DNA of 64,000 nucleotides, taken from Seonamhaeicola sp. S2-3. Its GTDB lineage: Bacteria; Bacteroidota; Bacteroidia; Flavobacteriales; Flavobacteriaceae. A program made the translations under genes and the position numbers. The notes beneath the pieces were generated by a model, which saw nothing but the letters and a program-made list of their open reading frames with translations, was not told the origin of the DNA and made no database searches. The first letter of the stretch is position 1, and every line of letters starts with the position of its first letter. Shown here in pieces: positions 1 to 64,000 of this stretch. The DNA lies in assembly GCF_001971785.1 (NCBI RefSeq), contig NZ_CP019389.1, positions 1,189,001 through 1,253,000 of the forward strand. Direction: 5' to 3'.

Positions 1-1114
1 AATAGACGGTCATGATATTAATAAAATTATTTCTGAATTAGAGCGGTTAAAAAATGTAAAAGGCCCTAAATTATTACATATTATTACCACCAAAGGTAAG
101 GGGTTAAAACAAGCTGAAATAGACCAAGTAAAATACCATGCTCCTGGTAAATTTAATGCTACTACTGGTGAAGTCATTATTAAATCTGAGACTAAAGAAC
201 CTCCAAAATATCAAGATGTTTTTGGACACACCCTTGTAGAATTAGCTAAAAAAAACAAAAAAATAATTGGTATTACCCCTGCAATGCCTACTGGAAGTTC
301 TCTTAAATACATGATGCAACAAATACCAGAACGCGCTTTTGATGTGGGAATTGCAGAGCAGCATGCGGTAACACTTGCTGCAGGTATGGCAACGCAAGGG
401 CTTATTCCGTTTTGCAATATATATTCTACATTTTTACAGCGTGCTTATGACCAAATTATTCATGATGTAGCTTTACAAAATTTACCAGTTATTTTTTGTT
501 TAGACCGTGCAGGTTTAGTAGGAGAAGATGGCGCTACGCATCATGGGGTTTTTGATTTAGCTTACTTAAGATGCATCCCTAACCTTGTTATTTTTGCCCC
601 AAGAAATGAAATAGAGCTACGCAACATAATGTATACTGCTCAATTAAAATTAAAACAACCAATAGCAATTCGTTACCCCAGAGGACGTGGTACAACTACC
701 AATTGGAAACAACCTTTTAATGAAATTGAAATTGGAAAAGGTATTCAACTTAAAAAAGGGAGAAATTTAGCTATTTTAAGTATTGGTACCATTGCTAAAA
801 ATATTACTGAAGCTATTACAGAGTTAAATGTATCTCATTACGATATGCGTTTTCTTAAACCTTTAGATGAAACCTTACTTCATGAAGTTTTTAAAACACA
901 CAAAACAATTATTACAGTTGAAGATGGCACTGTAAAAGGAGGGTTTGGAAGTGCTGTTGTAGAATTTGCTTCAGAGAATAACTATAAAAACGCTATAAAA
1001 ACTCTTGGTGTTCCTGATAATTTTATTGAACATGGTACAATTTATGAACTCCAAAAATTACTTGGTTTAGATATTGATAGCTTAAAAAGCTTATTTAAAA
1101 AAATTTCATCATAA
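1..1114 (+). CDS. dxs: 1-deoxy-D-xylulose-5-phosphate synthase, C-terminal part (5' end outside window)
   Basis: The frame is open from base 2 to the stop at 1112-1114 and gives 370 residues without a start codon, so the N-terminal TPP-binding part lies off the left edge. Visible landmarks are YHAPGKFN, PAMPTGSSL and the GIAEQHAVTLAAGMA stretch, whose Glu activates thiamine diphosphate in the transketolase family. A transketolase C-terminal domain follows (near SIGTIAKNI and TVEDGTVKGGFGS). DXS condenses pyruvate and glyceraldehyde-3-phosphate in the cytoplasm, the first step of the MEP isoprenoid pathway. The gene converges on dgt 37 bp downstream. Identity is secure; only its true start is unknown. 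Confidence 0.95.
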   Translation, partial: IDGHDINKIISELERLKNVKGPKLLHIITTKGKGLKQAEIDQVKYHAPGKFNATTGEVIIKSETKEPPKYQDVFGHTLVELAKKNKKIIGITPAMPTGSSLKYMMQQIPERAFDVGIAEQHAVTLAAGMATQGLIPFCNIYSTFLQRAYDQIIHDVALQNLPVIFCLDRAGLVGEDGATHHGVFDLAYLRCIPNLVIFAPRNEIELRNIMYTAQLKLKQPIAIRYPRGRGTTTNWKQPFNEIEIGKGIQLKKGRNLAILSIGTIAKNITEAITELNVSHYDMRFLKPLDETLLHEVFKTHKTIITVEDGTVKGGFGSAVVEFASENNYKNAIKTLGVPDNFIEHGTIYELQKLLGLDIDSLKSLFKKISS

Positions 1115-1150
1115 TAAGTGCAAAAAAACAAGCTAAATCTAGAGCCAATA

Positions 1151-2473
1151 CTAAAACGTTACGCCTTCAATAGTTTTAAAATTCAATATAGCTTTACTAT
1201 CAGATAGTAATGATATGTAATGACAGACAGCTAATAACCTGTCATACAAATTCTCTTGAGAAAAGTTGATAGTTTTTGGTAATCTTTTTAAGATAAGCTT
1301 ATCATAATTTGAAGCAGTTCCATTAAAACTATTGTTTACAGCTTTAGTGTAAATACTCAATAACTTATTAATTATTTGATAACCCGATATTTCTTTATCT
1401 ATAACCTCTTCTGATTGATAAATATTCTCTACACTAATTCTTATAATATCCTTTATTTGTGCATCGTATTTACTTTTATCTAACAAAGCACAATCAAAGT
1501 TTCCTTTTAAAATTTCCTCCTCATATTTCATAAAAACAGTTGCTGCTTCATCAATAAGGGTTCCAATTGCTAAAGCCCTTAAATAACTTACTCTATCTTC
1601 TTTATTAGTTAAAGCGTAATAAGTATCTGTTTTAATGGTTTCTCTTACTAGATTAATTAAATATTCTAAAGCAAATTCTTCTTCAATCAATCCTAGGTTA
1701 ATACCATCTTCAAAATCTATGATTGTGTAACAAATATCATCTGCTGCTTCTACTAAATATGCTAGCGGATGTCTTGAAAAGCTTATATGTTTCTCATTTC
1801 GTTTTAATAAACCTAAGTCTTGAGCTACGTTTTCAAATTTTTCTTTTTCAGACTGAAAAAACCCATACTTTTTATCGGCAATATGGTTAGTTGGCTTTTT
1901 AGGTAATGATTCCTTTGGATACTTCATAAAAGCCCCTAAGGTTGCATAACTTAAGCGTAACTTATTTTGGGTTATTATCTTAAATCCGTTAGCATTCCCT
2001 TCAAAATCACATAAATCTTGATATTCTTTTGGTGTTAATTCGTTTTTATATTTTTTACCTTCACCGTTAATAAAAAACTCTCCAATAGCTTTTTCACCTG
2101 AATGTCCAAAGGGAGGGTTCCCAATATCATGTGCTAAAGCTGCGGCGGCTACAATGGCACCAAAATCATTAGCTTGATACCCATAAACATTTCTTAAATG
2201 CGGGTACTTTTCAAGAATTTTTTGCCCTACCTTTCTGCCCAAAGAGCGCCCAACTACACTAACCTCTAAACTATGCGTTAATCTTGTATGAACAAAATCT
2301 GTTTGCGAAAGTGGAATAACCTGCGTTTTATCTTGAAGGCTTCTAAACTCTGATGAAAAAATAACCCTATCATAATCTACTTCAAAACCTAATCGTGTTT
2401 CGTCTTGTTCTTTTCTTATACGTTTATTAGTGTCGCCATAGCGTTTTAATGACAATAATTGCTCCCAGTTCAT
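1151..2473 (-). CDS. dgt: Deoxyguanosinetriphosphate triphosphohydrolase-like protein
   Basis: The 440-residue cytoplasmic protein starts MNWEQLLSLKRYGD. It carries an HD-superfamily metal site: FRSLQDKTQV and HTRLTHSLEVS near the N-terminus, then LAHDIGNPPFGHSGEKA near residue 115, which supplies the His-Asp pair. A later Asp lies in VEAADDICYTIID. These are the marks of dGTPases, which split dNTPs into deoxynucleoside and tripolyphosphate and so adjust dNTP pools. Length fits the family. Substrate preference cannot be read from sequence; many family members act on several dNTPs. It is a single gene, convergent with dxs and divergent from the gene at 2638. Confidence 0.9.
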   Translation of the reverse strand: MNWEQLLSLKRYGDTNKRIRKEQDETRLGFEVDYDRVIFSSEFRSLQDKTQVIPLSQTDFVHTRLTHSLEVSVVGRSLGRKVGQKILEKYPHLRNVYGYQANDFGAIVAAAALAHDIGNPPFGHSGEKAIGEFFINGEGKKYKNELTPKEYQDLCDFEGNANGFKIITQNKLRLSYATLGAFMKYPKESLPKKPTNHIADKKYGFFQSEKEKFENVAQDLGLLKRNEKHISFSRHPLAYLVEAADDICYTIIDFEDGINLGLIEEEFALEYLINLVRETIKTDTYYALTNKEDRVSYLRALAIGTLIDEAATVFMKYEEEILKGNFDCALLDKSKYDAQIKDIIRISVENIYQSEEVIDKEISGYQIINKLLSIYTKAVNNSFNGTASNYDKLILKRLPKTINFSQENLYDRLLAVCHYISLLSDSKAILNFKTIEGVTF

Positions 2474-2534
2474 GTGTTTTATTTAAGAACAAGCAAGATA
2501 AATAAATTCAGTAAAAATAAATTCTAAAATCTCT

Positions 2535-2585
2535 TAACATTAAGCTAACCTAAAATTGAAACACCAATAACAATTACATAACATT
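2535..2585 (+). promoter_or_regulatory. Pho-box-like array of heptamers at 11-bp pitch
   Basis: Heptamers start every 11 bp: TAACATT at 2535, TAACCTA at 2546, TGAAACA (weak) at 2557, TAACAAT at 2568 and TAACATT at 2579. The array ends 52 bp before the ATG at 2638. Seven-base direct repeats with 4-bp spacers at 11-bp pitch are the architecture of PhoB operators in other bacteria. Assignment to PhoB here is inference, and the AT-rich background makes single copies unremarkable. Confidence 0.5.
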
Positions 2586-2637
2586 AAAAATTTAATAAAA
2601 TCGGTTATTTGCAACTTACAAACCCATAAGCTTAAAA

Positions 2638-3003
2638 ATGAAACAATTAGCAATTTTATTTTTTATTTTGTTTACAACAAGCGCTATTGCCCAAGATACA
2701 GGGTTAATTGTTGGTAAAATTTTAGATAAAGAAATGGATAACACACCTTTACCATTTGCTAATGTTTCTATTAAAGGTACTTCAAATAGTGTAACTTCTG
2801 ATATTTCTGGAATGTTTCTTTTTGAAAACCTTAAAGATGGTGATTATACCTTGGTTTGTAATTTTGCTGGTTACGAAACTAAAGAAATTAAAGTACATGT
2901 AGATTCTTATCACCCAGCCGAAATTAAACTTTCCTTAGAAGCTTTTTCTTTACCAATAACAGAAGTAGCTTCAGCCCAAAATATTGACAAAAAAGAAATT
3001 TAG
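2638..3003 (+). CDS. Small secreted protein made of a single CarboxypepD_reg-like domain
   Basis: This 121-residue protein has a signal peptide (hydrophobic stretch, then IAQDT) followed by one beta-sandwich domain: LIVGKILDKEMDNTPLPFA, ISGMFLFENLKDGDYTL, NFAGYETKEIKV. The domain closely parallels the N-terminal domain of the TonB receptor at 4646, including the G-YETKEI motif, but there is no plug or barrel behind it. It is therefore a free-standing copy of a receptor N-terminal extension. It should sit in the periplasm. Its role is unknown; it might bind or regulate a TonB-system partner. It could also be the remnant of a lost receptor, although it ends in its own stop with no barrel debris after it. 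A phased Pho-like array lies upstream. Confidence 0.75.
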   Translation: MKQLAILFFILFTTSAIAQDTGLIVGKILDKEMDNTPLPFANVSIKGTSNSVTSDISGMFLFENLKDGDYTLVCNFAGYETKEIKVHVDSYHPAEIKLSLEAFSLPITEVASAQNIDKKEI

Positions 3004-3160
3004 TAATAATACTTCTTTTGTTTTTTTATCTAGTTAACTTCAATAAACTTTTTTAGTTTTAAAAGCACTCACTTTATATTTTTCTGCAACAAAGGTAAAT
3101 TATCTTGTTTTTTAATGTTAAGAAATTGTTGCTTGTTTATTTAAAAAAACACTTTTCTCA

Positions 3161-3222
3161 TAACATTATAATAACCCTTTTATCACTGTTCTTTAACTTG
3201 TTGGTAACACCATGTTCATATT
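3161..3222 (+). promoter_or_regulatory. Pho-box-like array, six heptamers at 11-bp pitch
   Basis: In exact 11-bp phase I read TAACATT (3161), TAACCCT (3172), TCACTGT (3183), TAACTTG (3194), TAACACC (3205) and TCATATT (3216). Five of the six keep the T-A-A-C or T-C-A start. The array ends 57 bp before the ATG at 3280. It matches the pitch and unit size of the arrays at 2535 and 8175. A PhoB-type response regulator is the natural candidate binder, which is inference. Confidence 0.5.
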
Positions 3223-3279
3223 ACGTGCATTTCTTTGCACCATAAAATTGAACAAAAAAATTATCTAAAATTTAAACTC

Positions 3280-4578
3280 ATGAAAAAAATAATTTTAACT
3301 CTTTTAATTGCATCTACTTTAGTATTTACAGGATGTTTACAAGATGATGACACACCTATAATTGTTGAGGAAACTACAAATAACTATTATAATGATGGTA
3401 ATAGTGGCAGCGATGAAGATTACGAAACAATTATAAAAGCAGGTGGTATAGCTTTAGATGAAACTTGGACATCTGACAAAGTTTATGTATTAGACAGAAA
3501 AGTAGTAGTGCAAGAAGGTGTTACTTTAACTATAGAAGCTGGTACAATTATTAAAGGTAGAGCGGGTACAGGATCTTTATCTTCTGCATTAATTATTGCT
3601 AGAGGTGCTAAAATTAACGCTGTTGGTACTGCTGATGCTCCAATTATTTTCACTTCAGAAAGTGATAACATAGAGCCAGGACAAACAGCAGGAACTAACT
3701 TAACTTCTGCTAACAAAGGTCTTTGGGGTGGTGTTATTATGTTAGGTAGAGCCACTATATCTGTTTCTGGAGATACTGGTCTTGCTAATATAGAAGGTAT
3801 TGCTGCTGATGATACATTTGGTCTTTATGGTGTAGATTTAGCCGATGGTGAAACTTTTGATGATGAAGATAACTCTGGTACTTTACAATATGTTTCTATC
3901 CGTCACGGTGGAGCTTTATTAGGTGAAGGAAATGAAATTAACGGATTAACATTAGGTGGTGTTGGTAGAGGTACTACAATTGATAATGTTGAAGTTGTTG
4001 CTAACGTTGATGATGGTGTTGAGTTCTTTGGTGGAACTGTAAACGCATCTAACTTATTAGTATGGGCACAAGGTGATGATGCTTTAGATATTGACCAAGC
4101 TTACTCTGGAACCATTACCAATGCTGTTGTTGTTTTAGGAGATGATTCAGACCACGGTTTAGAAATTGACGGTCCAGAAGGTTCTATTGATGGTGAATTC
4201 ACTATCAACAATTTAACAATGATTGGTAATACTACAACTGCTAACGGTGAGTATGCAGATTTTAGAAGTAACGCTCAAGGACATGTAAATAATGTGTATG
4301 CTTACGGATTTAAAGATTCTTCAGACGTTGAGTTAGATAACGATGGTGTTGCTACCAACTGGAATGATGGTTTAATTACTTTAGGTACTTGGGAAATTGT
4401 ATTGCCAAGTGGTGTTACAGATGTAACTAGCATTTTTGCTAACAAAGCAGAAAACGTTACAGTTACAGGTTTTGGAGATACTGCTACTGCTGTAACTCAA
4501 GGAAGTCAAACTGTTGGAGCTAATACTTCTGCTCTTAGCTGGACTTACGCTAATACAGCTGGAAGTTTAGGCTTCTAA
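3280..4578 (+). CDS. Surface-exposed beta-helix-type lipoprotein, partner of the TonB receptor
   Basis: I take the ATG at 3280 rather than the in-frame TTG at 3235 because it puts a lipoprotein signal at the N-terminus, with lipobox LVFTGC. The residues after Cys, LQDDD, resemble the acidic lipoprotein export signal known in Bacteroidota, so the 432-residue protein is probably on the cell surface. The body has repeated short strands with Gly, Asn and Asp turns (GVTLTIEAGTIIKGRAG, GLWGGVIMLGRA, VEFFGGTVNASNL), which suggests a right-handed parallel beta-helix. No enzyme motif is recognised. It lies 67 bp before the TonB receptor, so the two likely work as surface binder and transporter. The substrate is unknown; the Pho-like array suggests a phosphorus compound. 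Confidence 0.75.
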   Translation: MKKIILTLLIASTLVFTGCLQDDDTPIIVEETTNNYYNDGNSGSDEDYETIIKAGGIALDETWTSDKVYVLDRKVVVQEGVTLTIEAGTIIKGRAGTGSLSSALIIARGAKINAVGTADAPIIFTSESDNIEPGQTAGTNLTSANKGLWGGVIMLGRATISVSGDTGLANIEGIAADDTFGLYGVDLADGETFDDEDNSGTLQYVSIRHGGALLGEGNEINGLTLGGVGRGTTIDNVEVVANVDDGVEFFGGTVNASNLLVWAQGDDALDIDQAYSGTITNAVVVLGDDSDHGLEIDGPEGSIDGEFTINNLTMIGNTTTANGEYADFRSNAQGHVNNVYAYGFKDSSDVELDNDGVATNWNDGLITLGTWEIVLPSGVTDVTSIFANKAENVTVTGFGDTATAVTQGSQTVGANTSALSWTYANTAGSLGF

Positions 4579-4603
4579 TCAAACTATTTTTAACAAATAA
4601 GTA

Positions 4604-4630
4604 ACTACTGCTCACTAGGTGAGCAGTAGT
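4604..4630 (+). other. Perfect intercistronic hairpin without U-tract
   Basis: ACTACTGCTCAC (4604-4615), a 3-nt loop and GTGAGCAGTAGT (4619-4630) form a 12-bp perfect stem 15 bp before the receptor ATG. No T-run follows, so it is a poor terminator. It may be an attenuator, or an mRNA-stabilising or processing hairpin that sets the lipoprotein to receptor ratio. Confidence 0.7.
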
Positions 4631-4645
4631 ATATAAATCACATTT

Positions 4646-7534
4646 ATGAAAAATTATTTAATAGTTCTTATTCTATTTGCAATAGGATTATTTGATGTTG
4701 CCAACGCACAATCCGGAGTTTTAACCGGAAACATTATTGATGGCGACTACAATAATGAACCGCTTGCATTTGCTAACGTACTAGTTAAAGGAACTACAAC
4801 AGGTACCACTTCAGATTTTGAAGGGAAATATCAACTAGATTTAGAAGCCGGTACTTATACAATTCTTTTTTCTTTTGTTGGTTATGAAACTAAAGAAATT
4901 GCCGATGTAGTTATAAAAGCTGGACAAGAAACTTTCTTAGATGTAACACTAGCATCAAATTCTTTAGAAACAGTAGTCATTACTCAATCTATCAAAAGAA
5001 ATACCGAAAGTTCTGCATTAGCGCTTCAGAAAAAATCAGTTACACTATTAGATGCTTTATCTGCACAAAGCATTAAAAAAACTGGTGCAGGTGATGCTGC
5101 CAGTGCAGTAAGAAGCGTTCCTGGAGTTTCTGTTCAAGGCGGAAAATATGTATACGTTAGAGGTCTGGGAGACAGATATTCTAAATCTATTTTAAATGGT
5201 GTTGATATTCCTGGTTTAGACCCAGATAGAAACACAGTTCAAATGGACGTGTTTCCTACAAACATTATTGATAATATTGTAGTAGTTAAATCTGCTGCTG
5301 CAGAACACCCTGCCGATTTTACTGGAGGTATTGTAGATATTATTACAAAAGATTTCCCTACAAAAGCAGAATATTCTATATCAGTAGGAGCTGCTTACAA
5401 CCCAGACATGCATTTTAATGATAATGCTTTAGAGTATGAAGGAAGCGATACCGATATTTTTGGTTTTGATGATGGCACCAGAAGTTTGCCTATTAATCGT
5501 TACCAACCAATTCCTGGTACTTTTGAAGATAAAATCTTATTAACATCTTTAACAAGTCGGTTTGAAAAACAACTAAAAGCTACTAACTTTACTAACGGTG
5601 CTAATTTTGATTTTGGTTTTACTTTAGGTAACCAATATGCACTTGAAAACAGTGATAAAATTGGTTATCAAGTAGCCGTGTCTTACAAGAACGATGTAAC
5701 TTTCTATGAAAACAGAATTGATGGTCGTTATACAAGACGTGTTACTTCTGGTTCTAACGATATTTATGAGTTAGATGCTAGTAGAACAAGTTCAGGGTCA
5801 GAAAGCATAAATTCTGTATTGCTAAGTGCTTTAGGAGGAATTACTTATAAAACAAACCGTTCTAAGTTTAAAATAAACTTATTACACATACAAAACGGCG
5901 AATCTACCTCTAACTTTTTATCTCAACAAGTAAATACCAGTGGTGGGGTTGGTTCTTTTGAGCCTATTGTAAAAGATGGTTTGTTATACACCCAACGCTC
6001 TATTACTAATTTATTAGTTGCTGGTTCTCATGCTTTTGGTGCAGACAGCGAGTGGAATTTTGATTGGAAATTATCTCCAACATTTACTGGAGTTTATGAT
6101 AAAGATCACAGAATTACACCTTTACAAATTAGTGATGATGGCGATTATTTTATCTCTCCAAGTTCTTCTAGTTATCCATTACAATTATGGAGAAGCTTAA
6201 CTGAAGAAAACTGGTCTGGAAAAGCCGATTTTAGTAAAAAAGCTACTATCTTTAACAGACCTGCTAAATTAAAATTTGGTGGAGCTCATACTTATAAATT
6301 TAGAGATTTTAGTGTAGATCAGTACTCTTTCACATCAACCAATGTTATTATTCCAAATGGTGATACTAACTTATTGTTACAGCCAGAAAACATTTGGACT
6401 CCAGATACTGATGAAGGTACTTACTTAACTATAGAAAATGCCTTTGAACCATCTAATGCTTATGAAGGTGAACAACAAGTGAGTGCTACATATTTTTCTG
6501 CTGAATTTAACTTATCTGAAAAATTAAAAACAGTATTAGGTATTCGTGCAGAAAATTATGTTCAATACTATACAGGTGAAGAAAACGATGGTACAGCATA
6601 CGTAAGAGAAAAAATTATTGACAATTTTGATGTATTTCCATCGGCTAATTTAATTTATGCACTATCTGATGAATCTAATTTAAGAGCATCTTATTCTAGA
6701 ACCACAGCAAGACCTTCTTTTAAAGAAGCTTCTAGTGCTCAAATTTATGATCCTGTAACTAACGATACATTTTTAGGAAATGCATTTGGTAAGTTTGACT
6801 CTAATGGTGCTATTATTTATGACCCTATTAGTCCAACTTATATTAACAACTTCGATTTAAGATATGAAATCTTTAGAGAAGAAGGCCAAATGATTGCGCT
6901 TAGTGGTTTTTATAAATCGTTTAAAGACCCTATAGAAATTGTATTTATGCCAAATACAAGTTCGGCTGCTCCACAATATACAGTAGCTAACTTAGGAGAT
7001 TCAAAAGTTTATGGGGCAGAGTTTGAGTTTCGTCAAAACTTCGGGTTTTTAAGTGAGTCTTTATCAAATTTAAAGTTTACTGCTAACGCATCTTATACAC
7101 AATCTGAATTAGAAATGTCTGATTTTGAATACCAATTACGTACAGCAGATGGCGTTATAAAAACCGGTGAAACTGTAGATAGAACACGTGATTTACAAGG
7201 TATGGCTCCTTACTTAATAAATGGAGGATTAGATTATAATTTTGGAGATTCTGGTATAAGAACTGGTGTATTTTACAACGTACAAGGTAAAACCTTAGTA
7301 ATAGTTGGTAATGGTTATTTTCCTGATGTTTACACCAAACCTTTCCATAGTTTAAACTTTACATCTAATTTTACTTTTGGTAAGAATAAAAATTCTTCAA
7401 TTGATTTTAAAGTAAAGAATATTTTAGGTGATGAAAGAGAAAGTGCTTTTGAATCTTTTAAAGCACAAGATCAAATATTTTCTTTAAGACAACCAGGAAC
7501 AGAGTTTTCACTTGGTTATTCACTCAAGTTTTAA
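4646..7534 (+). CDS. TonB-dependent outer-membrane receptor with N-terminal CarboxypepD_reg domain
   Basis: The 962-residue protein has a signal peptide ending near NAQSG. A CarboxypepD_reg-like domain follows (about 24-110: GVLTGNIIDGD, FVGYETKEI), then a plug (about 120-240: SVPGVSVQGGKYVYVRGLGDRYS, GGIVDIITK), then a long 22-strand-type barrel ending GTEFSLGYSLKF with the expected C-terminal Phe. It imports a ligand across the outer membrane using TonB/ExbBD energy. No SusD gene is next to it; instead the partner is the lipoprotein at 3280. The ligand is unknown. The array in front of the upstream genes suggests phosphate-starvation control, which is inference. Confidence 0.93.
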   Translation: MKNYLIVLILFAIGLFDVANAQSGVLTGNIIDGDYNNEPLAFANVLVKGTTTGTTSDFEGKYQLDLEAGTYTILFSFVGYETKEIADVVIKAGQETFLDVTLASNSLETVVITQSIKRNTESSALALQKKSVTLLDALSAQSIKKTGAGDAASAVRSVPGVSVQGGKYVYVRGLGDRYSKSILNGVDIPGLDPDRNTVQMDVFPTNIIDNIVVVKSAAAEHPADFTGGIVDIITKDFPTKAEYSISVGAAYNPDMHFNDNALEYEGSDTDIFGFDDGTRSLPINRYQPIPGTFEDKILLTSLTSRFEKQLKATNFTNGANFDFGFTLGNQYALENSDKIGYQVAVSYKNDVTFYENRIDGRYTRRVTSGSNDIYELDASRTSSGSESINSVLLSALGGITYKTNRSKFKINLLHIQNGESTSNFLSQQVNTSGGVGSFEPIVKDGLLYTQRSITNLLVAGSHAFGADSEWNFDWKLSPTFTGVYDKDHRITPLQISDDGDYFISPSSSSYPLQLWRSLTEENWSGKADFSKKATIFNRPAKLKFGGAHTYKFRDFSVDQYSFTSTNVIIPNGDTNLLLQPENIWTPDTDEGTYLTIENAFEPSNAYEGEQQVSATYFSAEFNLSEKLKTVLGIRAENYVQYYTGEENDGTAYVREKIIDNFDVFPSANLIYALSDESNLRASYSRTTARPSFKEASSAQIYDPVTNDTFLGNAFGKFDSNGAIIYDPISPTYINNFDLRYEIFREEGQMIALSGFYKSFKDPIEIVFMPNTSSAAPQYTVANLGDSKVYGAEFEFRQNFGFLSESLSNLKFTANASYTQSELEMSDFEYQLRTADGVIKTGETVDRTRDLQGMAPYLINGGLDYNFGDSGIRTGVFYNVQGKTLVIVGNGYFPDVYTKPFHSLNFTSNFTFGKNKNSSIDFKVKNILGDERESAFESFKAQDQIFSLRQPGTEFSLGYSLKF

Positions 7535-7551
7535 TGAGTTTAGATATAAAC

Positions 7552-7580
7552 AAAAAAGCTCCCAAATTGGGAGCTTTTTT
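7552..7580 (+). terminator. Rho-independent terminator after the TonB receptor
   Basis: Stem AAGCTCCC / GGGAGCTT with an AAATT-type loop, flanked by A6 and T6, 17 bp after the receptor stop. It should act in both directions and also ends the convergent gene at 7608. Confidence 0.9.
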
Positions 7581-7607
7581 ATTCAATTAATTCTACTACT
7601 CTACTCG

Positions 7608-7958
7608 TTAAAGAGCTTCTGCCTTACTAGTTGTTGCAACATTTGTAATTTTAGAATCTACATAATTCACTTCGTTCACTACACCGTTAGCATAAAAAAG
7701 CCATTTCCCAACTTTTTTGCCATTTTCATAATTTCCAACAGCTAATTTGTTACCTGCTTTATCATAACTTGTCCAGGTACCGTGAAGTTTTCCGGCTTTA
7801 TTAAAAGTGCCTTTTTGTTGTATACTGCCATCTGCATAGAAATATGTAGCTTCAGTTAATTCTTTCTTTTGAACACGTTTTACTTTTGCATTACTTTCTT
7901 GTGCAAAAACTGATGTTCCTATAAATAAAACTGCTAATATTAAGATATATTTTTTCAT
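7608..7958 (-). CDS. Secreted MORN-repeat (YwqK-like) protein
   Basis: A signal peptide (MKKYILILAVLFIGTSVFAQ) precedes about 95 residues with MORN_2-type repeats: YFYADGSIQQKGTFNKAGKLHGTW, SYDKAGNKLAVGNYENGKKVGKW and LFYANGVVNEVNY. Such proteins in Bacteroidota are often labelled YwqK-family antitoxins, but that label rests on a Bacillus protein and there is no toxin gene here. It is probably periplasmic or outer-membrane associated. Its role is unknown. It is divergent from the phosphate transporter and shares a 287-bp gap with it that holds two Pho-like arrays. Confidence 0.8.
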   Translation of the reverse strand: MKKYILILAVLFIGTSVFAQESNAKVKRVQKKELTEATYFYADGSIQQKGTFNKAGKLHGTWTSYDKAGNKLAVGNYENGKKVGKWLFYANGVVNEVNYVDSKITNVATTSKAEAL

Positions 7959-8018
7959 TATACGTGGGGTTTTAATTAATATTTATATAACAAATATACA
8001 ACTGATTTTACATATACG

Positions 8019-8047
8019 CAACATTTACGTAACATTAATTTAACATT
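8019..8047. promoter_or_regulatory. Pho-box-like array, three heptamers at 11-bp pitch
   Basis: CAACATT (8019), TAACATT (8030) and TAACATT (8041) are spaced exactly 11 bp apart with 4-bp spacers. The array is 60 bp upstream of the start of the minus-strand MORN gene and about 200 bp upstream of the phosphate transporter, so it could serve either. Confidence 0.55.
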
Positions 8048-8174
8048 AAACTTGTAATTAATTGATTTTTAGCGCTTTACTTTATTTTAAATTTATTAAC
8101 ATAATAAGAACTCAATAAGAGTAGTGCAATTGTTTTAAATTTTCATTAGTAATAAATAAAATACAGAAAGAACA

Positions 8175-8192
8175 TAACATTTCCGTAACATT
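8175..8192 (+). promoter_or_regulatory. Pho-box-like pair before the phosphate transporter
   Basis: Two perfect TAACATT copies (8175, 8186) are separated by TCCG, with a weaker TAAATTA in phase at 8197. The pair ends 53 bp before the ATG at 8246, where an activator site is expected. Its position before a phosphate transporter gene is the main reason to read all four arrays as Pho boxes. Confidence 0.55.
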
Positions 8193-8245
8193 TGGTTAAA
8201 TTAAAAATAAGACATTTGTTTTCAATATATTTTACCCTTATTTGA

Positions 8246-10537
8246 ATGGACAATCTGTATACTTTTATGATTATTGCTCTTGCTGTTTTAGCAATAGCAG
8301 ATTTAGTTGTTGGTGTAAGTAATGATGCTGTAAATTTTCTTAATTCAGCAATTGGCTCAAAAGCTGTTTCCTTTAAAACTTTAATGATTGTAGCTAGTAT
8401 AGGAGTAGCTTTTGGCGCTCTGTCTTCTAGCGGAATGATGGAAATTGCTCGTAAAGGTATTTTTGTTCCAGGTGAGTTTGTATTTGATGAAATCATGATT
8501 ATTTTTATGGCGGTTATGATAACCGATATTCTTCTGCTAGATTTCTTTAATACTCTGGGACTACCAACATCTACAACAGTTTCTATAGTTTTTGAGCTTT
8601 TAGGAGCCTCTGTTTCTATGGCTCTTATAAAAATTACATTAGATGATAACCTGTCTTTATTAGACATTGGAAATTATATTAATAACGAAAAGGCAATAGA
8701 AATCATTCTAGGTATCTTGCTGTCCGTTGTAGTAGCTTTTTCTGTAGGTGCTATTATTCAATACATTTCGCGTCTTTTATTATCATTCAACTTTAACAAT
8801 AAACCCAAACTTTACGGGGCTATTTTTAGTGGTTTTGCGGTAACATCAATTATGTACTTTATTTTAATAAAAGGAATAAAGAATGCCACTTTTATGAGTG
8901 ATAACTTTAAAAGTTTAATTTCAGAAAATACCACAATGGTTCTTGCTATTGGTTTTACCTTCTTTACAATAGTTTCATTACTAATTATGACCCTACTTAA
9001 AACCAATATTTACAAAATTATTATTGTTGTAGGTACATTTGCTTTAGCAGTAGCTTTTGCAGGTAATGATTTAGTTAACTTTATAGGGCCTACAACAGGT
9101 GCTTATCAGGCTTATTTAGACTTTGGAAACCCAGAAGTAAATACACTTGGCTTAACAGCTCAAGAATTTACTATGGAAAGTCTTAGTAATAAAATCTACA
9201 CGCCTACATACATATTGTTAGCAGCAGGTTTAATTATGGTCTTAACCTTATGGTTTTCTAGTAAAGCTAAAGCCGTTGTAAAAACATCGGTAGATTTATC
9301 TAGACAAGATGATGTTAAAGAACGTTTTGAACCTAACTTTTTATCTAGAAACATTGTTAGAATGTCTATTGCCGCATCAGATAATTTTAACAACCTTTTA
9401 CCAAACAATTTTAAACGTTTTACATCTCAGCAATTCAAAGAACCTGTTATTTCTGCTGCCATTAAAAAAGAAGATCTTCCTGCTTTTGATTTAGTTAGAG
9501 CAGCTGTTAACCTTATGGTTGCAAGTGTGTTAATTTCTTTAGCTACCTCAATGAAATTACCTTTATCAACTACATATGTTACATTTATGGTAGCCATGGG
9601 AACCTCTTTAGCCGATAGAGCTTGGGGAAGTGAAAGTGCTGTTTATAGAGTAGCAGGCGTTTTAAACGTTATTGGTGGTTGGTTTTTTACCGCTTTAAGT
9701 GCTTTTGTTGCCGCTGCAATAATGGCTTTAATTATATATTATGGCAGAGGCTATGCTCTTGTAGCTTTAATTACTTTTGCGTTAATAGTTTTAGTTAGAA
9801 ATTATTTAAACCACAGAAAAAAAACAAAAGAATTAAAAGCTGAAGATAGTTTACAAAAAGCCGAAAGCAGTTCTACACAAGGTGTTATTTTAGAAAGTGC
9901 AAACAATATTGCAAACGTTGTTAAACGTAGTAATAGAATTTACACCAATGCGGTTAATGGTCTTGCTACACATAATCTTAAAGTACTTAAGAAAAATAAA
10001 ACACAAGTAGGGAAACTAACTGAAGAAATTGAAGATTTAAAAGATAACATATTCTATTTCATTAAAAATTTAGATGAACCAAGTGTTAAAGCAAGTAACT
10101 TTTATTTAAGTATTTTAAGATACTTACAAGACATGGCTCAATCTTTAACTTACATCTCAAACACAAGCTACAAACATGTCAACAATAATCATAAAAAATT
10201 AAAATTCAGTCAAATAAAAGAGCTTAAAGAAATTGATGATGCTTTTGAAATATTATTTAATGATACTAGAAGCGCCTTTAAATCTGGCTCTTTTGATGAA
10301 ATAGGTTCTGTACTAAAAAGAAAACATACCCTTTTTAATCTTTTAACAGACAAAATTCAAAAACAAGTAGAACGTACACGCAAAGAAGAATCTAGCCCTA
10401 AAAATACTACATTATATTTTGGTATTTTATTAGAAACTAAAGACTTATTAACTGCAACCATGAGTCTTTTAGAAGAATACTACAACTCTCATGATGCAAC
10501 AGTAACACCAGCATCTGTTGAAAACGAGCATAGTTAA
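8246..10537 (+). CDS. Pit-family inorganic phosphate transporter with C-terminal PhoU-like domain
   Basis: The first ~520 of 763 residues are a multi-helix membrane transporter with the two inverted Pit signature repeats: GVSNDAVNFLNSAIGSKA near residue 24 and AGNDLVNFIGPTTGAY near residue 272. The last ~230 residues are helical and charged (VVKRSNRIYTNAVNGLATHN, LTEEIEDLKDNIFYFIKNL) and resemble PhoU-like domains fused to or paired with Pit in many Bacteroidota. It moves phosphate with H+ or Na+ across the inner membrane; the tail probably regulates it. A Pho-like pair lies at the promoter. An OmpA lipoprotein gene follows after 74 bp. Confidence 0.9.
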   Translation: MDNLYTFMIIALAVLAIADLVVGVSNDAVNFLNSAIGSKAVSFKTLMIVASIGVAFGALSSSGMMEIARKGIFVPGEFVFDEIMIIFMAVMITDILLLDFFNTLGLPTSTTVSIVFELLGASVSMALIKITLDDNLSLLDIGNYINNEKAIEIILGILLSVVVAFSVGAIIQYISRLLLSFNFNNKPKLYGAIFSGFAVTSIMYFILIKGIKNATFMSDNFKSLISENTTMVLAIGFTFFTIVSLLIMTLLKTNIYKIIIVVGTFALAVAFAGNDLVNFIGPTTGAYQAYLDFGNPEVNTLGLTAQEFTMESLSNKIYTPTYILLAAGLIMVLTLWFSSKAKAVVKTSVDLSRQDDVKERFEPNFLSRNIVRMSIAASDNFNNLLPNNFKRFTSQQFKEPVISAAIKKEDLPAFDLVRAAVNLMVASVLISLATSMKLPLSTTYVTFMVAMGTSLADRAWGSESAVYRVAGVLNVIGGWFFTALSAFVAAAIMALIIYYGRGYALVALITFALIVLVRNYLNHRKKTKELKAEDSLQKAESSSTQGVILESANNIANVVKRSNRIYTNAVNGLATHNLKVLKKNKTQVGKLTEEIEDLKDNIFYFIKNLDEPSVKASNFYLSILRYLQDMAQSLTYISNTSYKHVNNNHKKLKFSQIKELKEIDDAFEILFNDTRSAFKSGSFDEIGSVLKRKHTLFNLLTDKIQKQVERTRKEESSPKNTTLYFGILLETKDLLTATMSLLEEYYNSHDATVTPASVENEHS

Positions 10538-10568
10538 TTAAGAATAATTCATAAACTAATAATCTAGA

Positions 10569-10597
10569 TTTACATTCATTACGTAAATGAATGTAAA
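10569..10597 (+). other. Perfect 12-bp palindrome between transporter and OmpA genes
   Basis: TTTACATTCATT and AATGAATGTAAA flank a 5-nt loop (ACGTA). There is no U-tract. It ends 14 bp before the ompA ATG. It could be a transcript hairpin or a dimeric operator; sequence alone does not decide. Confidence 0.65.
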
Positions 10598-10611
10598 CCT
10601 AAATTATTATT

Positions 10612-11490
10612 ATGAAAAAATTTGCAATTTTATTATTAGCAGCTTTAACCTTTTCTTGTGTTTCTAAAAAAAAATATTTGGCTTTAGAGCATGAAAATGG
10701 CCAAATAAAAAGTGAATTAACTAAAACACGCGTTGAAAAAGAAGATTTAGAAACTAAATTTGCTAAAATTCAAGCTAGAGTTAATGAGTACAATACCAAA
10801 ATAACTTCTTTAAAAGAAGATGTTGGCACACTTACCGAAGAAAACAATGCTAAGTTTGAAACTTTAAAAAACGGTGCTGTAATTTCTAACAACGCTAAAG
10901 CTAAAATGCGTGCTACACTAAAAAACGTTGATGCAGAGAAACTAAATAAAGCTAAAACGCTTAAAGATTCTATGAATTTAGCCGTTGCATACAACCTAGA
11001 ACGCGCTATTAATAATAACAATATTAATGAAGACGAAGATATAGCGGTAAATATTGATGAAACGGTGGTTATGATTTCTATTTCAGATAAAATGTTATTT
11101 AACAGCGGAAGCTACGTAGTTAGCTCTAAAGCCGATAAAATTTTAACCAAATTAGCAGAAGTTATTAATTCTGAACCTAGCTTAGATGTTATGGTTGAAG
11201 GTCATACAGATTCTAGAGGTATAAATACAGATAAAATTAAAGATAACTGGGATTTAAGTGTACTTAGAGCCACTTCAGTAGTTAGAAGACTGCAACATAA
11301 ATTTAATGTAGCCCCAGAGCAATTAATAGCTGCAGGAAGAAGCAGTTACCAACCAATTGCCGATAATAGCACATGGCAAAATAGAGCTAAAAATAGAAGA
11401 ACACGTATTGTAATTCTTCCTAATATTGACAAGTTTTTTGCTTTAATGGCTGAAAATGAAAACACCTTAGCTGAGAATATTTTAGATTAA
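10612..11490 (+). CDS. OmpA-family peptidoglycan-associated lipoprotein
   Basis: The 292-residue protein has a lipobox (LTFSC) at residues 12-16. A charged coiled-coil stretch follows (about 30-75: ENGQIKSELTKTRVEKEDL). A C-terminal OmpA domain (about 150-275) shows VEGHTDSRG and NRAKNRRTRIVI, which hold the Asp and Arg that grip diaminopimelate of peptidoglycan. It should link the outer membrane to the cell wall. It may be cotranscribed with the phosphate transporter (74-bp gap with a palindrome), though OmpA proteins are often constitutive. It is well supported as a family member; its specific role is unknown. Confidence 0.9.
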   Translation: MKKFAILLLAALTFSCVSKKKYLALEHENGQIKSELTKTRVEKEDLETKFAKIQARVNEYNTKITSLKEDVGTLTEENNAKFETLKNGAVISNNAKAKMRATLKNVDAEKLNKAKTLKDSMNLAVAYNLERAINNNNINEDEDIAVNIDETVVMISISDKMLFNSGSYVVSSKADKILTKLAEVINSEPSLDVMVEGHTDSRGINTDKIKDNWDLSVLRATSVVRRLQHKFNVAPEQLIAAGRSSYQPIADNSTWQNRAKNRRTRIVILPNIDKFFALMAENENTLAENILD

Positions 11491-11510
11491 TTAAATAATC
11501 CATTTTCCAT

Positions 11511-11541
11511 AAAAAAGCATCCTGATTTAGGATGCTTTTTT
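11511..11541 (+). terminator. Rho-independent terminator after the OmpA gene
   Basis: AAAAAAGCATCC, a 7-nt loop, then GGATGCTTTTTT. It lies 20 bp after the stop and is A/T-flanked on both sides, so it may also serve nrdA on the other strand. Confidence 0.9.
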
Positions 11542-11551
11542 GTTTAAATTT

Positions 11552-11579
11552 GGGTTCCCCCCGTGAGGAGGGAATACCC
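11552..11579. repeat. GC-rich imperfect hairpin between convergent genes
   Basis: GGGTTCCC (11552-11559) pairs with GGGAATACCC (11570-11579), leaving a C/G-rich loop. It is conspicuous in an AT-rich region and sits between ompA and nrdA. It may be part of an extragenic repeat family or a second terminator for nrdA. Single-copy status cannot be judged from the window. Confidence 0.4.
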
Positions 11580-11603
11580 TCTTAAAGAAAATTAATTTCT
11601 CTT

Positions 11604-13394
11604 TTAGCCTTCGCAGCTAGTACATTCTTTTTTCTGCTTAAATTTTTGAGCCGCATTCATACTGTGTTGATAGTATAAAGACTTTAATCCTAATTTCCAT
11701 GCTGTAACATAAATTTTATTTATGTCTTTAACAGGCATATCTGGGTGCACAATAATGTTTACAGATTGTCCTTGATCTATATGATTTTGTCTGTTTGCAG
11801 CTTGATAAACAATATTCAATTGATCAATTTCAGAGTAGGTTTTAAACACATCGCGCTCGTGTTCTGTTAAAAACTCTAAATGTTGCACAGAACCGTCATG
11901 ATCTCTAATACTTCTCCAAACTTCGGTTGTATTTTGCCCTTTTTCTTCAAGCAAATTCTCTAAATACGGATTCTTAATTGTGGTTTTAATCTTAGCTATA
12001 TCTTTTACGTAAATATTAGACCAAATAGGTTCAATACCTTGAGACACTTGCCCTAAAATAAATGCCGATGATGTTGTTGGCGCAATGGCGTTTAAAGTAG
12101 CATTGCGTCTGCCATAACCTTTCATTACTTCTGGCTCTCCGTACAATTCAGCTAATTCTTTAGATGCTTTATATGATTTTTCTTTTATTAATTTAAAAAT
12201 TTCGCTATTTAAATTAAAAGCTTCGGCACTCTCAAATGGTAACATTTTAGATTGCAGTAAAGAGTGCCATCCTAATGCTCCTAAACCTAAGGCTCTATTT
12301 GCTTTTGCAAAATTATAGGCACGCTCCATAAACATAAATGTTTGTCTGTCATCTAAATCATCAGAGTCTCTATAAACCTCAAGTTTTTCAACAAATTCTG
12401 TAATTACGGCATCTAAAAAGTAAACCATAGTTTCAACAGCGTCTGTGTCTTTCCATTTATCATAGTGTAATAAATTTACAGACGATAATACACAAACAAA
12501 CGACCATTTTTCGTTTGATGGCAGCATAATTTCTGTACACAAATTACTAGCCACAATTTTATGGTTATTTTCTTTATATACTTCTGGAGCTTGGTTATTG
12601 GCATGATCTTTAAAGAAAATATAAGGATATCCTATTTCACCTCTACGTTGAATAACTTTAGCCCAAATAGAACGTTTTTCAACATCGCCATCTATCATTT
12701 CTTGCATCCACTTATCGGTAACAGAAACACCGTGTGTTAGCTCTTGAATAGAATTACCTTCGGTACCTATTTCTAAAAACTCATTAATATCTGGATGTTC
12801 TACTGGTAAATATGGTGAAAACCTACCTCTTCTTACAGACCCTTGACTAACAACATCTACCATTTTTTCAAAAAGCTGCATGATATGTACAGCACCTGAT
12901 GATGACCCGTTATTTTTTACTGGTGCACCGCGGTGTCTTAAATTTCCAAAATACCCCGATGTTCCTCCTCCTAACTTAGACATCATACCAACTTCTGATT
13001 GGGTATAAAGAATATTACCCATATCATCAGAAATGTTAGAGCCAAAACAACTAATTGGTAAGCCTCTCTTTTTTCCAAAATTACTCCATACTGGAGAAGC
13101 TAAAGAGAAAAAGCCTTCAGACATGTAATGGTAAAACTTGTCTGCATACCCATCAATTTTTAAAATTTGTTCTGCTCTTTCTGCTATTTCACGAATTCTC
13201 CCTTCTGGAGTGGCGCCTTCGGTTAAGTATCCTGATGCTAAAAATTTTCGGCTATTTTCGGTTAACCATTCAAATCCTTCAGTTTCTTCAGAATTTTTTA
13301 AATTTTTAATTTGTTCTTTTCTAGCATCAATTAATTTTTCGTAGTTAGATTGTTGCTCTGTTGTGTTGTCTTGTAGGTTTGTTTTAATTTTCAT
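11604..13394 (-). CDS. nrdA: Class I ribonucleotide reductase large subunit (lacks ATP-cone)
   Basis: The 596-residue protein keeps the catalytic set: Cys116 (PISCFGSN), the N-x-C-x-E motif with Asn284, Cys286 and Glu288 (SNLCTEIMLPS), Cys301 (SFVCVLSS), and a C-terminal Cys pair (Cys591, Cys594 in ECTSCEG) for re-reduction. It reduces NDPs to dNDPs. It starts directly with the alpha-helical domain and has no ATP-cone, so it is much shorter than E. coli NrdA (761). The cone is instead on the partner NrdB encoded 3 bp upstream. The pair forms an nrdB-nrdA operon on the minus strand. Confidence 0.95.
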   Translation of the reverse strand: MKIKTNLQDNTTEQQSNYEKLIDARKEQIKNLKNSEETEGFEWLTENSRKFLASGYLTEGATPEGRIREIAERAEQILKIDGYADKFYHYMSEGFFSLASPVWSNFGKKRGLPISCFGSNISDDMGNILYTQSEVGMMSKLGGGTSGYFGNLRHRGAPVKNNGSSSGAVHIMQLFEKMVDVVSQGSVRRGRFSPYLPVEHPDINEFLEIGTEGNSIQELTHGVSVTDKWMQEMIDGDVEKRSIWAKVIQRRGEIGYPYIFFKDHANNQAPEVYKENNHKIVASNLCTEIMLPSNEKWSFVCVLSSVNLLHYDKWKDTDAVETMVYFLDAVITEFVEKLEVYRDSDDLDDRQTFMFMERAYNFAKANRALGLGALGWHSLLQSKMLPFESAEAFNLNSEIFKLIKEKSYKASKELAELYGEPEVMKGYGRRNATLNAIAPTTSSAFILGQVSQGIEPIWSNIYVKDIAKIKTTIKNPYLENLLEEKGQNTTEVWRSIRDHDGSVQHLEFLTEHERDVFKTYSEIDQLNIVYQAANRQNHIDQGQSVNIIVHPDMPVKDINKIYVTAWKLGLKSLYYQHSMNAAQKFKQKKECTSCEG

Positions 13395-13397
13395 ATT

Positions 13398-14672
13398 TTA
13401 AAAAAGGTCGTCACTAGTTATACTTTTTGTTCTTTTGCTATAGTTAATGGATCGTTTTACAAAGAAATCACCGTGTTTGGTGCCTATAATTTCATCATCA
13501 AACCACTCGGTTTGTGCTAATAATTCTTCATTGATATCAAAAATTTTATCAATGCCTATGCTTTCTAATGAGTTATTAAATCTGTTTTTAATAAATTCAT
13601 TTATCACGTTTTTGGGTAAGAAATCTAATTCGCCTTCTTCAAATATCCAGTCAATAATATCGCTTTCGGCTTTAAAGGCTTCTTTACAAACAGTTTGAAT
13701 TTTCTCGTTATAGTTATCTCCAAACCAATTTGGATTTTCCTTTTTAATTATTTTAATAACGTCTATACCAAAATCGCCATGAATTTGTTCTTCTTTAGAG
13801 GTAGCTTCTACAACATTTGATATACCTTTTAGCATATTTTTATGCTTATTAAAAGCCATTATTATTAAGAACTGAGAGAATAATGATACGTGCTCTATAA
13901 ACAAAGAAAACAACAAAATAGACTCTGCGTATTCTTGTATATTTTCACTTTTAGAATTTTTAAGAGCCGTTTCTAAATAGTGAACACGACGCATAATTAC
14001 TGGCTTCTTTTTTAAGGCTTTAAACTCTGCATTTAAACCTAAAATCTCTAATAAATGAGAGTAAGCATCATGATGGCGTACTTCGCTTTCAGCAAATGTA
14101 GCTCCAACCGACCCTATTTCTGGTTTAGGCATTTTTTGATAAATGTCTCCCCAAAATGTTTTTACTGCTACTTCTATTTGAGAAATAGCCAACATGGTGT
14201 TTTTAATAGCCGATTTTTCTAAAGGTGTTAATTGCGCTTTAAAATCTTGAATATCGCTTGTAAAGTTAAATTCTGTATGAATCCAGTATGAATGCCTAAT
14301 AGCATTTACATATTCATACAAATCTGGATATTCATAAGGTTTTAAATTAATACGTTTTTCAAAAATATTAGACTGTCTTTTTCGTGCTTGCTCATCTCTG
14401 TAAAGAATGTATGCTTTTGCAGCATCATGAAAGGCACTATCCATTAGCTTATCTTCTACAATATCTTGTACTTGTTCTACGGTAGGAATATACCTTGCAT
14501 CAACAGCTTTTCTTGCTAAAAGCGATTCAAATACTCTGTCTGAGATTTCTTTAGCATCTTGTCTTGTTCCATGGTTCACAGAAAGCATAGCCTTTTCAAT
14601 GGCGTTTGTGATTTTGTCTAAGACGAAAGGGGTTGTTTCGTAGTCCCGTTTAATGATATGTGTTATTTCCAT
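13398..14672 (-). CDS. nrdB: Class I ribonucleotide reductase radical subunit with N-terminal ATP-cone
   Basis: I start at the ATG at 14672 (MEITHIIKRDYETTPF), because the upstream 20 codons look non-coding; this gives 424 residues. Residues about 1-95 form an ATP-cone (FVLDKITNAIEKAML, VEQVQDIVEDKLMDS, YILYRDEQARKR). The ferritin-like radical domain follows with ESEVRHHDAY, carrying the ExxH ligands and a Tyr four residues after the His, and with EEQIHGDFG. This matches the NrdB architecture described from Leeuwenhoekiella blandensis, where dATP binding to the cone on the small subunit switches the enzyme off. Metal type (Fe or Mn) cannot be read from sequence. Confidence 0.93.
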   Translation of the reverse strand: MEITHIIKRDYETTPFVLDKITNAIEKAMLSVNHGTRQDAKEISDRVFESLLARKAVDARYIPTVEQVQDIVEDKLMDSAFHDAAKAYILYRDEQARKRQSNIFEKRINLKPYEYPDLYEYVNAIRHSYWIHTEFNFTSDIQDFKAQLTPLEKSAIKNTMLAISQIEVAVKTFWGDIYQKMPKPEIGSVGATFAESEVRHHDAYSHLLEILGLNAEFKALKKKPVIMRRVHYLETALKNSKSENIQEYAESILLFSLFIEHVSLFSQFLIIMAFNKHKNMLKGISNVVEATSKEEQIHGDFGIDVIKIIKKENPNWFGDNYNEKIQTVCKEAFKAESDIIDWIFEEGELDFLPKNVINEFIKNRFNNSLESIGIDKIFDINEELLAQTEWFDDEIIGTKHGDFFVKRSINYSKRTKSITSDDLF

Positions 14673-14839
14673 GTATTGGTTTTGGTTAAGTATTGATGAA
14701 CAAAATCTAACAGGATAATCCTGAAAATACACCCTAATATTTGATGTATTTTAATTATCTTATTGAAAATATTATCTTACAAATAAAATTTCAACAAAAT
14801 TTATTTATGGTTAAATGTATATGGCAATTACCAAGTACA

Positions 14840-14966
14840 TTTTTAACAAGTTGATTAACAAGCTAAAAAAATGTGTTTTTTACTCAGAATTGAGTATCAC
14901 AAAGATTGTAAAATGATTAATATGTTTTTTAGTGCCTTAAAAAACCTTTTCAACAAGTTTTTAACA
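14840..14966. promoter_or_regulatory. DnaA-box-like 9-mers upstream of nrdBA
   Basis: The 473-bp gap before nrdB holds two close pairs of similar 9-mers: TTTTTAACA (14840) with TGATTAACA (14852), and TTTTCAACA (14947) with TTTTTAACA (14958). They resemble relaxed DnaA boxes (TTATNCACA) by two or three bases only. DnaA controls nrd in E. coli, which makes this plausible but unproven. The rest of the gap is AT-rich, with repeated AAGTTTACAA-type stretches near 14990 and 15055 and no gene. Confidence 0.3.
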
Positions 14967-15145
14967 AAAAAATAAAACCTTGAATACTAGAAAGTTTACA
15001 AGAAAAAACACTTAACATACTGTTTTTCAATTATTTAACTTTTTTTGAAAAATAAAAAGTTTACAAAAAAATAATATAAATTTAACCTACAACCCCTATA
15101 AAACAAAGAGATTTTAAAGTTTGTGAAAATGTTTTCTTGTGTTTG

Positions 15146-15709
15146 TTAAAAAGATTTAGCAACTTTTTCTAACGCTTCATACCAATCTTCTCCAAATTTT
15201 CTTATGAGCGCTTCTTTAACAAATTTATAAATAGGCACACCTAATTCTTCACCCAGTTCACAAGCATCATCACAAATTTGCCATTTATGATAATTTACTG
15301 CTGAAAATTCAGAATAATCGGCTACTCTTATGGGATATAAATGACAAGAAACTGGTTTTTTCCAAGAAATCTCACCTTGGTTATAGGCTTCTTCAATACC
15401 GCAAAGTGCCACATCATTTTCATCAAAAATAACGTAAGCACAATCTGCATTATTTATTAGTGGCGTTTCTAATTCGCCATCTTCTGTAGTAATATAAGTA
15501 CCTTGACGCTCAATTGCATCTATTCCTTCTTTTCTTAAAAAAGGTTTTACCTTGGGATAAATATCTTCTAGAATTTGTGTTTCATCTTTATCAAGCGGTG
15601 CTCCGGCATCACCATCTATACAACAAGCTCCTTTGCATGCCGATAAATTACACACAAAATCTTTTTTTAAAATATCTTCTGAAACGATTGTTTTTCCTAA
15701 CTGAAACAT
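15146..15709 (-). CDS. DUF3109 family cysteine-rich protein
   Basis: I choose the ATG at 15709 (MFQLGKTIVSEDILKKDF), 24 codons inside the longest frame, because the upstream part has no family character. The 188 residues include clustered cysteines: FVCNLSACKGACCIDGDAG near the N-terminus, then NADCAY, VALCGIEE, VSCHLYPI and ICDDACELG. This pattern is typical of DUF3109 and suggests a metal or Fe-S cluster, related to the CxxxCxxCC zinc/iron-binding families. Function is unknown. It is divergent from marC, 89 bp apart. Confidence 0.85.
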   Translation of the reverse strand: MFQLGKTIVSEDILKKDFVCNLSACKGACCIDGDAGAPLDKDETQILEDIYPKVKPFLRKEGIDAIERQGTYITTEDGELETPLINNADCAYVIFDENDVALCGIEEAYNQGEISWKKPVSCHLYPIRVADYSEFSAVNYHKWQICDDACELGEELGVPIYKFVKEALIRKFGEDWYEALEKVAKSF

Positions 15710-15798
15710 GCGACAAAAATAGAGAAACTTTACATTTAATTTAACATTAAAGTATAGTATTAAATACCGACCTTTGCGCAAAATTTAAAAAAAATAAC

Positions 15799-16380
15799 AT
15801 GGAACTAATATTAAAAGAAATATTTACAGCATTTATGGTATTATTTGCTGTTATAGATATTATTGGTAACATTCCTATTATTATAGATTTACGCAAAAAA
15901 GCAGGACACATTCAGAGTGAAAAAGCTTCTTTAATAGCTGGAGGTATCATGATTCTATTCTTATTTTTAGGTAAAAGTATTTTAAACCTCATTGGTATAG
16001 ATGTACACTCTTTTGCAATTGCTGGTGCCTTTATACTATTTTTTATTGCTTTAGAAATGATTCTTGGCATAACGCTTTATAAAGAAGAAGAAAACAATGT
16101 TATGACAGCCTCTATTTTTCCGTTAGCATTTCCGCTAATTGCGGGACCAGGGAGTTTAACCACGTTGCTTTCTTTAAGAGCTGAATTTAGAGTTGAAAAT
16201 ATTATTATAGCCATAATTTTAAATGTGATTCTTATCTTTATAGTTTTAAAGACATCAAAATCAATTGAGCGTTTTTTAGGGCAAAATGGTATTAGTATAA
16301 TTAGAAAGATTTTTGGTGTTGTACTATTAGCTATTGCCGTAAAGCTTTTTGCTGAAAACATTAAAATTTTATTCAACTAA
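15799..16380 (+). CDS. MarC/UPF0056-family integral membrane protein
   Basis: The 193-residue protein is almost all hydrophobic, with about six membrane segments. It shows family marks: FAVIDIIGNIPIIIDL near residue 15 and ASIFPLAFPLIAGPGSLTTLL near residue 105, the latter being the conserved PLaiPliaGPG motif. Some homologues are called multiple antibiotic resistance proteins, but MarC itself does not confer resistance, and one archaeal relative transports amino acids. It begins a tight three-gene run with the small protein at 16383 (2-bp gap) and a flavoprotein at 16588. Confidence 0.88.
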   Translation: MELILKEIFTAFMVLFAVIDIIGNIPIIIDLRKKAGHIQSEKASLIAGGIMILFLFLGKSILNLIGIDVHSFAIAGAFILFFIALEMILGITLYKEEENNVMTASIFPLAFPLIAGPGSLTTLLSLRAEFRVENIIIAIILNVILIFIVLKTSKSIERFLGQNGISIIRKIFGVVLLAIAVKLFAENIKILFN

Positions 16381-16382
16381 TT

Positions 16383-16586
16383 ATGAGGATTACTTCTGCT
16401 ATTATTATTGTTTTAGCTATTGCTATGGCAATTTTTAACGCTACAAAAATAGACTTTAAAGCTCCTTTTGAAGGAGACAGTATGGTTGCTTTAATAACTA
16501 TTTTAGCTGCCTTATGCGCCATTATTTTAATGGTTATTCTAAGAATATCTAAACGTATAGAACAAAAAGTAAAAGAAAGAAAATAA
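16383..16586 (+). CDS. Small two-helix membrane protein
   Basis: The 67 residues contain two hydrophobic stretches (about 3-20 and 36-54) and a basic C-terminus (RISKRIEQKVKERK). It starts 2 bp after marC and ends 1 bp before the next gene, so it is translated as part of that operon. I do not recognise the family. The tight packing and membrane pattern make it a real gene; a role as a partner of MarC is a guess from position. Confidence 0.75.
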   Translation: MRITSAIIIVLAIAMAIFNATKIDFKAPFEGDSMVALITILAALCAIILMVILRISKRIEQKVKERK

Positions 16587-16587
16587 T

Positions 16588-17193
16588 ATGTTTGATGTTT
16601 TAATTGTTGGCGGTGGTGCTGCGGGCTTATCTTGCGCTTTAGTGTTAGGCTCTGCAAAAAACAAAACCTTTGCTAAAAGTAAACGCATTGGTATTATTGT
16701 ACACCAAAAAAGCTCACATTTACAAACAGCTTTATTTAATAATGTTTTAGGATTAACTCCTGGTACTACTGGTGCATCTATTCTTGAAAACGGAAAACAA
16801 CAACTTACCAATTTGTATCCGCATGTAGAACAAATAGATAACGAAAAAGTATTATCTATTTCTAAAAATGCTGATGGTTTTAATATAGAAACCAATAAAA
16901 ACAAACACCAATCTAAAATAGTTGTAGTAGCTGTTGGTTATACAAATCTAATTAACATTAAAGGTTTAGAAGAGTATATTGAACCTCACCCAAGAGCTGC
17001 CGCTGAAAAAGAACGCATTTGGTTAAAAAACACAGACCATATAATTGAAAAAAACCTGTATGTAGCTGGCACACTTGCGGGTTGGCGTAGTCAATTTGCA
17101 ATAGCCTCTGGAAGTGGCGCACAGGTAGCAACCGATATTTTAACACTTTGGAATGACGGAAAACATACTAAGGTACATGATAAGATTGAATAA
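16588..17193 (+). CDS. Short FAD-dependent oxidoreductase, thioredoxin-reductase-like
   Basis: The 201 residues begin with an FAD-binding Rossmann motif (VLIVGGGAAGLSCALVLG) and end with the second FAD segment (NLYVAGTLAGWRSQFAIASGSGAQVATDIL). The NADPH-binding insert and the redox CxxC of thioredoxin reductases (about 310 residues) are absent, so only the FAD fold remains. It therefore probably does not reduce thioredoxin. An electron donor would have to come from elsewhere. Family-level call is secure, function unknown. It is the third gene of the marC operon. Confidence 0.8.
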   Translation: MFDVLIVGGGAAGLSCALVLGSAKNKTFAKSKRIGIIVHQKSSHLQTALFNNVLGLTPGTTGASILENGKQQLTNLYPHVEQIDNEKVLSISKNADGFNIETNKNKHQSKIVVVAVGYTNLINIKGLEEYIEPHPRAAAEKERIWLKNTDHIIEKNLYVAGTLAGWRSQFAIASGSGAQVATDILTLWNDGKHTKVHDKIE

Positions 17194-17236
17194 ATAGAGT
17201 ATGGGAGATACTGAAACACGTTTAGCATCAAAAAAA

Positions 17237-18826
17237 TTATTCTCCTTCACTTAATTTAATCACTTCATCAATCATAATATCTGCTTGATTGAAAACTTCT
17301 TCAAAAGCACCATTACCAAAAAGTTGGTCGGCAAGTGTTGCTTTTAAATACTGTTTTACTTCGTTGTGATAAGCCACAAAAGTAATTTTTGATCGGGTTT
17401 GTGTATTTACATAATCTTGAAATTGAATAACCATTTCGTCATCAATTTCAAAATTTTCAATAAAATCATTTCTTGAGATATCATCATAAACATGACGATC
17501 TTTATCTAATTGTCTAAAAATAAAATTATCAAAGAATTGATATTCTTCAATAAATTTTAGGGTTTCGTTATGCAAGCCATTATCAATAGGCACAAACACA
17601 TCTGGAATAATGCCGCCACCGCCATATACCACTTTTCCTTTTGGCGTTGTAAACTTTAAAGAATCGGCTACTTCAATTTTAGTTGGGTCTAACAATTCAC
17701 CACTATCTAACCTATCAAAGTATTCTTCAAAATAATCTTTACGCCCATTGTTATAAGGTCTTTGAATAGACCTACCTGTAGGCGTGTAATACCTAGATAC
17801 TGTTAGCCTAACAGCGCTTCCATCACCTAAATCCATTTCACGTTGCACCAAGCCTTTACCGTACGAGCGACGCCCTACAATAATACCTTTATCGTTATCT
17901 TGAAGTGCGCCTGCTACAATCTCACTTGCAGAAGCTGAGTTTTCATCAATAAGCACATAAACTTTACCATTTTCAAAGTCGCCTTTTTTTGTAGCAAAAC
18001 TTTCTTCAATATCCCCGCGTTTGTTTTTGGTAAAAAGAATTAATTTTTTGTTTTCTAAAAACTCATCAACTATTTGTTCTGCAATTCCTAAAAACCCACC
18101 GGGGTTACCACGTAAATCTAATGCAATTTCTGTAGCTCCTAAATCTATAAGTTTATCAAGTCCTTTTTTAAATTCTCTATAAGTAGATTCTGCAAAACGA
18201 TTTACTTTTATATAACCTAATTTATTGGTTAGCATATAAGCTGCATCTACGCTTTTAATAGGAACCACACCTCTTTTAACTGTGAAATCTAAAAGTTTTG
18301 GTTCTCCTTTTCTAAATACTTTTAAATCTACTTTGGTGTTTATTGGTCCTTTTAATCGTTTTACAATGTCTGTATCTTTAATATTTTTTCCGTACAGGGA
18401 ATCGCCATTTGCCATTAAAATTCTATCACCTCCTTTTATACCTGCTTTATCGCTAGGACCACCTTCAATAGCTCTAATAACGGTAATTGTATCTCTGTAA
18501 GTGTAAAAACTTACGCCTATACCCACAAAATCTCCTTTCATGTTTTCGGCTACGCGTTCCATATCTTCCTTAGGAATATATACAGAGTGGGGGTCTAGAT
18601 TTTCTAAAATACCATTAACTGTAACATCTACAATGCTATCGGTGTTTACATCTTCAACGTAATCATACTCAATATAATCTATTAACCTATTTAGTTTATC
18701 TTTTTTGCTGTTTTTGGTGAATAATCGGTCTGGAGTGTCACTAAAATTTAACTTACCACCAATAAAAATCCCTATTGCAATGGCAATACCTAAGGCTAAT
18801 GGTAAATATTTTTTTTGACTAGACAT
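17237..18826 (-). CDS. C-terminal processing peptidase (S41 family, CtpA-like)
   Basis: The 529-residue protein has an N-terminal membrane anchor (YLPLALGIAIAIGIFIGGK) and a PDZ domain (about 85-180: GIGVSFYTYRD, AIEGGPSDKAGIKGGDRIL). The S41 protease core holds the catalytic Ser in DENSASASEIVAGAL and the Lys in GRRSYGKGLVQRE. It is a periplasmic serine protease that trims or degrades envelope proteins. The first base of its start codon directly abuts the stop of the deaminase gene upstream, so the two are cotranscribed. Confidence 0.92.
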   Translation of the reverse strand: MSSQKKYLPLALGIAIAIGIFIGGKLNFSDTPDRLFTKNSKKDKLNRLIDYIEYDYVEDVNTDSIVDVTVNGILENLDPHSVYIPKEDMERVAENMKGDFVGIGVSFYTYRDTITVIRAIEGGPSDKAGIKGGDRILMANGDSLYGKNIKDTDIVKRLKGPINTKVDLKVFRKGEPKLLDFTVKRGVVPIKSVDAAYMLTNKLGYIKVNRFAESTYREFKKGLDKLIDLGATEIALDLRGNPGGFLGIAEQIVDEFLENKKLILFTKNKRGDIEESFATKKGDFENGKVYVLIDENSASASEIVAGALQDNDKGIIVGRRSYGKGLVQREMDLGDGSAVRLTVSRYYTPTGRSIQRPYNNGRKDYFEEYFDRLDSGELLDPTKIEVADSLKFTTPKGKVVYGGGGIIPDVFVPIDNGLHNETLKFIEEYQFFDNFIFRQLDKDRHVYDDISRNDFIENFEIDDEMVIQFQDYVNTQTRSKITFVAYHNEVKQYLKATLADQLFGNGAFEEVFNQADIMIDEVIKLSEGE

Positions 18827-19258
18827 TTATTCTGATAAATCTTCTATTAATGTTAATTCTACTCCTGCTTTTTCTAAAAATTTTAAACCAGAATCATCTT
18901 TATATGCTGTATTGTAAACTACCCGAACAATTCCTGCTTGATGAATTAATTTACTACACTCTTTACATGGCGATAATGTAATGTATAATGTGGCACCTTT
19001 ACAGGTTTGTGTTGATGATGCTACCTTTAAAATAGCATTAGCTTCGGCATGTAATACATACCATTTAGTGTAACCTTCATCGTCTTCGCAAAAATTTTCA
19101 AATCCTGTTGGTGTACCGTTGTAGCCATCAGAAATTATCATTCTATCCTTTACAATAATGGCACCAACTTGTTTACGCTTACAATACGATAACTTTCCCC
19201 ATTCTTTAGCCATTCTTAAATAGGCTTTATCGTACTTTAATTGCTTTTCTTTTGGCAT
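18827..19258 (-). CDS. Deoxycytidylate (dCMP) deaminase family protein
   Basis: The 143-residue zinc enzyme has HAEANAI (the His ligand and catalytic Glu) and SPCKECSKLI (the Cys pair). It starts MPKEKQLKYDKAYLRMAKEW, as is usual for ComEB-type dCMP deaminases, which make dUMP for thymidylate synthesis. It has GYNGTPTGFENFC, typical of dCMP rather than cytidine deaminases. It sits directly upstream of the S41 peptidase with no gap. Confidence 0.9.
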   Translation of the reverse strand: MPKEKQLKYDKAYLRMAKEWGKLSYCKRKQVGAIIVKDRMIISDGYNGTPTGFENFCEDDEGYTKWYVLHAEANAILKVASSTQTCKGATLYITLSPCKECSKLIHQAGIVRVVYNTAYKDDSGLKFLEKAGVELTLIEDLSE

Positions 19259-19410
19259 TTATTTTTGATAGTTGATGATGTGAGTTGTAAAATAACTTTA
19301 ACAAACATATTAATTTCACAAACTAAATAGTATAACGAAGATACTTGGTTAGTATTTTAATTACAATGCTTGTTAGTTAAAAGTTTTATAAAGTTAGGAA
19401 TTATTGAATT

Positions 19411-20001
19411 TTAGGCTAAAAAATCACTGTTTAAAATCATAGGAATTACCAAACCAACTACTATAGCTGATATTACCATAACCCAGTCTCTTTTTGAAAA
19501 CCTAAAAATTGTTTGCCCAATATAACCTAAAAAGAGTACCACAAATACAATTATAATTTGTGCCAACTCAATACCTAAAGCAAACTCTAATAGTAGAAGA
19601 AATTTGTTATCAGAATCTCCTGCTAATATATGAAACTCACGCGCAAAACCTAAACCGTGTATTAAACCAAAAAATAAAGTAGATATAAACAATACACCTA
19701 TTTTTTCTTTTTGTGCACTTTTACCTGCGGTAAACACATTAAAAAGTGCCACAATTAAAATGGTAACAGGTATTAAAAATTCTACTATTTCGCCATTAAC
19801 ACGTATTATACTATATGCCGCCAACACTAATGATAAGGTATGACCTATTGTGAAAGTTGTTACCAATAACAAAACACGTTTCCAATTTTTAAACATATAC
19901 GGAACGGTTAAAACCATTAAAAATAAAACATGGTCATAACCATTAATATCTAGCACATGATTAATACCATATTCTACGTTAAACCAAAAATTTTCGAGCA
20001 T
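19411..20001 (-). CDS. HupE/UreJ-family membrane protein
   Basis: The 196 residues form about six membrane segments. The family motif GYDHVLFLMVLT (residues about 19-30) and a second histidine segment (TTFTIGHTLSLVLA) are present, as is LIHGLGFARE near residue 118. HupE/UreJ proteins are linked to nickel or cobalt uptake in some bacteria, through conserved His and Asp residues. No hydrogenase or urease gene is nearby, so the substrate is uncertain. It is a single gene, divergent from the lipoprotein at 20129. Confidence 0.82.
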   Translation of the reverse strand: MLENFWFNVEYGINHVLDINGYDHVLFLMVLTVPYMFKNWKRVLLLVTTFTIGHTLSLVLAAYSIIRVNGEIVEFLIPVTILIVALFNVFTAGKSAQKEKIGVLFISTLFFGLIHGLGFAREFHILAGDSDNKFLLLLEFALGIELAQIIIVFVVLFLGYIGQTIFRFSKRDWVMVISAIVVGLVIPMILNSDFLA

Positions 20002-20096
20002 AATTTTTTTAATATTTGATGTTAGATTTAGGGTGTTTTCAAATATACAATTAATTAGATTTTAAACGAATTAACTTAAAAAATAAACTATTCCTA

Positions 20097-20104
20097 TATA
20101 TTTG
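20097..20104 (+). promoter_or_regulatory. Bacteroidota-type -7 element
   Basis: TATATTTG fits the TAnnTTTG -7 consensus of the Bacteroidota primary sigma factor and lies 25 bp before the ATG at 20129. No good TTG -33 element is seen upstream. Confidence 0.5.
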
Positions 20105-20128
20105 CGTTATACTATAAAATACCAGTCT

Positions 20129-20644
20129 ATGAGTAGATTATTTTTATACACCCTTTGTTTGTTTGTTGTAGTTTTTTCTTGTAAACAAAATCAGGGAAAT
20201 GATACTAATGATAATGCAGAAAATGAAAACAAAGAGCTTACAGAAAAAGAAATTTCGGAAATTGACTATGTTGATTTTCTTCTAGATGAAAAAACTGAAA
20301 CTATTATTGCTAATTGGGTAGAATACAGCCAACTTGAAGGAGTGATTTTTGAGATTAAAAAAGCCGATTTAGGATTTTTTCATGATAACCGAGAAACCAT
20401 AAAAACTACTCTCTCTGATTTAAGAAAAAACATTCCAGAGGCTATAAAATCTCCTTCAATAGAAGCCAGAATAAGTGCTTTTGAAACACAATTTTTAAAG
20501 CTAGAAAGTTTATCAAATTTATCTACTACTACAAAAGATGAACTTTTAAGCACAGTAAAAGATTTATTAGTAGCTTTCTCAAATCTTAACCTCCAAATGA
20601 ACAAAAAGGTAGAGTTTGATAATTTAAATATTCAAAAACCTTAA
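20129..20644 (+). CDS. Hypothetical lipoprotein
   Basis: I choose the ATG at 20129 over the in-frame TTG at 20102 because the promoter-like TATATTTG overlaps the latter and because the lipobox (VVFSC) then falls at residues 14-18. The 171-residue product is acidic after the Cys (many Asn, Glu and Asp), then largely helical (ADLGFFHDNRETIKTTLSDL, IEARISAFETQFLKLESLS). No family is recognised. It is likely anchored in the outer membrane facing the periplasm. A large nested inverted repeat lies just after it. Confidence 0.7.
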   Translation: MSRLFLYTLCLFVVVFSCKQNQGNDTNDNAENENKELTEKEISEIDYVDFLLDEKTETIIANWVEYSQLEGVIFEIKKADLGFFHDNRETIKTTLSDLRKNIPEAIKSPSIEARISAFETQFLKLESLSNLSTTTKDELLSTVKDLLVAFSNLNLQMNKKVEFDNLNIQKP

Positions 20645-20667
20645 ACTCTTTATCTTTTTATAAAAAC

Positions 20668-20761
20668 AAAGCTATCTAAAAAGTATTTTTGTTAACCTGT
20701 ACTAATTTGAGATTCTGAAATAAATTCAGAATGACAGGTTTAATACTTTTTAGATAGCTTT
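20668..20761. repeat. Nested inverted repeat (REP-like element or bidirectional terminator)
   Basis: Three pairs of arms are nested. The outer pair is a perfect 20-bp match (20668-20687 with 20742-20761, core GCTATCTAAAAAGTATT). The middle pair is AACCTGT (20694) with ACAGGTT (20734). The inner pair is ATTCTGAA (20712) with TTCAGAAT (20725). The element fills the gap between two convergent genes. The inner part resembles extragenic palindromes that I remember from other flavobacterial genomes; this was not checked. Confidence 0.75.
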
Positions 20762-20778
20762 CTTTAGCTTTACTTATC

Positions 20779-21492
20779 TTAATTTTTAGATTGAGATTCT
20801 TGTGCTTGCAACACCTGTTTTTGTCTTAACAATTCATTTTTAGTAATTTGAATCATATTGAAATTAGGTGATTCTTTTAAAGCAGCATCTAAAATATCAA
20901 CTGCAGCATCAATATTTGCTTTTGTGTCTTTATTGTAAACATTAAGAGCATTTAAGTACATAAAAGCAGATTTTAAAGGCACTTCATAAGGTGTTTGGGT
21001 TTCAAAAAACGCTTTTTTCATATCATCTTTAGAGTTTGCTAAACCATAAATAATATGCTTTTCTGCTTCGGCTGTTTTTCTTAGCTGTATGTTTAACTCT
21101 GCTAGTTCATAGGCCACCAAAGGATTAGGATCTCTTTTAAACATTTCTTCAAAAAAAGGAATAGCAAGTTGTGGTCTTTTAAGAGCTTTTAAAGACAACG
21201 CCTTTACTTGAATTGCTATATCAGAATCGTTTGGATTTTTTTCAATACCAATAGTGTTAAGGGCTTGCCTATTCATACCTTGATCCATATAAATGTAAGC
21301 CAGTGTATCTTTTCTTGCTTGAGACGGAGACAGTACATTTAAATGCGTCATGGCATTGATTATTCCTTGAACATCTCCTTGTTTTATCATTTGCTCATAA
21401 TAAGCTTCATAATGAGAAATTAATTCTGAGTTGCTTTGAGCGTTAACCATAAAACTACTCATTAATAAAATTAATCCTAATAATTTTTTCAT
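20779..21492 (-). CDS. Secreted TPR-like repeat protein
   Basis: The 237-residue protein has a signal peptide (LILLMSSFMVNAQS). Helical repeats of TPR type follow: VLSPSQARKDTLAYIYMDQG, ALSLKALKRPQLAIPFFEEM, YELAELNIQLRKTAEAEKHI. The end is rich in Gln. It is probably periplasmic and mediates protein contacts. I do not recognise a more specific family. The 297-bp gap upstream holds no gene; a TATTTATATTTAG stretch near its right end could be the promoter of the CBS gene. Confidence 0.75.
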   Translation of the reverse strand: MKKLLGLILLMSSFMVNAQSNSELISHYEAYYEQMIKQGDVQGIINAMTHLNVLSPSQARKDTLAYIYMDQGMNRQALNTIGIEKNPNDSDIAIQVKALSLKALKRPQLAIPFFEEMFKRDPNPLVAYELAELNIQLRKTAEAEKHIIYGLANSKDDMKKAFFETQTPYEVPLKSAFMYLNALNVYNKDTKANIDAAVDILDAALKESPNFNMIQITKNELLRQKQVLQAQESQSKN

Positions 21493-21789
21493 CGCTTTAT
21501 TGTATTTAACTAATTGATTAATGTAATTTCTATTTAAACATTTTTGAAACTTCGGCTAAATTGTTTCTGCTTCATTGTATCACAAAAATTTTAATGGACC
21601 TAAATCTAAAAAAAATTAACATTGAAACTCTTAAAAGAATGGCTTTTATTTAATTATAGGCTTAAATTTTTTATTTAAAAACACAAACAATGCCAAAAAT
21701 AAGTACAAACCCAAAATGTTTAATAACATGAGCTTTTAGGAAAACTCAAAAAAAATATTTATATTTAGTAATATCTAAACTAATAAATT

Positions 21790-22257
21790 ATGGCAATAAA
21801 AAGTTTTCAGGGTGCCAGAAGGCAACAAACAAATGCAACCGAAAATACACCTTTAAAGGTGAGTGATTACATGACTAGAGATTTGATAACCTTTACCCCA
21901 GAACAAACTATTGAAAGTGTTATGCAAACCTTAATTAAAAATAGAATATCTGGTGGACCTGTTGTAAATGACAAACATGAATTAGTTGGAATTATTTCTG
22001 AAGGAGACTGTATAAAACAAATTAGTGAAAGCCGCTATTATAATATGCCAATGCAAGACAAAACCATTGAGAAATTCATGGCTCGTAATGTAGATACTAT
22101 TGATGGAAACATGAATATTTTTGATGCTGCTAAAAAATTCTTAGAAGCAAAACACAGAAGGTTTCCTATAGTAGAGAATGGTAAATTGGTGGGACAAATA
22201 AGCCAAAAAGATGTATTAAAAGCAGCCATGGCATTAAAAGGGCAAACCTGGAAGTAA
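21790..22257 (+). CDS. CBS-domain pair protein
   Basis: The 155-residue cytoplasmic protein contains two CBS motifs in tandem: VSDYMTRDLITFTPEQTIES with GGPVVNDKHELVGIISEGDC, and FMARNVDTIDGNMNIFDA with RRFPIVENGKLVGQISQKDV. Such stand-alone pairs bind adenosine nucleotides and sense energy state. The target is unknown. It is a single gene and converges on the gene at 22260 with a 2-bp gap, so no terminator fits between them. Confidence 0.88.
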   Translation: MAIKSFQGARRQQTNATENTPLKVSDYMTRDLITFTPEQTIESVMQTLIKNRISGGPVVNDKHELVGIISEGDCIKQISESRYYNMPMQDKTIEKFMARNVDTIDGNMNIFDAAKKFLEAKHRRFPIVENGKLVGQISQKDVLKAAMALKGQTWK

Positions 22258-22259
22258 AA

Positions 22260-22970
22260 TTATATTCTTTGTCTTTTTTGTGTTTTTGCTTCTGGCAAAT
22301 CTGTAATAATAAGTTTTTGTGTTTTGCTACTTTCTAGAGTTGCAATTCTAGAGTAGCTATACCCTTCTATTGGCTCTTTTATAGACTTCCATTTTGCAAT
22401 ACCACCAATAGTTACCATTTCACCAACTTCTAAAATTCTTTCAGAATACCGTAACGTTTTATTGAAACCTAAAAAGGTTTCACTTTCAATATTATAACGG
22501 TTTAGTACTTTTTTAAATTCTGGCGTTGGGTTGTTTAAAAATCCAGAGGAAATGCTTTTGTCTTCAACTAAATAATTAAAATAATTTTTAGGCTTTTTTA
22601 TAGGTTTTATTATAGCTAGTTCATCATTTTCTTTAATAAAGAAATCCTGAACATTTTCTTCTTCAACCAAAGTTTTCCAATATGAGTTTTTACCAGAACT
22701 CTTTTTTTGTTCTATTTTAATATAATAAATAACGCATTTACGCTTGCTAAATGGAGCAACAAAAGGTTCATGAACATGTAATACTTTACCCGTAATTTTA
22801 GTTAATTCATTGTTTTTAAATTGATTTATGCTTCTTAAATTAAACTTTGAAAACTTCCTGAGTATGGTTTGCTTTCTGCCTAAATAATAGCTTAAAAAGC
22901 CAACGGTTATTATTGCTAAAACCATTAAAACAGGAAACATAATATCTTGAAAATTGATGGCTAAAATCAT
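22260..22970 (-). CDS. Membrane-anchored protein resembling the GIDE domain
   Basis: The 236-residue protein has one N-terminal membrane helix (IMFPVLMVLAIITVGFLSYY). The soluble part shows ITGKVLHVHEPFVAPFSKRK, a strand-rich region and ERILEVGEMVTIGGIAKW. This layout resembles the GIDE domain of mitochondrial MUL1-type ubiquitin ligases and their bacterial relatives, which lack the RING finger. The bacterial function is unknown. The family call is by pattern only and may be wrong; the gene itself is secure. Confidence 0.6.
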   Translation of the reverse strand: MILAINFQDIMFPVLMVLAIITVGFLSYYLGRKQTILRKFSKFNLRSINQFKNNELTKITGKVLHVHEPFVAPFSKRKCVIYYIKIEQKKSSGKNSYWKTLVEEENVQDFFIKENDELAIIKPIKKPKNYFNYLVEDKSISSGFLNNPTPEFKKVLNRYNIESETFLGFNKTLRYSERILEVGEMVTIGGIAKWKSIKEPIEGYSYSRIATLESSKTQKLIITDLPEAKTQKRQRI

Positions 22971-23018
22971 AAAAATAAGATGCCGTTATTAGTAATAATA
23001 AAAATAATTTAGTTACAC

Positions 23019-23369
23019 TTAGCTTTCTCTTTTAACCAAAGCATAATAATCATTTTCTAAAGGTAAGTAGCCTTGGTCATATACAAAATAATACACGGTA
23101 CCAACTTTGGTGGTGTAAATACTAGTGAAGTAATTAAAATCAAATCCCCGCTCAATAAGTTTAGCTCTTGATAGTTTTGTTTTTCCGTTTGGATTAAGGG
23201 CTTCTAAAATTCTGTAGTTTTTTCTAAGCCTATTATTAGTGTTGCGTATTAAGTTTTTACTGTCTTTGTTTACGCGGTTATTGTAAGCATTTCTACAGCC
23301 ATCACTACAAAACTTTTTATCAATTCTGCCTACAATTTTTTCGCCACATTCTAAACATTGTTTTTCCAT
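23019..23369 (-). CDS. Small zinc-ribbon protein (DUF2116-like N-terminus)
   Basis: I choose the ATG at 23369 (MEKQCLECGEKIVGRIDKKF), three codons inside an upstream TTG. The 116 residues begin with a zinc ribbon, CxxC...CSDGC (Cys5, Cys8, Cys20, Cys24), followed by AYNNRVNKD. The rest is basic and contains FDFNYFTSIYTTKVGTVYYF. It may bind nucleic acid. Similar short proteins are common in flavobacteria but have no known role. It is divergent from ssb, and the shared gap holds a three-copy 10-mer repeat. Confidence 0.75.
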   Translation of the reverse strand: MEKQCLECGEKIVGRIDKKFCSDGCRNAYNNRVNKDSKNLIRNTNNRLRKNYRILEALNPNGKTKLSRAKLIERGFDFNYFTSIYTTKVGTVYYFVYDQGYLPLENDYYALVKRES

Positions 23370-23396
23370 AGATGCCAATATACAAAAAGTATTATC

Positions 23397-23430
23397 CGTT
23401 TACAAACGACTACAAACATTTACAAACGAT
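23397..23430. promoter_or_regulatory. Operator-like tandem 10-mers between zinc-ribbon gene and ssb
   Basis: TACAAACGAC, TACAAACATT and TACAAACGAT lie end to end (23401-23430). They are preceded by CGTTT, making CGTTT-AC-AAACG an inverted pair (23397-23408). Ten-base pitch places the copies on one face of the helix. It is 28 bp from the zinc-ribbon start and about 108 bp from ssb. Confidence 0.5.
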
Positions 23431-23537
23431 TTTAAATAAGTAATAATCGAATAATTTTTGAAAGCTGATTCATATTTGCAGTGTCGAAACATAAGAACTC
23501 GATAGTATTAACTGTTTAACATTAAAAATTTAAAATT

Positions 23538-23870
23538 ATGAACGCACTTAGAAACAAAGTACAGTTGATTGGAAGATTAGGTCAAGACCCAGAAATTATT
23601 AACTTTCAAGATGGTAACAAGATGGCAAAATTTACACTTGCCACAGATGATAGTTACAAAGATAAAAACGGCAACAAAGTAGAGCGTGCTTACTGGCACA
23701 ATGTAATTGTTAAAGGAGGCTTAGTAAATGTTGTTGAAAACTATATTACAAAAGGAAAAGAAATTGCTGTTGAAGGTAAATTAACCAATAGAAGTTATGA
23801 AACTAAAACAGGCGAAAAAAGATACGTTACCGAAATACTCTGTAATGAATTATTAATGCTAAGTAAATAA
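23538..23870 (+). CDS. ssb: Single-stranded DNA-binding protein, short form
   Basis: The 110 residues form one OB fold: LRNKVQLIGRLGQDPEI, KMAKFTLATDDSY, ERAYWHNVIVKGG, ITKGKEIAVEGKLTNRSYET. The usual flexible linker and acidic tail (DDDIPF-like) that recruits partners are missing; the protein ends ELLMLSK. Bacteroidota often have a second, longer SSB for replication, so this one may have an accessory role. It binds single-stranded DNA as an oligomer in the cytoplasm. Confidence 0.9.
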   Translation: MNALRNKVQLIGRLGQDPEIINFQDGNKMAKFTLATDDSYKDKNGNKVERAYWHNVIVKGGLVNVVENYITKGKEIAVEGKLTNRSYETKTGEKRYVTEILCNELLMLSK

Positions 23871-23903
23871 CCTTTTTTTGCCCTTAAAATATATAGGTAA
23901 TTT

Positions 23904-23938
23904 AAAAGAGACTCCAAATTAGAGTCTCTTTATTTTTT
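23904..23938 (+). terminator. Terminator of ssb overlapping the end of nadB
   Basis: AAAGAGACTC (23905-23914) pairs with GAGTCTCTTT (23922-23931), followed by a T-rich run. The loop contains the nadB stop codon (23919-23921 on the minus strand), so the right arm is also the last codons of nadB. Confidence 0.85.
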
Positions 23939-25490
23939 TTACATTATCTTTATTAAAATAACCTCCTTTATTTTCTTTTCGTTCTAATGATTGGGTAATT
24001 ATAAGATGTGCCACATTAATCATGTTTCTTAATTCACAAAGTGAAGCCGTAATTTTAGACTCACGGTATAAATCTTCAACCTCAGCATAAATTAAATCTA
24101 AATGTTTTATAGCACGTTTTAAACGTTTGTTGCTACGTACAATACCTACATAGTCTCTCATTAAAGCTTGTAAACGTTTAAGGTTGTGTTTAATTAACAC
24201 ATGCTCTTCTGGTATTACAGTACCTTCATCATTCCATTCTGGAATAACAACATCTTTACTTTTATATTCATTTTTACTGAGATATTTAAAAATATTGTGT
24301 GCATAAACCAACGCCTCTAATAACGAATTTGATGCTAATCTATTGGCACCATGCAGTCCTGTTCTAGAACATTCGCCACAGGCAAAAAGGTTTTCTACAG
24401 TAGTTTTACCTTTTTTATTAACCTTTATACCACCGCATAAATAATGAGACGCCGGCACTACAGGAATCCAATCTGTTTCAACATTTATATGAAGTGACAA
24501 GCATTTATCATAAATGGTTGGGAAATGCTTTTTAAAGCCTTCTATATCCAAATGTGTACAATCTAAATACACATGATTATCACCCGATTTTTTCAGTTCG
24601 GTATCAATACTTTGAGAAACTATATCTCTTGATGCTAATTCGGCTCGTTCATCATAATCGGGCATAAACCGATAGCCTTTGCTGTTTCTTAAATAAGCAC
24701 CAAAACCTCTAACAGCTTCTGAAATTAAAAAAGCAGATTCGCCATTTTCTTGATACAATGCTGTAGGATGAAATTGAACAAACTCCATGTCTTTTATTCT
24801 AGCTTTAGCCCTATAAGCCATAGCTACTCCATCGCCAGTGGCAACCACAGGATTTGTAGTATGCCCATAAACACAACCTATACCACCCGAAGCTAATAAT
24901 GTAGCATTAGCCTTTATTGTGATAATGTTTCCGTTTTTTTGGTTTAATACATAGGCACCGTAACAAGACAATTTAGCATCTTCATTATTTTTAATATGGT
25001 GATTTGTTACTAAATCTATAGCAAAATGATGCGAGAGTAATGTAATATTAGGTAATTGGTGCACTCTTTTTAACAAAGTACGTTCAACCTCTGCCCCTGT
25101 AAGGTCTTTATGATGAACTATTCTATATTCTGAGTGGCCGCCTTCTCTACCTAAATCAAGATTACCTGTGCTATCTTCATCAAAATTAGCGCCCCACTCC
25201 ATAAGTTCTTTTAAACGTTGCGGACCTTCTTTCACCACCATTTCAACAACAGATTCTTTACATAATCCATCGCCTGCAATAAGGGTGTCTTTAATATGTT
25301 TTTTAAAAGAATCTTCTTCTTTATTTAACACTACAGCAACCCCACCTTGAGCATATTTAGTGTTAGATTCGTCTTCGCTACCTTTAGTTACAATAACAAC
25401 TTTATGATTAGGAAATTTTTCGGCAATTTTTACCGCAAATGTTAATCCTGCAACTCCTGAGCCTATAACTAAGTAATGTGTTTCTAACAT
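23919..25490 (-). CDS. nadB: L-aspartate oxidase
   Basis: The 523-residue flavoprotein has an N-terminal FAD motif (YLVIGSGVAGLTFAVKIAE). It carries family marks TKYAQGGVAVV, GREGGHSEYRIVHH, EFVQFHPTAL and CGGIKVN...LFACGECSRTGLHGANRLASNSLLE. It oxidises L-aspartate to iminoaspartate, the first step of NAD synthesis. nadA lies 3 bp upstream and the two form an operon. No nadC is seen in the window. Confidence 0.96.
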   Translation of the reverse strand: MLETHYLVIGSGVAGLTFAVKIAEKFPNHKVVIVTKGSEDESNTKYAQGGVAVVLNKEEDSFKKHIKDTLIAGDGLCKESVVEMVVKEGPQRLKELMEWGANFDEDSTGNLDLGREGGHSEYRIVHHKDLTGAEVERTLLKRVHQLPNITLLSHHFAIDLVTNHHIKNNEDAKLSCYGAYVLNQKNGNIITIKANATLLASGGIGCVYGHTTNPVVATGDGVAMAYRAKARIKDMEFVQFHPTALYQENGESAFLISEAVRGFGAYLRNSKGYRFMPDYDERAELASRDIVSQSIDTELKKSGDNHVYLDCTHLDIEGFKKHFPTIYDKCLSLHINVETDWIPVVPASHYLCGGIKVNKKGKTTVENLFACGECSRTGLHGANRLASNSLLEALVYAHNIFKYLSKNEYKSKDVVIPEWNDEGTVIPEEHVLIKHNLKRLQALMRDYVGIVRSNKRLKRAIKHLDLIYAEVEDLYRESKITASLCELRNMINVAHLIITQSLERKENKGGYFNKDNVKKIKRL

Positions 25491-25493
25491 GGT

Positions 25494-26420
25494 TTATTTA
25501 GAAAGTTCTAACATACGTTCAATTGGTAATAATGCACGAGTTCTTAATGGTTCTGGCACATCAATTGCGGGTGTTTCGTTTAACAAACAATCGTACAACT
25601 TTTGCATGGTATTCATTTTCATAAAATGACACTCACTGCAAGCACAAGTATTATCTTCTACAGCGGGTGCTGGGATTAATTCTGTATTAGGCATTTCTAA
25701 TTGCATTTTATGCAAAATACCTGCTTCTGTAGCAACAATAAATTTTTCGTCTTGATGATCTTTTACATAATTTATCATTCCAGAAGTAGAACCAATATAT
25801 GTAGCAGTATTTAGAATATGCTCTTCAGATTCTGGATGAGCAATAATTTTATAGTCTGGGTGTTTTTGGTGAAGCTCAATTAATTTTTCCATAGAGAAGG
25901 CTTCGTGTACCACGCAGCTACCATCCCAAAGCAACATATCTCTTCCTGTTTCTTTCATTATATAGCGCCCTAAATTTTTATCGGGAGCAAAAATGATAGG
26001 TGTATCTTTAGGTACTGAGTTTACTATTTTTAGTGCGTTTGATGAAGTACAAACAATATCACTTAATGCTTTAATTTCTGCAGAACAGTTTACATAAGTA
26101 ATTACAATATGATCTGGGTGTTGTGCTGTAAACTCTTTAAAAGCTGCTGGAGGACATGAATCTGCCAATGAGCATCCGGCTTTTAAATCTGGTAATACAA
26201 CCTTTTTTGAAGGGTTTAATATTTTGGCTGTTTCTGCCATAAAGTGCACGCCTGCAAACACAATAATGTCTGCTTCTGTTTCTGCTGCTTTTTGAGACAA
26301 TCCTAAACTATCACCTACATAATCAGCAATATCTTGTATAGCACCTTCTTGATAGTAATGTGCTAAAATAACAGCATTTTTTTCTTTTCTTAACTGGTTT
26401 ATCTCTTTTACTAAATCCAT
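25494..26420 (-). CDS. nadA: Quinolinate synthase
   Basis: The 308-residue enzyme starts [21 protein letters not shown]. Conserved cysteines for the 4Fe-4S cluster lie in [20 protein letters not shown] and [16 protein letters not shown]. It condenses iminoaspartate, made by NadB, with dihydroxyacetone phosphate to give quinolinate. It is the first gene of the nadA-nadB operon. The gene upstream (26575) has the same direction, with a 154-bp gap. Confidence 0.96.
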
Positions 26421-26574
26421 TTTTACTAACCTAAATAATTACATGAAATTTAATTCAATGTAAATTATATATTACTATGCAAATATCATAATAAAAAATC
26501 TATTGAAATCTGTTTTAATGAAAAAGAAGCTACTGATTAAAAAATAATTAGTGTTTTAAAAGAATCTTTAAAAC

Positions 26575-28377
26575 TTAAGCAGAAAATGATTCTTTATATC
26601 GCAAATTTTGAATTTCTAAATTAATTAAATCTAGTGTTTTTTCACTTTTATCAAACTCTAATAGAACATGTTCTTTAATATCATTAAAAGAATTTTTTAA
26701 CTCTTTAAACATGTTTTTATAATAATGAATTCCTTCTTTTAAGTTTTTACTGAATGTTACCAAATACTTTTCTTCTTTTTTGGTAAAAGTAGCTTTGGTT
26801 TCATCTAATTTATTTTTTAAGTACTCTAAATAAATATGCAACTCTTTAATAAAAATATTAGGTCTATTGGGGGTAGATAGCATATTATCTCTACCATAAA
26901 TGTGGTCTGTTATATTTTTAAGACTCATTATTTTTGAGTAGTAAGCCATATTTGGACCAGGACAAACAGAAACGCCTGTTCCCTCTGTTTTTGTATCTAA
27001 ATTATATGCTAACAATGCTGAAGTTCCCAAACCTACACAAGTACAAGATTTTTCAGTAATTTGATTATACCTTATTTTAAAAGCTTCAGCAGATAAATTT
27101 TCGCTTTCTAGTTGTTTTATTTTTAAATGTTGATATTCTCTTGATGCTGTACAAATACCTTCTTCTTTAAATTCTTTATTTAATGCTACAAACTTTTTGG
27201 GGCATGAACTTCCGGGTCTATTTTTACTAATATGTCTTTCTTTTTCTAAATCTTTAGTGTTGTTTTTAAGGTTATGAAAAGGAATGCCTAAAGGCGAAAT
27301 GTTGCTTAAATACAAATCTTCTTCTTTAGCTTTCACTAATTTATTTAATGTATCGTTATCAACTGTAGTAGCTTCTGGAACCAACAAAAAAGGAGTGCCC
27401 CAACCTACAGATTCTAGGTTGTATTCTTTAATTAAAAAATCATGTTCTTCTTGGGTGCCAACACCTCCTTGTGCAGACACTTCAAAACTTAAAGGTGCTA
27501 CAGGTACAGGGTGCCCTAAATTTATTAATTCTTGTTTATAAATGGTTTCAATGGTTTGCTTTAAGTCTTCTCTTTTTTGTTTGAATTCATTTAAAACAGG
27601 TCCTAGTAAATACCCATCTGTTGCAAATGCATGCCCCCCACAATTTAAACCAGATTCAATTCTGTATTCTGATACCCACAAGCCTTTTTTTGCCAAAAAC
27701 TTCCCTTGAATTAATGCCGACCGATAATCACTTACTTTTAAAGTAATTTTCTTTTTAAAGTCTCCGTTTTTATCTGGATAAAAATCTTCAAACCTACTCA
27801 TATAAGCATATAACCGAGGGTTCATTCCTGCCGATAAGATTACAGACGATTTTAATTTACTATTAGCAAAGCCTCTTAAAGCTGCATGTGCATCATTAAA
27901 CTCTGTTGGCAGTTTTTCATTTTGTAAATAATTATCCTTATCAACTTTAGTCATGATGTTTACATCAATACTGCCTTTAATTAATTTTTTAGAAGCCCAT
28001 TGTTTAATGGCTTTTATACTTACACCATTCTCGGTTAGCTTTTTAAACTCAACACGTAAATTAGCTCCGTTAGGCAGCATATTAATATATGATTTGATGT
28101 TATCATATTTAATAGTTTCAAATTTTTTATCTACTAAATCATTTATTAAATTGAGGTAAGAGGTAATACGTTTTGCTCTAAAATCATGTACTTTATTTGT
28201 AATTTCTTTATAAGGAACTTCAAATTTTTCGCAGTACATTTTTCTAATCTTCTCCAACAAAATATCATCAACCAATGAAATGGCAGAACTCATTCCATAT
28301 TGAGCTACTTTTAAAGGGGTATCTATAGTAAATCCTATACCCATTACAGGTATATGAAATGTGTGTGCGTGTTTCAT
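26575..28377 (-). CDS. FMN-barrel (nitronate-monooxygenase-like) protein with Cys-rich C-terminal region
   Basis: The 600 residues begin FHIPVMGIGFTIDTPLKVA, as TIM-barrel FMN enzymes of the 2-nitropropane dioxygenase family do. Residues 237-250 (EYRIESGLNCGGHA) and 299-333 (EVSAQGGVGTQEEHDF, VGWGTPFLLVPEA) match the family's E-GGH and phosphate-binding GG-G / GTpFl motifs. A region not usual for the family follows, with Cys392, Cys409, Cys445, Cys447 and Cys472 (SSCPKK, GICTAS, KSCTCVG, SVCPGPN), possibly a Fe-S or zinc site. A helical tail (510-600) ends it. Substrate is unknown. It is read toward nadA. An FNR-like palindrome lies 68 bp upstream. Confidence 0.65.
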   Translation of the reverse strand: MKHAHTFHIPVMGIGFTIDTPLKVAQYGMSSAISLVDDILLEKIRKMYCEKFEVPYKEITNKVHDFRAKRITSYLNLINDLVDKKFETIKYDNIKSYINMLPNGANLRVEFKKLTENGVSIKAIKQWASKKLIKGSIDVNIMTKVDKDNYLQNEKLPTEFNDAHAALRGFANSKLKSSVILSAGMNPRLYAYMSRFEDFYPDKNGDFKKKITLKVSDYRSALIQGKFLAKKGLWVSEYRIESGLNCGGHAFATDGYLLGPVLNEFKQKREDLKQTIETIYKQELINLGHPVPVAPLSFEVSAQGGVGTQEEHDFLIKEYNLESVGWGTPFLLVPEATTVDNDTLNKLVKAKEEDLYLSNISPLGIPFHNLKNNTKDLEKERHISKNRPGSSCPKKFVALNKEFKEEGICTASREYQHLKIKQLESENLSAEAFKIRYNQITEKSCTCVGLGTSALLAYNLDTKTEGTGVSVCPGPNMAYYSKIMSLKNITDHIYGRDNMLSTPNRPNIFIKELHIYLEYLKNKLDETKATFTKKEEKYLVTFSKNLKEGIHYYKNMFKELKNSFNDIKEHVLLEFDKSEKTLDLINLEIQNLRYKESFSA

Positions 28378-28444
28378 GTTGTGAAGTTAATTTGTTACTT
28401 ATTACTTAAAGCTAACAAAGTTATTGCAGTGTATTTTTATAGAA

Positions 28445-28460
28445 TATGATATTTATCATA
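28445..28460. promoter_or_regulatory. FNR/CRP-like palindrome
   Basis: TATGATA-TT-TATCATA is a perfect 16-bp dyad containing TGAT-N4-ATCA, the core of FNR sites. It is 68 bp upstream of the minus-strand FMN-barrel gene and 190 bp upstream of ppc. Binding by a CRP/FNR regulator is inference. The rest of the 272-bp gap shows no other clear signal. Confidence 0.5.
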
Positions 28461-28649
28461 CTTATTTAGTCTACCTATTAATGTAGGGCTAATAAAAACA
28501 ACCAATAAAAATGGAATGATATTTAAAAAATGTTTAATTTTTCATAATTACAGCCTTACAAACTCTATAAATCAATAAAACTTCAATGCGTTTAGGGTCT
28601 TTGTCTTTCCTTTATTATTTTTACGGTTCAATTTATATATGAGCAAAGG

Positions 28650-30602
28650 ATGTCAATAGAACCAAAATTAACTAGATTTAATCAAAACGTAATGTCTAAA
28701 TATCAAATATACAACAGTATATTTATGACATTACCATTTGATTCTGTTACAAAAACCGGTGTGTTATTGCCGTTATTTCATGAAACTTGTGAAAAAGGAT
28801 TTGCACAAGGAGATGACCCAACAACTATTGTTGACACATTTTTTAATAAATATCAGGCTAGACGTAATAAACAAAGCCAGATAAATTTATTATTTCGCTT
28901 CATTCAGTATATTGAAAGACAAGTAGTATTATTTGATGCCATTGAAGATGCGGCATTTTCTACTGTAAACAATATGGAAGGCGTAGGTACTTTAAGATAT
29001 TTAAAAGGTTTTGCCAGATCTAACAATAAGCTAGAAGAGCTAAAACAATATCTTGAAGAATTTAAAGTACGTATTGTGTTAACAGCCCACCCAACTCAGT
29101 TTTACCCTGGTCCGGTTTTAGGCATTATTACAGACCTAACCAAGGCTATTGAAGAAAACAACCTGTCTGAAATTAACAATCTTTTTGGGCAGTTAGGTAA
29201 AACCCCTTTCTTTAAGCGCAAAAAACCAACCCCTTACTTTGAAGCCAAAAGCTTAATTTGGTATTTAGAAAATGTTTTCTATGATTCGTTTAGCGAAATA
29301 TACAACTACATTCAACAAAATATTTTTGATGATGGCAAGAAACATAACGATATTATAAATGTTGGTTTCTGGCCTGGTGGAGACCGTGATGGAAACCCTT
29401 TTGTAAAACCAAGCACCACCCTAAAAGTTGCTAGAAAACTAAAACAATCTATATTAAAAAAGTATTATGCCGACTTAAAAAAATTAAGACGCAAACTTAC
29501 TTTTAGAGGGGTTGAAGACAGAATCATTAAACTAGAATCTATCATATACAAATACAGTATAGATTTAAATTATAAAAAAGCCATTACCGCCAAAGAGCTT
29601 TTAGTTGAACTTTTAAGTATTAGAAAGGTAATTGTTGAAGAACACCAAAGTTTGTACGAGCATGAAATTAACGATTTAATAAACCGAGTACACTTGTTTG
29701 GATATTACTTTGCTACTTTAGATATAAGACAAGACAGTAGAATTCATCATTCTGTATTCACTACCGTAGTAGATTATTTAATTAGTAAGGGTAGCAAAAC
29801 GTTTCCAAAAAATTATCATGAATTAACTGAAGAAGAGCAAATAGAAATTCTTTCTAAAGTTACTAATGAAGATATAGATTATGATGCTTTTGATGACGAA
29901 ATGGTATCAAACACATTAAAAACCATTGAAGTTATAAAAGAAATTCAAGGTTTTAATGGTGAAAAAGGCGCTAACCGATACATTATTAGCAACAACCAAA
30001 CAGCACTAAACGTTATGCAACTATTTGCCATGTTGAAAATGGTTGCTTTTAATGACGATTTAACCGTTGATATTGTGCCACTTTTTGAAACCATAACAGA
30101 CCTTGAAAATGCGCCTGCTGTAATGGAGCAATTGTACACAAACCCCGTTTACAGAGCGCACCTAGAAAAACGCGGAAACAAACAAACCATAATGCTTGGT
30201 TTTTCAGATGGAACCAAAGATGGTGGTTACTTAATGGCAAACTGGGGTATTTACAAAGCCAAAGAGCAATTAACCGCAATATCTAGAAAATATGATGTAA
30301 CAGCTATTTTCTTTGATGGTAGAGGTGGACCACCAGCACGTGGAGGTGGAAAAACACATAACTTCTACGCTTCTTTAGGTCCAACCATAGAAGACAAAGA
30401 AGTTCAATTAACCATACAAGGACAAACCATAAGTTCTAACTTCGGAACCAAAAACTCATCACAATTCAACCTAGAACAATTAATAAGTTCTGGTATTTTT
30501 AACAGAATAGGCGAGAGTAACAACGCTTTATCTGATGAAGATAGAGAAGTTATGAATGATTTGGCCGAAACAAGCTATCAGGCATATAAAGATTTTAAAA
30601 GC
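28650..30602 (+). pseudogene. ppc: Phosphoenolpyruvate carboxylase, 5' part (interrupted by IS3-family element)
   Basis: The 651 codons up to the insertion encode most of PEPC: VLTAHPTQ with the catalytic His near 147, FWPGGDRDGNPFV, LGFSDGTKDGGYLMANW and FDGRGGPPARGGGKTHNF near 560. Translation now runs five or six codons into the element and stops at 30618-30620, giving a 656-residue truncated protein. It lacks the last 211 residues including the NIGSRPSKRG active-site segment. PEPC makes oxaloacetate from PEP and bicarbonate to refill the TCA cycle. Joining 30602 to 32020 restores one continuous 862-codon frame, so the break is due only to the insertion. Confidence 0.93.
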
Positions 30603-30709
30603 TGTATTATACTGAAATAGGTTGACTTTTTTTGGTTCATATTTAGCTGTTCAAAAGATTTTTTTTAGCCGTTTAGAAGGCAAAAAAATAGTTTGAACTA
30701 GGTTTGTTC

Positions 30710-31489
30710 TTAAATTGTAAGTTCAGGTAAATTTACATTATTTTTTCTATAGGATTTGTATTTGATGTTTGGATTTAAATGTACTTCAGCAGGTTTTCTT
30801 AGGTCCAGACTAAAATGGGTTCTCAAATTGTTATAAATATATACAGCTTGCTCCGTCATTTTTTGAGCTAAATCGGTGTTTTTAATAGTTTGTTTTAAGC
30901 CGTATTCGTATTTAAGTGTTCTATTAATACGTTCAGCAACAGCGTTTTCATAAGGGTCGTATTGTTCAGCCATACTCATTGTTATTCCGTTGCTTTCGGC
31001 AAACTCGGTATATTTAGGATTGCAGTATTGAAACCCTCTATCTGAGTGATGAATAAGCTTTTGTTTAGGATATTTTCTATTTTTAATAGCCATAGCAAGC
31101 GCCTCTGTACAAAGCGATGTTCTCATATGATTATCGAGTTTATAGCCCATAATTTGCTTAGAATAGGCGTCTGTGACTAAAGCTAGATAGTTGTGCCCAT
31201 TTTCTGTTTTAATGTATGTTATATCGCTAACCCAAAGTTGTTCTGGTCGAGTAGGAACGTGGTCTTTTACCAGGTTCTTATATTTTTTGTACATATGGTT
31301 TGAGTTTGTAGTTGTGATGTAATTTTTAGTTTTAGGAATCAAAAGATTATTTAGCCTAAGGAAGCGATAGAACTTGTCTCTACCAATTTTAATATCAGCG
31401 TTTATAAAGTCCTGTTTTAGTTCTTTATGTAGCTTAATTCCACCAGTTTTAGAGCCTACTTTTTTACGGTAGTCCTTGACCATTTTCAT
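30710..31489 (-). CDS. IS3-family transposase OrfB (DDE integrase core)
   Basis: The 259 residues from the first ATG hold the catalytic triad: WVSDITYIKT (Asp), IHHSDRGFQYC (Asp) and NAVAERINRTLKYEYG (Glu). The true product is probably an OrfAB fusion, because the same frame stays open upstream through KTAYKRKWLYGCFGISKQAF and is reached by a -1 shift at the A-run near 31600. It cuts and joins element ends. Confidence 0.93.
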   Translation of the reverse strand: MKMVKDYRKKVGSKTGGIKLHKELKQDFINADIKIGRDKFYRFLRLNNLLIPKTKNYITTTNSNHMYKKYKNLVKDHVPTRPEQLWVSDITYIKTENGHNYLALVTDAYSKQIMGYKLDNHMRTSLCTEALAMAIKNRKYPKQKLIHHSDRGFQYCNPKYTEFAESNGITMSMAEQYDPYENAVAERINRTLKYEYGLKQTIKNTDLAQKMTEQAVYIYNNLRTHFSLDLRKPAEVHLNPNIKYKSYRKNNVNLPELTI

Positions 31490-31503
31490 TAGCTTCTGAT
31501 GGT

Positions 31504-31962
31504 CTACTTCTTGTTTTTGTTGGGTTTTGAGTCTTTTGTAAAAGGCTTGTTTAGATATCCCAAAACATCCATAGAGCCATTTTCTTTTATACGCTGTTTT
31601 TTCTTTAGCTCTATCTCTTTTGCTAATGTTTTGGGCAATGACTTTTTTGACATATCAACGCCTGTAATAAGTTCCATATCCGCGATAATGTCTTGTTGGA
31701 AGTCTTTTTGAAACTCAAGTTCTTCAATCTTTTCCTTTAACTTTTTAATTTCATCGTTTTTACTCATACCTGTATTTTGTTGTACTAAGGTACTGTATTT
31801 TCTTAACCAATAGGAAATGGTTGTTCTGGGGACGTCGTATTTTTTAGAAGCTTGGTTGTTGGATAGTTGACCGTTTAGGATTTGGTCAACGACTAAAAGT
31901 TTGGTTTCTAAAGTGGCTTTTTGGTAACTTTTTTTTCGCCAGTGCTCATTTTGTGTTTTCAT
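31504..31962 (-). CDS. IS3-family transposase OrfA (HTH)
   Basis: The 152 residues include a helix-turn-helix of transposase IS3 type (LLVVDQILNGQLSNNQASKK, PRTTISYWLRKY) and a leucine-zipper-like helix (KNDEIKKLKEKIEELEFQKD). OrfA binds the element's ends and can control transposition. It ends at 31504, and its frame overlaps the OrfB frame upstream of the OrfB ATG, as is typical. Confidence 0.9.
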   Translation of the reverse strand: MKTQNEHWRKKSYQKATLETKLLVVDQILNGQLSNNQASKKYDVPRTTISYWLRKYSTLVQQNTGMSKNDEIKKLKEKIEELEFQKDFQQDIIADMELITGVDMSKKSLPKTLAKEIELKKKQRIKENGSMDVLGYLNKPFTKDSKPNKNKK

Positions 31963-32019
31963 AAGTGACTATAATTAATGGTTTAATTTTTAGTCAACCT
32001 ATTTCAGGAAAGTTCAAGC

Positions 32020-32655
32020 CACGAAAAGTTTATTCCGTACTTAGAGCATATGAGTACTTTAAAGTATTATGCAAAAACTAATATAGGTAGTAGGCCTTCA
32101 AAAAGAGGCAAATCTGATAAATTAATATTCTCAGATTTAAGAGCTATTCCTTTTGTAGGGTCATGGAGTCAATTAAAACAAAATGTACCCGGATTCTTTG
32201 GCGTAGGAACAGCATTAAAAAAATACGAAGATAGAGGCGAATTTCATAAAGTAGAACAACTTTACAATAACTCTAAATTCTTTAAAACCTTACTAGAAAA
32301 TAGTATGATGTCTTTAACTAAATCATTCTTTGATTTAACTAAGTACATGGCTAAAGACAAAGAATTTGGTGAATTCTGGACTATTATTTACAATGAATAC
32401 CTAGAAACCAAACGTTTGTTACTAAAAGTAACTGGATATAAAGAGTTAATGGAACATGAACCTGCAAGTAAAGCATCTATTCAAGTTAGAGAATCTATTG
32501 TATTACCACTATTAACTATTCAGCAATATGCGCTTAAAAAAATACAAGAATTAAAGAAAGCTGAAGTTAAAGACGAAGAAGAAATTAAAATCTTTGAGAA
32601 GATTGTAACTCGATCTTTATTTGGTAATATTAATGCTAGTAGAAATTCGGCATAA
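32020..32655 (+). pseudogene. ppc: Phosphoenolpyruvate carboxylase, 3' part
   Basis: This is the distal 211 residues of PEPC, beginning HEKFIPYLEHMSTLKYYAK after the duplicated AGC. They include TNIGSRPSKRGKSDKLIFSD and AIPFVGSWSQLKQNVPGFFG, the conserved C-terminal active-site region, and end NINASRNSA. An ATG at 32050 could start a fragment, but that would be inactive alone. No base change is seen in the part, so loss of the element would regenerate the gene. Confidence 0.93.
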
Positions 32656-32675
32656 AAATATGCCTCTATAATATT

Positions 32676-32713
32676 AAAAACCCCTAAGTTAAGTTTATAC
32701 TTAGGGGTTTTTT
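32676..32713 (+). terminator. Rho-independent terminator of ppc
   Basis: AAACCCCTAAGT (32678-32689) pairs with ACTTAGGGGTTT (32699-32710), followed by Ts, 22 bp after the ppc stop. It shows that ppc was a single transcription unit. Confidence 0.92.
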
Positions 32714-32746
32714 AATACCTAGATTTTATTGATATAATACACACAC

Positions 32747-32784
32747 AAAATAGAGGCATCTATAATTATAGACACCTCTATTTT
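32747..32784 (-). terminator. Probable terminator of the amtB-glnK-amtB operon
   Basis: AAAATAGAGG pairs with CCTCTATTTT across an 18-nt loop that is itself AT-rich. It lies 31 bp beyond the stop of the last amtB. The T-run on the minus strand is short, so strength is uncertain. Confidence 0.6.
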
Positions 32785-32814
32785 AGTTGTTAAATTAATA
32801 GTACTTATTATAAA

Positions 32815-34044
32815 CTAGTGTTCATTCATTCGGAAATCTGAATAAGCATCCATACCATGTTCATAACCATCAAGTCCTTCTAACTCTTCTTTTTCAGATA
32901 CTCTAATACCAACTGTTTTCTTCATTATAAAGAATATGATAAATGCAGATGGAATACAAATAGCAGCATACGATAACACACCTACTAATTGGCTAATAAA
33001 CTGATCTACACCAGCTAAAGCTCCAAAAACCCCAACAGCTAAAGTACCCCAAATACCACATACTAAATGTACAGCAATAGCACCAACTGGGTCATCTAAT
33101 CTTAATCTATCTATAAAACTAACAGCAAATACAATTAATACGCCAGCAATGGCACCAATTAATATGGCGTCTGTAGGCCCCATTTGGTCTGCTCCTGCGG
33201 TTATACCGACAAGTCCTCCTAAAATTCCGTTTAAAAACATAGTTAAATCTAAGTTTTTAAATTTTAAGAATGAAACTAAAGCAGCAACAACACCACCTGC
33301 CGCAGCAGCTAAACAAGTAGTAACTAAAGTTAAAGAAGTTAAAGCAGGGTCTGCAGAAAGTACAGAACCTCCATTAAAACCAAACCAACCTAACCAAAGA
33401 ATTAAAACTCCAGCAGTTGCCATTGGAATATTATGACCTGGAATTGCTTGTGGTTTACCATTCTTAAATTTACCAATTCTAGCACCTAATAACCAAACAG
33501 CCACTAAAGCTGCCCAACCACCAACAGAATGCACTAATGTAGAACCTGCAAAATCATAAAAAGGGGTTTCTCTCATATCTAAGAAACCTCCACCCCATTT
33601 CCATGAACCCGCAAGTGGGTATATAATACCAACGTATATTATGGTAAACATCATAAAAGGCCCTATTTTAATACGTTCAGCAACAGCTCCAGAAACAATA
33701 GTGGCAGCGGTAGCAGCAAACATACCTTGAAATAAGAAATCTGTCCAGTAAGTATACCCTTCGTTATATGTTAAATCTGCAGCAGCTGTAGCATCTAACC
33801 CCCATCCAGCAAAACCGAAGATTCCTAAAGAGCCTTCTTCAAAACCTGGATACATTAAATTAAAGCCTACTAAACAGTATAGCAAAAGCCCTATAGTAAT
33901 GATAAAAATATTTTTAAATAATATGTTAATGGTGTTTTTTTGTCTAGTTAGTCCTATTTCTAAAAATGCAAAACCTGTATGCATAAAGAAAACTAGAGCC
34001 GTACAGATCATCATCCATACGTTATTTGTGGTGAGTAATTCCAT
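32815..34044 (-). CDS. amtB: Ammonium transporter (second copy)
   Basis: The 409-residue inner-membrane channel has about 11 helices and the twin pore histidines in STLVHSVGGWAAL and GAIAVHLVCGIWG. The family marks DFLFQGMFAATAATIVSGAVAE and AGSWKWGGGFL are present. It conducts ammonium into the cell and is blocked by GlnK. glnK lies 26 bp upstream on the same strand. It differs clearly from the copy at 34590, so the pair is an old duplication. The C-terminus (EELEGLDGYEHGMDAY) is the segment that responds to GlnK. Confidence 0.95.
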   Translation of the reverse strand: MELLTTNNVWMMICTALVFFMHTGFAFLEIGLTRQKNTINILFKNIFIITIGLLLYCLVGFNLMYPGFEEGSLGIFGFAGWGLDATAAADLTYNEGYTYWTDFLFQGMFAATAATIVSGAVAERIKIGPFMMFTIIYVGIIYPLAGSWKWGGGFLDMRETPFYDFAGSTLVHSVGGWAALVAVWLLGARIGKFKNGKPQAIPGHNIPMATAGVLILWLGWFGFNGGSVLSADPALTSLTLVTTCLAAAAGGVVAALVSFLKFKNLDLTMFLNGILGGLVGITAGADQMGPTDAILIGAIAGVLIVFAVSFIDRLRLDDPVGAIAVHLVCGIWGTLAVGVFGALAGVDQFISQLVGVLSYAAICIPSAFIIFFIMKKTVGIRVSEKEELEGLDGYEHGMDAYSDFRMNEH

Positions 34045-34070
34045 AATGTTTTTAAGTAATTTTTAATGAT

Positions 34071-34409
34071 TTATTTTAAAGTGTCTCCACCCTTTTCTCC
34101 TGTTCTTATTCTGTAACATTCTGTAACATCTGATACAAATATTTTTCCATCTCCTACTTCGCCAGTAGCGGCAGAATCGAGAATTGCTTTTATTGTTGCT
34201 TCTTCAAAATCATCATTAACAACAATTGATAAATACCTACGTTGAATGTCACTTGTACTATAAGACACTCCTCTATAAACATGTCCTTCCTTTTCATTTC
34301 CCAAACCAGTTACATCCCAGTAAGAGAAAAAGTTTACTCCAACTTCGTGTAAAGCTTCTTTTACTACTCTGTATTTGGATTTCCTAATAATAGCTTCAAT
34401 TTTCTTCAT
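34071..34409 (-). CDS. glnK: P-II family nitrogen regulator
   Basis: The 112 residues start MKKIEAIIRKSKYRVVKEAL. The T-loop shows VYRGVSY with Tyr50, at the place uridylylated in E. coli GlnK (Tyr51). The C-terminal signature ATGEVGDGKIFV binds ATP/2-oxoglutarate. It senses nitrogen and energy state and blocks Amt channels. Being placed between two amtB genes is the usual linkage. No glnA or glnD is in the window, so whether Tyr50 is modified is unknown. Confidence 0.95.
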   Translation of the reverse strand: MKKIEAIIRKSKYRVVKEALHEVGVNFFSYWDVTGLGNEKEGHVYRGVSYSTSDIQRRYLSIVVNDDFEEATIKAILDSAATGEVGDGKIFVSDVTECYRIRTGEKGGDTLK

Positions 34410-34497
34410 AATATTTTAATTTTAATAATTAGTTCCCTAAAAATAATGAGTTTAGGATTGGTCTTTTTTAATATAATTTAGTGTGATATCATAAAAT

Positions 34498-34528
34498 AGA
34501 TGCCAAAAGAAAATTTCTTAAGGCATCT
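34498..34528 (-). terminator. Hairpin between amtB and glnK
   Basis: AGATGCC (34498-34504) pairs with GGCATCT (34522-34528), with further pairing inside. It lies 62 bp after the first amtB stop on the minus strand. It may partly terminate the transcript, so glnK-amtB may be expressed less or from its own promoter. Confidence 0.55.
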
Positions 34529-34589
34529 GTTTTTAATCAGCTAGTTAGCTTAAATTTTATTCTAAATATTTATAAGATTTAAAATTATA

Positions 34590-35870
34590 TTATTCAATTT
34601 CTCTTTGTCTTTTACCAGGATATGCTAATGCACCATGCTCTGATAAATCAAGACCTTCAATTTCTACTTTTTCAGAAACTCTAAGTCCTATAGTTTTCTT
34701 AAGTATAGTCAAGAAGATTAAAGAGGTAACAACCGCCCAAATAGCATAAGCTAAAGTACCAATTAATTGAGCTAAAAATTGATTAGCACCACCGCCATTG
34801 AATAAACCAATACCAGTATCGCCATCAATTCCCCAAAGACCAATTACTAGAGTACCCCATGCACCAACAACACCATGTACTGAAAACGCACCTACAGCAT
34901 CATCAATTTTAAGTTTTTGTTCTACAAACTCCATAGAGAATACTACAATAATACCACCAACAAAACCAGCAGCAATTGCGCCAAATTCACCCATATTACC
35001 ACAACCAGCAGTAATACTTACTAAACCAGCTAAGGCACCATTAAGAGTCATATCAATATTTGGTTTTTTGTATTTAACCCATGATAAGAACAACGCACCT
35101 AAAGCACCCGCAGAAGCAGCAAGGTTTGTAACCAATACTACCATAGAAGCACCTGTTGCATCATCACCACCCCAAGCTAGTTGAGAACCTCCGTTAAAAC
35201 CAAACCATCCGAACCAAAGGATAAATACACCTAAAGCGGCTAACAATTTGTTATGACCTGGAATACTAACAGCTTTTCCATCTATGTACTTACCAATTCT
35301 TGGTCCTACTAAGGCAGCAGCTATTAAAGCAGCCCAACCTCCTACAGCATGTACAACAGATGATCCTGCAAAATCTATAAATTCAGCTGGCATAATACCA
35401 TCGGTATCATTTAACCATCCGCCGTTCCATTCCCATCCACCTGCTATAGGGTATATAAAGGCAGTCATTATTATTGAGAAAATGATATAAGTTGTATATT
35501 TTGTTCTACCAGCAATAGCACCTGATACAATTGTTGCTGCGGTAGCACAAAATACTGTTTGGAAAAATAAATCTGCTGGACCTTGATTAAAAGCGAAACC
35601 ACCCCATCCTATCCATCCACTAGGAGAATCTCCATACATTAAAGAATAACCAATGAACCAATATACTAAAGACCCAACGGCAATATCTAGTACATTTTTC
35701 ATAGCTATGTTAACCACGTTCTTAGAACGTGTCATTCCAGACTCAACTAATGTGAATCCTGCTTGCATTAGGAAAACTAAAATACCTGAAATAAGCATCC
35801 AAAGCATTCCCATATCGCCTTCTATTGCGGCGGTATCTTGAATAAAAAGTGGTATATTATACAAAGACAT
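34590..35870 (-). CDS. amtB: Ammonium transporter (first copy)
   Basis: The 426-residue channel has the pore histidines in SSVVHAVGGWAAL and GAFSVHGVVGAWG, and AGFTLVESGMTRSKNVVNI in the N-terminal helices. The C-terminal segment GLRVSEKVEIEGLDLSEHG is the GlnK-responsive tail. It follows the porin gene and precedes glnK on the minus strand. Having two Amt channels, a P-II protein and a porin together points to scavenging of low ammonium. Confidence 0.95.
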   Translation of the reverse strand: MSLYNIPLFIQDTAAIEGDMGMLWMLISGILVFLMQAGFTLVESGMTRSKNVVNIAMKNVLDIAVGSLVYWFIGYSLMYGDSPSGWIGWGGFAFNQGPADLFFQTVFCATAATIVSGAIAGRTKYTTYIIFSIIMTAFIYPIAGGWEWNGGWLNDTDGIMPAEFIDFAGSSVVHAVGGWAALIAAALVGPRIGKYIDGKAVSIPGHNKLLAALGVFILWFGWFGFNGGSQLAWGGDDATGASMVVLVTNLAASAGALGALFLSWVKYKKPNIDMTLNGALAGLVSITAGCGNMGEFGAIAAGFVGGIIVVFSMEFVEQKLKIDDAVGAFSVHGVVGAWGTLVIGLWGIDGDTGIGLFNGGGANQFLAQLIGTLAYAIWAVVTSLIFLTILKKTIGLRVSEKVEIEGLDLSEHGALAYPGKRQREIE

Positions 35871-35907
35871 AATAAATTGTTTTTAATGGTTAGTGAATTA
35901 TTTAAAC

Positions 35908-35936
35908 ATTTACGCATCCATTAAGGATGCGTAAAT
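35908..35936 (-). other. Perfect 12-bp hairpin between porin and amtB
   Basis: ATTTACGCATCC and GGATGCGTAAAT flank a 5-nt loop. No long U-tract follows on the minus strand. It lies 13 bp after the porin stop. It may be a processing or stabilising hairpin that lets porin be made in excess over AmtB. Confidence 0.7.
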
Positions 35937-35949
35937 AAATTTTTATATA

Positions 35950-36960
35950 CTAGAATGAGTAGATTGCGGCCAAAGTAAATGCTGCTAAGTTATCTGCAGC
36001 TGCACCATCACTATCAAAGTAAGGAGTATCATTACTCCAAGAATCTAATCTAATTTCTGGCTTAATGATTAAGTTATCTACAGTATAGCTACCTGTTAAA
36101 GTTGTTGCAAAAACACTTGGGTAATCATCACCATCTCCATGTAAACCATAATATTCACCTCTTAAACCAATTGAGAAACTATCAGAAGTTGCTACTTGTG
36201 GGTACAATGCAGCTCCGTAGAATCCTTCACCATCATTATCATTGTATGCAGCGTTAATTCCTAAGAAGAAAGTATCAGATAAATCAAATCCACCTGTATA
36301 GTCTACTTCAAATCCTAAACCATCATTATTTCCACTATCATAGTATAAGTTTAAGTATTGACCAAAGAAACCTAATTGAGCTCCTAAAGCATACTCACCT
36401 GAAAGAGAAGTATCATTAGTATCCCAAGGATTAGTTACAGCTAACATTAAACTCCAATCATCAGATAAAGTAAAATCTGCTTTTAAACCCATGTGAGAAA
36501 ATGGGCCACTTGAAAATAAATAAGACGTACTATAGTTAAAGTTTGCTGCTGGCGCAATAACTTCATAACCTAAAAAAGTATTCCATCTACCAAATGTTAA
36601 TGTAGTACCTTCAGATACATTCCAGTAAACATAAGCTTGATTTACAATACCGTCAACAATATCAAAATTAAAAGTTGCTCCTGCACCTCTTGGTCCAGTT
36701 CCTAAATCTAAAACCGCACCGGCTTTTTCACCTTCGTAGCTTACAACTAGGTTTGCCATACCTAAAGCAAAACCAGATTTATCTGCAAAAGCAGTTCCAA
36801 AACTTGGCGCATCATTATCTGAAGCTGTTAAATAAGTTTGGTAATAAGCATCTACACTACCACTAATACTTAGTTTGCTTGTTTCTTCGTCTTGAGCAAA
36901 TACAACAGATGCTACAAAAAGGAATGTTAGAGTAAATAGTTTTCTCATAATTGTTTTCAT
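35950..36960 (-). CDS. Outer-membrane beta-barrel porin (OmpL/BBP2-like)
   Basis: The 336-residue protein has a signal peptide (FTLTFLFVASVVFAQ). Amphipathic strands follow (LSISGSVDAYYQTYL, AYVYWNVSEGTTLTFGRWNT, FSIGLRGEYYGLHG) and the last residue is Phe, as for outer-membrane barrels. The N-terminal GSVDAYYQ and the GRW segment suggest the beta-barrel porin-2 (OmpL-like) group. A start four codons downstream (36948) is equally possible. Its place ahead of amtB-glnK-amtB suggests it admits nitrogen compounds through the outer membrane; that is inference. Confidence 0.82.
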   Translation of the reverse strand: MKTIMRKLFTLTFLFVASVVFAQDEETSKLSISGSVDAYYQTYLTASDNDAPSFGTAFADKSGFALGMANLVVSYEGEKAGAVLDLGTGPRGAGATFNFDIVDGIVNQAYVYWNVSEGTTLTFGRWNTFLGYEVIAPAANFNYSTSYLFSSGPFSHMGLKADFTLSDDWSLMLAVTNPWDTNDTSLSGEYALGAQLGFFGQYLNLYYDSGNNDGLGFEVDYTGGFDLSDTFFLGINAAYNDNDGEGFYGAALYPQVATSDSFSIGLRGEYYGLHGDGDDYPSVFATTLTGSYTVDNLIIKPEIRLDSWSNDTPYFDSDGAAADNLAAFTLAAIYSF

Positions 36961-37025
36961 TTTTTAGTTATTAATTATGTTTAATTTTCTTTAAGAATGT
37001 GATAAAACTATGTTAAAAAGTTTTA

Positions 37026-37099
37026 ACCCCCATAAAAAAAGGGGGTGTTTAATTAATTTTTATAGATATTTTAATTTTTACCCTATTTTTTTAGGGGTA
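37026..37099. promoter_or_regulatory. Two C-run/G-run dyads in the porin-gltB gap
   Basis: ACCCCC (37026-37031), 9 A/T bases and GGGGGT (37041-37046) are followed, centre to centre about 53 bp away, by TACCCTA (37079-37085) and TAGGGGTA (37092-37099). Both are C-run, A/T spacer, G-run. They lie 66-139 bp upstream of the porin start. They may be operator sites or hairpins. The rest of the 456-bp gap to gltB is AT-rich with no gene. Confidence 0.4.
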
Positions 37100-37416
37100 T
37101 TCTGTTTATTTTTTTGATTTTTTGGTTTTTCAATAACAGCAATATTTGAATTATTATCATTATTTTTTGTTTTTTTATGCTGTTATTTTTAATAATTCCA
37201 TGTTTTATTAACATAAATTCAGATATCCGCATTTATCGTTAAATTTTAGCAATTGAATATTTATTAAAAAACTAGAGGAATATTGATATATAATTATTTT
37301 TATCTGCTCTTCGCTTCTAAAATCGAAATAATGTTTTGCCTATTATTATTAATTTAAAATGTATAATTATCTTCGCTTACTTAGTCACGTTTTAAACCAA
37401 TATAATTTAGTTGATT

Positions 37417-40400
37417 ATGCTGCAGAAACAAGGAATGTATTCCCCAGATTATGAACACGCAAATTGTGGTGCTGGTTTTATTTGTAACCTCAAAGGAGAA
37501 AAAACAAATCAAATCATACATGATGCGTTAGAAATTTTGGTAAAATTAGAGCACCGCGGAGGGGTTAGTGCCGACGGAAAAACAGGTGATGGTGCTGGTT
37601 TATTAATTGATATCCCTCATGATTATTTTAAACGTGTTTGTGAATTTGAAATTCCTGCCCCTAGAGAGTATGCTGTGGGTATGGTTTTTTTACCTAAAGT
37701 TGCCAACCAATATCAATACTGTAAAGATGTATTTGAACGCGAAGTAAAAGCTCAAGGACTTACCATTTTAGGATGGAGAAAAGTACCGGTAGATTCTTCG
37801 CAATTGGGTGAAATTGCAAAAGCTTCAGAACCTAATATTGAGCAACTTTTTATTAGCAAACCTGAAGGCGCAACAGAAGCCAATTTTAAAGCTAAACTAT
37901 ACGCTGCTAGAAAAATAACCGAACATGATATTAGACTATCAAAAATATCACAATCAGATTATTTTTATGTTCCAAGTTTATCTACAACAACGTTGATTTA
38001 TAAAGGTATCATTATGCCTGAAGATATAGGGCCTTATTATACCGATTTACAACAAAAAGATTTAGTTACCAGATTAGCTTTAGTACATCAACGTTTTTCT
38101 ACCAACACCATGCCTACATGGGAGTTAGCACAACCATTCCGTTTTATGTGTCAGAATGGTGAAATAAACACATTGCGCGGTAATGTTAGTAGAATGAGAA
38201 TTAGAGAGGAAATCATGAAAAGCGATGTATTTGGACCTCAAATAGACAAACTTTTCCCAATTGTACTTCCTGGAAAATCAGATTCTGCTTCTATGGATAT
38301 GGTAGTAGAATTACTAACTCACACAGACCGTTCTTTACCAGAAATCATGATGATGATGATTCCTGAAGCTTGGGAAAAACACAAAACCATGAGTGAAGAC
38401 AAAAAGGCTTTCTATGAATACAACTGCTGTATTATGGAACCTTGGGATGGTCCTGCTTCAATTCCGTTTACAGATGGCGATTATATTGGTGCTTTATTAG
38501 ACAGAAATGGCTTAAGACCATCACGTTACACCCTTACAAAAAGTGGTAAATTAATCATGTCTTCTGAAGTTGGAGTTGTTGATGTAGACCCTGCCGATGT
38601 TGAATTACATGGTAGATTAGAACCAGGAAAAATGTTCTTGGTTGATATGAATGAAGGACGTATTATTGATGACGAAGAAATAAAAAACAAAATTGTTTCA
38701 GAAAGGCCATACAAAGAATGGTTAGACAAAACAAGACTGCATTTAAGAGATGTACCTTATACTAATGAAACGTGCCCAATAGAAACCATTGATATTAAAA
38801 CGCGCCAACGTTTATTCAATTATACTATTGAAGATATCCAAGAGGTTATTACACCAATGGCACAAAAAGGTAAAGAGGCTTTAGGCTCTATGGGTACTGA
38901 TACACCTTTAGCGGTATTATCAGACAGACCTCAACTAATTTCAAACTACTTTAAACAATTATTTGCACAGGTAACAAACCCGCCTTTAGATGGTATTCGT
39001 GAAGAAATTGTAACAGATATTAGTTTAAATCTAGGTAAAGACCGCAACATATTTAGCATTACAGAAAGACAGTGCCGAAAATTACGCATTCAAAACCCTG
39101 TAATTTCAAATGCTGATTTAGAAAAAATAAGAACCATTAAAATAGAAGGCTTTAAAGCTGAAACCATTCATATGCTATACCCAAAAGCACAAGGAATGAA
39201 TGGACTTGAAGATGCTTTAGAAGACATCATAAAACAAGTAGAAAAAGCATTAGAAAGAAAAACAAACATCATTATTCTATCAGATAGAGGTGTAAACAAA
39301 GACTTTGCTCCTATCCCTGCTCTTTTAGCTTGTTCTTATGTAAACCACCAATTAAACCGCTTACGCAAGCGTTCTTATTTTGATATTATTATAGAATCTG
39401 CAGAACCGCGTGAGCCACATCATTTTGCTACCTTATTTGGTTATGGCGCTAGTGCTATTAACCCTTATATGGTAAATGAAATTATTAGAGACCAAGTAAA
39501 AGAAGGCTTTATTAAAGGAATAGATGAACAAAAAGCTGTAGATAACTTTAACAAAGCCATAGGAAAAGGTATCTTAAAAATAATGAACAAAATAGGAATC
39601 TCTACCTTACATTCTTACAGAGGTTCTCAAATTTTTGAAATTGTTGGTTTTAACTCATCGTTTGTTGAAAAATATTTCCCATACACAACCTCTAGAATTG
39701 AAGGTATTGGTCTATACGAAATAGAAAAAGAAATCAATGAGCGCTATAAATACGCCTACCCAGATAAAGAAATTAAAAACCGTTTAGGTTTAAATATTGG
39801 TGGAGATTACCGCTGGAGACGTAATGGCGAACGCCATATGTTTAATCCAACAACTGTTGCTAAATTACAACAAGCTGTTAGGTTAAGTGACCAAAAAAGT
39901 TACGATATATACGCAAAAGCAATTAACGAACAGTCTGAAAACCTAATGACCATTCGTGGCTTGTTTGAGTTTGATAATTTAGACCCAATTCCTATTGAAG
40001 AAGTAGAACCTTGGACCGAAATTGTGAAACGCTTTAAAACAGGAGCTATGTCTTATGGCTCTATTTCGCGTGAAGCGCACGAAAATTTAGCCATTGCCAT
40101 GAACCGAATTGGAGGAAAATCTAATTCTGGTGAAGGTGGAGAAGATAGACGTCGTTTCCAAAAAGATATAAATGGAGACAGTAGAAACTCTGCTATAAAA
40201 CAAGTAGCTTCTGGTCGTTTTGGTGTAACATCACACTACTTAACAAACGCCAAAGAAATTCAAATAAAAATGGCTCAAGGAGCTAAACCTGGAGAAGGTG
40301 GCCAGCTTCCTGGTGAAAAAGTATTACCATGGATTGCAGATGCAAGAAACTCTACACCTTTTGTTGGTTTAATTTCACCACCACCACATCATGACATATA

Positions 40401-41931
40401 TTCTATTGAAGATTTAGCTCAATTAATATTCGATCTTAAAAATGCTAACCGCGATGCTAGAATTAATGTTAAACTAGTATCAGAAGTTGGTGTTGGTACT
40501 ATAGCAGCAGGTGTGTCTAAAGCCAAAGCCGATGTTGTTTTAATCTCTGGTTATGATGGAGGTACTGGTGCATCTCCTTTAACATCTCTTAAACACGCTG
40601 GTTTACCTTGGGAACTTGGTTTAGCAGAAGCGCAACAAACTTTAGTTCTTAACAATTTAAGAAGTAGAATTGTTGTTGAGTGTGACGGACAGTTAAAAAC
40701 AGGTCGTGATGTTGCTATAGCAGCCTTACTTGGAGCCGAAGAATTTGGTTTTGCAACAGCGCCTTTAGTAGCCTCTGGTTGTATTATGATGCGTAAATGT
40801 CATTTAAATACCTGTCCTGTAGGAATTGCTACTCAAGACAAAGAACTACGTAAAAATTTTAAGGGTACACCAGAACACGTTATCAACTTCTTTTACTATG
40901 TAGCAGAAGAATTAAGAGGTATTATGGCACAATTAGGGTTTAGAACCTTAGCAGAAATGGTAGGGCAAACCCACAAGATAAATGCTACCAAAGCTATAAA
41001 ACATTATAAAGCTAAAGGTTTAGATTTATCAAATATCTTACACAGACCTGCAGAGTATAATAAACTCACCATTAGGAATACTGAAAAACAAGACCATGAT
41101 TTAGATAACGTACTTGATTTCACTATCCTACAAGACTCTCATAGAGCATTATACAGAAAAGAAAAAACTAATTTAGCTTACCCTATTAAGAACATTAACC
41201 GTACGGTTGGTGCTATAGTAAGTAACGAAATTTCTAAAATTTATGGCCACTTAGGCTTACCAGAAGACACCCTAAACATTAAATTTACAGGTTCTGCAGG
41301 ACAAAGTTTTGGAGCCTTTGGAGCACATGGTTTAACCTTTACTTTAGAAGGTAACGCTAATGATTACCTAGGTAAAGGATTATCAGGCGCCAAATTAATT
41401 GTAAAAAAACCAGCCGAAGCTGATTTTGTTGCAGAAGAAAATATTATTGTTGGTAATGTTTGTTTATTTGGAGCCGTTCAAGGTGAAGCTTATATTAACG
41501 GAATTGCAGGAGAACGTTTCGCAGTTCGTAACTCTGGGGCTACCGCTGTAGTTGAAGGTGTAGGTGATCACTGTTGTGAGTATATGACTGGTGGAAAAAT
41601 AGTTGTACTTGGTAAAACAGGTAGAAATTTTGCCGCAGGAATGAGTGGAGGTTACGCCTTTGTTTTAAATGAATCTGGCCAATTTACAAATGGCTTATGT
41701 AATGAAGAAACTATAGATTTTGATCCTATTACCGAAGCCGATGAAGCCGAATTAAAACAACTAATAACCAATCATGTAGCATACACAAACAGTGATAAGG
41801 GTAAAGAAATTTTAGCCCATTGGAATAATTACTTACCTAAGTTTGTAAAAGTTATGCCAAAAGAATACAAAGTAGCTTTAGAAAGAATAGCTAATGAAGA
41901 ACCAATGGTTGAAGAATTAACAATTGCATAG
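37417..41931 (+). CDS. gltB: Glutamate synthase large subunit
   Basis: I start at the ATG at 37417, two codons inside a TTG frame start, giving 1504 residues. A short propeptide precedes the catalytic Cys ([14 protein letters not shown]) of the type-2 glutamine amidotransferase. The central domain, the FMN domain ([33 protein letters not shown]) and the 3Fe-4S site near residues 1123-1134 ([15 protein letters not shown]) follow, then the GxGxG C-terminal domain. It makes two glutamates from glutamine and 2-oxoglutarate. It forms an operon with gltD and is divergent from the ammonium-uptake genes. Confidence 0.97.
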
Positions 41932-41935
41932 TGTT

Positions 41936-43402
41936 ATGGGAAAAGTAACAGGATTTAAAGAATTTGATAGACAAGACGAAGCTTACAAACCGGTTGAAGA
42001 CCGTGTAAAGCACTATAAAGAATTTACTATTCCTTTATCTGAGGAAGAAATAACAAAACAAGGGTCTCGCTGTATGGATTGCGGTATTCCGTTTTGTCAT
42101 AGTGGTTGCCCTCTTGGGAATTTAATCCCAGATTTTAACCACATGGTTCACCAAGGTGAATGGCGAAAGGCATCATGGATATTACACTCTACAAATAATT
42201 TCCCAGAATTCACAGGTAGATTATGTCCTGCCCCTTGTGAAAAATCATGTGTACTGGGTATCATTGAAGATCCTATTTCAATAGAAAATATAGAAAAACA
42301 AATTGTAGAACGTGCTTTTAAAGAAGGTTGGATAAAACCATGTCCTCCTAAAACACGTACAGACAAAACTATTGCCATTGTAGGTTCTGGACCAGCAGGT
42401 TTAGCCGCTGCGCAACAATTAAATAGAGCTGGACACACCGTTACCGTTTTTGAAAGAGATGATGAAATAGGTGGTTTATTACGCTATGGTATTCCTAACT
42501 TTAAAATGGAAAAAGAAATCATAGACAGACGTTTAGCTATTTTGAAAGCAGAAGGCATCACATTTAAAACCAATGTAAATGTTGGCGTTAATTATGATGT
42601 AGAAGAACTAAAAGCCTTTGACGCTGTAGTACTTTGTGGTGGTGCAACTCAAAGACGTAGTTTACCAACACCTGGTATTGATGCCGATGGCGTTGTACAA
42701 GCTATGGATTTCTTAACCCAACAAACTAAAGTATTATTTGGTAAAGAGGTAAAAAACCAAGTTTTAGCAACTGGTAAAGATGTTATTGTTATTGGTGGTG
42801 GAGATACTGGTTCAGACTGTATTGGAACTTCAAACAGACAAGGTGCAAAATCGGTTACCAATTTTGAGATTATGCCTAAACCTCCAGGACATCGTTCACC
42901 TACAACTCCTTGGCCTTATTGGCCTTTACAATTAAAAACATCTTCTTCGCATCAAGAAGGGTGTAATCGTAATTGGCTAATTAATACTAAAGAATTTATA
43001 ACAGATGAAAACGGAAAATTAACTGCTTTAAAAACCGTTAATGTAGAATGGGAAATGATTCCTGGTGAAAGACCAAAACTAATTGAAATTGAAGGTACAG
43101 AAAAAATATGGCCTTGTGATTTAGCTTTATTAGCACTTGGTTTTACAGGACCAGAAAGTACTTTAGCCGATAAATTAGGTATTGAAACAGATGCACGCTC
43201 TAACTATAAGGCTGAGTACGGAAAGTACCAAACTAATATTCCAAACATTTTTACTGCTGGTGATATGCGCCGCGGACAATCATTAATTGTTTGGGCTATT
43301 TCTGAAGGTAGAGAAGCTGCAAGACAAGTTGATATTTTCTTAATGGGTAAATCTGATTTACCAACTAAAAATGAAGCTGGTGATTTAGTGAGTTTACACT
43401 AA
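41936..43402 (+). CDS. gltD: Glutamate synthase small subunit
   Basis: The ATG at 41936 lies 4 bp after the gltB stop and gives 488 residues; an upstream TTG would overlap gltB. N-terminal Fe-S cysteines are in SRCMDCGIPFCHSGCPLGN and LCPAPCEKSC. FAD binding (AIVGSGPAGLAAAQQLN) and an NADPH fold (VIVIGGGDTGSDC) follow. It delivers electrons from NADPH to GltB. With AmtB and GlnK next door, the region covers ammonium uptake and part of the GS-GOGAT cycle. Confidence 0.97.
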   Translation: MGKVTGFKEFDRQDEAYKPVEDRVKHYKEFTIPLSEEEITKQGSRCMDCGIPFCHSGCPLGNLIPDFNHMVHQGEWRKASWILHSTNNFPEFTGRLCPAPCEKSCVLGIIEDPISIENIEKQIVERAFKEGWIKPCPPKTRTDKTIAIVGSGPAGLAAAQQLNRAGHTVTVFERDDEIGGLLRYGIPNFKMEKEIIDRRLAILKAEGITFKTNVNVGVNYDVEELKAFDAVVLCGGATQRRSLPTPGIDADGVVQAMDFLTQQTKVLFGKEVKNQVLATGKDVIVIGGGDTGSDCIGTSNRQGAKSVTNFEIMPKPPGHRSPTTPWPYWPLQLKTSSSHQEGCNRNWLINTKEFITDENGKLTALKTVNVEWEMIPGERPKLIEIEGTEKIWPCDLALLALGFTGPESTLADKLGIETDARSNYKAEYGKYQTNIPNIFTAGDMRRGQSLIVWAISEGREAARQVDIFLMGKSDLPTKNEAGDLVSLH

Positions 43403-43430
43403 AACAACACCTTAAAATAAATACTCAATA

Positions 43431-43460
43431 AAAAAGCACACTATATAGTGTGCTTTTTTA
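43431..43460. terminator. Bidirectional terminator between gltD and the LytTR gene
   Basis: The sequence is a near-perfect palindrome: AAAAAGCACACTA meets TAGTGTGCTTTTT around a TATA-like centre. It starts 28 bp after gltD and ends 3 bp before the end of the minus-strand LytTR gene. Confidence 0.92.
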
Positions 43461-43463
43461 TGT

Positions 43464-44213
43464 CTATAAATTCAATAACTGTTTTAAAAACCCTTCCTTA
43501 CTACTTAATGATACTTTAACTTTTTCAGCATTACTCATTACAACATATGGTGGTTTTGTTTTTGTGTATTTTTTTACGTGGCTTAGGTTTACCAAACACG
43601 ACTGACTTACTCTGTAAAAACCACTTTCGTTTAGCATTTCTTCAAAACGCTTTAGAGTTTTTGAGCTTGTTATTTTCTTTCCGTTTTCAATGTAAATATC
43701 TGTATAATTTACATTAGCTTCACAATAAATAATACTAGAAACATCTAAAACAACACATTCATTTATAGTGTTTACACTTATACGTTTTTTGGTAGTGTCT
43801 TCTTTTAAATTATAAAGCAATGTATCTATTTTTTTATTTACATCTTCAGTAGATTTTTGAGATTTCAATCTACTAACTACCTCATCAAAATCATCTAAAT
43901 CAATTGGTTTTAATAAATAATGAAGCGCCGCAAATTTAAAAGCTTTTACTGCGTATTTACTGTAAGCTGTAGTGAAAACTACCATAAAATTTAAGTGTTT
44001 AACTTGTTGTAAATACTCAAACCCTGTTTGATTATTAATTTCAACATCTAAAAAAACCAAATCGGGGTTTAATGCCTTTGTTGCTTCAATAGCACTTGTA
44101 AGGTTTGTGCATGTTTTAACAACATTAAAAACATCACTGTGCTTATTGGTTAACTTAAGCAAAGCATCAATACAATGCTGCTCATCATCTATAATTATTG
44201 TGTTAATCATCAT
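43464..44213 (-). CDS. LytTR-family response regulator
   Basis: The 249-residue protein has a receiver domain (IIIDDEQHCIDALLKL, phosphoacceptor Asp56 in DLVFLDVEIN, Lys in YLLKPID) and a C-terminal LytTR DNA-binding domain (about 145-249: ISVNTINECVVLDVSSIIYC, GFYRVSQSCLVNLSHVKKY). It overlaps the kinase gene by 11 bp. LytTR regulators bind imperfect 9-bp direct repeats. Its targets are not known; the secreted-protein genes from 46893 are the nearest candidates, by position only. Confidence 0.93.
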   Translation of the reverse strand: MMINTIIIDDEQHCIDALLKLTNKHSDVFNVVKTCTNLTSAIEATKALNPDLVFLDVEINNQTGFEYLQQVKHLNFMVVFTTAYSKYAVKAFKFAALHYLLKPIDLDDFDEVVSRLKSQKSTEDVNKKIDTLLYNLKEDTTKKRISVNTINECVVLDVSSIIYCEANVNYTDIYIENGKKITSSKTLKRFEEMLNESGFYRVSQSCLVNLSHVKKYTKTKPPYVVMSNAEKVKVSLSSKEGFLKQLLNL

Positions 44214-46257
44214 TTAAATAGGCTAACTGAAAGGGCAATACAACTTCTACTCTTGTACCTACACTTTTATTAATAATTTTAACTTGTGCGTTTGTTTTTT
44301 TGGTTTTGTTTAAAACCGCAATTCTATCTTTTGTAATTTTTATACCCAATGATGTGTGCGCCATATTCTTTTTGTTTGCAAGTGGCATACCCACACCGTT
44401 ATCATCTACACTGTAACACAGTTGTTGGTTGTTTATTTTTTTAACTTGAATGGTAATTACACCAGCATCGTTAAGTTTTGACACACCGTGCCAAATACTA
44501 TTTTCAACAAAAGGCTGCATAATCATTGATGGAACTAAAACGTTACTTTTATCAATGTCATCATCAACAGTAATTTCATAATTGAATGTGTTAGGAATGC
44601 GTTTTTTTTCAATATCTAAATAATTTTCTAACAGTTTTATATCTTCTTCAACAGTAATATTTTCATACATAGACACCTCTAATGTCTGTCTCATTAGTTT
44701 GGAAAATTTAGTAAGGTAATTTGACGCATCATCAACCTTATTACTAACAATATAATTATTTATAGAATTTAATGTATTGAAAATGAAATGCGGATTCATT
44801 TGAGCACGTAATGCTCTTAATTCGGTTGTAGCAACTTTGGTGTTAAAATCGGCGTCTCGTTTTTTCTTATAAAAAACCATTAGCCCAATTACAAAACATA
44901 CAATAATACCGCCAACAGCTAAATAGGTTGTTTTTATAAATTTTTGTCTCTCTAATTCATTTGCAAAAACTAACTGTTCTTGTTTGTGATTATTTTCTAG
45001 TATACTTTTTTCATTTTGGTACTTGTATTTTTCTTCAAGTCTTACTAACTCTCCTTTCTTTTCAATTGAATTAAAACTGTCTTTTAATTTAACTGCTTCA
45101 TTAATATAATTATAAGCGTTTTTATAGTTTTTTAATTGCTTGTTTACTTGTGTTAAACCTTCTAAAGCAGATACTTGCAATGATAAATTTTGGACTTTTT
45201 TAGCTAAATTATAGGCGTTTTGATAATGATTTTTAGCTTTATATAAATTACTTGTATTTAAGTAACTTTCTCCCATATAGTTATAAACTATGGCTAAATT
45301 GTTGGTATTGCTCAACTTTTGATAAAGCGCTTTAGCTTTGTTAAAATTGTTTAGCGCTTTATTGTGTTTTTTTAATCCAACGTTTACAATGCCTATATTA
45401 GTTAGGGCGCTGGCCATTCCCAATTTATTTCCGCTTTTTTGCATTATACCATATGATTTTTGGTAATTTTCAATGGCTTTTTGTTGCTGACGTAAATAAT
45501 CATAAATGTTACCAATATTGTTGTAACTATTTGCTAAACCGTATTTATAATCTAAAGTTTTATAAATTTTTGAAGCTTTTTCATGATATACTAATGCCTT
45601 ATTATATGTTTTTAACTTAGTATATAAAATCCCAAGGTTTTCGGTGGTATTAGCAAAATCTAAACTAAGAGTATCATTTAAATGCCTATAAATAGTAAGT
45701 GCCTCTAAATAATTTGATAAAGACGTTGGGTAATCAGACAAATACATGTAATTCACCCCCATACTGTTAAGCATTTTCGCCATTAACACACTATCGTTGG
45801 CTTTTTTAAAGGCTTCAAAGGCTTCAATATTACATTTATTAGCCTTAATATAATCACTTTTGTTGAAATAAATGAGACCTTTATTATAAATAAGTCTTGC
45901 CTGCTTATTAAAATTATTATCGGCTTTATAAATTTCACCTGCCTTATCATACATAGCTAAAGCCATAGAATCATTACCTATAGTTGAATAATTATGCCCC
46001 TTGTATTGATATGCTCTGGCTTCTTTATCTGTATCTTTTAAACTTTTGGCAAGTGCAACTGCTTCATCTAAGACTTTTAACCCTTTTTTTGTGTTAATGG
46101 AATAGTAATAATACCCTAAATCTGTTAACAAATTTAATCTTGTAGAATCTGACAACTTAGTGCTTCGCAATTGATTTTCTAAAGAGTCTATTTCTCTCTG
46201 TTGAGCTACCAAAACAACACTTAGTAAAAAAAACAAGTAGCATATTTTTTTAAACAT
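44203..46257 (-). CDS. TPR sensor histidine kinase (LytS-type)
   Basis: The 684 residues show a signal peptide, about 7-8 tetratricopeptide repeats (roughly 75-400: AMALAMYDKAGEIYKADNNF, LANSYNNIGNIYDYLRQQQK), and a coiled stretch. One membrane helix follows (TTYLAVGGIIVCFVIGLMVF). The cytoplasmic part is a His_kinase/HATPase with the phosphorylated His in RAQMNPHFIFNTLNSINNY. Periplasmic TPRs are the sensor. It is translationally coupled to the regulator at 43464. This layout is common in Bacteroidota; the signal is unknown. Confidence 0.93.
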   Translation of the reverse strand: MFKKICYLFFLLSVVLVAQQREIDSLENQLRSTKLSDSTRLNLLTDLGYYYYSINTKKGLKVLDEAVALAKSLKDTDKEARAYQYKGHNYSTIGNDSMALAMYDKAGEIYKADNNFNKQARLIYNKGLIYFNKSDYIKANKCNIEAFEAFKKANDSVLMAKMLNSMGVNYMYLSDYPTSLSNYLEALTIYRHLNDTLSLDFANTTENLGILYTKLKTYNKALVYHEKASKIYKTLDYKYGLANSYNNIGNIYDYLRQQQKAIENYQKSYGIMQKSGNKLGMASALTNIGIVNVGLKKHNKALNNFNKAKALYQKLSNTNNLAIVYNYMGESYLNTSNLYKAKNHYQNAYNLAKKVQNLSLQVSALEGLTQVNKQLKNYKNAYNYINEAVKLKDSFNSIEKKGELVRLEEKYKYQNEKSILENNHKQEQLVFANELERQKFIKTTYLAVGGIIVCFVIGLMVFYKKKRDADFNTKVATTELRALRAQMNPHFIFNTLNSINNYIVSNKVDDASNYLTKFSKLMRQTLEVSMYENITVEEDIKLLENYLDIEKKRIPNTFNYEITVDDDIDKSNVLVPSMIMQPFVENSIWHGVSKLNDAGVITIQVKKINNQQLCYSVDDNGVGMPLANKKNMAHTSLGIKITKDRIAVLNKTKKTNAQVKIINKSVGTRVEVVLPFQLAYLNDD

Positions 46258-46892
46258 AAAAGGGTTAAAATATTGTTATTAAACCAAATATATAAACAAT
46301 AGAGAGAATACACTATTAACATAAAACAAAAAACTACAAATAATAAGTAAAAGACGGCAAATAATAAATTTAGGTATTCTGTTAATAGCTGCAGTTCTAT
46401 TTTCATGGCGCTATTAATTAATCCTGACCACAATGAAATCATTATCTCAAATAAGTATTACCAATTTGGTGTTTGTTCATTCTATTATAAATTTTCAACA
46501 TTTATACTCTAAACCAAAAAGTAATAAATCTTCTAAAATAGACTACTATACATTAGGCTTATTTCTAGACCAAATTTATTGGTTTGAGCAAAAAAACTTG
46601 TTTCTGATATAGCTTTCTACTAGTATAGGAATATAAATACACTCTGAATTCAAAAGCATAAATAGAGTAGAAATCATTTTAAAAAATCTTTAGCTGATAC
46701 TTCCTAAAACAGAGCATACTTAAGGGACCAAAAAAGTTTTTGCTAACCTTAATAAATCAATAATAAACATAAAAATTTTAAAAAAATGAATATAAAACAG
46801 TTACCCTCAATCTTAAAAGTATTTAAACAAATCAAGCCGTAGCCTTCCTGAAAGCCTTGCGGTATTATTATTAATTCATACACACTCTCAAC
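46258..46892. other. 635-bp gene-free stretch
   Basis: No convincing gene is seen. It is AT-rich, separates the kinase from the divergent secreted-protein genes, and must hold both promoters. An 18-codon ORF from ATG 46786 to TAG 46842 has no supporting feature. No clear palindrome or phased repeat was found, so it may hold decayed DNA at the edge of an accessory cluster. Confidence 0.6.
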
Positions 46893-48191
46893 ATGAAACT
46901 TTTTTTTAAGAATGTTTTTTTTTCGCTGCTTTTTTTGTTTTCACTATCTACAAGCGCACAACAACAAAACACTGATGTGAAATATAAACGCAGTTCGCTG
47001 CACACCCTCATGATTAGTGATCCAAAACAGGAATATGCCAATACCATCCAAGACATTTTTGTTAATGCCCCTTTGCCCAACAAGTTCAACAACCACATGG
47101 TATTTACTAGGCTAATTCCTAAAAACGATACGACCTTGGCTTATACAAAACCAAAAGCTAGCGAACACCCCAAAAAGAAAGGGCTACTATCGAAAGTTTC
47201 CTTAAAATCTAACAATAATAGTTCTGATGACACCCAACATTTGGCCATATTAAATTATTTAAACAGTAAAAATATTGCTAAAGACATGGTTGCTAAATGG
47301 TTTAACAGAAGTGAAAACGGTGGTTTTAATATGGATTTAATAGCCGAAAGAGGCTTTTATAACGCCACCGATTTGGATGTGAAAATTGCCAACAATAGTG
47401 AACGCGGTTCGGCTATGTTAGCCGATGCAGGCGAAGCTCTTATAAAAAACACCTTTGTGGTGGTCAACAATTTTAAGTACACCAACAAAGAAGAAATAGC
47501 CAACCAAGCCAAAGGCATTTTGGGTAGCGTTTCAGATGTAGCTTCAATTCTCGGAAAAAACGATGTGGCAACGGTATCTGAGGCAACCTCTGCAGGCGTT
47601 GAAGTTGCTGGAAAAGGTTACATCATCAAAACCCAAGCCTTTTTGTACAAGCTAGTTTGGAACGATGACATAGCTGGGATATTTTACAATAGCTACTGGA
47701 CGGAAGATAGTGCCATTGATCCCGAAAAGAAAAATGCTTTTGATGAGACCAACCTATTCAAGTTTGAATACATTGGTAACGCCACCTCTTGGGCCGATGT
47801 ACAAAGCACCGTTTATACCAAAAAAAGCAACGAAGATTTAATAAGTATTGCAACGGTTAGAGCGGTTGACAACGTTATTGCCAAACTACAAAGGGAATTT
47901 GAAGTCTTCAGAACAAAAACGCCACTGATAAGTACAGATCCTTTGGCAGCAAAAATTGGCCTCAAAGAAGGTTTGGAAAAAGGAGACAAATATGAAGTTT
48001 TGGAACAAGTACTCAATGAAAATGGAGTTATTGAATACGAACGCTTAGGCGTTATAAAAGTTGAAAAGGATCTCATTTGGGACAACCGCTTTAATGCCAA
48101 CGAAGAAAATCCTTCAGAATTGGAATATACCACCTTTAGCGGAGGAAAAAACAAATATTTCCCAGGTATGCTAATTAGACAAATTAATTAA
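46893..48191 (+). CDS. Uncharacterised secreted protein, first gene of a four-gene cassette
   Basis: The 432-residue protein has a signal peptide (SLLFLFSLSTSAQQQ). The mature part contains KYKRSSLHTLMISDPKQEYA, MVAKWFNRSENGGFNMDLIAERGFYNA and NTFVVVNNFKY, and ends YFPGMLIRQIN. These segments match, from memory, a hypothetical-protein family conserved in gut Bacteroides and other Bacteroidota. No enzymatic motif is seen; there are few Cys, mixed alpha/beta character. It starts a run of same-strand genes with 17-20-bp gaps. Location is periplasm or outer membrane. The function is unknown. Confidence 0.75.
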   Translation: MKLFFKNVFFSLLFLFSLSTSAQQQNTDVKYKRSSLHTLMISDPKQEYANTIQDIFVNAPLPNKFNNHMVFTRLIPKNDTTLAYTKPKASEHPKKKGLLSKVSLKSNNNSSDDTQHLAILNYLNSKNIAKDMVAKWFNRSENGGFNMDLIAERGFYNATDLDVKIANNSERGSAMLADAGEALIKNTFVVVNNFKYTNKEEIANQAKGILGSVSDVASILGKNDVATVSEATSAGVEVAGKGYIIKTQAFLYKLVWNDDIAGIFYNSYWTEDSAIDPEKKNAFDETNLFKFEYIGNATSWADVQSTVYTKKSNEDLISIATVRAVDNVIAKLQREFEVFRTKTPLISTDPLAAKIGLKEGLEKGDKYEVLEQVLNENGVIEYERLGVIKVEKDLIWDNRFNANEENPSELEYTTFSGGKNKYFPGMLIRQIN

Positions 48192-48210
48192 CATTAAATA
48201 CTAAAACAAC

Positions 48211-48738
48211 ATGATACAAAAAACAAAACCACTATTTATTATAATTGCTTTCTTGGTAATTGGGATAAGTGCAAACGCCCAATGGAAAAATGAAAAAGCA
48301 AACAAAGACACCGAAATTTTTCGTTATGATATCGAGTGTGAAGGCATTGCAAAACTAGGCTCCAAACTTGTAAAAGTTTGGTCTTACTCCAAAAACCCAA
48401 AACATGCCATTTCGCATGCCATGAAAAATGCTGTACATGGTATCATTTTTAAAGGGTTTGCAGGCGGCGGACAAGGATGCACTTCTTTTAGCCCTTTACT
48501 AAAATCTGCTAAAACCGCAGCTGAACATGCTGAATTCTTTGATGCATTTTTTGCCGATGGCGGCGATTACCTTAAATACGTTTCTGCAGCTACAGACGGT
48601 AGCATAGCTCCTGGAGACCGATTGAAAGTAAGCAAACGCGAATACAAAATTGGCGCCGTAGTTAATGTCCAAACCGATATGTTAAGAAAACGATTGGAAG
48701 AAGAAGGCATTATAAAAGGTTTAGCATCTGGATTTTAA
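48211..48738 (+). CDS. Uncharacterised secreted protein, second gene of the cassette
   Basis: The 175 residues start with a signal peptide (FLVIGISANAQW). The mature protein has YDIECEGIAKLGSKLVKVW, HAMKNAVHGIIFKGFAGG, GCTSFSPLL, FFADGGDYLKYV and a C-terminus IIKGLASGF. Two Cys may form a disulfide. The alternation resembles the LPP20/FlgT-type small domains in which an ancestral activity has been lost, but that is uncertain. It is 19 bp after the first gene and 17 bp before the DUF6175 gene. No function is known. Confidence 0.7.
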   Translation: MIQKTKPLFIIIAFLVIGISANAQWKNEKANKDTEIFRYDIECEGIAKLGSKLVKVWSYSKNPKHAISHAMKNAVHGIIFKGFAGGGQGCTSFSPLLKSAKTAAEHAEFFDAFFADGGDYLKYVSAATDGSIAPGDRLKVSKREYKIGAVVNVQTDMLRKRLEEEGIIKGLASGF

Positions 48739-48755
48739 TTATTAATACACAACTT

Positions 48756-49712
48756 ATGAAAAAACTGAAACAGTTATACATTACCTATTGCCTATTTTTA
48801 ATAAGTGTAATAGCATTTAGCCAAGCTAAAAAACCAACAATTATGGTGGTTCCAAGTGATGCTTGGTGCATAAAAAATGGCTACGTTATGAATTTTGATG
48901 ACCAAGGCACTTTGGTTCAAATACCTGATTATCAAAAAGCATTTCAACAAGATTCCGACGTACTTTTAGTTATTAGCCAAATAAATGGCATGATGGCAGA
49001 TAGAGGTTTTCCTCTAAAAAATATGGAATCGGTCATTAAAACACTAAAATCCAATTCGGCTGAAGACAATTTACGTTCCTCTAGCGATTCGGGTAGCGGT
49101 GTAGCCGAAAGCCCTATAGATGCTTTGAAAAAAGTGGCTAAAGCAGATATTATCATGCAACTTACTTGGACGGTAAACCAAACTGGTCCTAAAAAATCCA
49201 TCACATTTAACTTGCAAGGTATAGACGCCTATACCGATAAACAAATTGCTACGGCTGCTGGCACAGGTGCGCCTTCATTTTCGGCCGAACTACCAGTATT
49301 GCTTTCCGAAGCCGTGTTAGCACACATGGATAAATTTACAGAACGTTTACAAGCCCATTTTGATGACATGTTTGAAAATGGTAGAGAAATTATTGTCCGC
49401 ATTCAAAAATGGAACGATTGGGATGGTGATTTAGATACGGAATATGGTGGTGAAGTCCTTGGTTTTGCCATTGAAGATTGGCTAGCAGACAACGCTGTAA
49501 AAGGGCGATTTAGCACCACAGACATGACCGAAAACATGGCATTGTTTGAACAAGTTAGGATTCCATTAGAAAATGAACAAGGTAGAGCTTTAGATGCACG
49601 ACGTTTTGTATATGAGCTTAGTAAATATTTAAAAAGCGCTCCATATAACATCCCAAACAAATTAGTCATGAAAGGGCTGGGAAGAGCCACCATAATTTTA
49701 GGTGGTAAATAA
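48756..49712 (+). CDS. DUF6175 family secreted protein
   Basis: The 318-residue protein has a signal peptide (CLFLISVIAFSQAK). The mature N-terminus is KKPTIMVVPSDAWCIKNGY, which I recall as a mark of DUF6175. It continues with INGMMADRGFPLKNMESVIK, VAKADIIMQLTWTVN and a C-terminal EVLGFAIEDWLADNA. The layout (a nucleotide-free alpha/beta domain with ADI-x-hydrophobic strand) resembles CsgG/LpoB-type periplasmic or outer-membrane domains. Its cysteine is not in a lipobox. It overlaps nothing and is packed between two cassette genes. Confidence 0.7.
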   Translation: MKKLKQLYITYCLFLISVIAFSQAKKPTIMVVPSDAWCIKNGYVMNFDDQGTLVQIPDYQKAFQQDSDVLLVISQINGMMADRGFPLKNMESVIKTLKSNSAEDNLRSSSDSGSGVAESPIDALKKVAKADIIMQLTWTVNQTGPKKSITFNLQGIDAYTDKQIATAAGTGAPSFSAELPVLLSEAVLAHMDKFTERLQAHFDDMFENGREIIVRIQKWNDWDGDLDTEYGGEVLGFAIEDWLADNAVKGRFSTTDMTENMALFEQVRIPLENEQGRALDARRFVYELSKYLKSAPYNIPNKLVMKGLGRATIILGGK

Positions 49713-49722
49713 ATTATTAAAA

Positions 49723-50667
49723 ATGAAAGAAATGAAAAAATTAATATTCAGTTTTATACTTATTGCCTCACTAACATTGGTAGCGCAAAATAATGTTAAT
49801 TATGACGGCATCTTTTTAGGAACCTACATTCCAAATCAAATAGAAAGTATTCCTACTTACGCAAAACGTATGTTTTCCAACAAATTAAACCAAATCATTA
49901 CAAAAAACGGTATTGCACAGGGCGGTTTTGACACACGATTTATCATAACACCAAACATTACAGTGCTTAGTAAAGATATTATGCCTACGGCACCTCCAAC
50001 AATTGCGCTAAACTTAGAGGTAACACTTTATGTTGGTGATGGTATTGAAGGCTCTTTGTTTACTAGTGAATCCTTAACAGTTAAAGGTGTAGGCTCCAAC
50101 GAAAACAAGGCTTATATGGCAGCCATAAACCAAATAAAGCCTAAAAACCAAGCATTACAAAATTTAGTAACAAGAAGCAAAGAACGCATTATTGAATACT
50201 TTAACAACAATTGCAACTTGGTTATTAAGCAAGCTGATGCATTGGCATCTCAAAACAACTATGCAGGAGCTCTAGCTTTATTATCAAGCGTTCCTGAAGT
50301 TAGCACTTGTTTTGATAAAATAAAAACCAAACTTGCTACTTATTATGACAAGGCTATTGAATTTGATTGCAAAGTTAAACTATCGGAAGCTAGTGGCATT
50401 TGGGCCGCCAACCAAGACATTAATGCCGCTAACGAAGCCGCTGCACTTTTAGCAACTGTTGAACCAACCGCACCTTGTTTCAATCAAGTTAAATCTTTAT
50501 TCTCTAAAATATCAGATAGAGTCAAAGAATTAAGCGACAGAAACTGGAACTACGCACTAAAAGTTTTAGATGTGGAAAAATCTAGAATCCAAGCGGCTAG
50601 AGATGTTGGGGTTGCTTATGGTAATAACCAACAGCCTAACACATATAATATTAGGGGGTGGTATTAA
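49723..50667 (+). CDS. CsgG/LPP20-like secreted protein, fourth gene of the cassette
   Basis: I take the ATG at 49723 (MKEMKKLIFSF); the ATG at 49732 is equally good, and a start at 49702 would overlap the previous gene. The 314 residues have a signal peptide (ILIASLTLVAQNN). The segment GIFLGTYIPNQIESIPTYAK leads into KLNQIITKNGIAQGG and NKAYMAAINQIKPKNQAL, and helices follow (ALASQNNYAGALALLSS, Cys-containing, TPR-like). The N-terminal half resembles the CsgG-like fold of envelope assembly proteins. Function is unknown. It ends the cassette; the next gene starts 44 bp on. Confidence 0.65.
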   Translation: MKEMKKLIFSFILIASLTLVAQNNVNYDGIFLGTYIPNQIESIPTYAKRMFSNKLNQIITKNGIAQGGFDTRFIITPNITVLSKDIMPTAPPTIALNLEVTLYVGDGIEGSLFTSESLTVKGVGSNENKAYMAAINQIKPKNQALQNLVTRSKERIIEYFNNNCNLVIKQADALASQNNYAGALALLSSVPEVSTCFDKIKTKLATYYDKAIEFDCKVKLSEASGIWAANQDINAANEAAALLATVEPTAPCFNQVKSLFSKISDRVKELSDRNWNYALKVLDVEKSRIQAARDVGVAYGNNQQPNTYNIRGWY

Positions 50668-50711
50668 TTACTCTCACTATAATTAATCACAAAAAATATC
50701 CAATTTTAAAA

Positions 50712-52949
50712 ATGAAAAAAAATTATAATATCATTGTATTCTTTGTATTTAGCCTTTTTTCGTCACATTTCAGTGCTCAAAGCCCAAGTTTTGAATGGGG
50801 TAACTCAATAGGGAGTTCTGATGATGATTACAGTAGTTCTATTATAACTGACTCATCGGGGAACATCTATACTACAGGATATTACACAGGAACTGTCGAC
50901 TTTGAACCTGGGCCAGGAACAACCAATATGACTGCTGTAGGAGATAAAGATATTTACATTAAAAAGACTGATTCAAATGGGAACTTCATTTGGGTTAAAT
51001 CTATAGGAGGTACTGGTTATGATATTGCCACCTCTTTAACATCAGATACGACAGGAAATTTATACATTACTGGTGGGTTTTCTGGAACTGTAGATTTTAA
51101 TCCAAATGTTGGCACATATAATTTGACTTCTTATAATAATAATTGGGATTTCTTTGTTCTAAAATTAGATAGTAATGGAAATTTTATTTGGGCTAATAGC
51201 AATGGAGGAACATCTACCGACTTATCTTACAGTATTGATTTAGATTCTTCTAATAATGTATATATAGCTGGTTTCTTCTACGGAACCACAGATTTTGATC
51301 CAGGGGTAGGAACTACTAACATAACAGCTTCAGGGTGCAATGATATCTTTATTCAGAAATTTGACCCTAATGGTAACCTTGTTTGGGTAAAAACAATTGG
51401 CAATACAGGATGTGATCAAGCCAAAAGCCTAACCATAGATAAAAATGATAATATATACACAATAGGTTCTTTTTCTGATACAGTTGACTTCGATCCAAAT
51501 GCTGGAGTATCTAATTTATCCTCTAATGGGTCTAGCGAAGTTTTCATTTTAAAGTTAGATAGTAATGGGGATTTTGTTTGGGTTAAATCATTTCAAGAAG
51601 TTTCTTCTGGAGAATTCGGTTATCAAGCTAATTCTTTAGTTACAGATAACTCGGGAGACATTATTATAACTGGGAGTTATTCTGGTACGGTAGATTTTGA
51701 CCCTGGATCTGGAATTTCTGCTCTTTCTACAAACGCTCTTGGAGATATATATGTGGTAAAATTAGATAACTCTGGAAATTTTATTTGGTTAAAATCAATG
51801 TCAAGTAATACCACAGGCCTTTACTCAAATGGAGCATCGCTAATAACAGACGCTTCTAAAAACATATATGTTTGTGGAGCTTTTAGCGGCACTATTGATT
51901 TTAATCCAAATACAGAAATTGAGAATTTAACTTCTGTAGGAGATAATGATGCTTACATTCAAAAACTTGATGCCTCTGGTAACTTTCTATGGGTAATCTC
52001 ATTTGGAACTGGAGCCCCTGGAACATGGTGTAGTGCTTATTCAATAACTAATGATTTTTCTAATAATCTATATGTAACTGGAGGTTTTAATGGAACGGTT
52101 GATTTAGATTTTAATTCTGGCATAGAAGATTATACAAGTGCTGGTAATAGAGATGTTTTTAATTTAAAAATAAATCAACAAACAGCGGAAAATATTATTT
52201 GGTCTTCCGATTCTAGTGACTATGCAAACTTTTCAGCCACAAATAATGATGGCGATTCCTTTACTTGGGAAACAGAAAACGGCAATGTTGCAGGAAAAGG
52301 CCTTATAACAGATACAAGTTTCTTTTCTAAATCTTATGATGATATTGCTGGTGCATTAACCCCAGACAATTTACTTATTACACCAACTGGAGCCATAACC
52401 GTTCCTAGTAACGCATCATCCATTTCATTTAAACTAAATGTGGAGGCTTCTAGTAGCGATCGCCCTGCAGAACACTTTGCTATTTATGTTTTTGATGAAG
52501 CCGTAGGACAATCGTTTGACACCAAAATATATGAAGAAACTTTAACAGTAGGTGGTTCTGGAACAGCTAAAGATATTACAGCAGCTATACCCATAACATT
52601 TGCTGGAAAAAACATTGGCATCATTGTAAGGCACTTTAACACCGTTGGGCAAGACAAACTATATGTAGATGATTTTGAAGTAAGTTACGAAGCATCAACA
52701 CTATCCACGGAGAAAAAAAATATTAACAACCTAACAGTATATCCAAACCCTACAAAAAACAAAGTTTATTTAAACCTAGACCAAGAAAGCTCATACGTGT
52801 TAACAAACATTAATGGTCAAGTTATAATAAGTAACATATTAGATAAAGGCGAGAATACCATAAACCTTTCTGAACTTCAAAACGGTTTGTATTTTTTAAA
52901 CATCAAGTCAAGCTTGGGAACAATTACAAAAAAAATAATAAAAAACTAG
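50712..52949 (+). CDS. T9SS-secreted seven-repeat propeller protein with adhesin domain
   Basis: I start at the ATG at 50712 (MKKNYNIIVFFVF), which puts the signal peptide at the N-terminus; 745 residues. Seven repeats of about 64 residues (SBBP type: DSSGNIYTTGYYTGTVDFE, DFDPGVGTTNIT, KLDSNGNFIWVKS) suggest a seven-bladed beta-propeller (about 30-500). A cleaved-adhesin/jelly-roll domain (about 505-665: TPDNLLITPTG, GKNIGIIVRHFN) follows. The C-terminal domain LTVYPNPTKNKVYLNLDQ...NGLYFLNIKS is a T9SS type A sorting signal. It should be exported to the surface or medium. Ligand is unknown. Confidence 0.9.
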   Translation: MKKNYNIIVFFVFSLFSSHFSAQSPSFEWGNSIGSSDDDYSSSIITDSSGNIYTTGYYTGTVDFEPGPGTTNMTAVGDKDIYIKKTDSNGNFIWVKSIGGTGYDIATSLTSDTTGNLYITGGFSGTVDFNPNVGTYNLTSYNNNWDFFVLKLDSNGNFIWANSNGGTSTDLSYSIDLDSSNNVYIAGFFYGTTDFDPGVGTTNITASGCNDIFIQKFDPNGNLVWVKTIGNTGCDQAKSLTIDKNDNIYTIGSFSDTVDFDPNAGVSNLSSNGSSEVFILKLDSNGDFVWVKSFQEVSSGEFGYQANSLVTDNSGDIIITGSYSGTVDFDPGSGISALSTNALGDIYVVKLDNSGNFIWLKSMSSNTTGLYSNGASLITDASKNIYVCGAFSGTIDFNPNTEIENLTSVGDNDAYIQKLDASGNFLWVISFGTGAPGTWCSAYSITNDFSNNLYVTGGFNGTVDLDFNSGIEDYTSAGNRDVFNLKINQQTAENIIWSSDSSDYANFSATNNDGDSFTWETENGNVAGKGLITDTSFFSKSYDDIAGALTPDNLLITPTGAITVPSNASSISFKLNVEASSSDRPAEHFAIYVFDEAVGQSFDTKIYEETLTVGGSGTAKDITAAIPITFAGKNIGIIVRHFNTVGQDKLYVDDFEVSYEASTLSTEKKNINNLTVYPNPTKNKVYLNLDQESSYVLTNINGQVIISNILDKGENTINLSELQNGLYFLNIKSSLGTITKKIIKN

Positions 52950-52953
52950 AACC

Positions 52954-53487
52954 ATGAAAACTTTTTCAAAAATAGCCTTCATTGTATGTTTTTCATTCGC
53001 TTTTAACTATTCAAGCATTTATGCCCAAAATGGTACCACACAATTCTCTGCCAAGATAAACGGTAGTGATTTTGTACCAACACCAGAAGATGGCTTTAGC
53101 CAAATTTTTGCGGTATTGGTAAAAACGCCCATGTTCTTTCAACTAAGCATTAACGGCAGTACTGTTATAGATAATGTTGCCAAAAGTATTCTTGTTTCAA
53201 TAATGGACGAGAAATCGTTTAACACTGTGGGGCCAAATACCGTGTGGGACTCTAAAAACGACGGTGGGAAAGGTGTTCCCGTAGGGCACTATTTTGAAGT
53301 AGAGAACGATAATGAAAAAGAAGCCACTACTGAATCTACTGAAGATTCTTATTTAAAAATCACTTTTATTGACAAAACCAAACGCATTGTTTCTGGAGAA
53401 TTTAGGTTTACTGCTTCAGATGGCGTAAACACCTACTCCATTACCGATGGTGTTTTCACCAATGTATCCTATAAGAATAAAATATAG
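52954..53487 (+). CDS. Secreted DUF6252-like protein
   Basis: The 177-residue protein has a signal peptide (FAFNYSSIYAQNG). FSAKINGSDFVPTPEDGF, LKITFIDKTKRIVSGEFRF and TDGVFTNVSYKN recall the DUF6252 pattern (a strand-rich domain with G.F.f.a and I.dG.F). No active-site residues stand out. It begins 4 bp after the propeller gene and is likely cotranscribed. No T9SS signal is present. Confidence 0.65.
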   Translation: MKTFSKIAFIVCFSFAFNYSSIYAQNGTTQFSAKINGSDFVPTPEDGFSQIFAVLVKTPMFFQLSINGSTVIDNVAKSILVSIMDEKSFNTVGPNTVWDSKNDGGKGVPVGHYFEVENDNEKEATTESTEDSYLKITFIDKTKRIVSGEFRFTASDGVNTYSITDGVFTNVSYKNKI

Positions 53488-53517
53488 CTATTAATTAATC
53501 CTTTAAAATTCTAAAAA

Positions 53518-54645
53518 ATGAAAACAAAACTGTTACTCTCAAACATGGCCGTATTATATACCGCCTTATTATTGACCTCCTTGACGTATGCCCAAACCAT
53601 CTGGCGCGTAAACAACCAATCAAACTACGATGGCACCACTAATTTTGGTGAAAATTATGGGGGAACACCTAGCTTTCCCGTATTTAGCGAAATTAACGAA
53701 GCTGTTGCTTACCCTAATGTAAATGATGGCGACATACTACATATAGAAGGTTCTACCATTGTTTATGCTGATGCCACAATTACAAAAGAGCTAGTTATTA
53801 TTGGCCCTGGTTACTTTTTAACTGAAAACCCTAAAGTTTCAAACAATACCTATGATGCTAAAATTGGACGTGTTACATTTGATTCTGGTTCGGAATCGTC
53901 TCAACTAATAGGCATGAACGTTTTACATGACGGCAGTAACGTGGACGGTATTGTATATGTCAACGTCAACGATATTTCAATAAAAAGATGCCGCATCGAG
54001 CGCTACGTTCGACCCAATACACTTTTGATTGATCTTTATATTCTTCAAAATTTCTTTCCAAACACATACAATACTAGTGCTATAGCCGATACTGGAAGTA
54101 GTTCCTATATCCCTCCACAAGAAATTATATTCAACAACAACATATGCCAAAAAAAATTATTATGGACAGACAATGCATGGGGCACTGGAACTATTATGGA
54201 ATGCAACAATAATGTTTTCGATGGACCAGCTAATGAATTAAATTTAGAGTTCAACACAGGCTCCTTCCAAAACAATATTCTAAAAGCCGCGGGTATTACT
54301 GCAAACATTAATAGTGGAACCAATAATAATGTACAGTATAATACAGTGTCAACCTCCGGTGTCTTTGATGGTACTACTGGAAACATTTGGGTACCAAGTA
54401 TGGCTTTATTGTTTGTAGAAGAAGGCACCACCGATGGCTTATACCAATTACAATCGGGTTCTTCTTATAACCAAGCAGGTAGCGATGGTGCAGAACGTGG
54501 TGCTTATGGTGGTGTTGTGGAAATTAATCGTTATAACTTATCTGGCTTAGGTGCCATTCCCGTAGCTTATGATGTTACTACCACTGGTGTGTCCGAACCT
54601 GGTACAGGGCTTTCGGTAACCGTTAAAGCACGAACTAATAACTAA
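53518..54645 (+). CDS. Secreted parallel beta-helix-type protein
   Basis: The 375 residues start with a signal peptide (LLLTSLTYAQTIW). WRVNNQSNYDGTTNFGENYG and FSEINEAVAYPNVNDGDILH open the mature part, followed by repeated short strands (IIGPGYFLTEN, VNVNDISIKRCRIER, IIFNNNICQKK, MECNNNVFDGPANE) typical of right-handed beta-helices, as in pectin-lyase folds. No catalytic motif is recognised. There is no T9SS domain; the next gene, 6 bp downstream, has one. The pair may be a surface unit. Confidence 0.75.
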   Translation: MKTKLLLSNMAVLYTALLLTSLTYAQTIWRVNNQSNYDGTTNFGENYGGTPSFPVFSEINEAVAYPNVNDGDILHIEGSTIVYADATITKELVIIGPGYFLTENPKVSNNTYDAKIGRVTFDSGSESSQLIGMNVLHDGSNVDGIVYVNVNDISIKRCRIERYVRPNTLLIDLYILQNFFPNTYNTSAIADTGSSSYIPPQEIIFNNNICQKKLLWTDNAWGTGTIMECNNNVFDGPANELNLEFNTGSFQNNILKAAGITANINSGTNNNVQYNTVSTSGVFDGTTGNIWVPSMALLFVEEGTTDGLYQLQSGSSYNQAGSDGAERGAYGGVVEINRYNLSGLGAIPVAYDVTTTGVSEPGTGLSVTVKARTNN

Positions 54646-54651
54646 TTTGCG

Positions 54652-55641
54652 ATGAAACGGATTATTTTAACAGCCATTTTATTGGCCATTACACTGGGAA
54701 TCCGTGCCCAATCCAACGCTACCCAAATTGAATATTTTTTGGATGTCGATAATGGATTTGGACAGAACACGGTACTTGATATCGCATCGCCGGATATAGA
54801 TATTGCTGAAACCGTTTTAGCCGACATTCCTTCTGGCATTTCGGCGGGTTATCACAAACTCTACATTCGGGTAAAGGATGTCAACGGAAACTGGAGCCAA
54901 ACCATAAGAAAACATATTGAAATTGTAGCCCCCTTTGTTGAAAACAATATTGTAATGGGCGAGTATTATATAGATGATACTGACACTGGATATGGTAACA
55001 GTACAACCTTTCCTATAAACCCTGAAGAACAAGATATTGAACAAGCTTTTACAGCACAAATAGCTGCCAATGTATCGTTGGGTTACCATAAACTCTTCGG
55101 AAGGATAAAAGACAGTTATGGTAATTGGAGTCATACCTTTAGAAAGAATATACAAGTGTATTTAAATCCAGATACCGATATTGTTGAAATAGAATATTTC
55201 TTTGAGGATGATTTTGGATTTAGTACAAAAAGCATAGAAAGTATTAGTACACCATCTGCCGATGGTGCTTGGACATTCAATGTGTCTTACCCCACTGGAA
55301 ACTATAATTTTAACGATAACCTTTTTGTACGAGTAAAAGATTCTAATAACAAATGGTCTATTACTACAATTCTTGATGAAATAGAAAGCTTAAGTATTGA
55401 TACTTACCTTCAAGAAAAAACACTTATTTATCCAAATCCTTTTAGTGACAATCTTTTCATCAAATTGCCCGATAACCAAACTATCTTAAAAACTAAGATC
55501 TATAATAATTTAGGGCAAGTGGTTTACACAAGTTCTAAAAATAACTCAAATATAAAATTAGATAGTATTCCTAATGGTCTCTACGTTTTAGTTTTAGAAT
55601 CAGAATCTGGAAAAGCCGCATTCAAAATCATCAAAAATTAA
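54652..55641 (+). CDS. T9SS-secreted protein with three-repeat Ig-like body
   Basis: The 329-residue protein has a signal peptide (LLAITLGIRAQSN). Three repeats of about 85 residues follow, each starting with an EYF-D-D-GFG type motif (QIEYFLDVDNGFGQNT; GEYYIDDTDTGYGNS; EIEYFFEDDFGFSTKS) and ending LYIRVKDVNGNWSQTIRKH or similar. The C-terminus (LIYPNPFSDNLFIKLPDN...NGLYVLVLES) is a T9SS type A sorting domain. It is probably displayed or released outside the cell. The repeats are widespread in flavobacteria with no defined role. A second IS lies 35 bp downstream. Confidence 0.85.
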   Translation: MKRIILTAILLAITLGIRAQSNATQIEYFLDVDNGFGQNTVLDIASPDIDIAETVLADIPSGISAGYHKLYIRVKDVNGNWSQTIRKHIEIVAPFVENNIVMGEYYIDDTDTGYGNSTTFPINPEEQDIEQAFTAQIAANVSLGYHKLFGRIKDSYGNWSHTFRKNIQVYLNPDTDIVEIEYFFEDDFGFSTKSIESISTPSADGAWTFNVSYPTGNYNFNDNLFVRVKDSNNKWSITTILDEIESLSIDTYLQEKTLIYPNPFSDNLFIKLPDNQTILKTKIYNNLGQVVYTSSKNNSNIKLDSIPNGLYVLVLESESGKAAFKIIKN

Positions 55642-55717
55642 ATTGCTATTCTCAATTATCTATTTTTATATTTTGTTGAGTCGTCCTAAAATAGGTTGAC
55701 AGTTTTTATAAATTAAA

Positions 55718-56533
55718 TTAAACCTGAGAATTTAACTTCTCAGGTTTTTTGTTGTGTATAAAGTTAGGTGTTTTCATGTTAAGGCTCAAATGCGGTCTTT
55801 TATTGTTATAAGTTTCTATAGATTCTTTGATTAACCGTTCAAGCTCTCTTCCATTATTGCACTTATAAATTAAGAACTCTTGTTTTAAAATTCCATTAAT
55901 GCGCTCTGCTAATGCGTTTTGGTAGCAATCATAACCATCAGTCATTGATGGTATTACGTTGTTTTCCCTTAAAGCCTTTTGATAGACAAAAGCACAATAC
56001 TGTAGTCCACGATCAGAATGATGGATAATTTCATTATTTGTATCTCTTTTCTTTATGGCCATATTAAAAGCTTTGACTACATTTTTTGCACTCATATCAT
56101 CACTTAATTGATATCCAACTATTTTTCTACTATAAGCATCTGTTACCAAAGATAAATAATGTGTTTTTTCTCTGCTTTTTATGTAGGTAATATCACTTAC
56201 AAACACATGTTCTGGCCTATTAGGTTGGATGTCTTTTAGTAGGTTAGGGTGCTTTTTAAGCCAATGTTTTGAGTTTGTGGTTTTGGTATAGTTTTTCTTT
56301 GGTGTTATTAATAAATGTTCTGTTTTTAAATAAGCAAATAAGGCATCTCTCCCTATTTTTATTTGATGTTTATCAAACTCTGGCTTTAGCAAGTAGTAGA
56401 GTTTACGTGTACCCAGTCTTGGCATATCTCTACGAATAACAAGTACTAAGGATTTTATCTTTGAGAGTTCTTTGATACGTGCTTCTTTACGTTTTTGAGC
56501 TTGATAAACAGCTTGTCTACTTATCCCTAACAA
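55718..56533 (-). CDS. IS3-family transposase OrfB (DDE integrase core)
   Basis: The 271 residues include the catalytic motifs VFVSDITYIKSREKTHY (Asp), IIHHSDRGLQYC (Asp) and NALAERINGILKQEF (Glu). The N-terminus LGISRQAVYQAQKRKEARIK is the usual OrfB start. The working enzyme is probably the OrfAB frameshift fusion. Confidence 0.93.
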   Translation of the reverse strand: MLGISRQAVYQAQKRKEARIKELSKIKSLVLVIRRDMPRLGTRKLYYLLKPEFDKHQIKIGRDALFAYLKTEHLLITPKKNYTKTTNSKHWLKKHPNLLKDIQPNRPEHVFVSDITYIKSREKTHYLSLVTDAYSRKIVGYQLSDDMSAKNVVKAFNMAIKKRDTNNEIIHHSDRGLQYCAFVYQKALRENNVIPSMTDGYDCYQNALAERINGILKQEFLIYKCNNGRELERLIKESIETYNNKRPHLSLNMKTPNFIHNKKPEKLNSQV

Positions 56534-56553
56534 TCTACATGAGTGCGCAATGG

Positions 56554-56946
56554 CTACTTGCTTGTCTTGTTTGATGATTTGGATTGTTGGGATAAAAGCT
56601 TTTTTCTAATAGAAGTACCAAATTGTTTGTCTGATACATCTATCATTGTATTGAGCAATAAGTTCTTTAATCGCTCATCTTCTAGTTCTCGTTCTAAACG
56701 CTTTATCCTTTGGGCTGGTGTTTCTTTTTCTTTAGGCAAATTATTAAAGTTTGGTTTACTCCAATCTAAAGTACCATATTTTCTTAACCATACCAAAACG
56801 GTACTCCTTCCTTGGATACCATAAGCTTTTTGAATCTGTTTGTATGTGTAGTTGCCTTTTTCTACTTCGGACACCAAGGCTAATTTAAAGCCTAAATTGT
56901 AATCTCGTTGTGTGCGCTTAAATCGCTTGTGTTCTTTATTTTTCAT
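56554..56946 (-). CDS. IS3-family transposase OrfA (HTH)
   Basis: I start at the ATG at 56946 (MKNKEHKRFKRTQRDYNLGF); the frame stays open up to 56967. The 130 residues hold the helix-turn-helix (YTYKQIQKAYGIQGRSTVLV) and a charged coiled coil (RIKRLERELEDERLKNLLLN). A slippery AAAAAAG lies near its end. Confidence 0.88.
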   Translation of the reverse strand: MKNKEHKRFKRTQRDYNLGFKLALVSEVEKGNYTYKQIQKAYGIQGRSTVLVWLRKYGTLDWSKPNFNNLPKEKETPAQRIKRLERELEDERLKNLLLNTMIDVSDKQFGTSIRKKLLSQQSKSSNKTSK

Positions 56947-56996
56947 AATAAGTCGATTTTGTGTCAACTTATTTTAGGACGGGACATGTAAAAAAT

Positions 56997-57029
56997 AAAA
57001 AGCGAACCCAAAATAGGTTCGCTTTTTTT
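56997..57029 (-). terminator. Terminator of fbp
   Basis: AGCGAACC (57001-57008) pairs with GGTTCGCT (57016-57023), flanked by A- and T-runs. On the minus strand it follows the fbp stop by about 20 bp. The IS right end is only 10 bp away. Confidence 0.9.
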
Positions 57030-57048
57030 ATGTTTTAATCCTTATATA

Positions 57049-58059
57049 TCAAGAATGAGCATTTCTCATAAATTCTTCGCATTTTTCAACCATATTCTTA
57101 CTACCACAAATAAACGGAACACGTTGGTGTAACTCTGTAGGCTCTACATCTAATGTTCTAGTAAAACCATCACTAGCTTTTCCTTTAGCTTGTTCTGCTA
57201 AAAAAGCAATGGGATTACATTCATAAAGCAATCTTAATTTTCCGTTAGGATTTTTAGAACTTTGTGGATATAAATAAATACCGCCTTTAATCATATTTCT
57301 ATGAAAATCAGAAACCAAAGAACCTATATACCTTGATGTATACGGTCTATCATCTTCTTCTTTTTGACAATATTTTATGTAATCTTTAATACCTTGTGGA
57401 AAATGAATATAATTCCCCTCATTTACGGAGTAAATATTACCATCTTCGGGAAATTCCATATCGGGATGAGATAAATAAAATGAGCCTATTGCAGGGTTTA
57501 AAGTAAATCCGTTTACCCCATCGCCAGTAGTATAAACTAACATAGTTGATGTACCATATACAACATAACCCGCCGCAACTTGGGCACTTCCTTTTTGCAA
57601 AAAGTCTTCAAGTTGAACCGGACTTCCAATAGGGGTTACCCTTCTGTAAATTGAAAAAATGGTTCCAACAGAAACATTTACATCAATATTAGATGAACCA
57701 TCTAAAGGATCTATTAAAACAACATATTTATTTTGATGATTTTCATCCTGACTGTTAATACTTATAAAATCGTCTTCCTCTTCACTTGCAATACCACAAA
57801 CAATATTTCTTTTGGTTAAGGTTTGTATAAATTTATCATTAGCATAAACATCTAATTTTTGTTGGTCTTCACCCTGTATATTAGTATCTCCTGCAGCTCC
57901 AATTATATCTACTAAACCTGCTTTATTAACCTCATGGTTAACAACTTTTGCCGCTAGTCTAATGGAGTTTAAAAGGCTAGATAACTCGCCAGATGAATAC
58001 TTGAATGATGTTTGGTTTTTAATTATAAATTCGCCTAAAGTTTGCTTTTGGTGAGCCAT
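57049..58059 (-). CDS. fbp: Class 1 fructose-1,6-bisphosphatase
   Basis: The 336-residue cytoplasmic enzyme has the metal-binding [19 protein letters not shown] motif and GGIYLYPQS...[21 protein letters not shown] near the C-terminus, both typical for class 1. It removes the 1-phosphate of fructose-1,6-bisphosphate in gluconeogenesis. An FBPase in the same window as an interrupted PEP carboxylase is worth noting, since both bear on three-carbon and sugar metabolism. It is a single gene, read away from the GNAT gene. Confidence 0.96.
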
Positions 58060-58180
58060 AAATGAGATGTGTTTTGTTTATACAAATATCAATAATTTTC
58101 AAATAACTACATCGTTTTCGTTAAAGAATAACAGAATGTTTATTTTTCTTTGGCTTATATTTGAAAATATAAAACATATT

Positions 58181-58675
58181 ATGCAATTTACTGTTAGAAA
58201 AGCAAATAAAAAAGATATGCCAGCTGTTTTAGCGTTAATTAAGCAATTGGCAGAGTTTGAAAAAGAACCTGATGCTGTAGAAATAACTTTAGAAGACCTT
58301 GAAAATGATGGGTTTAGTGAAAACCCTGCATTCTTTTGTTATGTTGCAGAAGTAAACTCTAAAGTAGAAGGTATTGCTTTGGGCTACCACAGGTATTCTA
58401 CATGGAAAGGAAAAATTATTCATCTAGAAGATTTAATTGTAAACCAAAGCTTTAGGGGTACTGGTATAGGTTCTGCTTTATTAGATGCGTTTATTAAACA
58501 CGCACACAAATTAGGCGTTAAACGTATTAATTGGGAAGTTTTAGATTGGAATGAACCTGCCATAAAATTTTATGAGAGCAAAGGCGCCAATGTAATGCGA
58601 GATTGGGATGTGGTTCAAATGAATGAAAAAAGTATAAAGAACTATATATCAAAACTTAACAATGAAAATATTTAA
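58181..58675 (+). CDS. GNAT N-acetyltransferase (diamine acetyltransferase-like)
   Basis: I start at the ATG at 58181 (MQFTVRKANKKDMPAVLALI), 38 codons inside the longest frame, because the family begins there. The 164 residues contain the acetyl-CoA loop RGTGIGSALLDAF and EVLDWNEPAIKFYESKGAN. The layout is that of spermidine/spermine N1-acetyltransferase relatives. The substrate is uncertain. The last 14 bases overlap the aspartate kinase start, so translation is coupled. Confidence 0.88.
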   Translation: MQFTVRKANKKDMPAVLALIKQLAEFEKEPDAVEITLEDLENDGFSENPAFFCYVAEVNSKVEGIALGYHRYSTWKGKIIHLEDLIVNQSFRGTGIGSALLDAFIKHAHKLGVKRINWEVLDWNEPAIKFYESKGANVMRDWDVVQMNEKSIKNYISKLNNENI

Positions 58676-59912
58676 GTTTGGTGGTGCTTCTGTAAAAAGT
58701 GCTATTGGAATAAAAAATCTAGCAGATGTTTTAAATACTACGGGTTATAAAAACACACTTGTTGTTGTTTCTGCAATGGGAAAAACTACCAATGCTTTAG
58801 AAACTGTAATTTCAAATTATTTTAATAATAAAACTGAATTACAAAGCTCACTACAAGAGGTTATAAAATACCACAACGATATTTTATTCGATTTATTTGA
58901 GAACGAAAACCACCTCATCTTTAAAAAAACAAAAACTTTTTTTGATGAACTAAACAACTTCTTTAAAACAAACAAATCGCCTAATTACAATTTTGTTTAT
59001 GATCAAGTTGTTGGTTTTGGTGAATTGGTATCAACCACAATTATAAGTGAATATTTAAACAGCATTGGTATTAAAAACCAATGGATTGATTCTAGAGATT
59101 TCATAAAAACCGATGACTACTATAGGCGTGCTAATGTAAATTGGGAAGCCACTCAAACTACTATTTCATCGGCTCTAAACACCTCTATTTTAAATATTAC
59201 ACAAGGTTTTTTAGGAAGCGACAGCAATAATTTTACCACTACTCTTGGAAGAGAAGGAAGCGATTATACTGCCGCTATTTTTGCCTATTGCCTAAATGCT
59301 GAAAGCGTTACTATTTGGAAAGACGTTCCTGGTGTATTAAACGCAGACCCCAGATATTTTGAAAACGCCCAATTGCTTCATAAAATATCATATAGAGAAG
59401 CTATTGAACTTGCTTTTTATGGCGCTTCTGTTATTCATCCAAAAACACTTCAACCTTTGCAACATAAGGAAATTCCGTTACATGTAAAATCGTTTTTAAA
59501 CCCTGAAGACTCTGGAACTACTGTGGGTAAAAGTGTATCTATAGAACCTAAAATTCCTTGTTTTATAGTGAAGAAAAATCAAATATTAATATCGCTATCA
59601 TCATTAGATTTTTCGTATATAGTTGAAGAAAATATTAGCGAAATCTTTAAACTACTTCACACCTACAAAATGAAGGTGCATGTTATTCAAAATTCAGCTA
59701 TTAGTTTTTCGGTATGCATAGATAATATTTACAACAATTTAGATGCATTACTGCAACAATTAAAAGCTAAATTTAGTGTAAATTGCCATGAAAATGTATC
59801 ATTGTATACTATAAGGCATTACAATGAGTCTGCCTTAAATAAAATAGAACAAGGCAAAACAGTATTACTGAAACAATTAACACAAGAAACTGTTCAAATA
59901 GTAACCAAATAG
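58662..59912 (+). CDS. Aspartate kinase
   Basis: The 416-residue enzyme begins MKIFKFGGASVKSAIGIKNL, the phosphate-binding start of aspartokinases. It has FLGSDSNNFTTTLGREGSDYTAA and VWKDVPGVLNADPR-type segments in the catalytic part, then an ACT-like regulatory half (about 290-416). It phosphorylates aspartate at the start of the lysine, threonine and methionine pathways. It is monofunctional, with no homoserine dehydrogenase domain. It overlaps the GNAT gene and is followed after 22 bp by olsF. Confidence 0.9.
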   Translation: MKIFKFGGASVKSAIGIKNLADVLNTTGYKNTLVVVSAMGKTTNALETVISNYFNNKTELQSSLQEVIKYHNDILFDLFENENHLIFKKTKTFFDELNNFFKTNKSPNYNFVYDQVVGFGELVSTTIISEYLNSIGIKNQWIDSRDFIKTDDYYRRANVNWEATQTTISSALNTSILNITQGFLGSDSNNFTTTLGREGSDYTAAIFAYCLNAESVTIWKDVPGVLNADPRYFENAQLLHKISYREAIELAFYGASVIHPKTLQPLQHKEIPLHVKSFLNPEDSGTTVGKSVSIEPKIPCFIVKKNQILISLSSLDFSYIVEENISEIFKLLHTYKMKVHVIQNSAISFSVCIDNIYNNLDALLQQLKAKFSVNCHENVSLYTIRHYNESALNKIEQGKTVLLKQLTQETVQIVTK

Positions 59913-59934
59913 TTTATTTACTACATTTACGCCC

Positions 59935-61764
59935 ATGAGCAAACAACAAGATTCTGGACTTGTAAACGCTAAAGAAGTAGCCAAAGCCATTCAATTAGGT
60001 AAATATGGTTTTATTGGTACGTTTATAGGTTGGGTTTTAATGAAAGTGCTTAAAATTTCTACTCTAAACAAAATATACAAACGCAATAAACATTTAACTA
60101 AACTAGACTTTTTAAATGGTATTTTAAATGATTTTCAAATTAAATTTGAAATACCTGAAGAAGACTTAAAACGACTTCCAAAAGATGGCGCTTACATTAC
60201 CATTTCTAATCATCCTTTAGGAGGTATTGATGGTATTTTACTTTTAAAATTAATGTTAGAACAGCGCTCCGATTTTAAAATTATAGCCAACTTTTTACTA
60301 CACCGTATAGCGCCTTTAAAGCCTTATATAATGCCTGTAAATCCGTTTGAAGACAGAAAAGACGCTGCATCAAGTATTGCTGGTTTTAAAAATGCCATTA
60401 TTCATTTACGCAATGGGCACCCCTTAGGAATTTTTCCTGCTGGCGAAGTTTCTACTTACCGAGACGGTAAATTGGTTGTAGATAAACCTTGGGAAGAAGC
60501 TGCTATTAAACTAATTAAAAAAGCAGAAGTACCCATTGTTCCCATTTATTTTCATGCAAAAAACAGCAAACTTTTTTACAAGCTTTCTAAAATAAGTGAT
60601 ACGTTTAGAACCGCTAAATTGCCTTCGGAATTACTTACTCAAAAACGAAGAACTATTAAAGTTAGAATAGGAAGACCTATTTTAGTTAAAGACCAAAAAG
60701 AATACAATTCTTTAAACGATTTTTCAGAATTTATTAGAAAGAAAACCTACATGCTTGCTAATGCTTTTGAAGACAAATCTAAAATACTAGATAAAATTCC
60801 CTCAACTTTAAAAACCCCAAAACCTCCAAAACGTATTGTTACTCCTATTGAAACAAACGTTATGCAACAGGAAGTTGAAGCGCTTAGAAAAGCCGATTTA
60901 AGACTGTTACAAAGCAAAAATTACGAGGTGTTTTTAGCAGCAGCCGATAAAATACCTAACATTCTTAGAGAAATAGGTAGATTACGTGAAATTACCTTTA
61001 GAGAAGTTGGTGAAGGCACCAATGAAGCCATAGACCTTGATACTTTTGACACCTACTACCACCACATGTTTTTATGGGATAATGACACCAAAGTTATTGT
61101 AGGTGCCTACCGTATGGGATTGGGCTCTAAAATATTTGCGCGTTATGGTATTAACGGTTTCTATTTACAAGATTTATTTAGGTTTGAACCCGAGCTTTAT
61201 AAAATGATGAGCGAATCTATAGAAATGGGACGCGCCTTTATTATTAAAGCCTATCAACAAAAACCTATGCCCTTATTTTTACTTTGGAAAGGCATTGTAC
61301 ACACCACATTACGCTACCCAGAACACAACTATTTAATTGGTGGTGTGAGTATTAGTAATCAGTTTTCAAAATTTTCAAAGTCATTAATGATTGAGTTTAT
61401 GAAATCTCATTACTATGATCCCTATTTAGCGCAATACGTAAGGCCTAAAAAAGAGTTTAAAGTAAAACTGAAAGATGCCGATAAAGATTTTGTTTTTGAT
61501 GAAAGTAAAGCAGACCTAAACAAGTTTGATAAAATTATAGATGAAATAGAACCAGGAGCACTTAGGCTCCCGGTATTACTTAAAAAGTATATTAAACAAA
61601 ATGCACGTTTAGTTGCTTTTAATGTAGACCCGCTTTTTAATAACTCTGTAGACGGCTTAATGTATATTAAAATTGCCGACTTACCCGAAAGCACCGTGCG
61701 CCCTGTAATGGAAGAGTTTCAGGCAGAGTTAGAAGCTAAACTAACAGCTACAAAAAACGAATAG
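59935..61764 (+). CDS. olsF: Bifunctional ornithine-lipid (aminoacyl-lipid) synthase, OlsF-type
   Basis: The 609 residues join two acyltransferases. The N-terminal PlsC-like domain (about 60-270) has the NHPLGGIDG motif (NH(x4)D) and IFPAGEVSTYRDG. The C-terminal OlsB/GNAT-type domain (about 320-520) has FREVGEGTNEAIDLDTFDTY, GFYLQDLFRF and ESIEMGRAFII. OlsF of Flavobacterium johnsoniae and Serratia has this fusion: the C-terminal half N-acylates ornithine and the N-terminal half adds the second acyl chain. The amino acid used here (ornithine or glycine) cannot be read from sequence. It makes phosphorus-free membrane lipid. Confidence 0.85.
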   Translation: MSKQQDSGLVNAKEVAKAIQLGKYGFIGTFIGWVLMKVLKISTLNKIYKRNKHLTKLDFLNGILNDFQIKFEIPEEDLKRLPKDGAYITISNHPLGGIDGILLLKLMLEQRSDFKIIANFLLHRIAPLKPYIMPVNPFEDRKDAASSIAGFKNAIIHLRNGHPLGIFPAGEVSTYRDGKLVVDKPWEEAAIKLIKKAEVPIVPIYFHAKNSKLFYKLSKISDTFRTAKLPSELLTQKRRTIKVRIGRPILVKDQKEYNSLNDFSEFIRKKTYMLANAFEDKSKILDKIPSTLKTPKPPKRIVTPIETNVMQQEVEALRKADLRLLQSKNYEVFLAAADKIPNILREIGRLREITFREVGEGTNEAIDLDTFDTYYHHMFLWDNDTKVIVGAYRMGLGSKIFARYGINGFYLQDLFRFEPELYKMMSESIEMGRAFIIKAYQQKPMPLFLLWKGIVHTTLRYPEHNYLIGGVSISNQFSKFSKSLMIEFMKSHYYDPYLAQYVRPKKEFKVKLKDADKDFVFDESKADLNKFDKIIDEIEPGALRLPVLLKKYIKQNARLVAFNVDPLFNNSVDGLMYIKIADLPESTVRPVMEEFQAELEAKLTATKNE

Positions 61765-61767
61765 TTA

Positions 61768-62220
61768 TTATAAAGAACTAAACCATTCTTGAAATTTATC
61801 TCCTAACAAAAATGTTGGTTTCATTTTACCTCCTAAAGCATTTACCAAACTCATTACCCAAGCAACAAAAATTACAATTAGCAAAATCCAGCCAATAATA
61901 GGAATAATTCCTAAAAAACTCAATAGAACTAATCCTAACATTTGCCTAATATAAAATGAGCCTAACTCTGTTTTATTATTACTATTCATAATTAATGCAA
62001 TAATCCATCCGATTAAATGGATATGTGCTATTATGGCTACATTCTTACCATCGCTTAAAACTTCTTTTGCATCACCTGCAAACTCAGAAGCAGCCTCTTT
62101 GGCTTCTTTAGCAAATTCTTTTGCCTTTTCACCTGCTTTATCGGCAGTTTTTTTAGCGCCTTCTTTGGCATCTCCTAACATATCGTTTAGGTCGTCGCTT
62201 AAATTCTTTTCGTCAGACAT
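61768..62220 (-). CDS. DUF4870-like membrane protein with Ala/Lys-rich N-terminus
   Basis: The 150 residues split in two. The first ~60 are Ala/Lys/Glu-rich heptad-like repeats (DAKEGAKKTADKAGEKAKEF), resembling LEA or YtxH-type amphipathic helices. The rest has IAHIHLIGWIIALIMNSN and two or three hydrophobic segments ending KFQEWFSSL, as in DUF4870. It is probably an inner-membrane stress-associated protein. The function is unknown. It converges on olsF with a 3-bp gap. Confidence 0.75.
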   Translation of the reverse strand: MSDEKNLSDDLNDMLGDAKEGAKKTADKAGEKAKEFAKEAKEAASEFAGDAKEVLSDGKNVAIIAHIHLIGWIIALIMNSNNKTELGSFYIRQMLGLVLLSFLGIIPIIGWILLIVIFVAWVMSLVNALGGKMKPTFLLGDKFQEWFSSL

Positions 62221-62316
62221 TATGTTTTTAATTTATGGTTAGACTATAAAATTAAAAATTTAAATTTACTTAATGTTATTTATGCTTTAAATTTTAATTC
62301 TGTTACACTTCATTTT

Positions 62317-63081
62317 TTATCTAAATAACATAATAATACCTCCTATAGCAGTAACAATAATTATAAAGTGCCTATACTTTGCATTAGAAATTAACTTTAC
62401 CACTCTGGCTCCCATAAAAAAACCAATAGCCACCACCGGAAATAATATTAAATTTAAAACAAGTGTATCTTTAGAAACCGTTTTCCATACAAAAAAGTGG
62501 AATGGCAGTTTAAATACATTTATAATAAAAAATAACCACGCTGCTGTACCTATAAACTGGTTTTTAGGCAACCTCATGGCTAAAAAATAAATATTTGAAA
62601 CTGGTCCTGCTAAGTTTCCTACCATGGTGGTAAACCCAGACAAAAAACCCATAGAAGATGAAAACACTTTGTTTTGTGGTACTGTTGTTGATTTTCTTTT
62701 TTCAAAATACCACATAATTAAAACAGAACTTATAACTATAATAGCCATTACTTGTTTAAACAGTACTTCAGAAATGGCATCACCTACCCAAACTCCTACT
62801 AAAACGCCAATTACCATCCAGGGTAAAAGTAGTTTAATAAATTTCCATTGGGCGTGCCTATTGTAATAACTTACTGCTAAAACATCGGCACTAATAAGCA
62901 TAGGTAATAATATTCCTGTTGATGCTTTTTCACCAAAAACAAAGGCTAATATTAAAATAATAATAATGCCAATACCTTTAATTCCTGATTTAGACAAGCC
63001 CAAAACAAAGGCAGCTATTGCAATAGCTACCCATTTTAAAAGTGATAAATTATATGATTGAAGAATTTCTGCTATTCCCAA
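62317..63081 (-). CDS. TauE/SafE-family sulfite/anion permease
   Basis: The 254 residues form about eight membrane helices with family marks: GLSKSGIKGIGIIIILILA, LPMLISADVLAVSYYNRHA, PWMVIGVLVGVWVGD, GFTTMVGNLAGPVSNIYFLA. Such permeases move sulfite, sulfonates or related anions across the inner membrane. The substrate is not predictable. It is a single gene with a 96-bp gap to the DUF4870-like gene. Confidence 0.88.
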   Translation of the reverse strand: MGIAEILQSYNLSLLKWVAIAIAAFVLGLSKSGIKGIGIIIILILAFVFGEKASTGILLPMLISADVLAVSYYNRHAQWKFIKLLLPWMVIGVLVGVWVGDAISEVLFKQVMAIIVISSVLIMWYFEKRKSTTVPQNKVFSSSMGFLSGFTTMVGNLAGPVSNIYFLAMRLPKNQFIGTAAWLFFIINVFKLPFHFFVWKTVSKDTLVLNLILFPVVAIGFFMGARVVKLISNAKYRHFIIIVTAIGGIIMLFR

Positions 63082-63130
63082 ATTATGCTAGATAAAAGCT
63101 ATTTAATTGTTTTACAAATGTAATGTCATT

Positions 63131-63514
63131 TTATTTAAAAGCTGCATCAACGGGCTCCCAAAGTTCAATTTTATTACCATCGTTATCTAAAATCCATCCA
63201 AATTTACCGTAATCGTATTCTTCAATTTCTCCTATTACGGTTACACCTTCTTCTTTTAATGTTTTAATTAATTCATGTAAATTTTCAACACGATAATTAA
63301 ACATAAAGTCTTTTTTTGAAGGCTCAAAATATTTGGTATCTTCAGGAAACGGACTCCACTGTGTAGAGTTATCATTTCCTTCTTTATCTTTCCCCCAAAA
63401 GGTACATCCGTAATCATCGGTATTAAACCCTAAGTGTTTTTTGTACCAATCTTTTGTGGCTTTTGGGTTTTTTGTTTTAAAAAATAGCCCACCTATTCCT
63501 GTTACTCTTTTCAT
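63131..63514 (-). CDS. VOC-superfamily (glyoxalase-like) protein
   Basis: The 127 residues show the VOC fold: GIGGLFFKTKNPKATKDWY, FMFNYRVENLHELIKTLKEE and WILDNDGNKIELWEPVD, the last with a metal-binding Glu. Such proteins include glyoxalases, dioxygenases and resistance proteins, and substrate cannot be inferred. It is 11 bp from the next VOC gene and shares its direction, so they form an operon. Confidence 0.88.
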   Translation of the reverse strand: MKRVTGIGGLFFKTKNPKATKDWYKKHLGFNTDDYGCTFWGKDKEGNDNSTQWSPFPEDTKYFEPSKKDFMFNYRVENLHELIKTLKEEGVTVIGEIEEYDYGKFGWILDNDGNKIELWEPVDAAFK

Positions 63515-63525
63515 TTTTATTTAAT

Positions 63526-63897
63526 TTAAATGTGTTGATCTATAAGTATGGTATTTCCGTCGGGGTCATACATAACAATACTTGCTGGACCAGAAGTGTT
63601 CTCGTCAGCTTCTCTTTCTAACTTAATATTATGATTTTTTAAATGTTTTTGAATGGCTCTTACATCATCAAAAGATTTAACAGCATTGGCGTTTTCATCC
63701 CAACCAGGATTAAAAGTTAAAATGTTTTGTTCAAACATACCTTGAAATAAACCAATGAGCGCATTACCATTTTTCATTATTAAATAATTTTGCTCTATAG
63801 CACCAGCAAAAACACTAAACCCTAGTGTTTCATAAAATGTTTTTGAGGCTTTAATGTCTTTTACACTAAGACTTGTTGAAAATGCACCTAATTTCAT
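63526..63897 (-). CDS. VOC-superfamily (glyoxalase-like) protein
   Basis: The 123 residues begin KLGAFSTSLSVKDIKASKTF and end SIVMYDPDGNTILIDQHI, as VOC proteins do. The segment YLIMKNGNALIGLFQGMFE is typical of bleomycin-resistance-like members. Substrate is unknown. It has little sequence in common with the neighbouring VOC protein beyond the fold. Confidence 0.88.
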   Translation of the reverse strand: MKLGAFSTSLSVKDIKASKTFYETLGFSVFAGAIEQNYLIMKNGNALIGLFQGMFEQNILTFNPGWDENANAVKSFDDVRAIQKHLKNHNIKLEREADENTSGPASIVMYDPDGNTILIDQHI

Positions 63898-63916
63898 TTG
63901 TTATTGATTTTTATGA

Positions 63917-64000
63917 TTATTTCTTTTTAATGGCTGTTTCATAAATGTTTATCCATTCTTCTACAGTTATTTTTTTTGCTAATTTGCCTATTAATTCAAA
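63917..64000 (-). CDS. Unidentified protein, C-terminal 27 residues only
   Basis: The minus-strand frame is open from the right edge to a stop at 63917-63919 and ends KKITVEEWINIYETAIKKK. This looks like a real protein terminus, being polar and helical, and it lies 19 bp beyond the VOC gene start on the same strand. Too little is visible to name a family. Confidence 0.5.
   Translation of the reverse strand, partial: FELIGKLAKKITVEEWINIYETAIKKK

Follow-up and report, generated by a model that had tools for sequence, protein, structure and literature searches.

Phased 11-bp repeat arrays, predicted to be PhoB operators, at a SusD-free TonB receptor and Pit transporter locus of Seonamhaeicola sp. 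S2-3

The phosphate response of Flavobacterium johnsoniae has already been mapped by transcriptome and proteome (PMC8115612). Among the genes induced by phosphate depletion are two clusters, PUSIV (Fjoh_0543-0546) and PUSIII (Fjoh_3851-3859), in which a TonB receptor is accompanied by a lipoprotein and no SusD. Depletion of Pi induces Fjoh_0545/0546, the receptor and lipoprotein that lie beside phoBR, and also PlcP; OprP and PhoR are not induced (PMC8115612). A comparable arrangement has been described in Caulobacter crescentus, where ElpS (CC0170), a phosphate-starvation lipoprotein, is encoded beside the TonB receptor CC0171 (PMC2996285). The kind of system considered here is already known from these two organisms.

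PHO boxes are defined as direct repeats of about seven conserved and four less conserved bases (PMC4415409). The boxes of E. coli PhoB and cyanobacterial SphR are arranged head to tail at a pitch of 11 bp just upstream of the core promoter, with the PhoB boxes placed just upstream of the -10 element and the SphR boxes having the consensus CTTAACCT (PMC1906773, PMC4415409). PhoP of Riemerella anatipestifer is a flavobacterial Pho-type regulator. Its DAP-seq motif, in which TTTAACA is most conserved, occurs at the operon of PhoP itself as well as at a TonB receptor; in the strain lacking PhoP, 34 of the 50 targets that change in expression go up, one TonB receptor among them, and 16 go down (PMC9603813). 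The available parts of that paper describe neither a tandem 11-bp array nor a phase with the -7 box, and no operator sequence for PUSIII or PUSIV was found in those of PMC8115612. Nor did the literature searched, with searches aimed partly elsewhere, yield any account of tandem-repeat Pho operators in Bacteroidota.

We have analyzed a window of 64,000 nucleotides from Seonamhaeicola sp. S2-3. The locus begins with a free CarboxypepD_reg-like protein of 121 amino acids (2638-3003, plus strand; PF13715, E = 1.9e-18), which has a signal-peptide-like start, lacks plug and barrel, and matches residues 1-120 of a class-2 TonB receptor at 41%. This is followed by a surface lipoprotein of 432 amino acids resembling ElpS, FI and FII (3280-4578, plus strand). 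It has no Pfam or NCBIfam match, and homologues were found in 48 of the 59 genomes searched. The lipoprotein may be a pectin-lyase-like beta-helix; its profile weakly matches two pectin-lyase-like chains (E = 0.013-0.015), and the single sequence gave only weak, implausible matches in the PDB. A paralogous lipoprotein is encoded at G000:C1:3208670, with no repeat array (see below) scoring at least 10 within the surrounding 18 kb.

The TonB-dependent receptor that follows has 962 amino acids (4646-7534, plus strand; PF00593, PF07715, PF13715) and carries a CarboxypepD_reg domain at its N terminus, the region of its one match in the PDB. A SusD-linked (SusCD/PusCD) system was considered and rejected, since the SusD family is absent among the six proteins scanned and the receptor, at 57.8 bits, lies below the SusC/RagA cut-off of 368.25. 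A small secreted MORN_2 protein of 116 amino acids (7608-7958, minus strand; PF07661) is divergent from the last gene, which encodes a Pit phosphate transporter of the PHO4 family with 763 amino acids (8246-10537, plus strand; PF01384, E = 8.4e-30). The PHO4 domain scores 104.3 bits against a curated cut-off of 33.7, placing the protein in the PiT family, and this is the only open frame in the genome matched by PF01384.

As in PUSIII and PUSIV, a TonB receptor adjoins a lipoprotein of FI/FII type, F. hibernum standing in for F. johnsoniae in this comparison. There are clear differences, however. PUSIV adjoins phoBR, whereas here the neighbor is Pit; the lipoprotein comes first in the operon, a free CarboxypepD_reg gene with an array of its own precedes the pair, and the lipoprotein shares only 32% identity with its F. 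hibernum counterpart. The likeness to ElpS and CC0171 is one of description, and unlike the lipoprotein of the window ElpS is linked to a type II secretion system (PMC2996285).

The preliminary description had reported heptamers at an exact pitch of 11 bp before the genes at 2638 and 3280 and in the gap between the MORN and Pit genes, with a unit size and pitch like those of PhoB sites. All four arrays are present as reported, on the plus strand and at exactly that pitch. Array A (2535-2585) comprises five units starting at 2535, 2546, 2557, 2568 and 2579, in the order TAACATT, TAACCTA, TGAAACA, TAACAAT and TAACATT, of which the third is weak; it is the predicted PhoB operator of the free CarboxypepD_reg gene. 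Array B (3161-3222), the predicted operator of the lipoprotein/receptor operon, has six units starting at 3161, 3172, 3183, 3194, 3205 and 3216. Array C (8008-8047) lies in the gap between the divergent MORN and Pit genes and has four units, at 8019, 8030 and 8041 together with TTACATA at 8008. In array D (8175-8203), the predicted operator of Pit, two exact TAACATT units at 8175 and 8186 are followed by a weaker third, TAAATTA, at 8197. The units are close to the SphR consensus (PMC1906773). The window differs from the E. coli and SphR examples in having up to six units, and in a Bacteroidota -7 box that replaces the sigma-70 -10 element.

Arrays A, B and D share a common phase with a predicted -7 box on the plus strand. 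That of array A is GTTATTTG (2604-2611), with TTTG at 2608, 73 bp from the first unit; that of array B is TTTCTTTG (3230-3237), with TTTG at 3234, again 73 bp from the first unit; and that of Pit is GACATTTG (8211-8218), with TTTG at 8215, 40 bp from the first unit of array D. For array C no -7 box is seen on the plus strand; the minus strand carries a perfect consensus box, TATATTTG (7991-7998), for the MORN gene. Across 146 array-bearing stretches, TTTG occurs 120 times at 7-49 bp past the final unit, and 100 of these occurrences share a single one of the 11 possible phases. The stretches had, however, been selected as array carriers (p<=0.05); near-identical promoters are among them, and they do not count as independent. 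The promoter of array B aligns without gaps with 22 promoters of other genomes. In the 24-row alignment, drawn from 36 non-redundant promoters listed, TTTG is invariant partly because the rows were picked for TTTG at a fixed place. The arrays thus consist of at least two direct repeats of about seven conserved and four less conserved bases, set at a fixed spacing upstream of the core promoter, the spacing resting on arrays A, B and D and on the phase count in relatives.

Relatives carry arrays upstream of the receptor/lipoprotein operon, the free CarboxypepD_reg gene, porin O/P and Pit, and keep an array in the gap between dgt and the CarboxypepD_reg gene. In the window and relatives alike, the receptor and lipoprotein genes make up a single operon that is preceded by one array. 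In 17 related loci an array (p<=0.01, at most 1 of 200 shuffles reaching the score) precedes 25 of 29 genes for lipoprotein, free CarboxypepD_reg protein, Pit or PhoB, the PhoB label of L084 being a weak match (32%). Only 9 of 68 other stretches have one; six of these are the gap at the MORN/porin position and one is a receptor promoter. The best 80 of 563 confirmed receptor/lipoprotein loci were scored likewise (p<=0.01, none of 100 shuffles reaching the score; PhoB label unfiltered by identity). Here 47 of 77 receptor/lipoprotein promoters had an array, as did 28 of the 46 that belong to Pit, PhoB-like, porin or free CarboxypepD_reg genes; among the 422 other promoters there were 33. For both counts the unit matrix was trained on the arrays of the window itself.

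The neighbors of the pair were examined in the same 80 loci. PhoB is encoded nearby in 20, Pit in 24, and either in 39. In F. hibernum the gene order is phoR, phoB, receptor, lipoprotein, as in PUSIV. In relatives, porin O/P adjoins Pit for all four proteins scanned for porin O/P. Seven named loci among these best 80 of 563 contain tandem cassettes, which the gene-order table miscounts as lipoprotein-first.

A promoter model was trained on the 24-row alignment, two rows of which come from the window. Of 149 Flavobacteriaceae genomes, 129 have sites by this model and 20 have none, with at least five of the 149 (the present genome and four relatives) represented in its training set. Twenty sites in 19 genomes were followed up, hand-picked among the matches listed so as to favor second sites and genomes new to the analysis, and 19 of these lie upstream of genes of this Pho-type set. 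In the present genome, the best site outside the training set (E = 0.0098) is upstream of a gene elsewhere in the genome that carries an array and a -7 box and encodes a PF12850 phosphoesterase, PlcP-like by its Pfam domain and inspection by eye only. PlcP (Fjoh_4577) is a phosphorus-starvation phosphoesterase of lipid remodelling (PMC4796936). Arrays C and D are absent among the sites that the model lists for this genome.

Among 34 response-regulator matches, the PhoB of this organism reaches 220.5 bits, short of a curated PhoB cut-off of 296.2 that only 2 of 14 control genomes pass. A four-unit array adjoins its gene, with a poor promoter-model score (E = 9.8). Of the two PF12849 matches that might mark PstS, one is over the cut-off, and both were rejected as they sit, by eye, in genes for LysR-type regulators. 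The one PstC match reaches 29.4 bits against a cut-off of 196.45. By these two markers, no Pst system was found in the genome.

Very probably, then, the arrays are PhoB operators. This reading fits because they are conserved at the same genes and in one phase with the -7 box, because relatives show phoBR beside the receptor/lipoprotein pair and porin O/P beside Pit, and because a model site precedes the PlcP-like gene. Array conservation, -7 phase and gene neighbors likewise support the proposal of the preliminary description that a SusD-free set of receptor, lipoprotein, free CarboxypepD_reg protein and Pit stands under PHO boxes. Several observations weigh against the operator reading: PhoB is under its curated cut-off, the array beside its gene scores poorly with the promoter model, arrays C and D are absent among the model's listed sites, three units plus TTTG have no exact match in the genome, 20 of 149 family genomes lack a model site, the R. 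anatipestifer PhoP targets change in both directions, OprP and PhoR of F. johnsoniae are not induced, and CC0171 is not phosphate-regulated. When phosphate is scarce, PhoR would phosphorylate PhoB, whose subunits would line up head to tail along the 11-bp repeats as far as the edge of the -7 box. RNA polymerase would thereby be recruited to three promoters, those of the free CarboxypepD_reg gene (A), the lipoprotein/receptor operon (B) and Pit (D). Array C probably acts on the divergent MORN promoter, on Pit, or on the two together. The receptor and surface lipoprotein would capture a phosphorus-bearing ligand, which, or what is released from it, would cross the outer membrane through them, and Pit, the one inorganic-phosphate importer found in the genome, would bring phosphate into the cell.

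Relatives keep the same switches, and a known kind of phosphate-scavenging system therefore gains a readable control code. Such a code, with 11-bp repeats phased to the -7 box, would allow the Pho regulon of these abundant marine and soil bacteria to be predicted from sequence. Uncharacterised receptors and lipoproteins, as well as a free receptor-like domain, would be linked to phosphorus, and attention would be drawn to a locus that exchanges receptors but retains their switch. Three features are apparently undescribed so far: the operator/promoter geometry, a clean swap of the receptor cassette under a retained promoter, and a free protein similar to the receptor's N-terminal domain. A fuller scenario, which we regard as doubtful, is that the Pho promoter stayed fixed while the receptor/lipoprotein cassette was swapped beneath the kept six-unit operator, and that the free CarboxypepD_reg protein is the domesticated N-terminal domain of a former receptor, acting in trans on the present one as a separate Pho-controlled scavenging component.

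The receptor may take up an organic phosphorus ligand, a reading to which we give somewhat less than even odds. Overproduced ElpS increases extracellular alkaline phosphatase activity without being a phosphatase itself, and CC0171 is not phosphate-regulated (PMC2996285); FI, FII and FIII are related to ElpS (PMC8115612). The pair might accordingly import no phosphorus ligand at all, the lipoprotein stimulating a phosphatase outside the cell and the receptor sensing or carrying something else. This we think rather unlikely, for receptor and lipoprotein share one operon and one array, beside porin O/P and Pit, and uptake is therefore indicated.

As to the regulator, tandem repeats of about this size are recognised throughout the OmpR/PhoB family by its members, the authors of the R. 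anatipestifer study compared the PhoP motif to that of ArcA (PMC9603813), and two further matches in the present genome (2967110, 816005) span nearly the whole PhoB model. The arrays could in principle be operators of another family member answering to iron, redox or an envelope signal, with phosphate genes merely part of its regulon. Their recurrence at Pho regulon genes (phoB, Pit, porin O/P and the PlcP-like gene), together with the behavior of the F. johnsoniae counterparts, which respond to Pi but to neither N nor Fe limitation (PMC8115612), makes this improbable, and favors PhoB.

A simple repeat-matrix scan of the genome, as the preliminary description had proposed, would separate sites poorly, since simple patterns show a weak excess over their reversed forms. 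With one mismatch allowed, two TAACATT units matched 22 sites and their reversal 9; for a loose four-unit TAAC pattern the counts were 16 and 12, 6 of the 16 in the studied locus. Neither is taken as proof. Three units plus TTTG had no exact match in this genome, and with one mismatch gave 9 against 5 in the control, none of the 9 in the studied locus; the corresponding counts were 8 against 8 in F. hibernum and 4 against 4 in F. glycines. The sole informative part of that scan was four exact matches across two Flavobacterium genomes, to a pattern devised after the promoters it matched had been viewed.

Within the window the arrays stand out clearly. A unit matrix trained on 19 promoters of other genera (114 units) was applied to 100 dinucleotide shuffles of the whole window, on both strands. 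The best scores of arrays A (27.7, five units), B (33.8, six units) and C (25.4, four units) exceed the respective shuffle maxima of 17.1, 17.5 and 18.9. Array D (14.9, four units) falls within the shuffle range (95% point 16.7) and is not above chance alone, so that the preliminary claim holds against shuffled sequence for three arrays and not for the fourth. With a matrix that included the window's own arrays, 12 positions score at least 12 at pitch 11, against 0-3 at each of pitches 7-10 and 12-15; in relatives too, enrichment is seen at pitch 11 only. Despite the genome-wide patterns barely above their reversed controls and the score of array D, chance periodicity of AT-rich intergenic DNA is next to impossible, being ruled out for A, B and C by the shuffles and pitch controls in the window and relatives, and opposed by the conserved islands and the -7 phase. 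Arrays C and D are such islands in the alignment with relatives, and it is on conservation that array D is taken as real: in an alignment of the window with five relatives, its two TAACAT units line up in every sequence, and its strict form, three units plus TTTG, is matched in four of these six.

The window contains four arrays of TAACATT-like heptamers at an 11-bp pitch, which are very probably operators for PhoB. The preliminary description had placed such units ahead of two genes, at 2638 and 3280, and between the MORN and Pit genes, and they are present in the sequence. Array A comprises five units from 2535, array B six units from 3161, array C four units from 8008 (the first being TTACATA), and array D two exact units and a weaker third from 8175. 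The arrays were scored with a unit matrix built on 19 promoters from other genera, with the entire 64-kb window, dinucleotide-shuffled 100 times and scored on both strands, as control. The scores of array A (27.7 for five units), array B (33.8 for six) and array C (25.4 for four) exceed those of the highest shuffles, at 17.1, 17.5 and 18.9 respectively. The expectation that the arrays stand out from shuffled DNA holds for A, B and C, but not for D taken alone, whose score of 14.9 lies within the range of the shuffles. On comparing pitches, a cluster of high scores was seen in the window at pitch 11 only. When the MORN-Pit gap was aligned with those of five relatives, arrays C and D emerged as conserved islands separated by about 100 bp of poor alignment; four of the six sequences match a strict form of array D that requires three units plus TTTG.

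The arrays are associated with a particular set of genes. In 17 related loci, an array at p ≤ 0.01 is present in 25 of the 29 intergenic stretches that precede lipoprotein, free CarboxypepD_reg, Pit or PhoB genes, compared with 9/68 of the other stretches. Of these nine, six are the stretch separating MORN from the gene that precedes Pit, which is phosphate-selective porin O/P in all four relatives scanned, and a seventh is the L089 receptor promoter. We also collected loci via the lipoprotein family. Among the best 80 of 563 confirmed loci, PhoB is found in 20, Pit in 24 and either in 39, and arrays at p ≤ 0.01 are present in 47/77 receptor or lipoprotein promoters and 28/46 promoters of Pit, PhoB-like, porin or free CarboxypepD_reg genes, but in only 33 of the 422 remaining promoters. 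The pair extends beyond Bacteroidota: in three gammaproteobacterial records (L170, L175 and L176; two Aliidiomarina species and a MAG), a TonB-receptor match comes after a lipoprotein-family member.

The units are in register with the core promoter. Flavobacteria have a −7 box described as TAnnTTTG (PMC9723704). The distance from the first unit to TTTG is 73 bp in arrays A and B and 40 bp in array D, i.e., one phase of 11, and 100 of 120 TTTG occurrences located 7-49 bp past the last unit in 146 array-bearing stretches share this phase. A gap-free alignment over 84 columns was obtained for 24 promoters, of which 22 belong to other genomes, and shows six units at 11-bp pitch followed by TTTGC; the promoters were picked from 36 non-redundant promoters for TTTG at a fixed place, so that only the C was free to vary. 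By this analysis the layout is that predicted where activator subunits line up head to tail as far as the core promoter, the same as that described for PHO boxes (PMC1906773 and PMC4415409).

Genome-wide, the three-unit plus TTTG pattern was matched exactly at four sites in F. hibernum and F. glycines combined, all at the phoBR/porin/receptor locus, and at none in the Seonamhaeicola genome. With one mismatch allowed, matches equalled control in the two Flavobacterium genomes (8 vs 8 and 4 vs 4) and numbered 9 vs 5 in our genome, none of the nine at this locus. A promoter model, R1, was built on the 24 aligned promoters. In the Seonamhaeicola genome R1 recovers arrays A and B, both training members; arrays C and D are absent among its listed sites. 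The best untrained site there (E = 0.0098) is at the start of a phosphoesterase of calcineurin-like type that carries PF12850, which is also the Pfam family given for PlcP Fjoh_4577 in PMC8115612. In F. glycines the best site is the untrained receptor promoter (E = 2.4e-10). Across the family, 129/149 genomes have a site at E ≤ 0.01. Twenty listed sites were followed up, hand-picked to favor second sites and genomes not yet examined, and in 19 a gene of this set lies 15-78 bases downstream: a free CarboxypepD_reg homologue (7), the receptor/lipoprotein cassette (8), porin O/P (3) or a PlcP-like protein 84% identical to that of our genome (1). The remaining site, L242 (G114:C33:398669-398728), has no gene of this set behind it; by eye, the next called genes are one for an RNA-polymerase-sigma-like protein, at a distance of 388 bp, and one for a FecR-like protein. 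PMC8115612 reports induction of sigma and FecR-like genes by Pi depletion in F. johnsoniae. The Seonamhaeicola PlcP-like gene is preceded by an array and −7 box at G000:C1:3602150-3602228 (L210, L233), and the same gene and site occur in genome G150. PlcP is described as phosphorus starvation-induced in marine isolates including the flavobacterium Dokdonia MED134 (PMC4796936).

The same study of F. johnsoniae (PMC8115612) describes strong induction on Pi depletion of the receptor Fjoh_0545 and lipoprotein Fjoh_0546 beside phoBR, of the pair Fjoh_3856/3857 and of PlcP; OprP and PhoR are there reported as not induced. The order PhoR, PhoB, receptor, lipoprotein at F. johnsoniae phoBR is also that of F. 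hibernum, and we take FII of that study to be the class-2 (receptor-first) family on this basis, F. hibernum standing in for F. johnsoniae. ElpS and receptor CC0171 of Caulobacter also form a pair (PMC2996285). For R. anatipestifer PhoP, the DAP-seq account in PMC9603813 gives a motif around 579/583 peaks, in which the bases TTTAACA are conserved most strongly; without PhoP, 34 of 50 expression-changing targets rose and 16 fell, so activation is not the sole outcome there. These comparisons place the system in a known kind. What appears to be new is that the operator is now legible, and a locus where the promoter stays while the receptor is exchanged; no account of the tandem operator as such turned up in the literature searched.

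The best PhoB match of our genome (1046003-1046656) has receiver and DNA-binding domains, with a histidine kinase downstream. Its 220.5 bits fall under the curated PhoB cut-off of 296.2, as do the best matches of 12/14 control genomes, and it is 77% identical to the PhoB that adjoins the receptor/lipoprotein pair of F. hibernum and F. glycines. A four-unit array adjoins this phoB, detected with a loose pattern at one mismatch and scoring poorly with R1 (E = 9.8). It lies between phoB and a divergent protein of 114 aa that bears a type IX secretion tail (G000:C1:1045994-1047213; L087:5995-7214). At the same position several named relatives have a receptor/lipoprotein pair and then a similar small protein, which gives our phoB locus the look of one that has lost its cassette.

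Pit (8246-10537) is the sole open frame of the genome matched by PF01384, and searches of the genome for PstS and PstC found neither. The suggestion of a receptor system not tied to SusD was borne out: the receptor (4646-7534) falls far under the SusC cut-off, and the six proteins scanned contain no SusD family. The lipoprotein (3280-4578) is without a Pfam family, and its family profile weakly matches pectin-lyase-like chains. We infer that when PhoB is active, receptor and lipoprotein import or process a phosphorus compound. The free CarboxypepD_reg protein (2638-3003) can be aligned over its full length to residues 1-120 of a class-2 receptor at 41%. It looks like the retained N-terminal domain of a receptor, although this domain is common in TonB receptors and the alignment alone is no proof of descent. 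In many relatives its gene retains a separate array, and several have this gene ahead of porin and/or Pit without a receptor being seen in between. In many related loci the gene of the small, secreted MORN_2 protein (7608-7958 in the window) remains divergent from porin or Pit; it has a perfect consensus −7 box (7991-7998), with array C behind it on the opposite strand.

Two genomes of the window's genus (L076:8651-12939 and L089:4763-8804) have flanks of 83-88% DNA identity, with dgt and Pit 94% identical as proteins and 77/84 promoter bases identical, but differ in the cassette between promoter and MORN. This is lipoprotein-receptor in one and receptor-lipoprotein in the other, the proteins being 37% and 28% identical. 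Judged from these sequences, it is apparently a clean exchange of the cassette between a kept promoter and MORN. Both gene orders are found at the Pit/dgt locus and at phoBR, where the lipoprotein-first order occurs in L080, L082, L083, L085 and L249.
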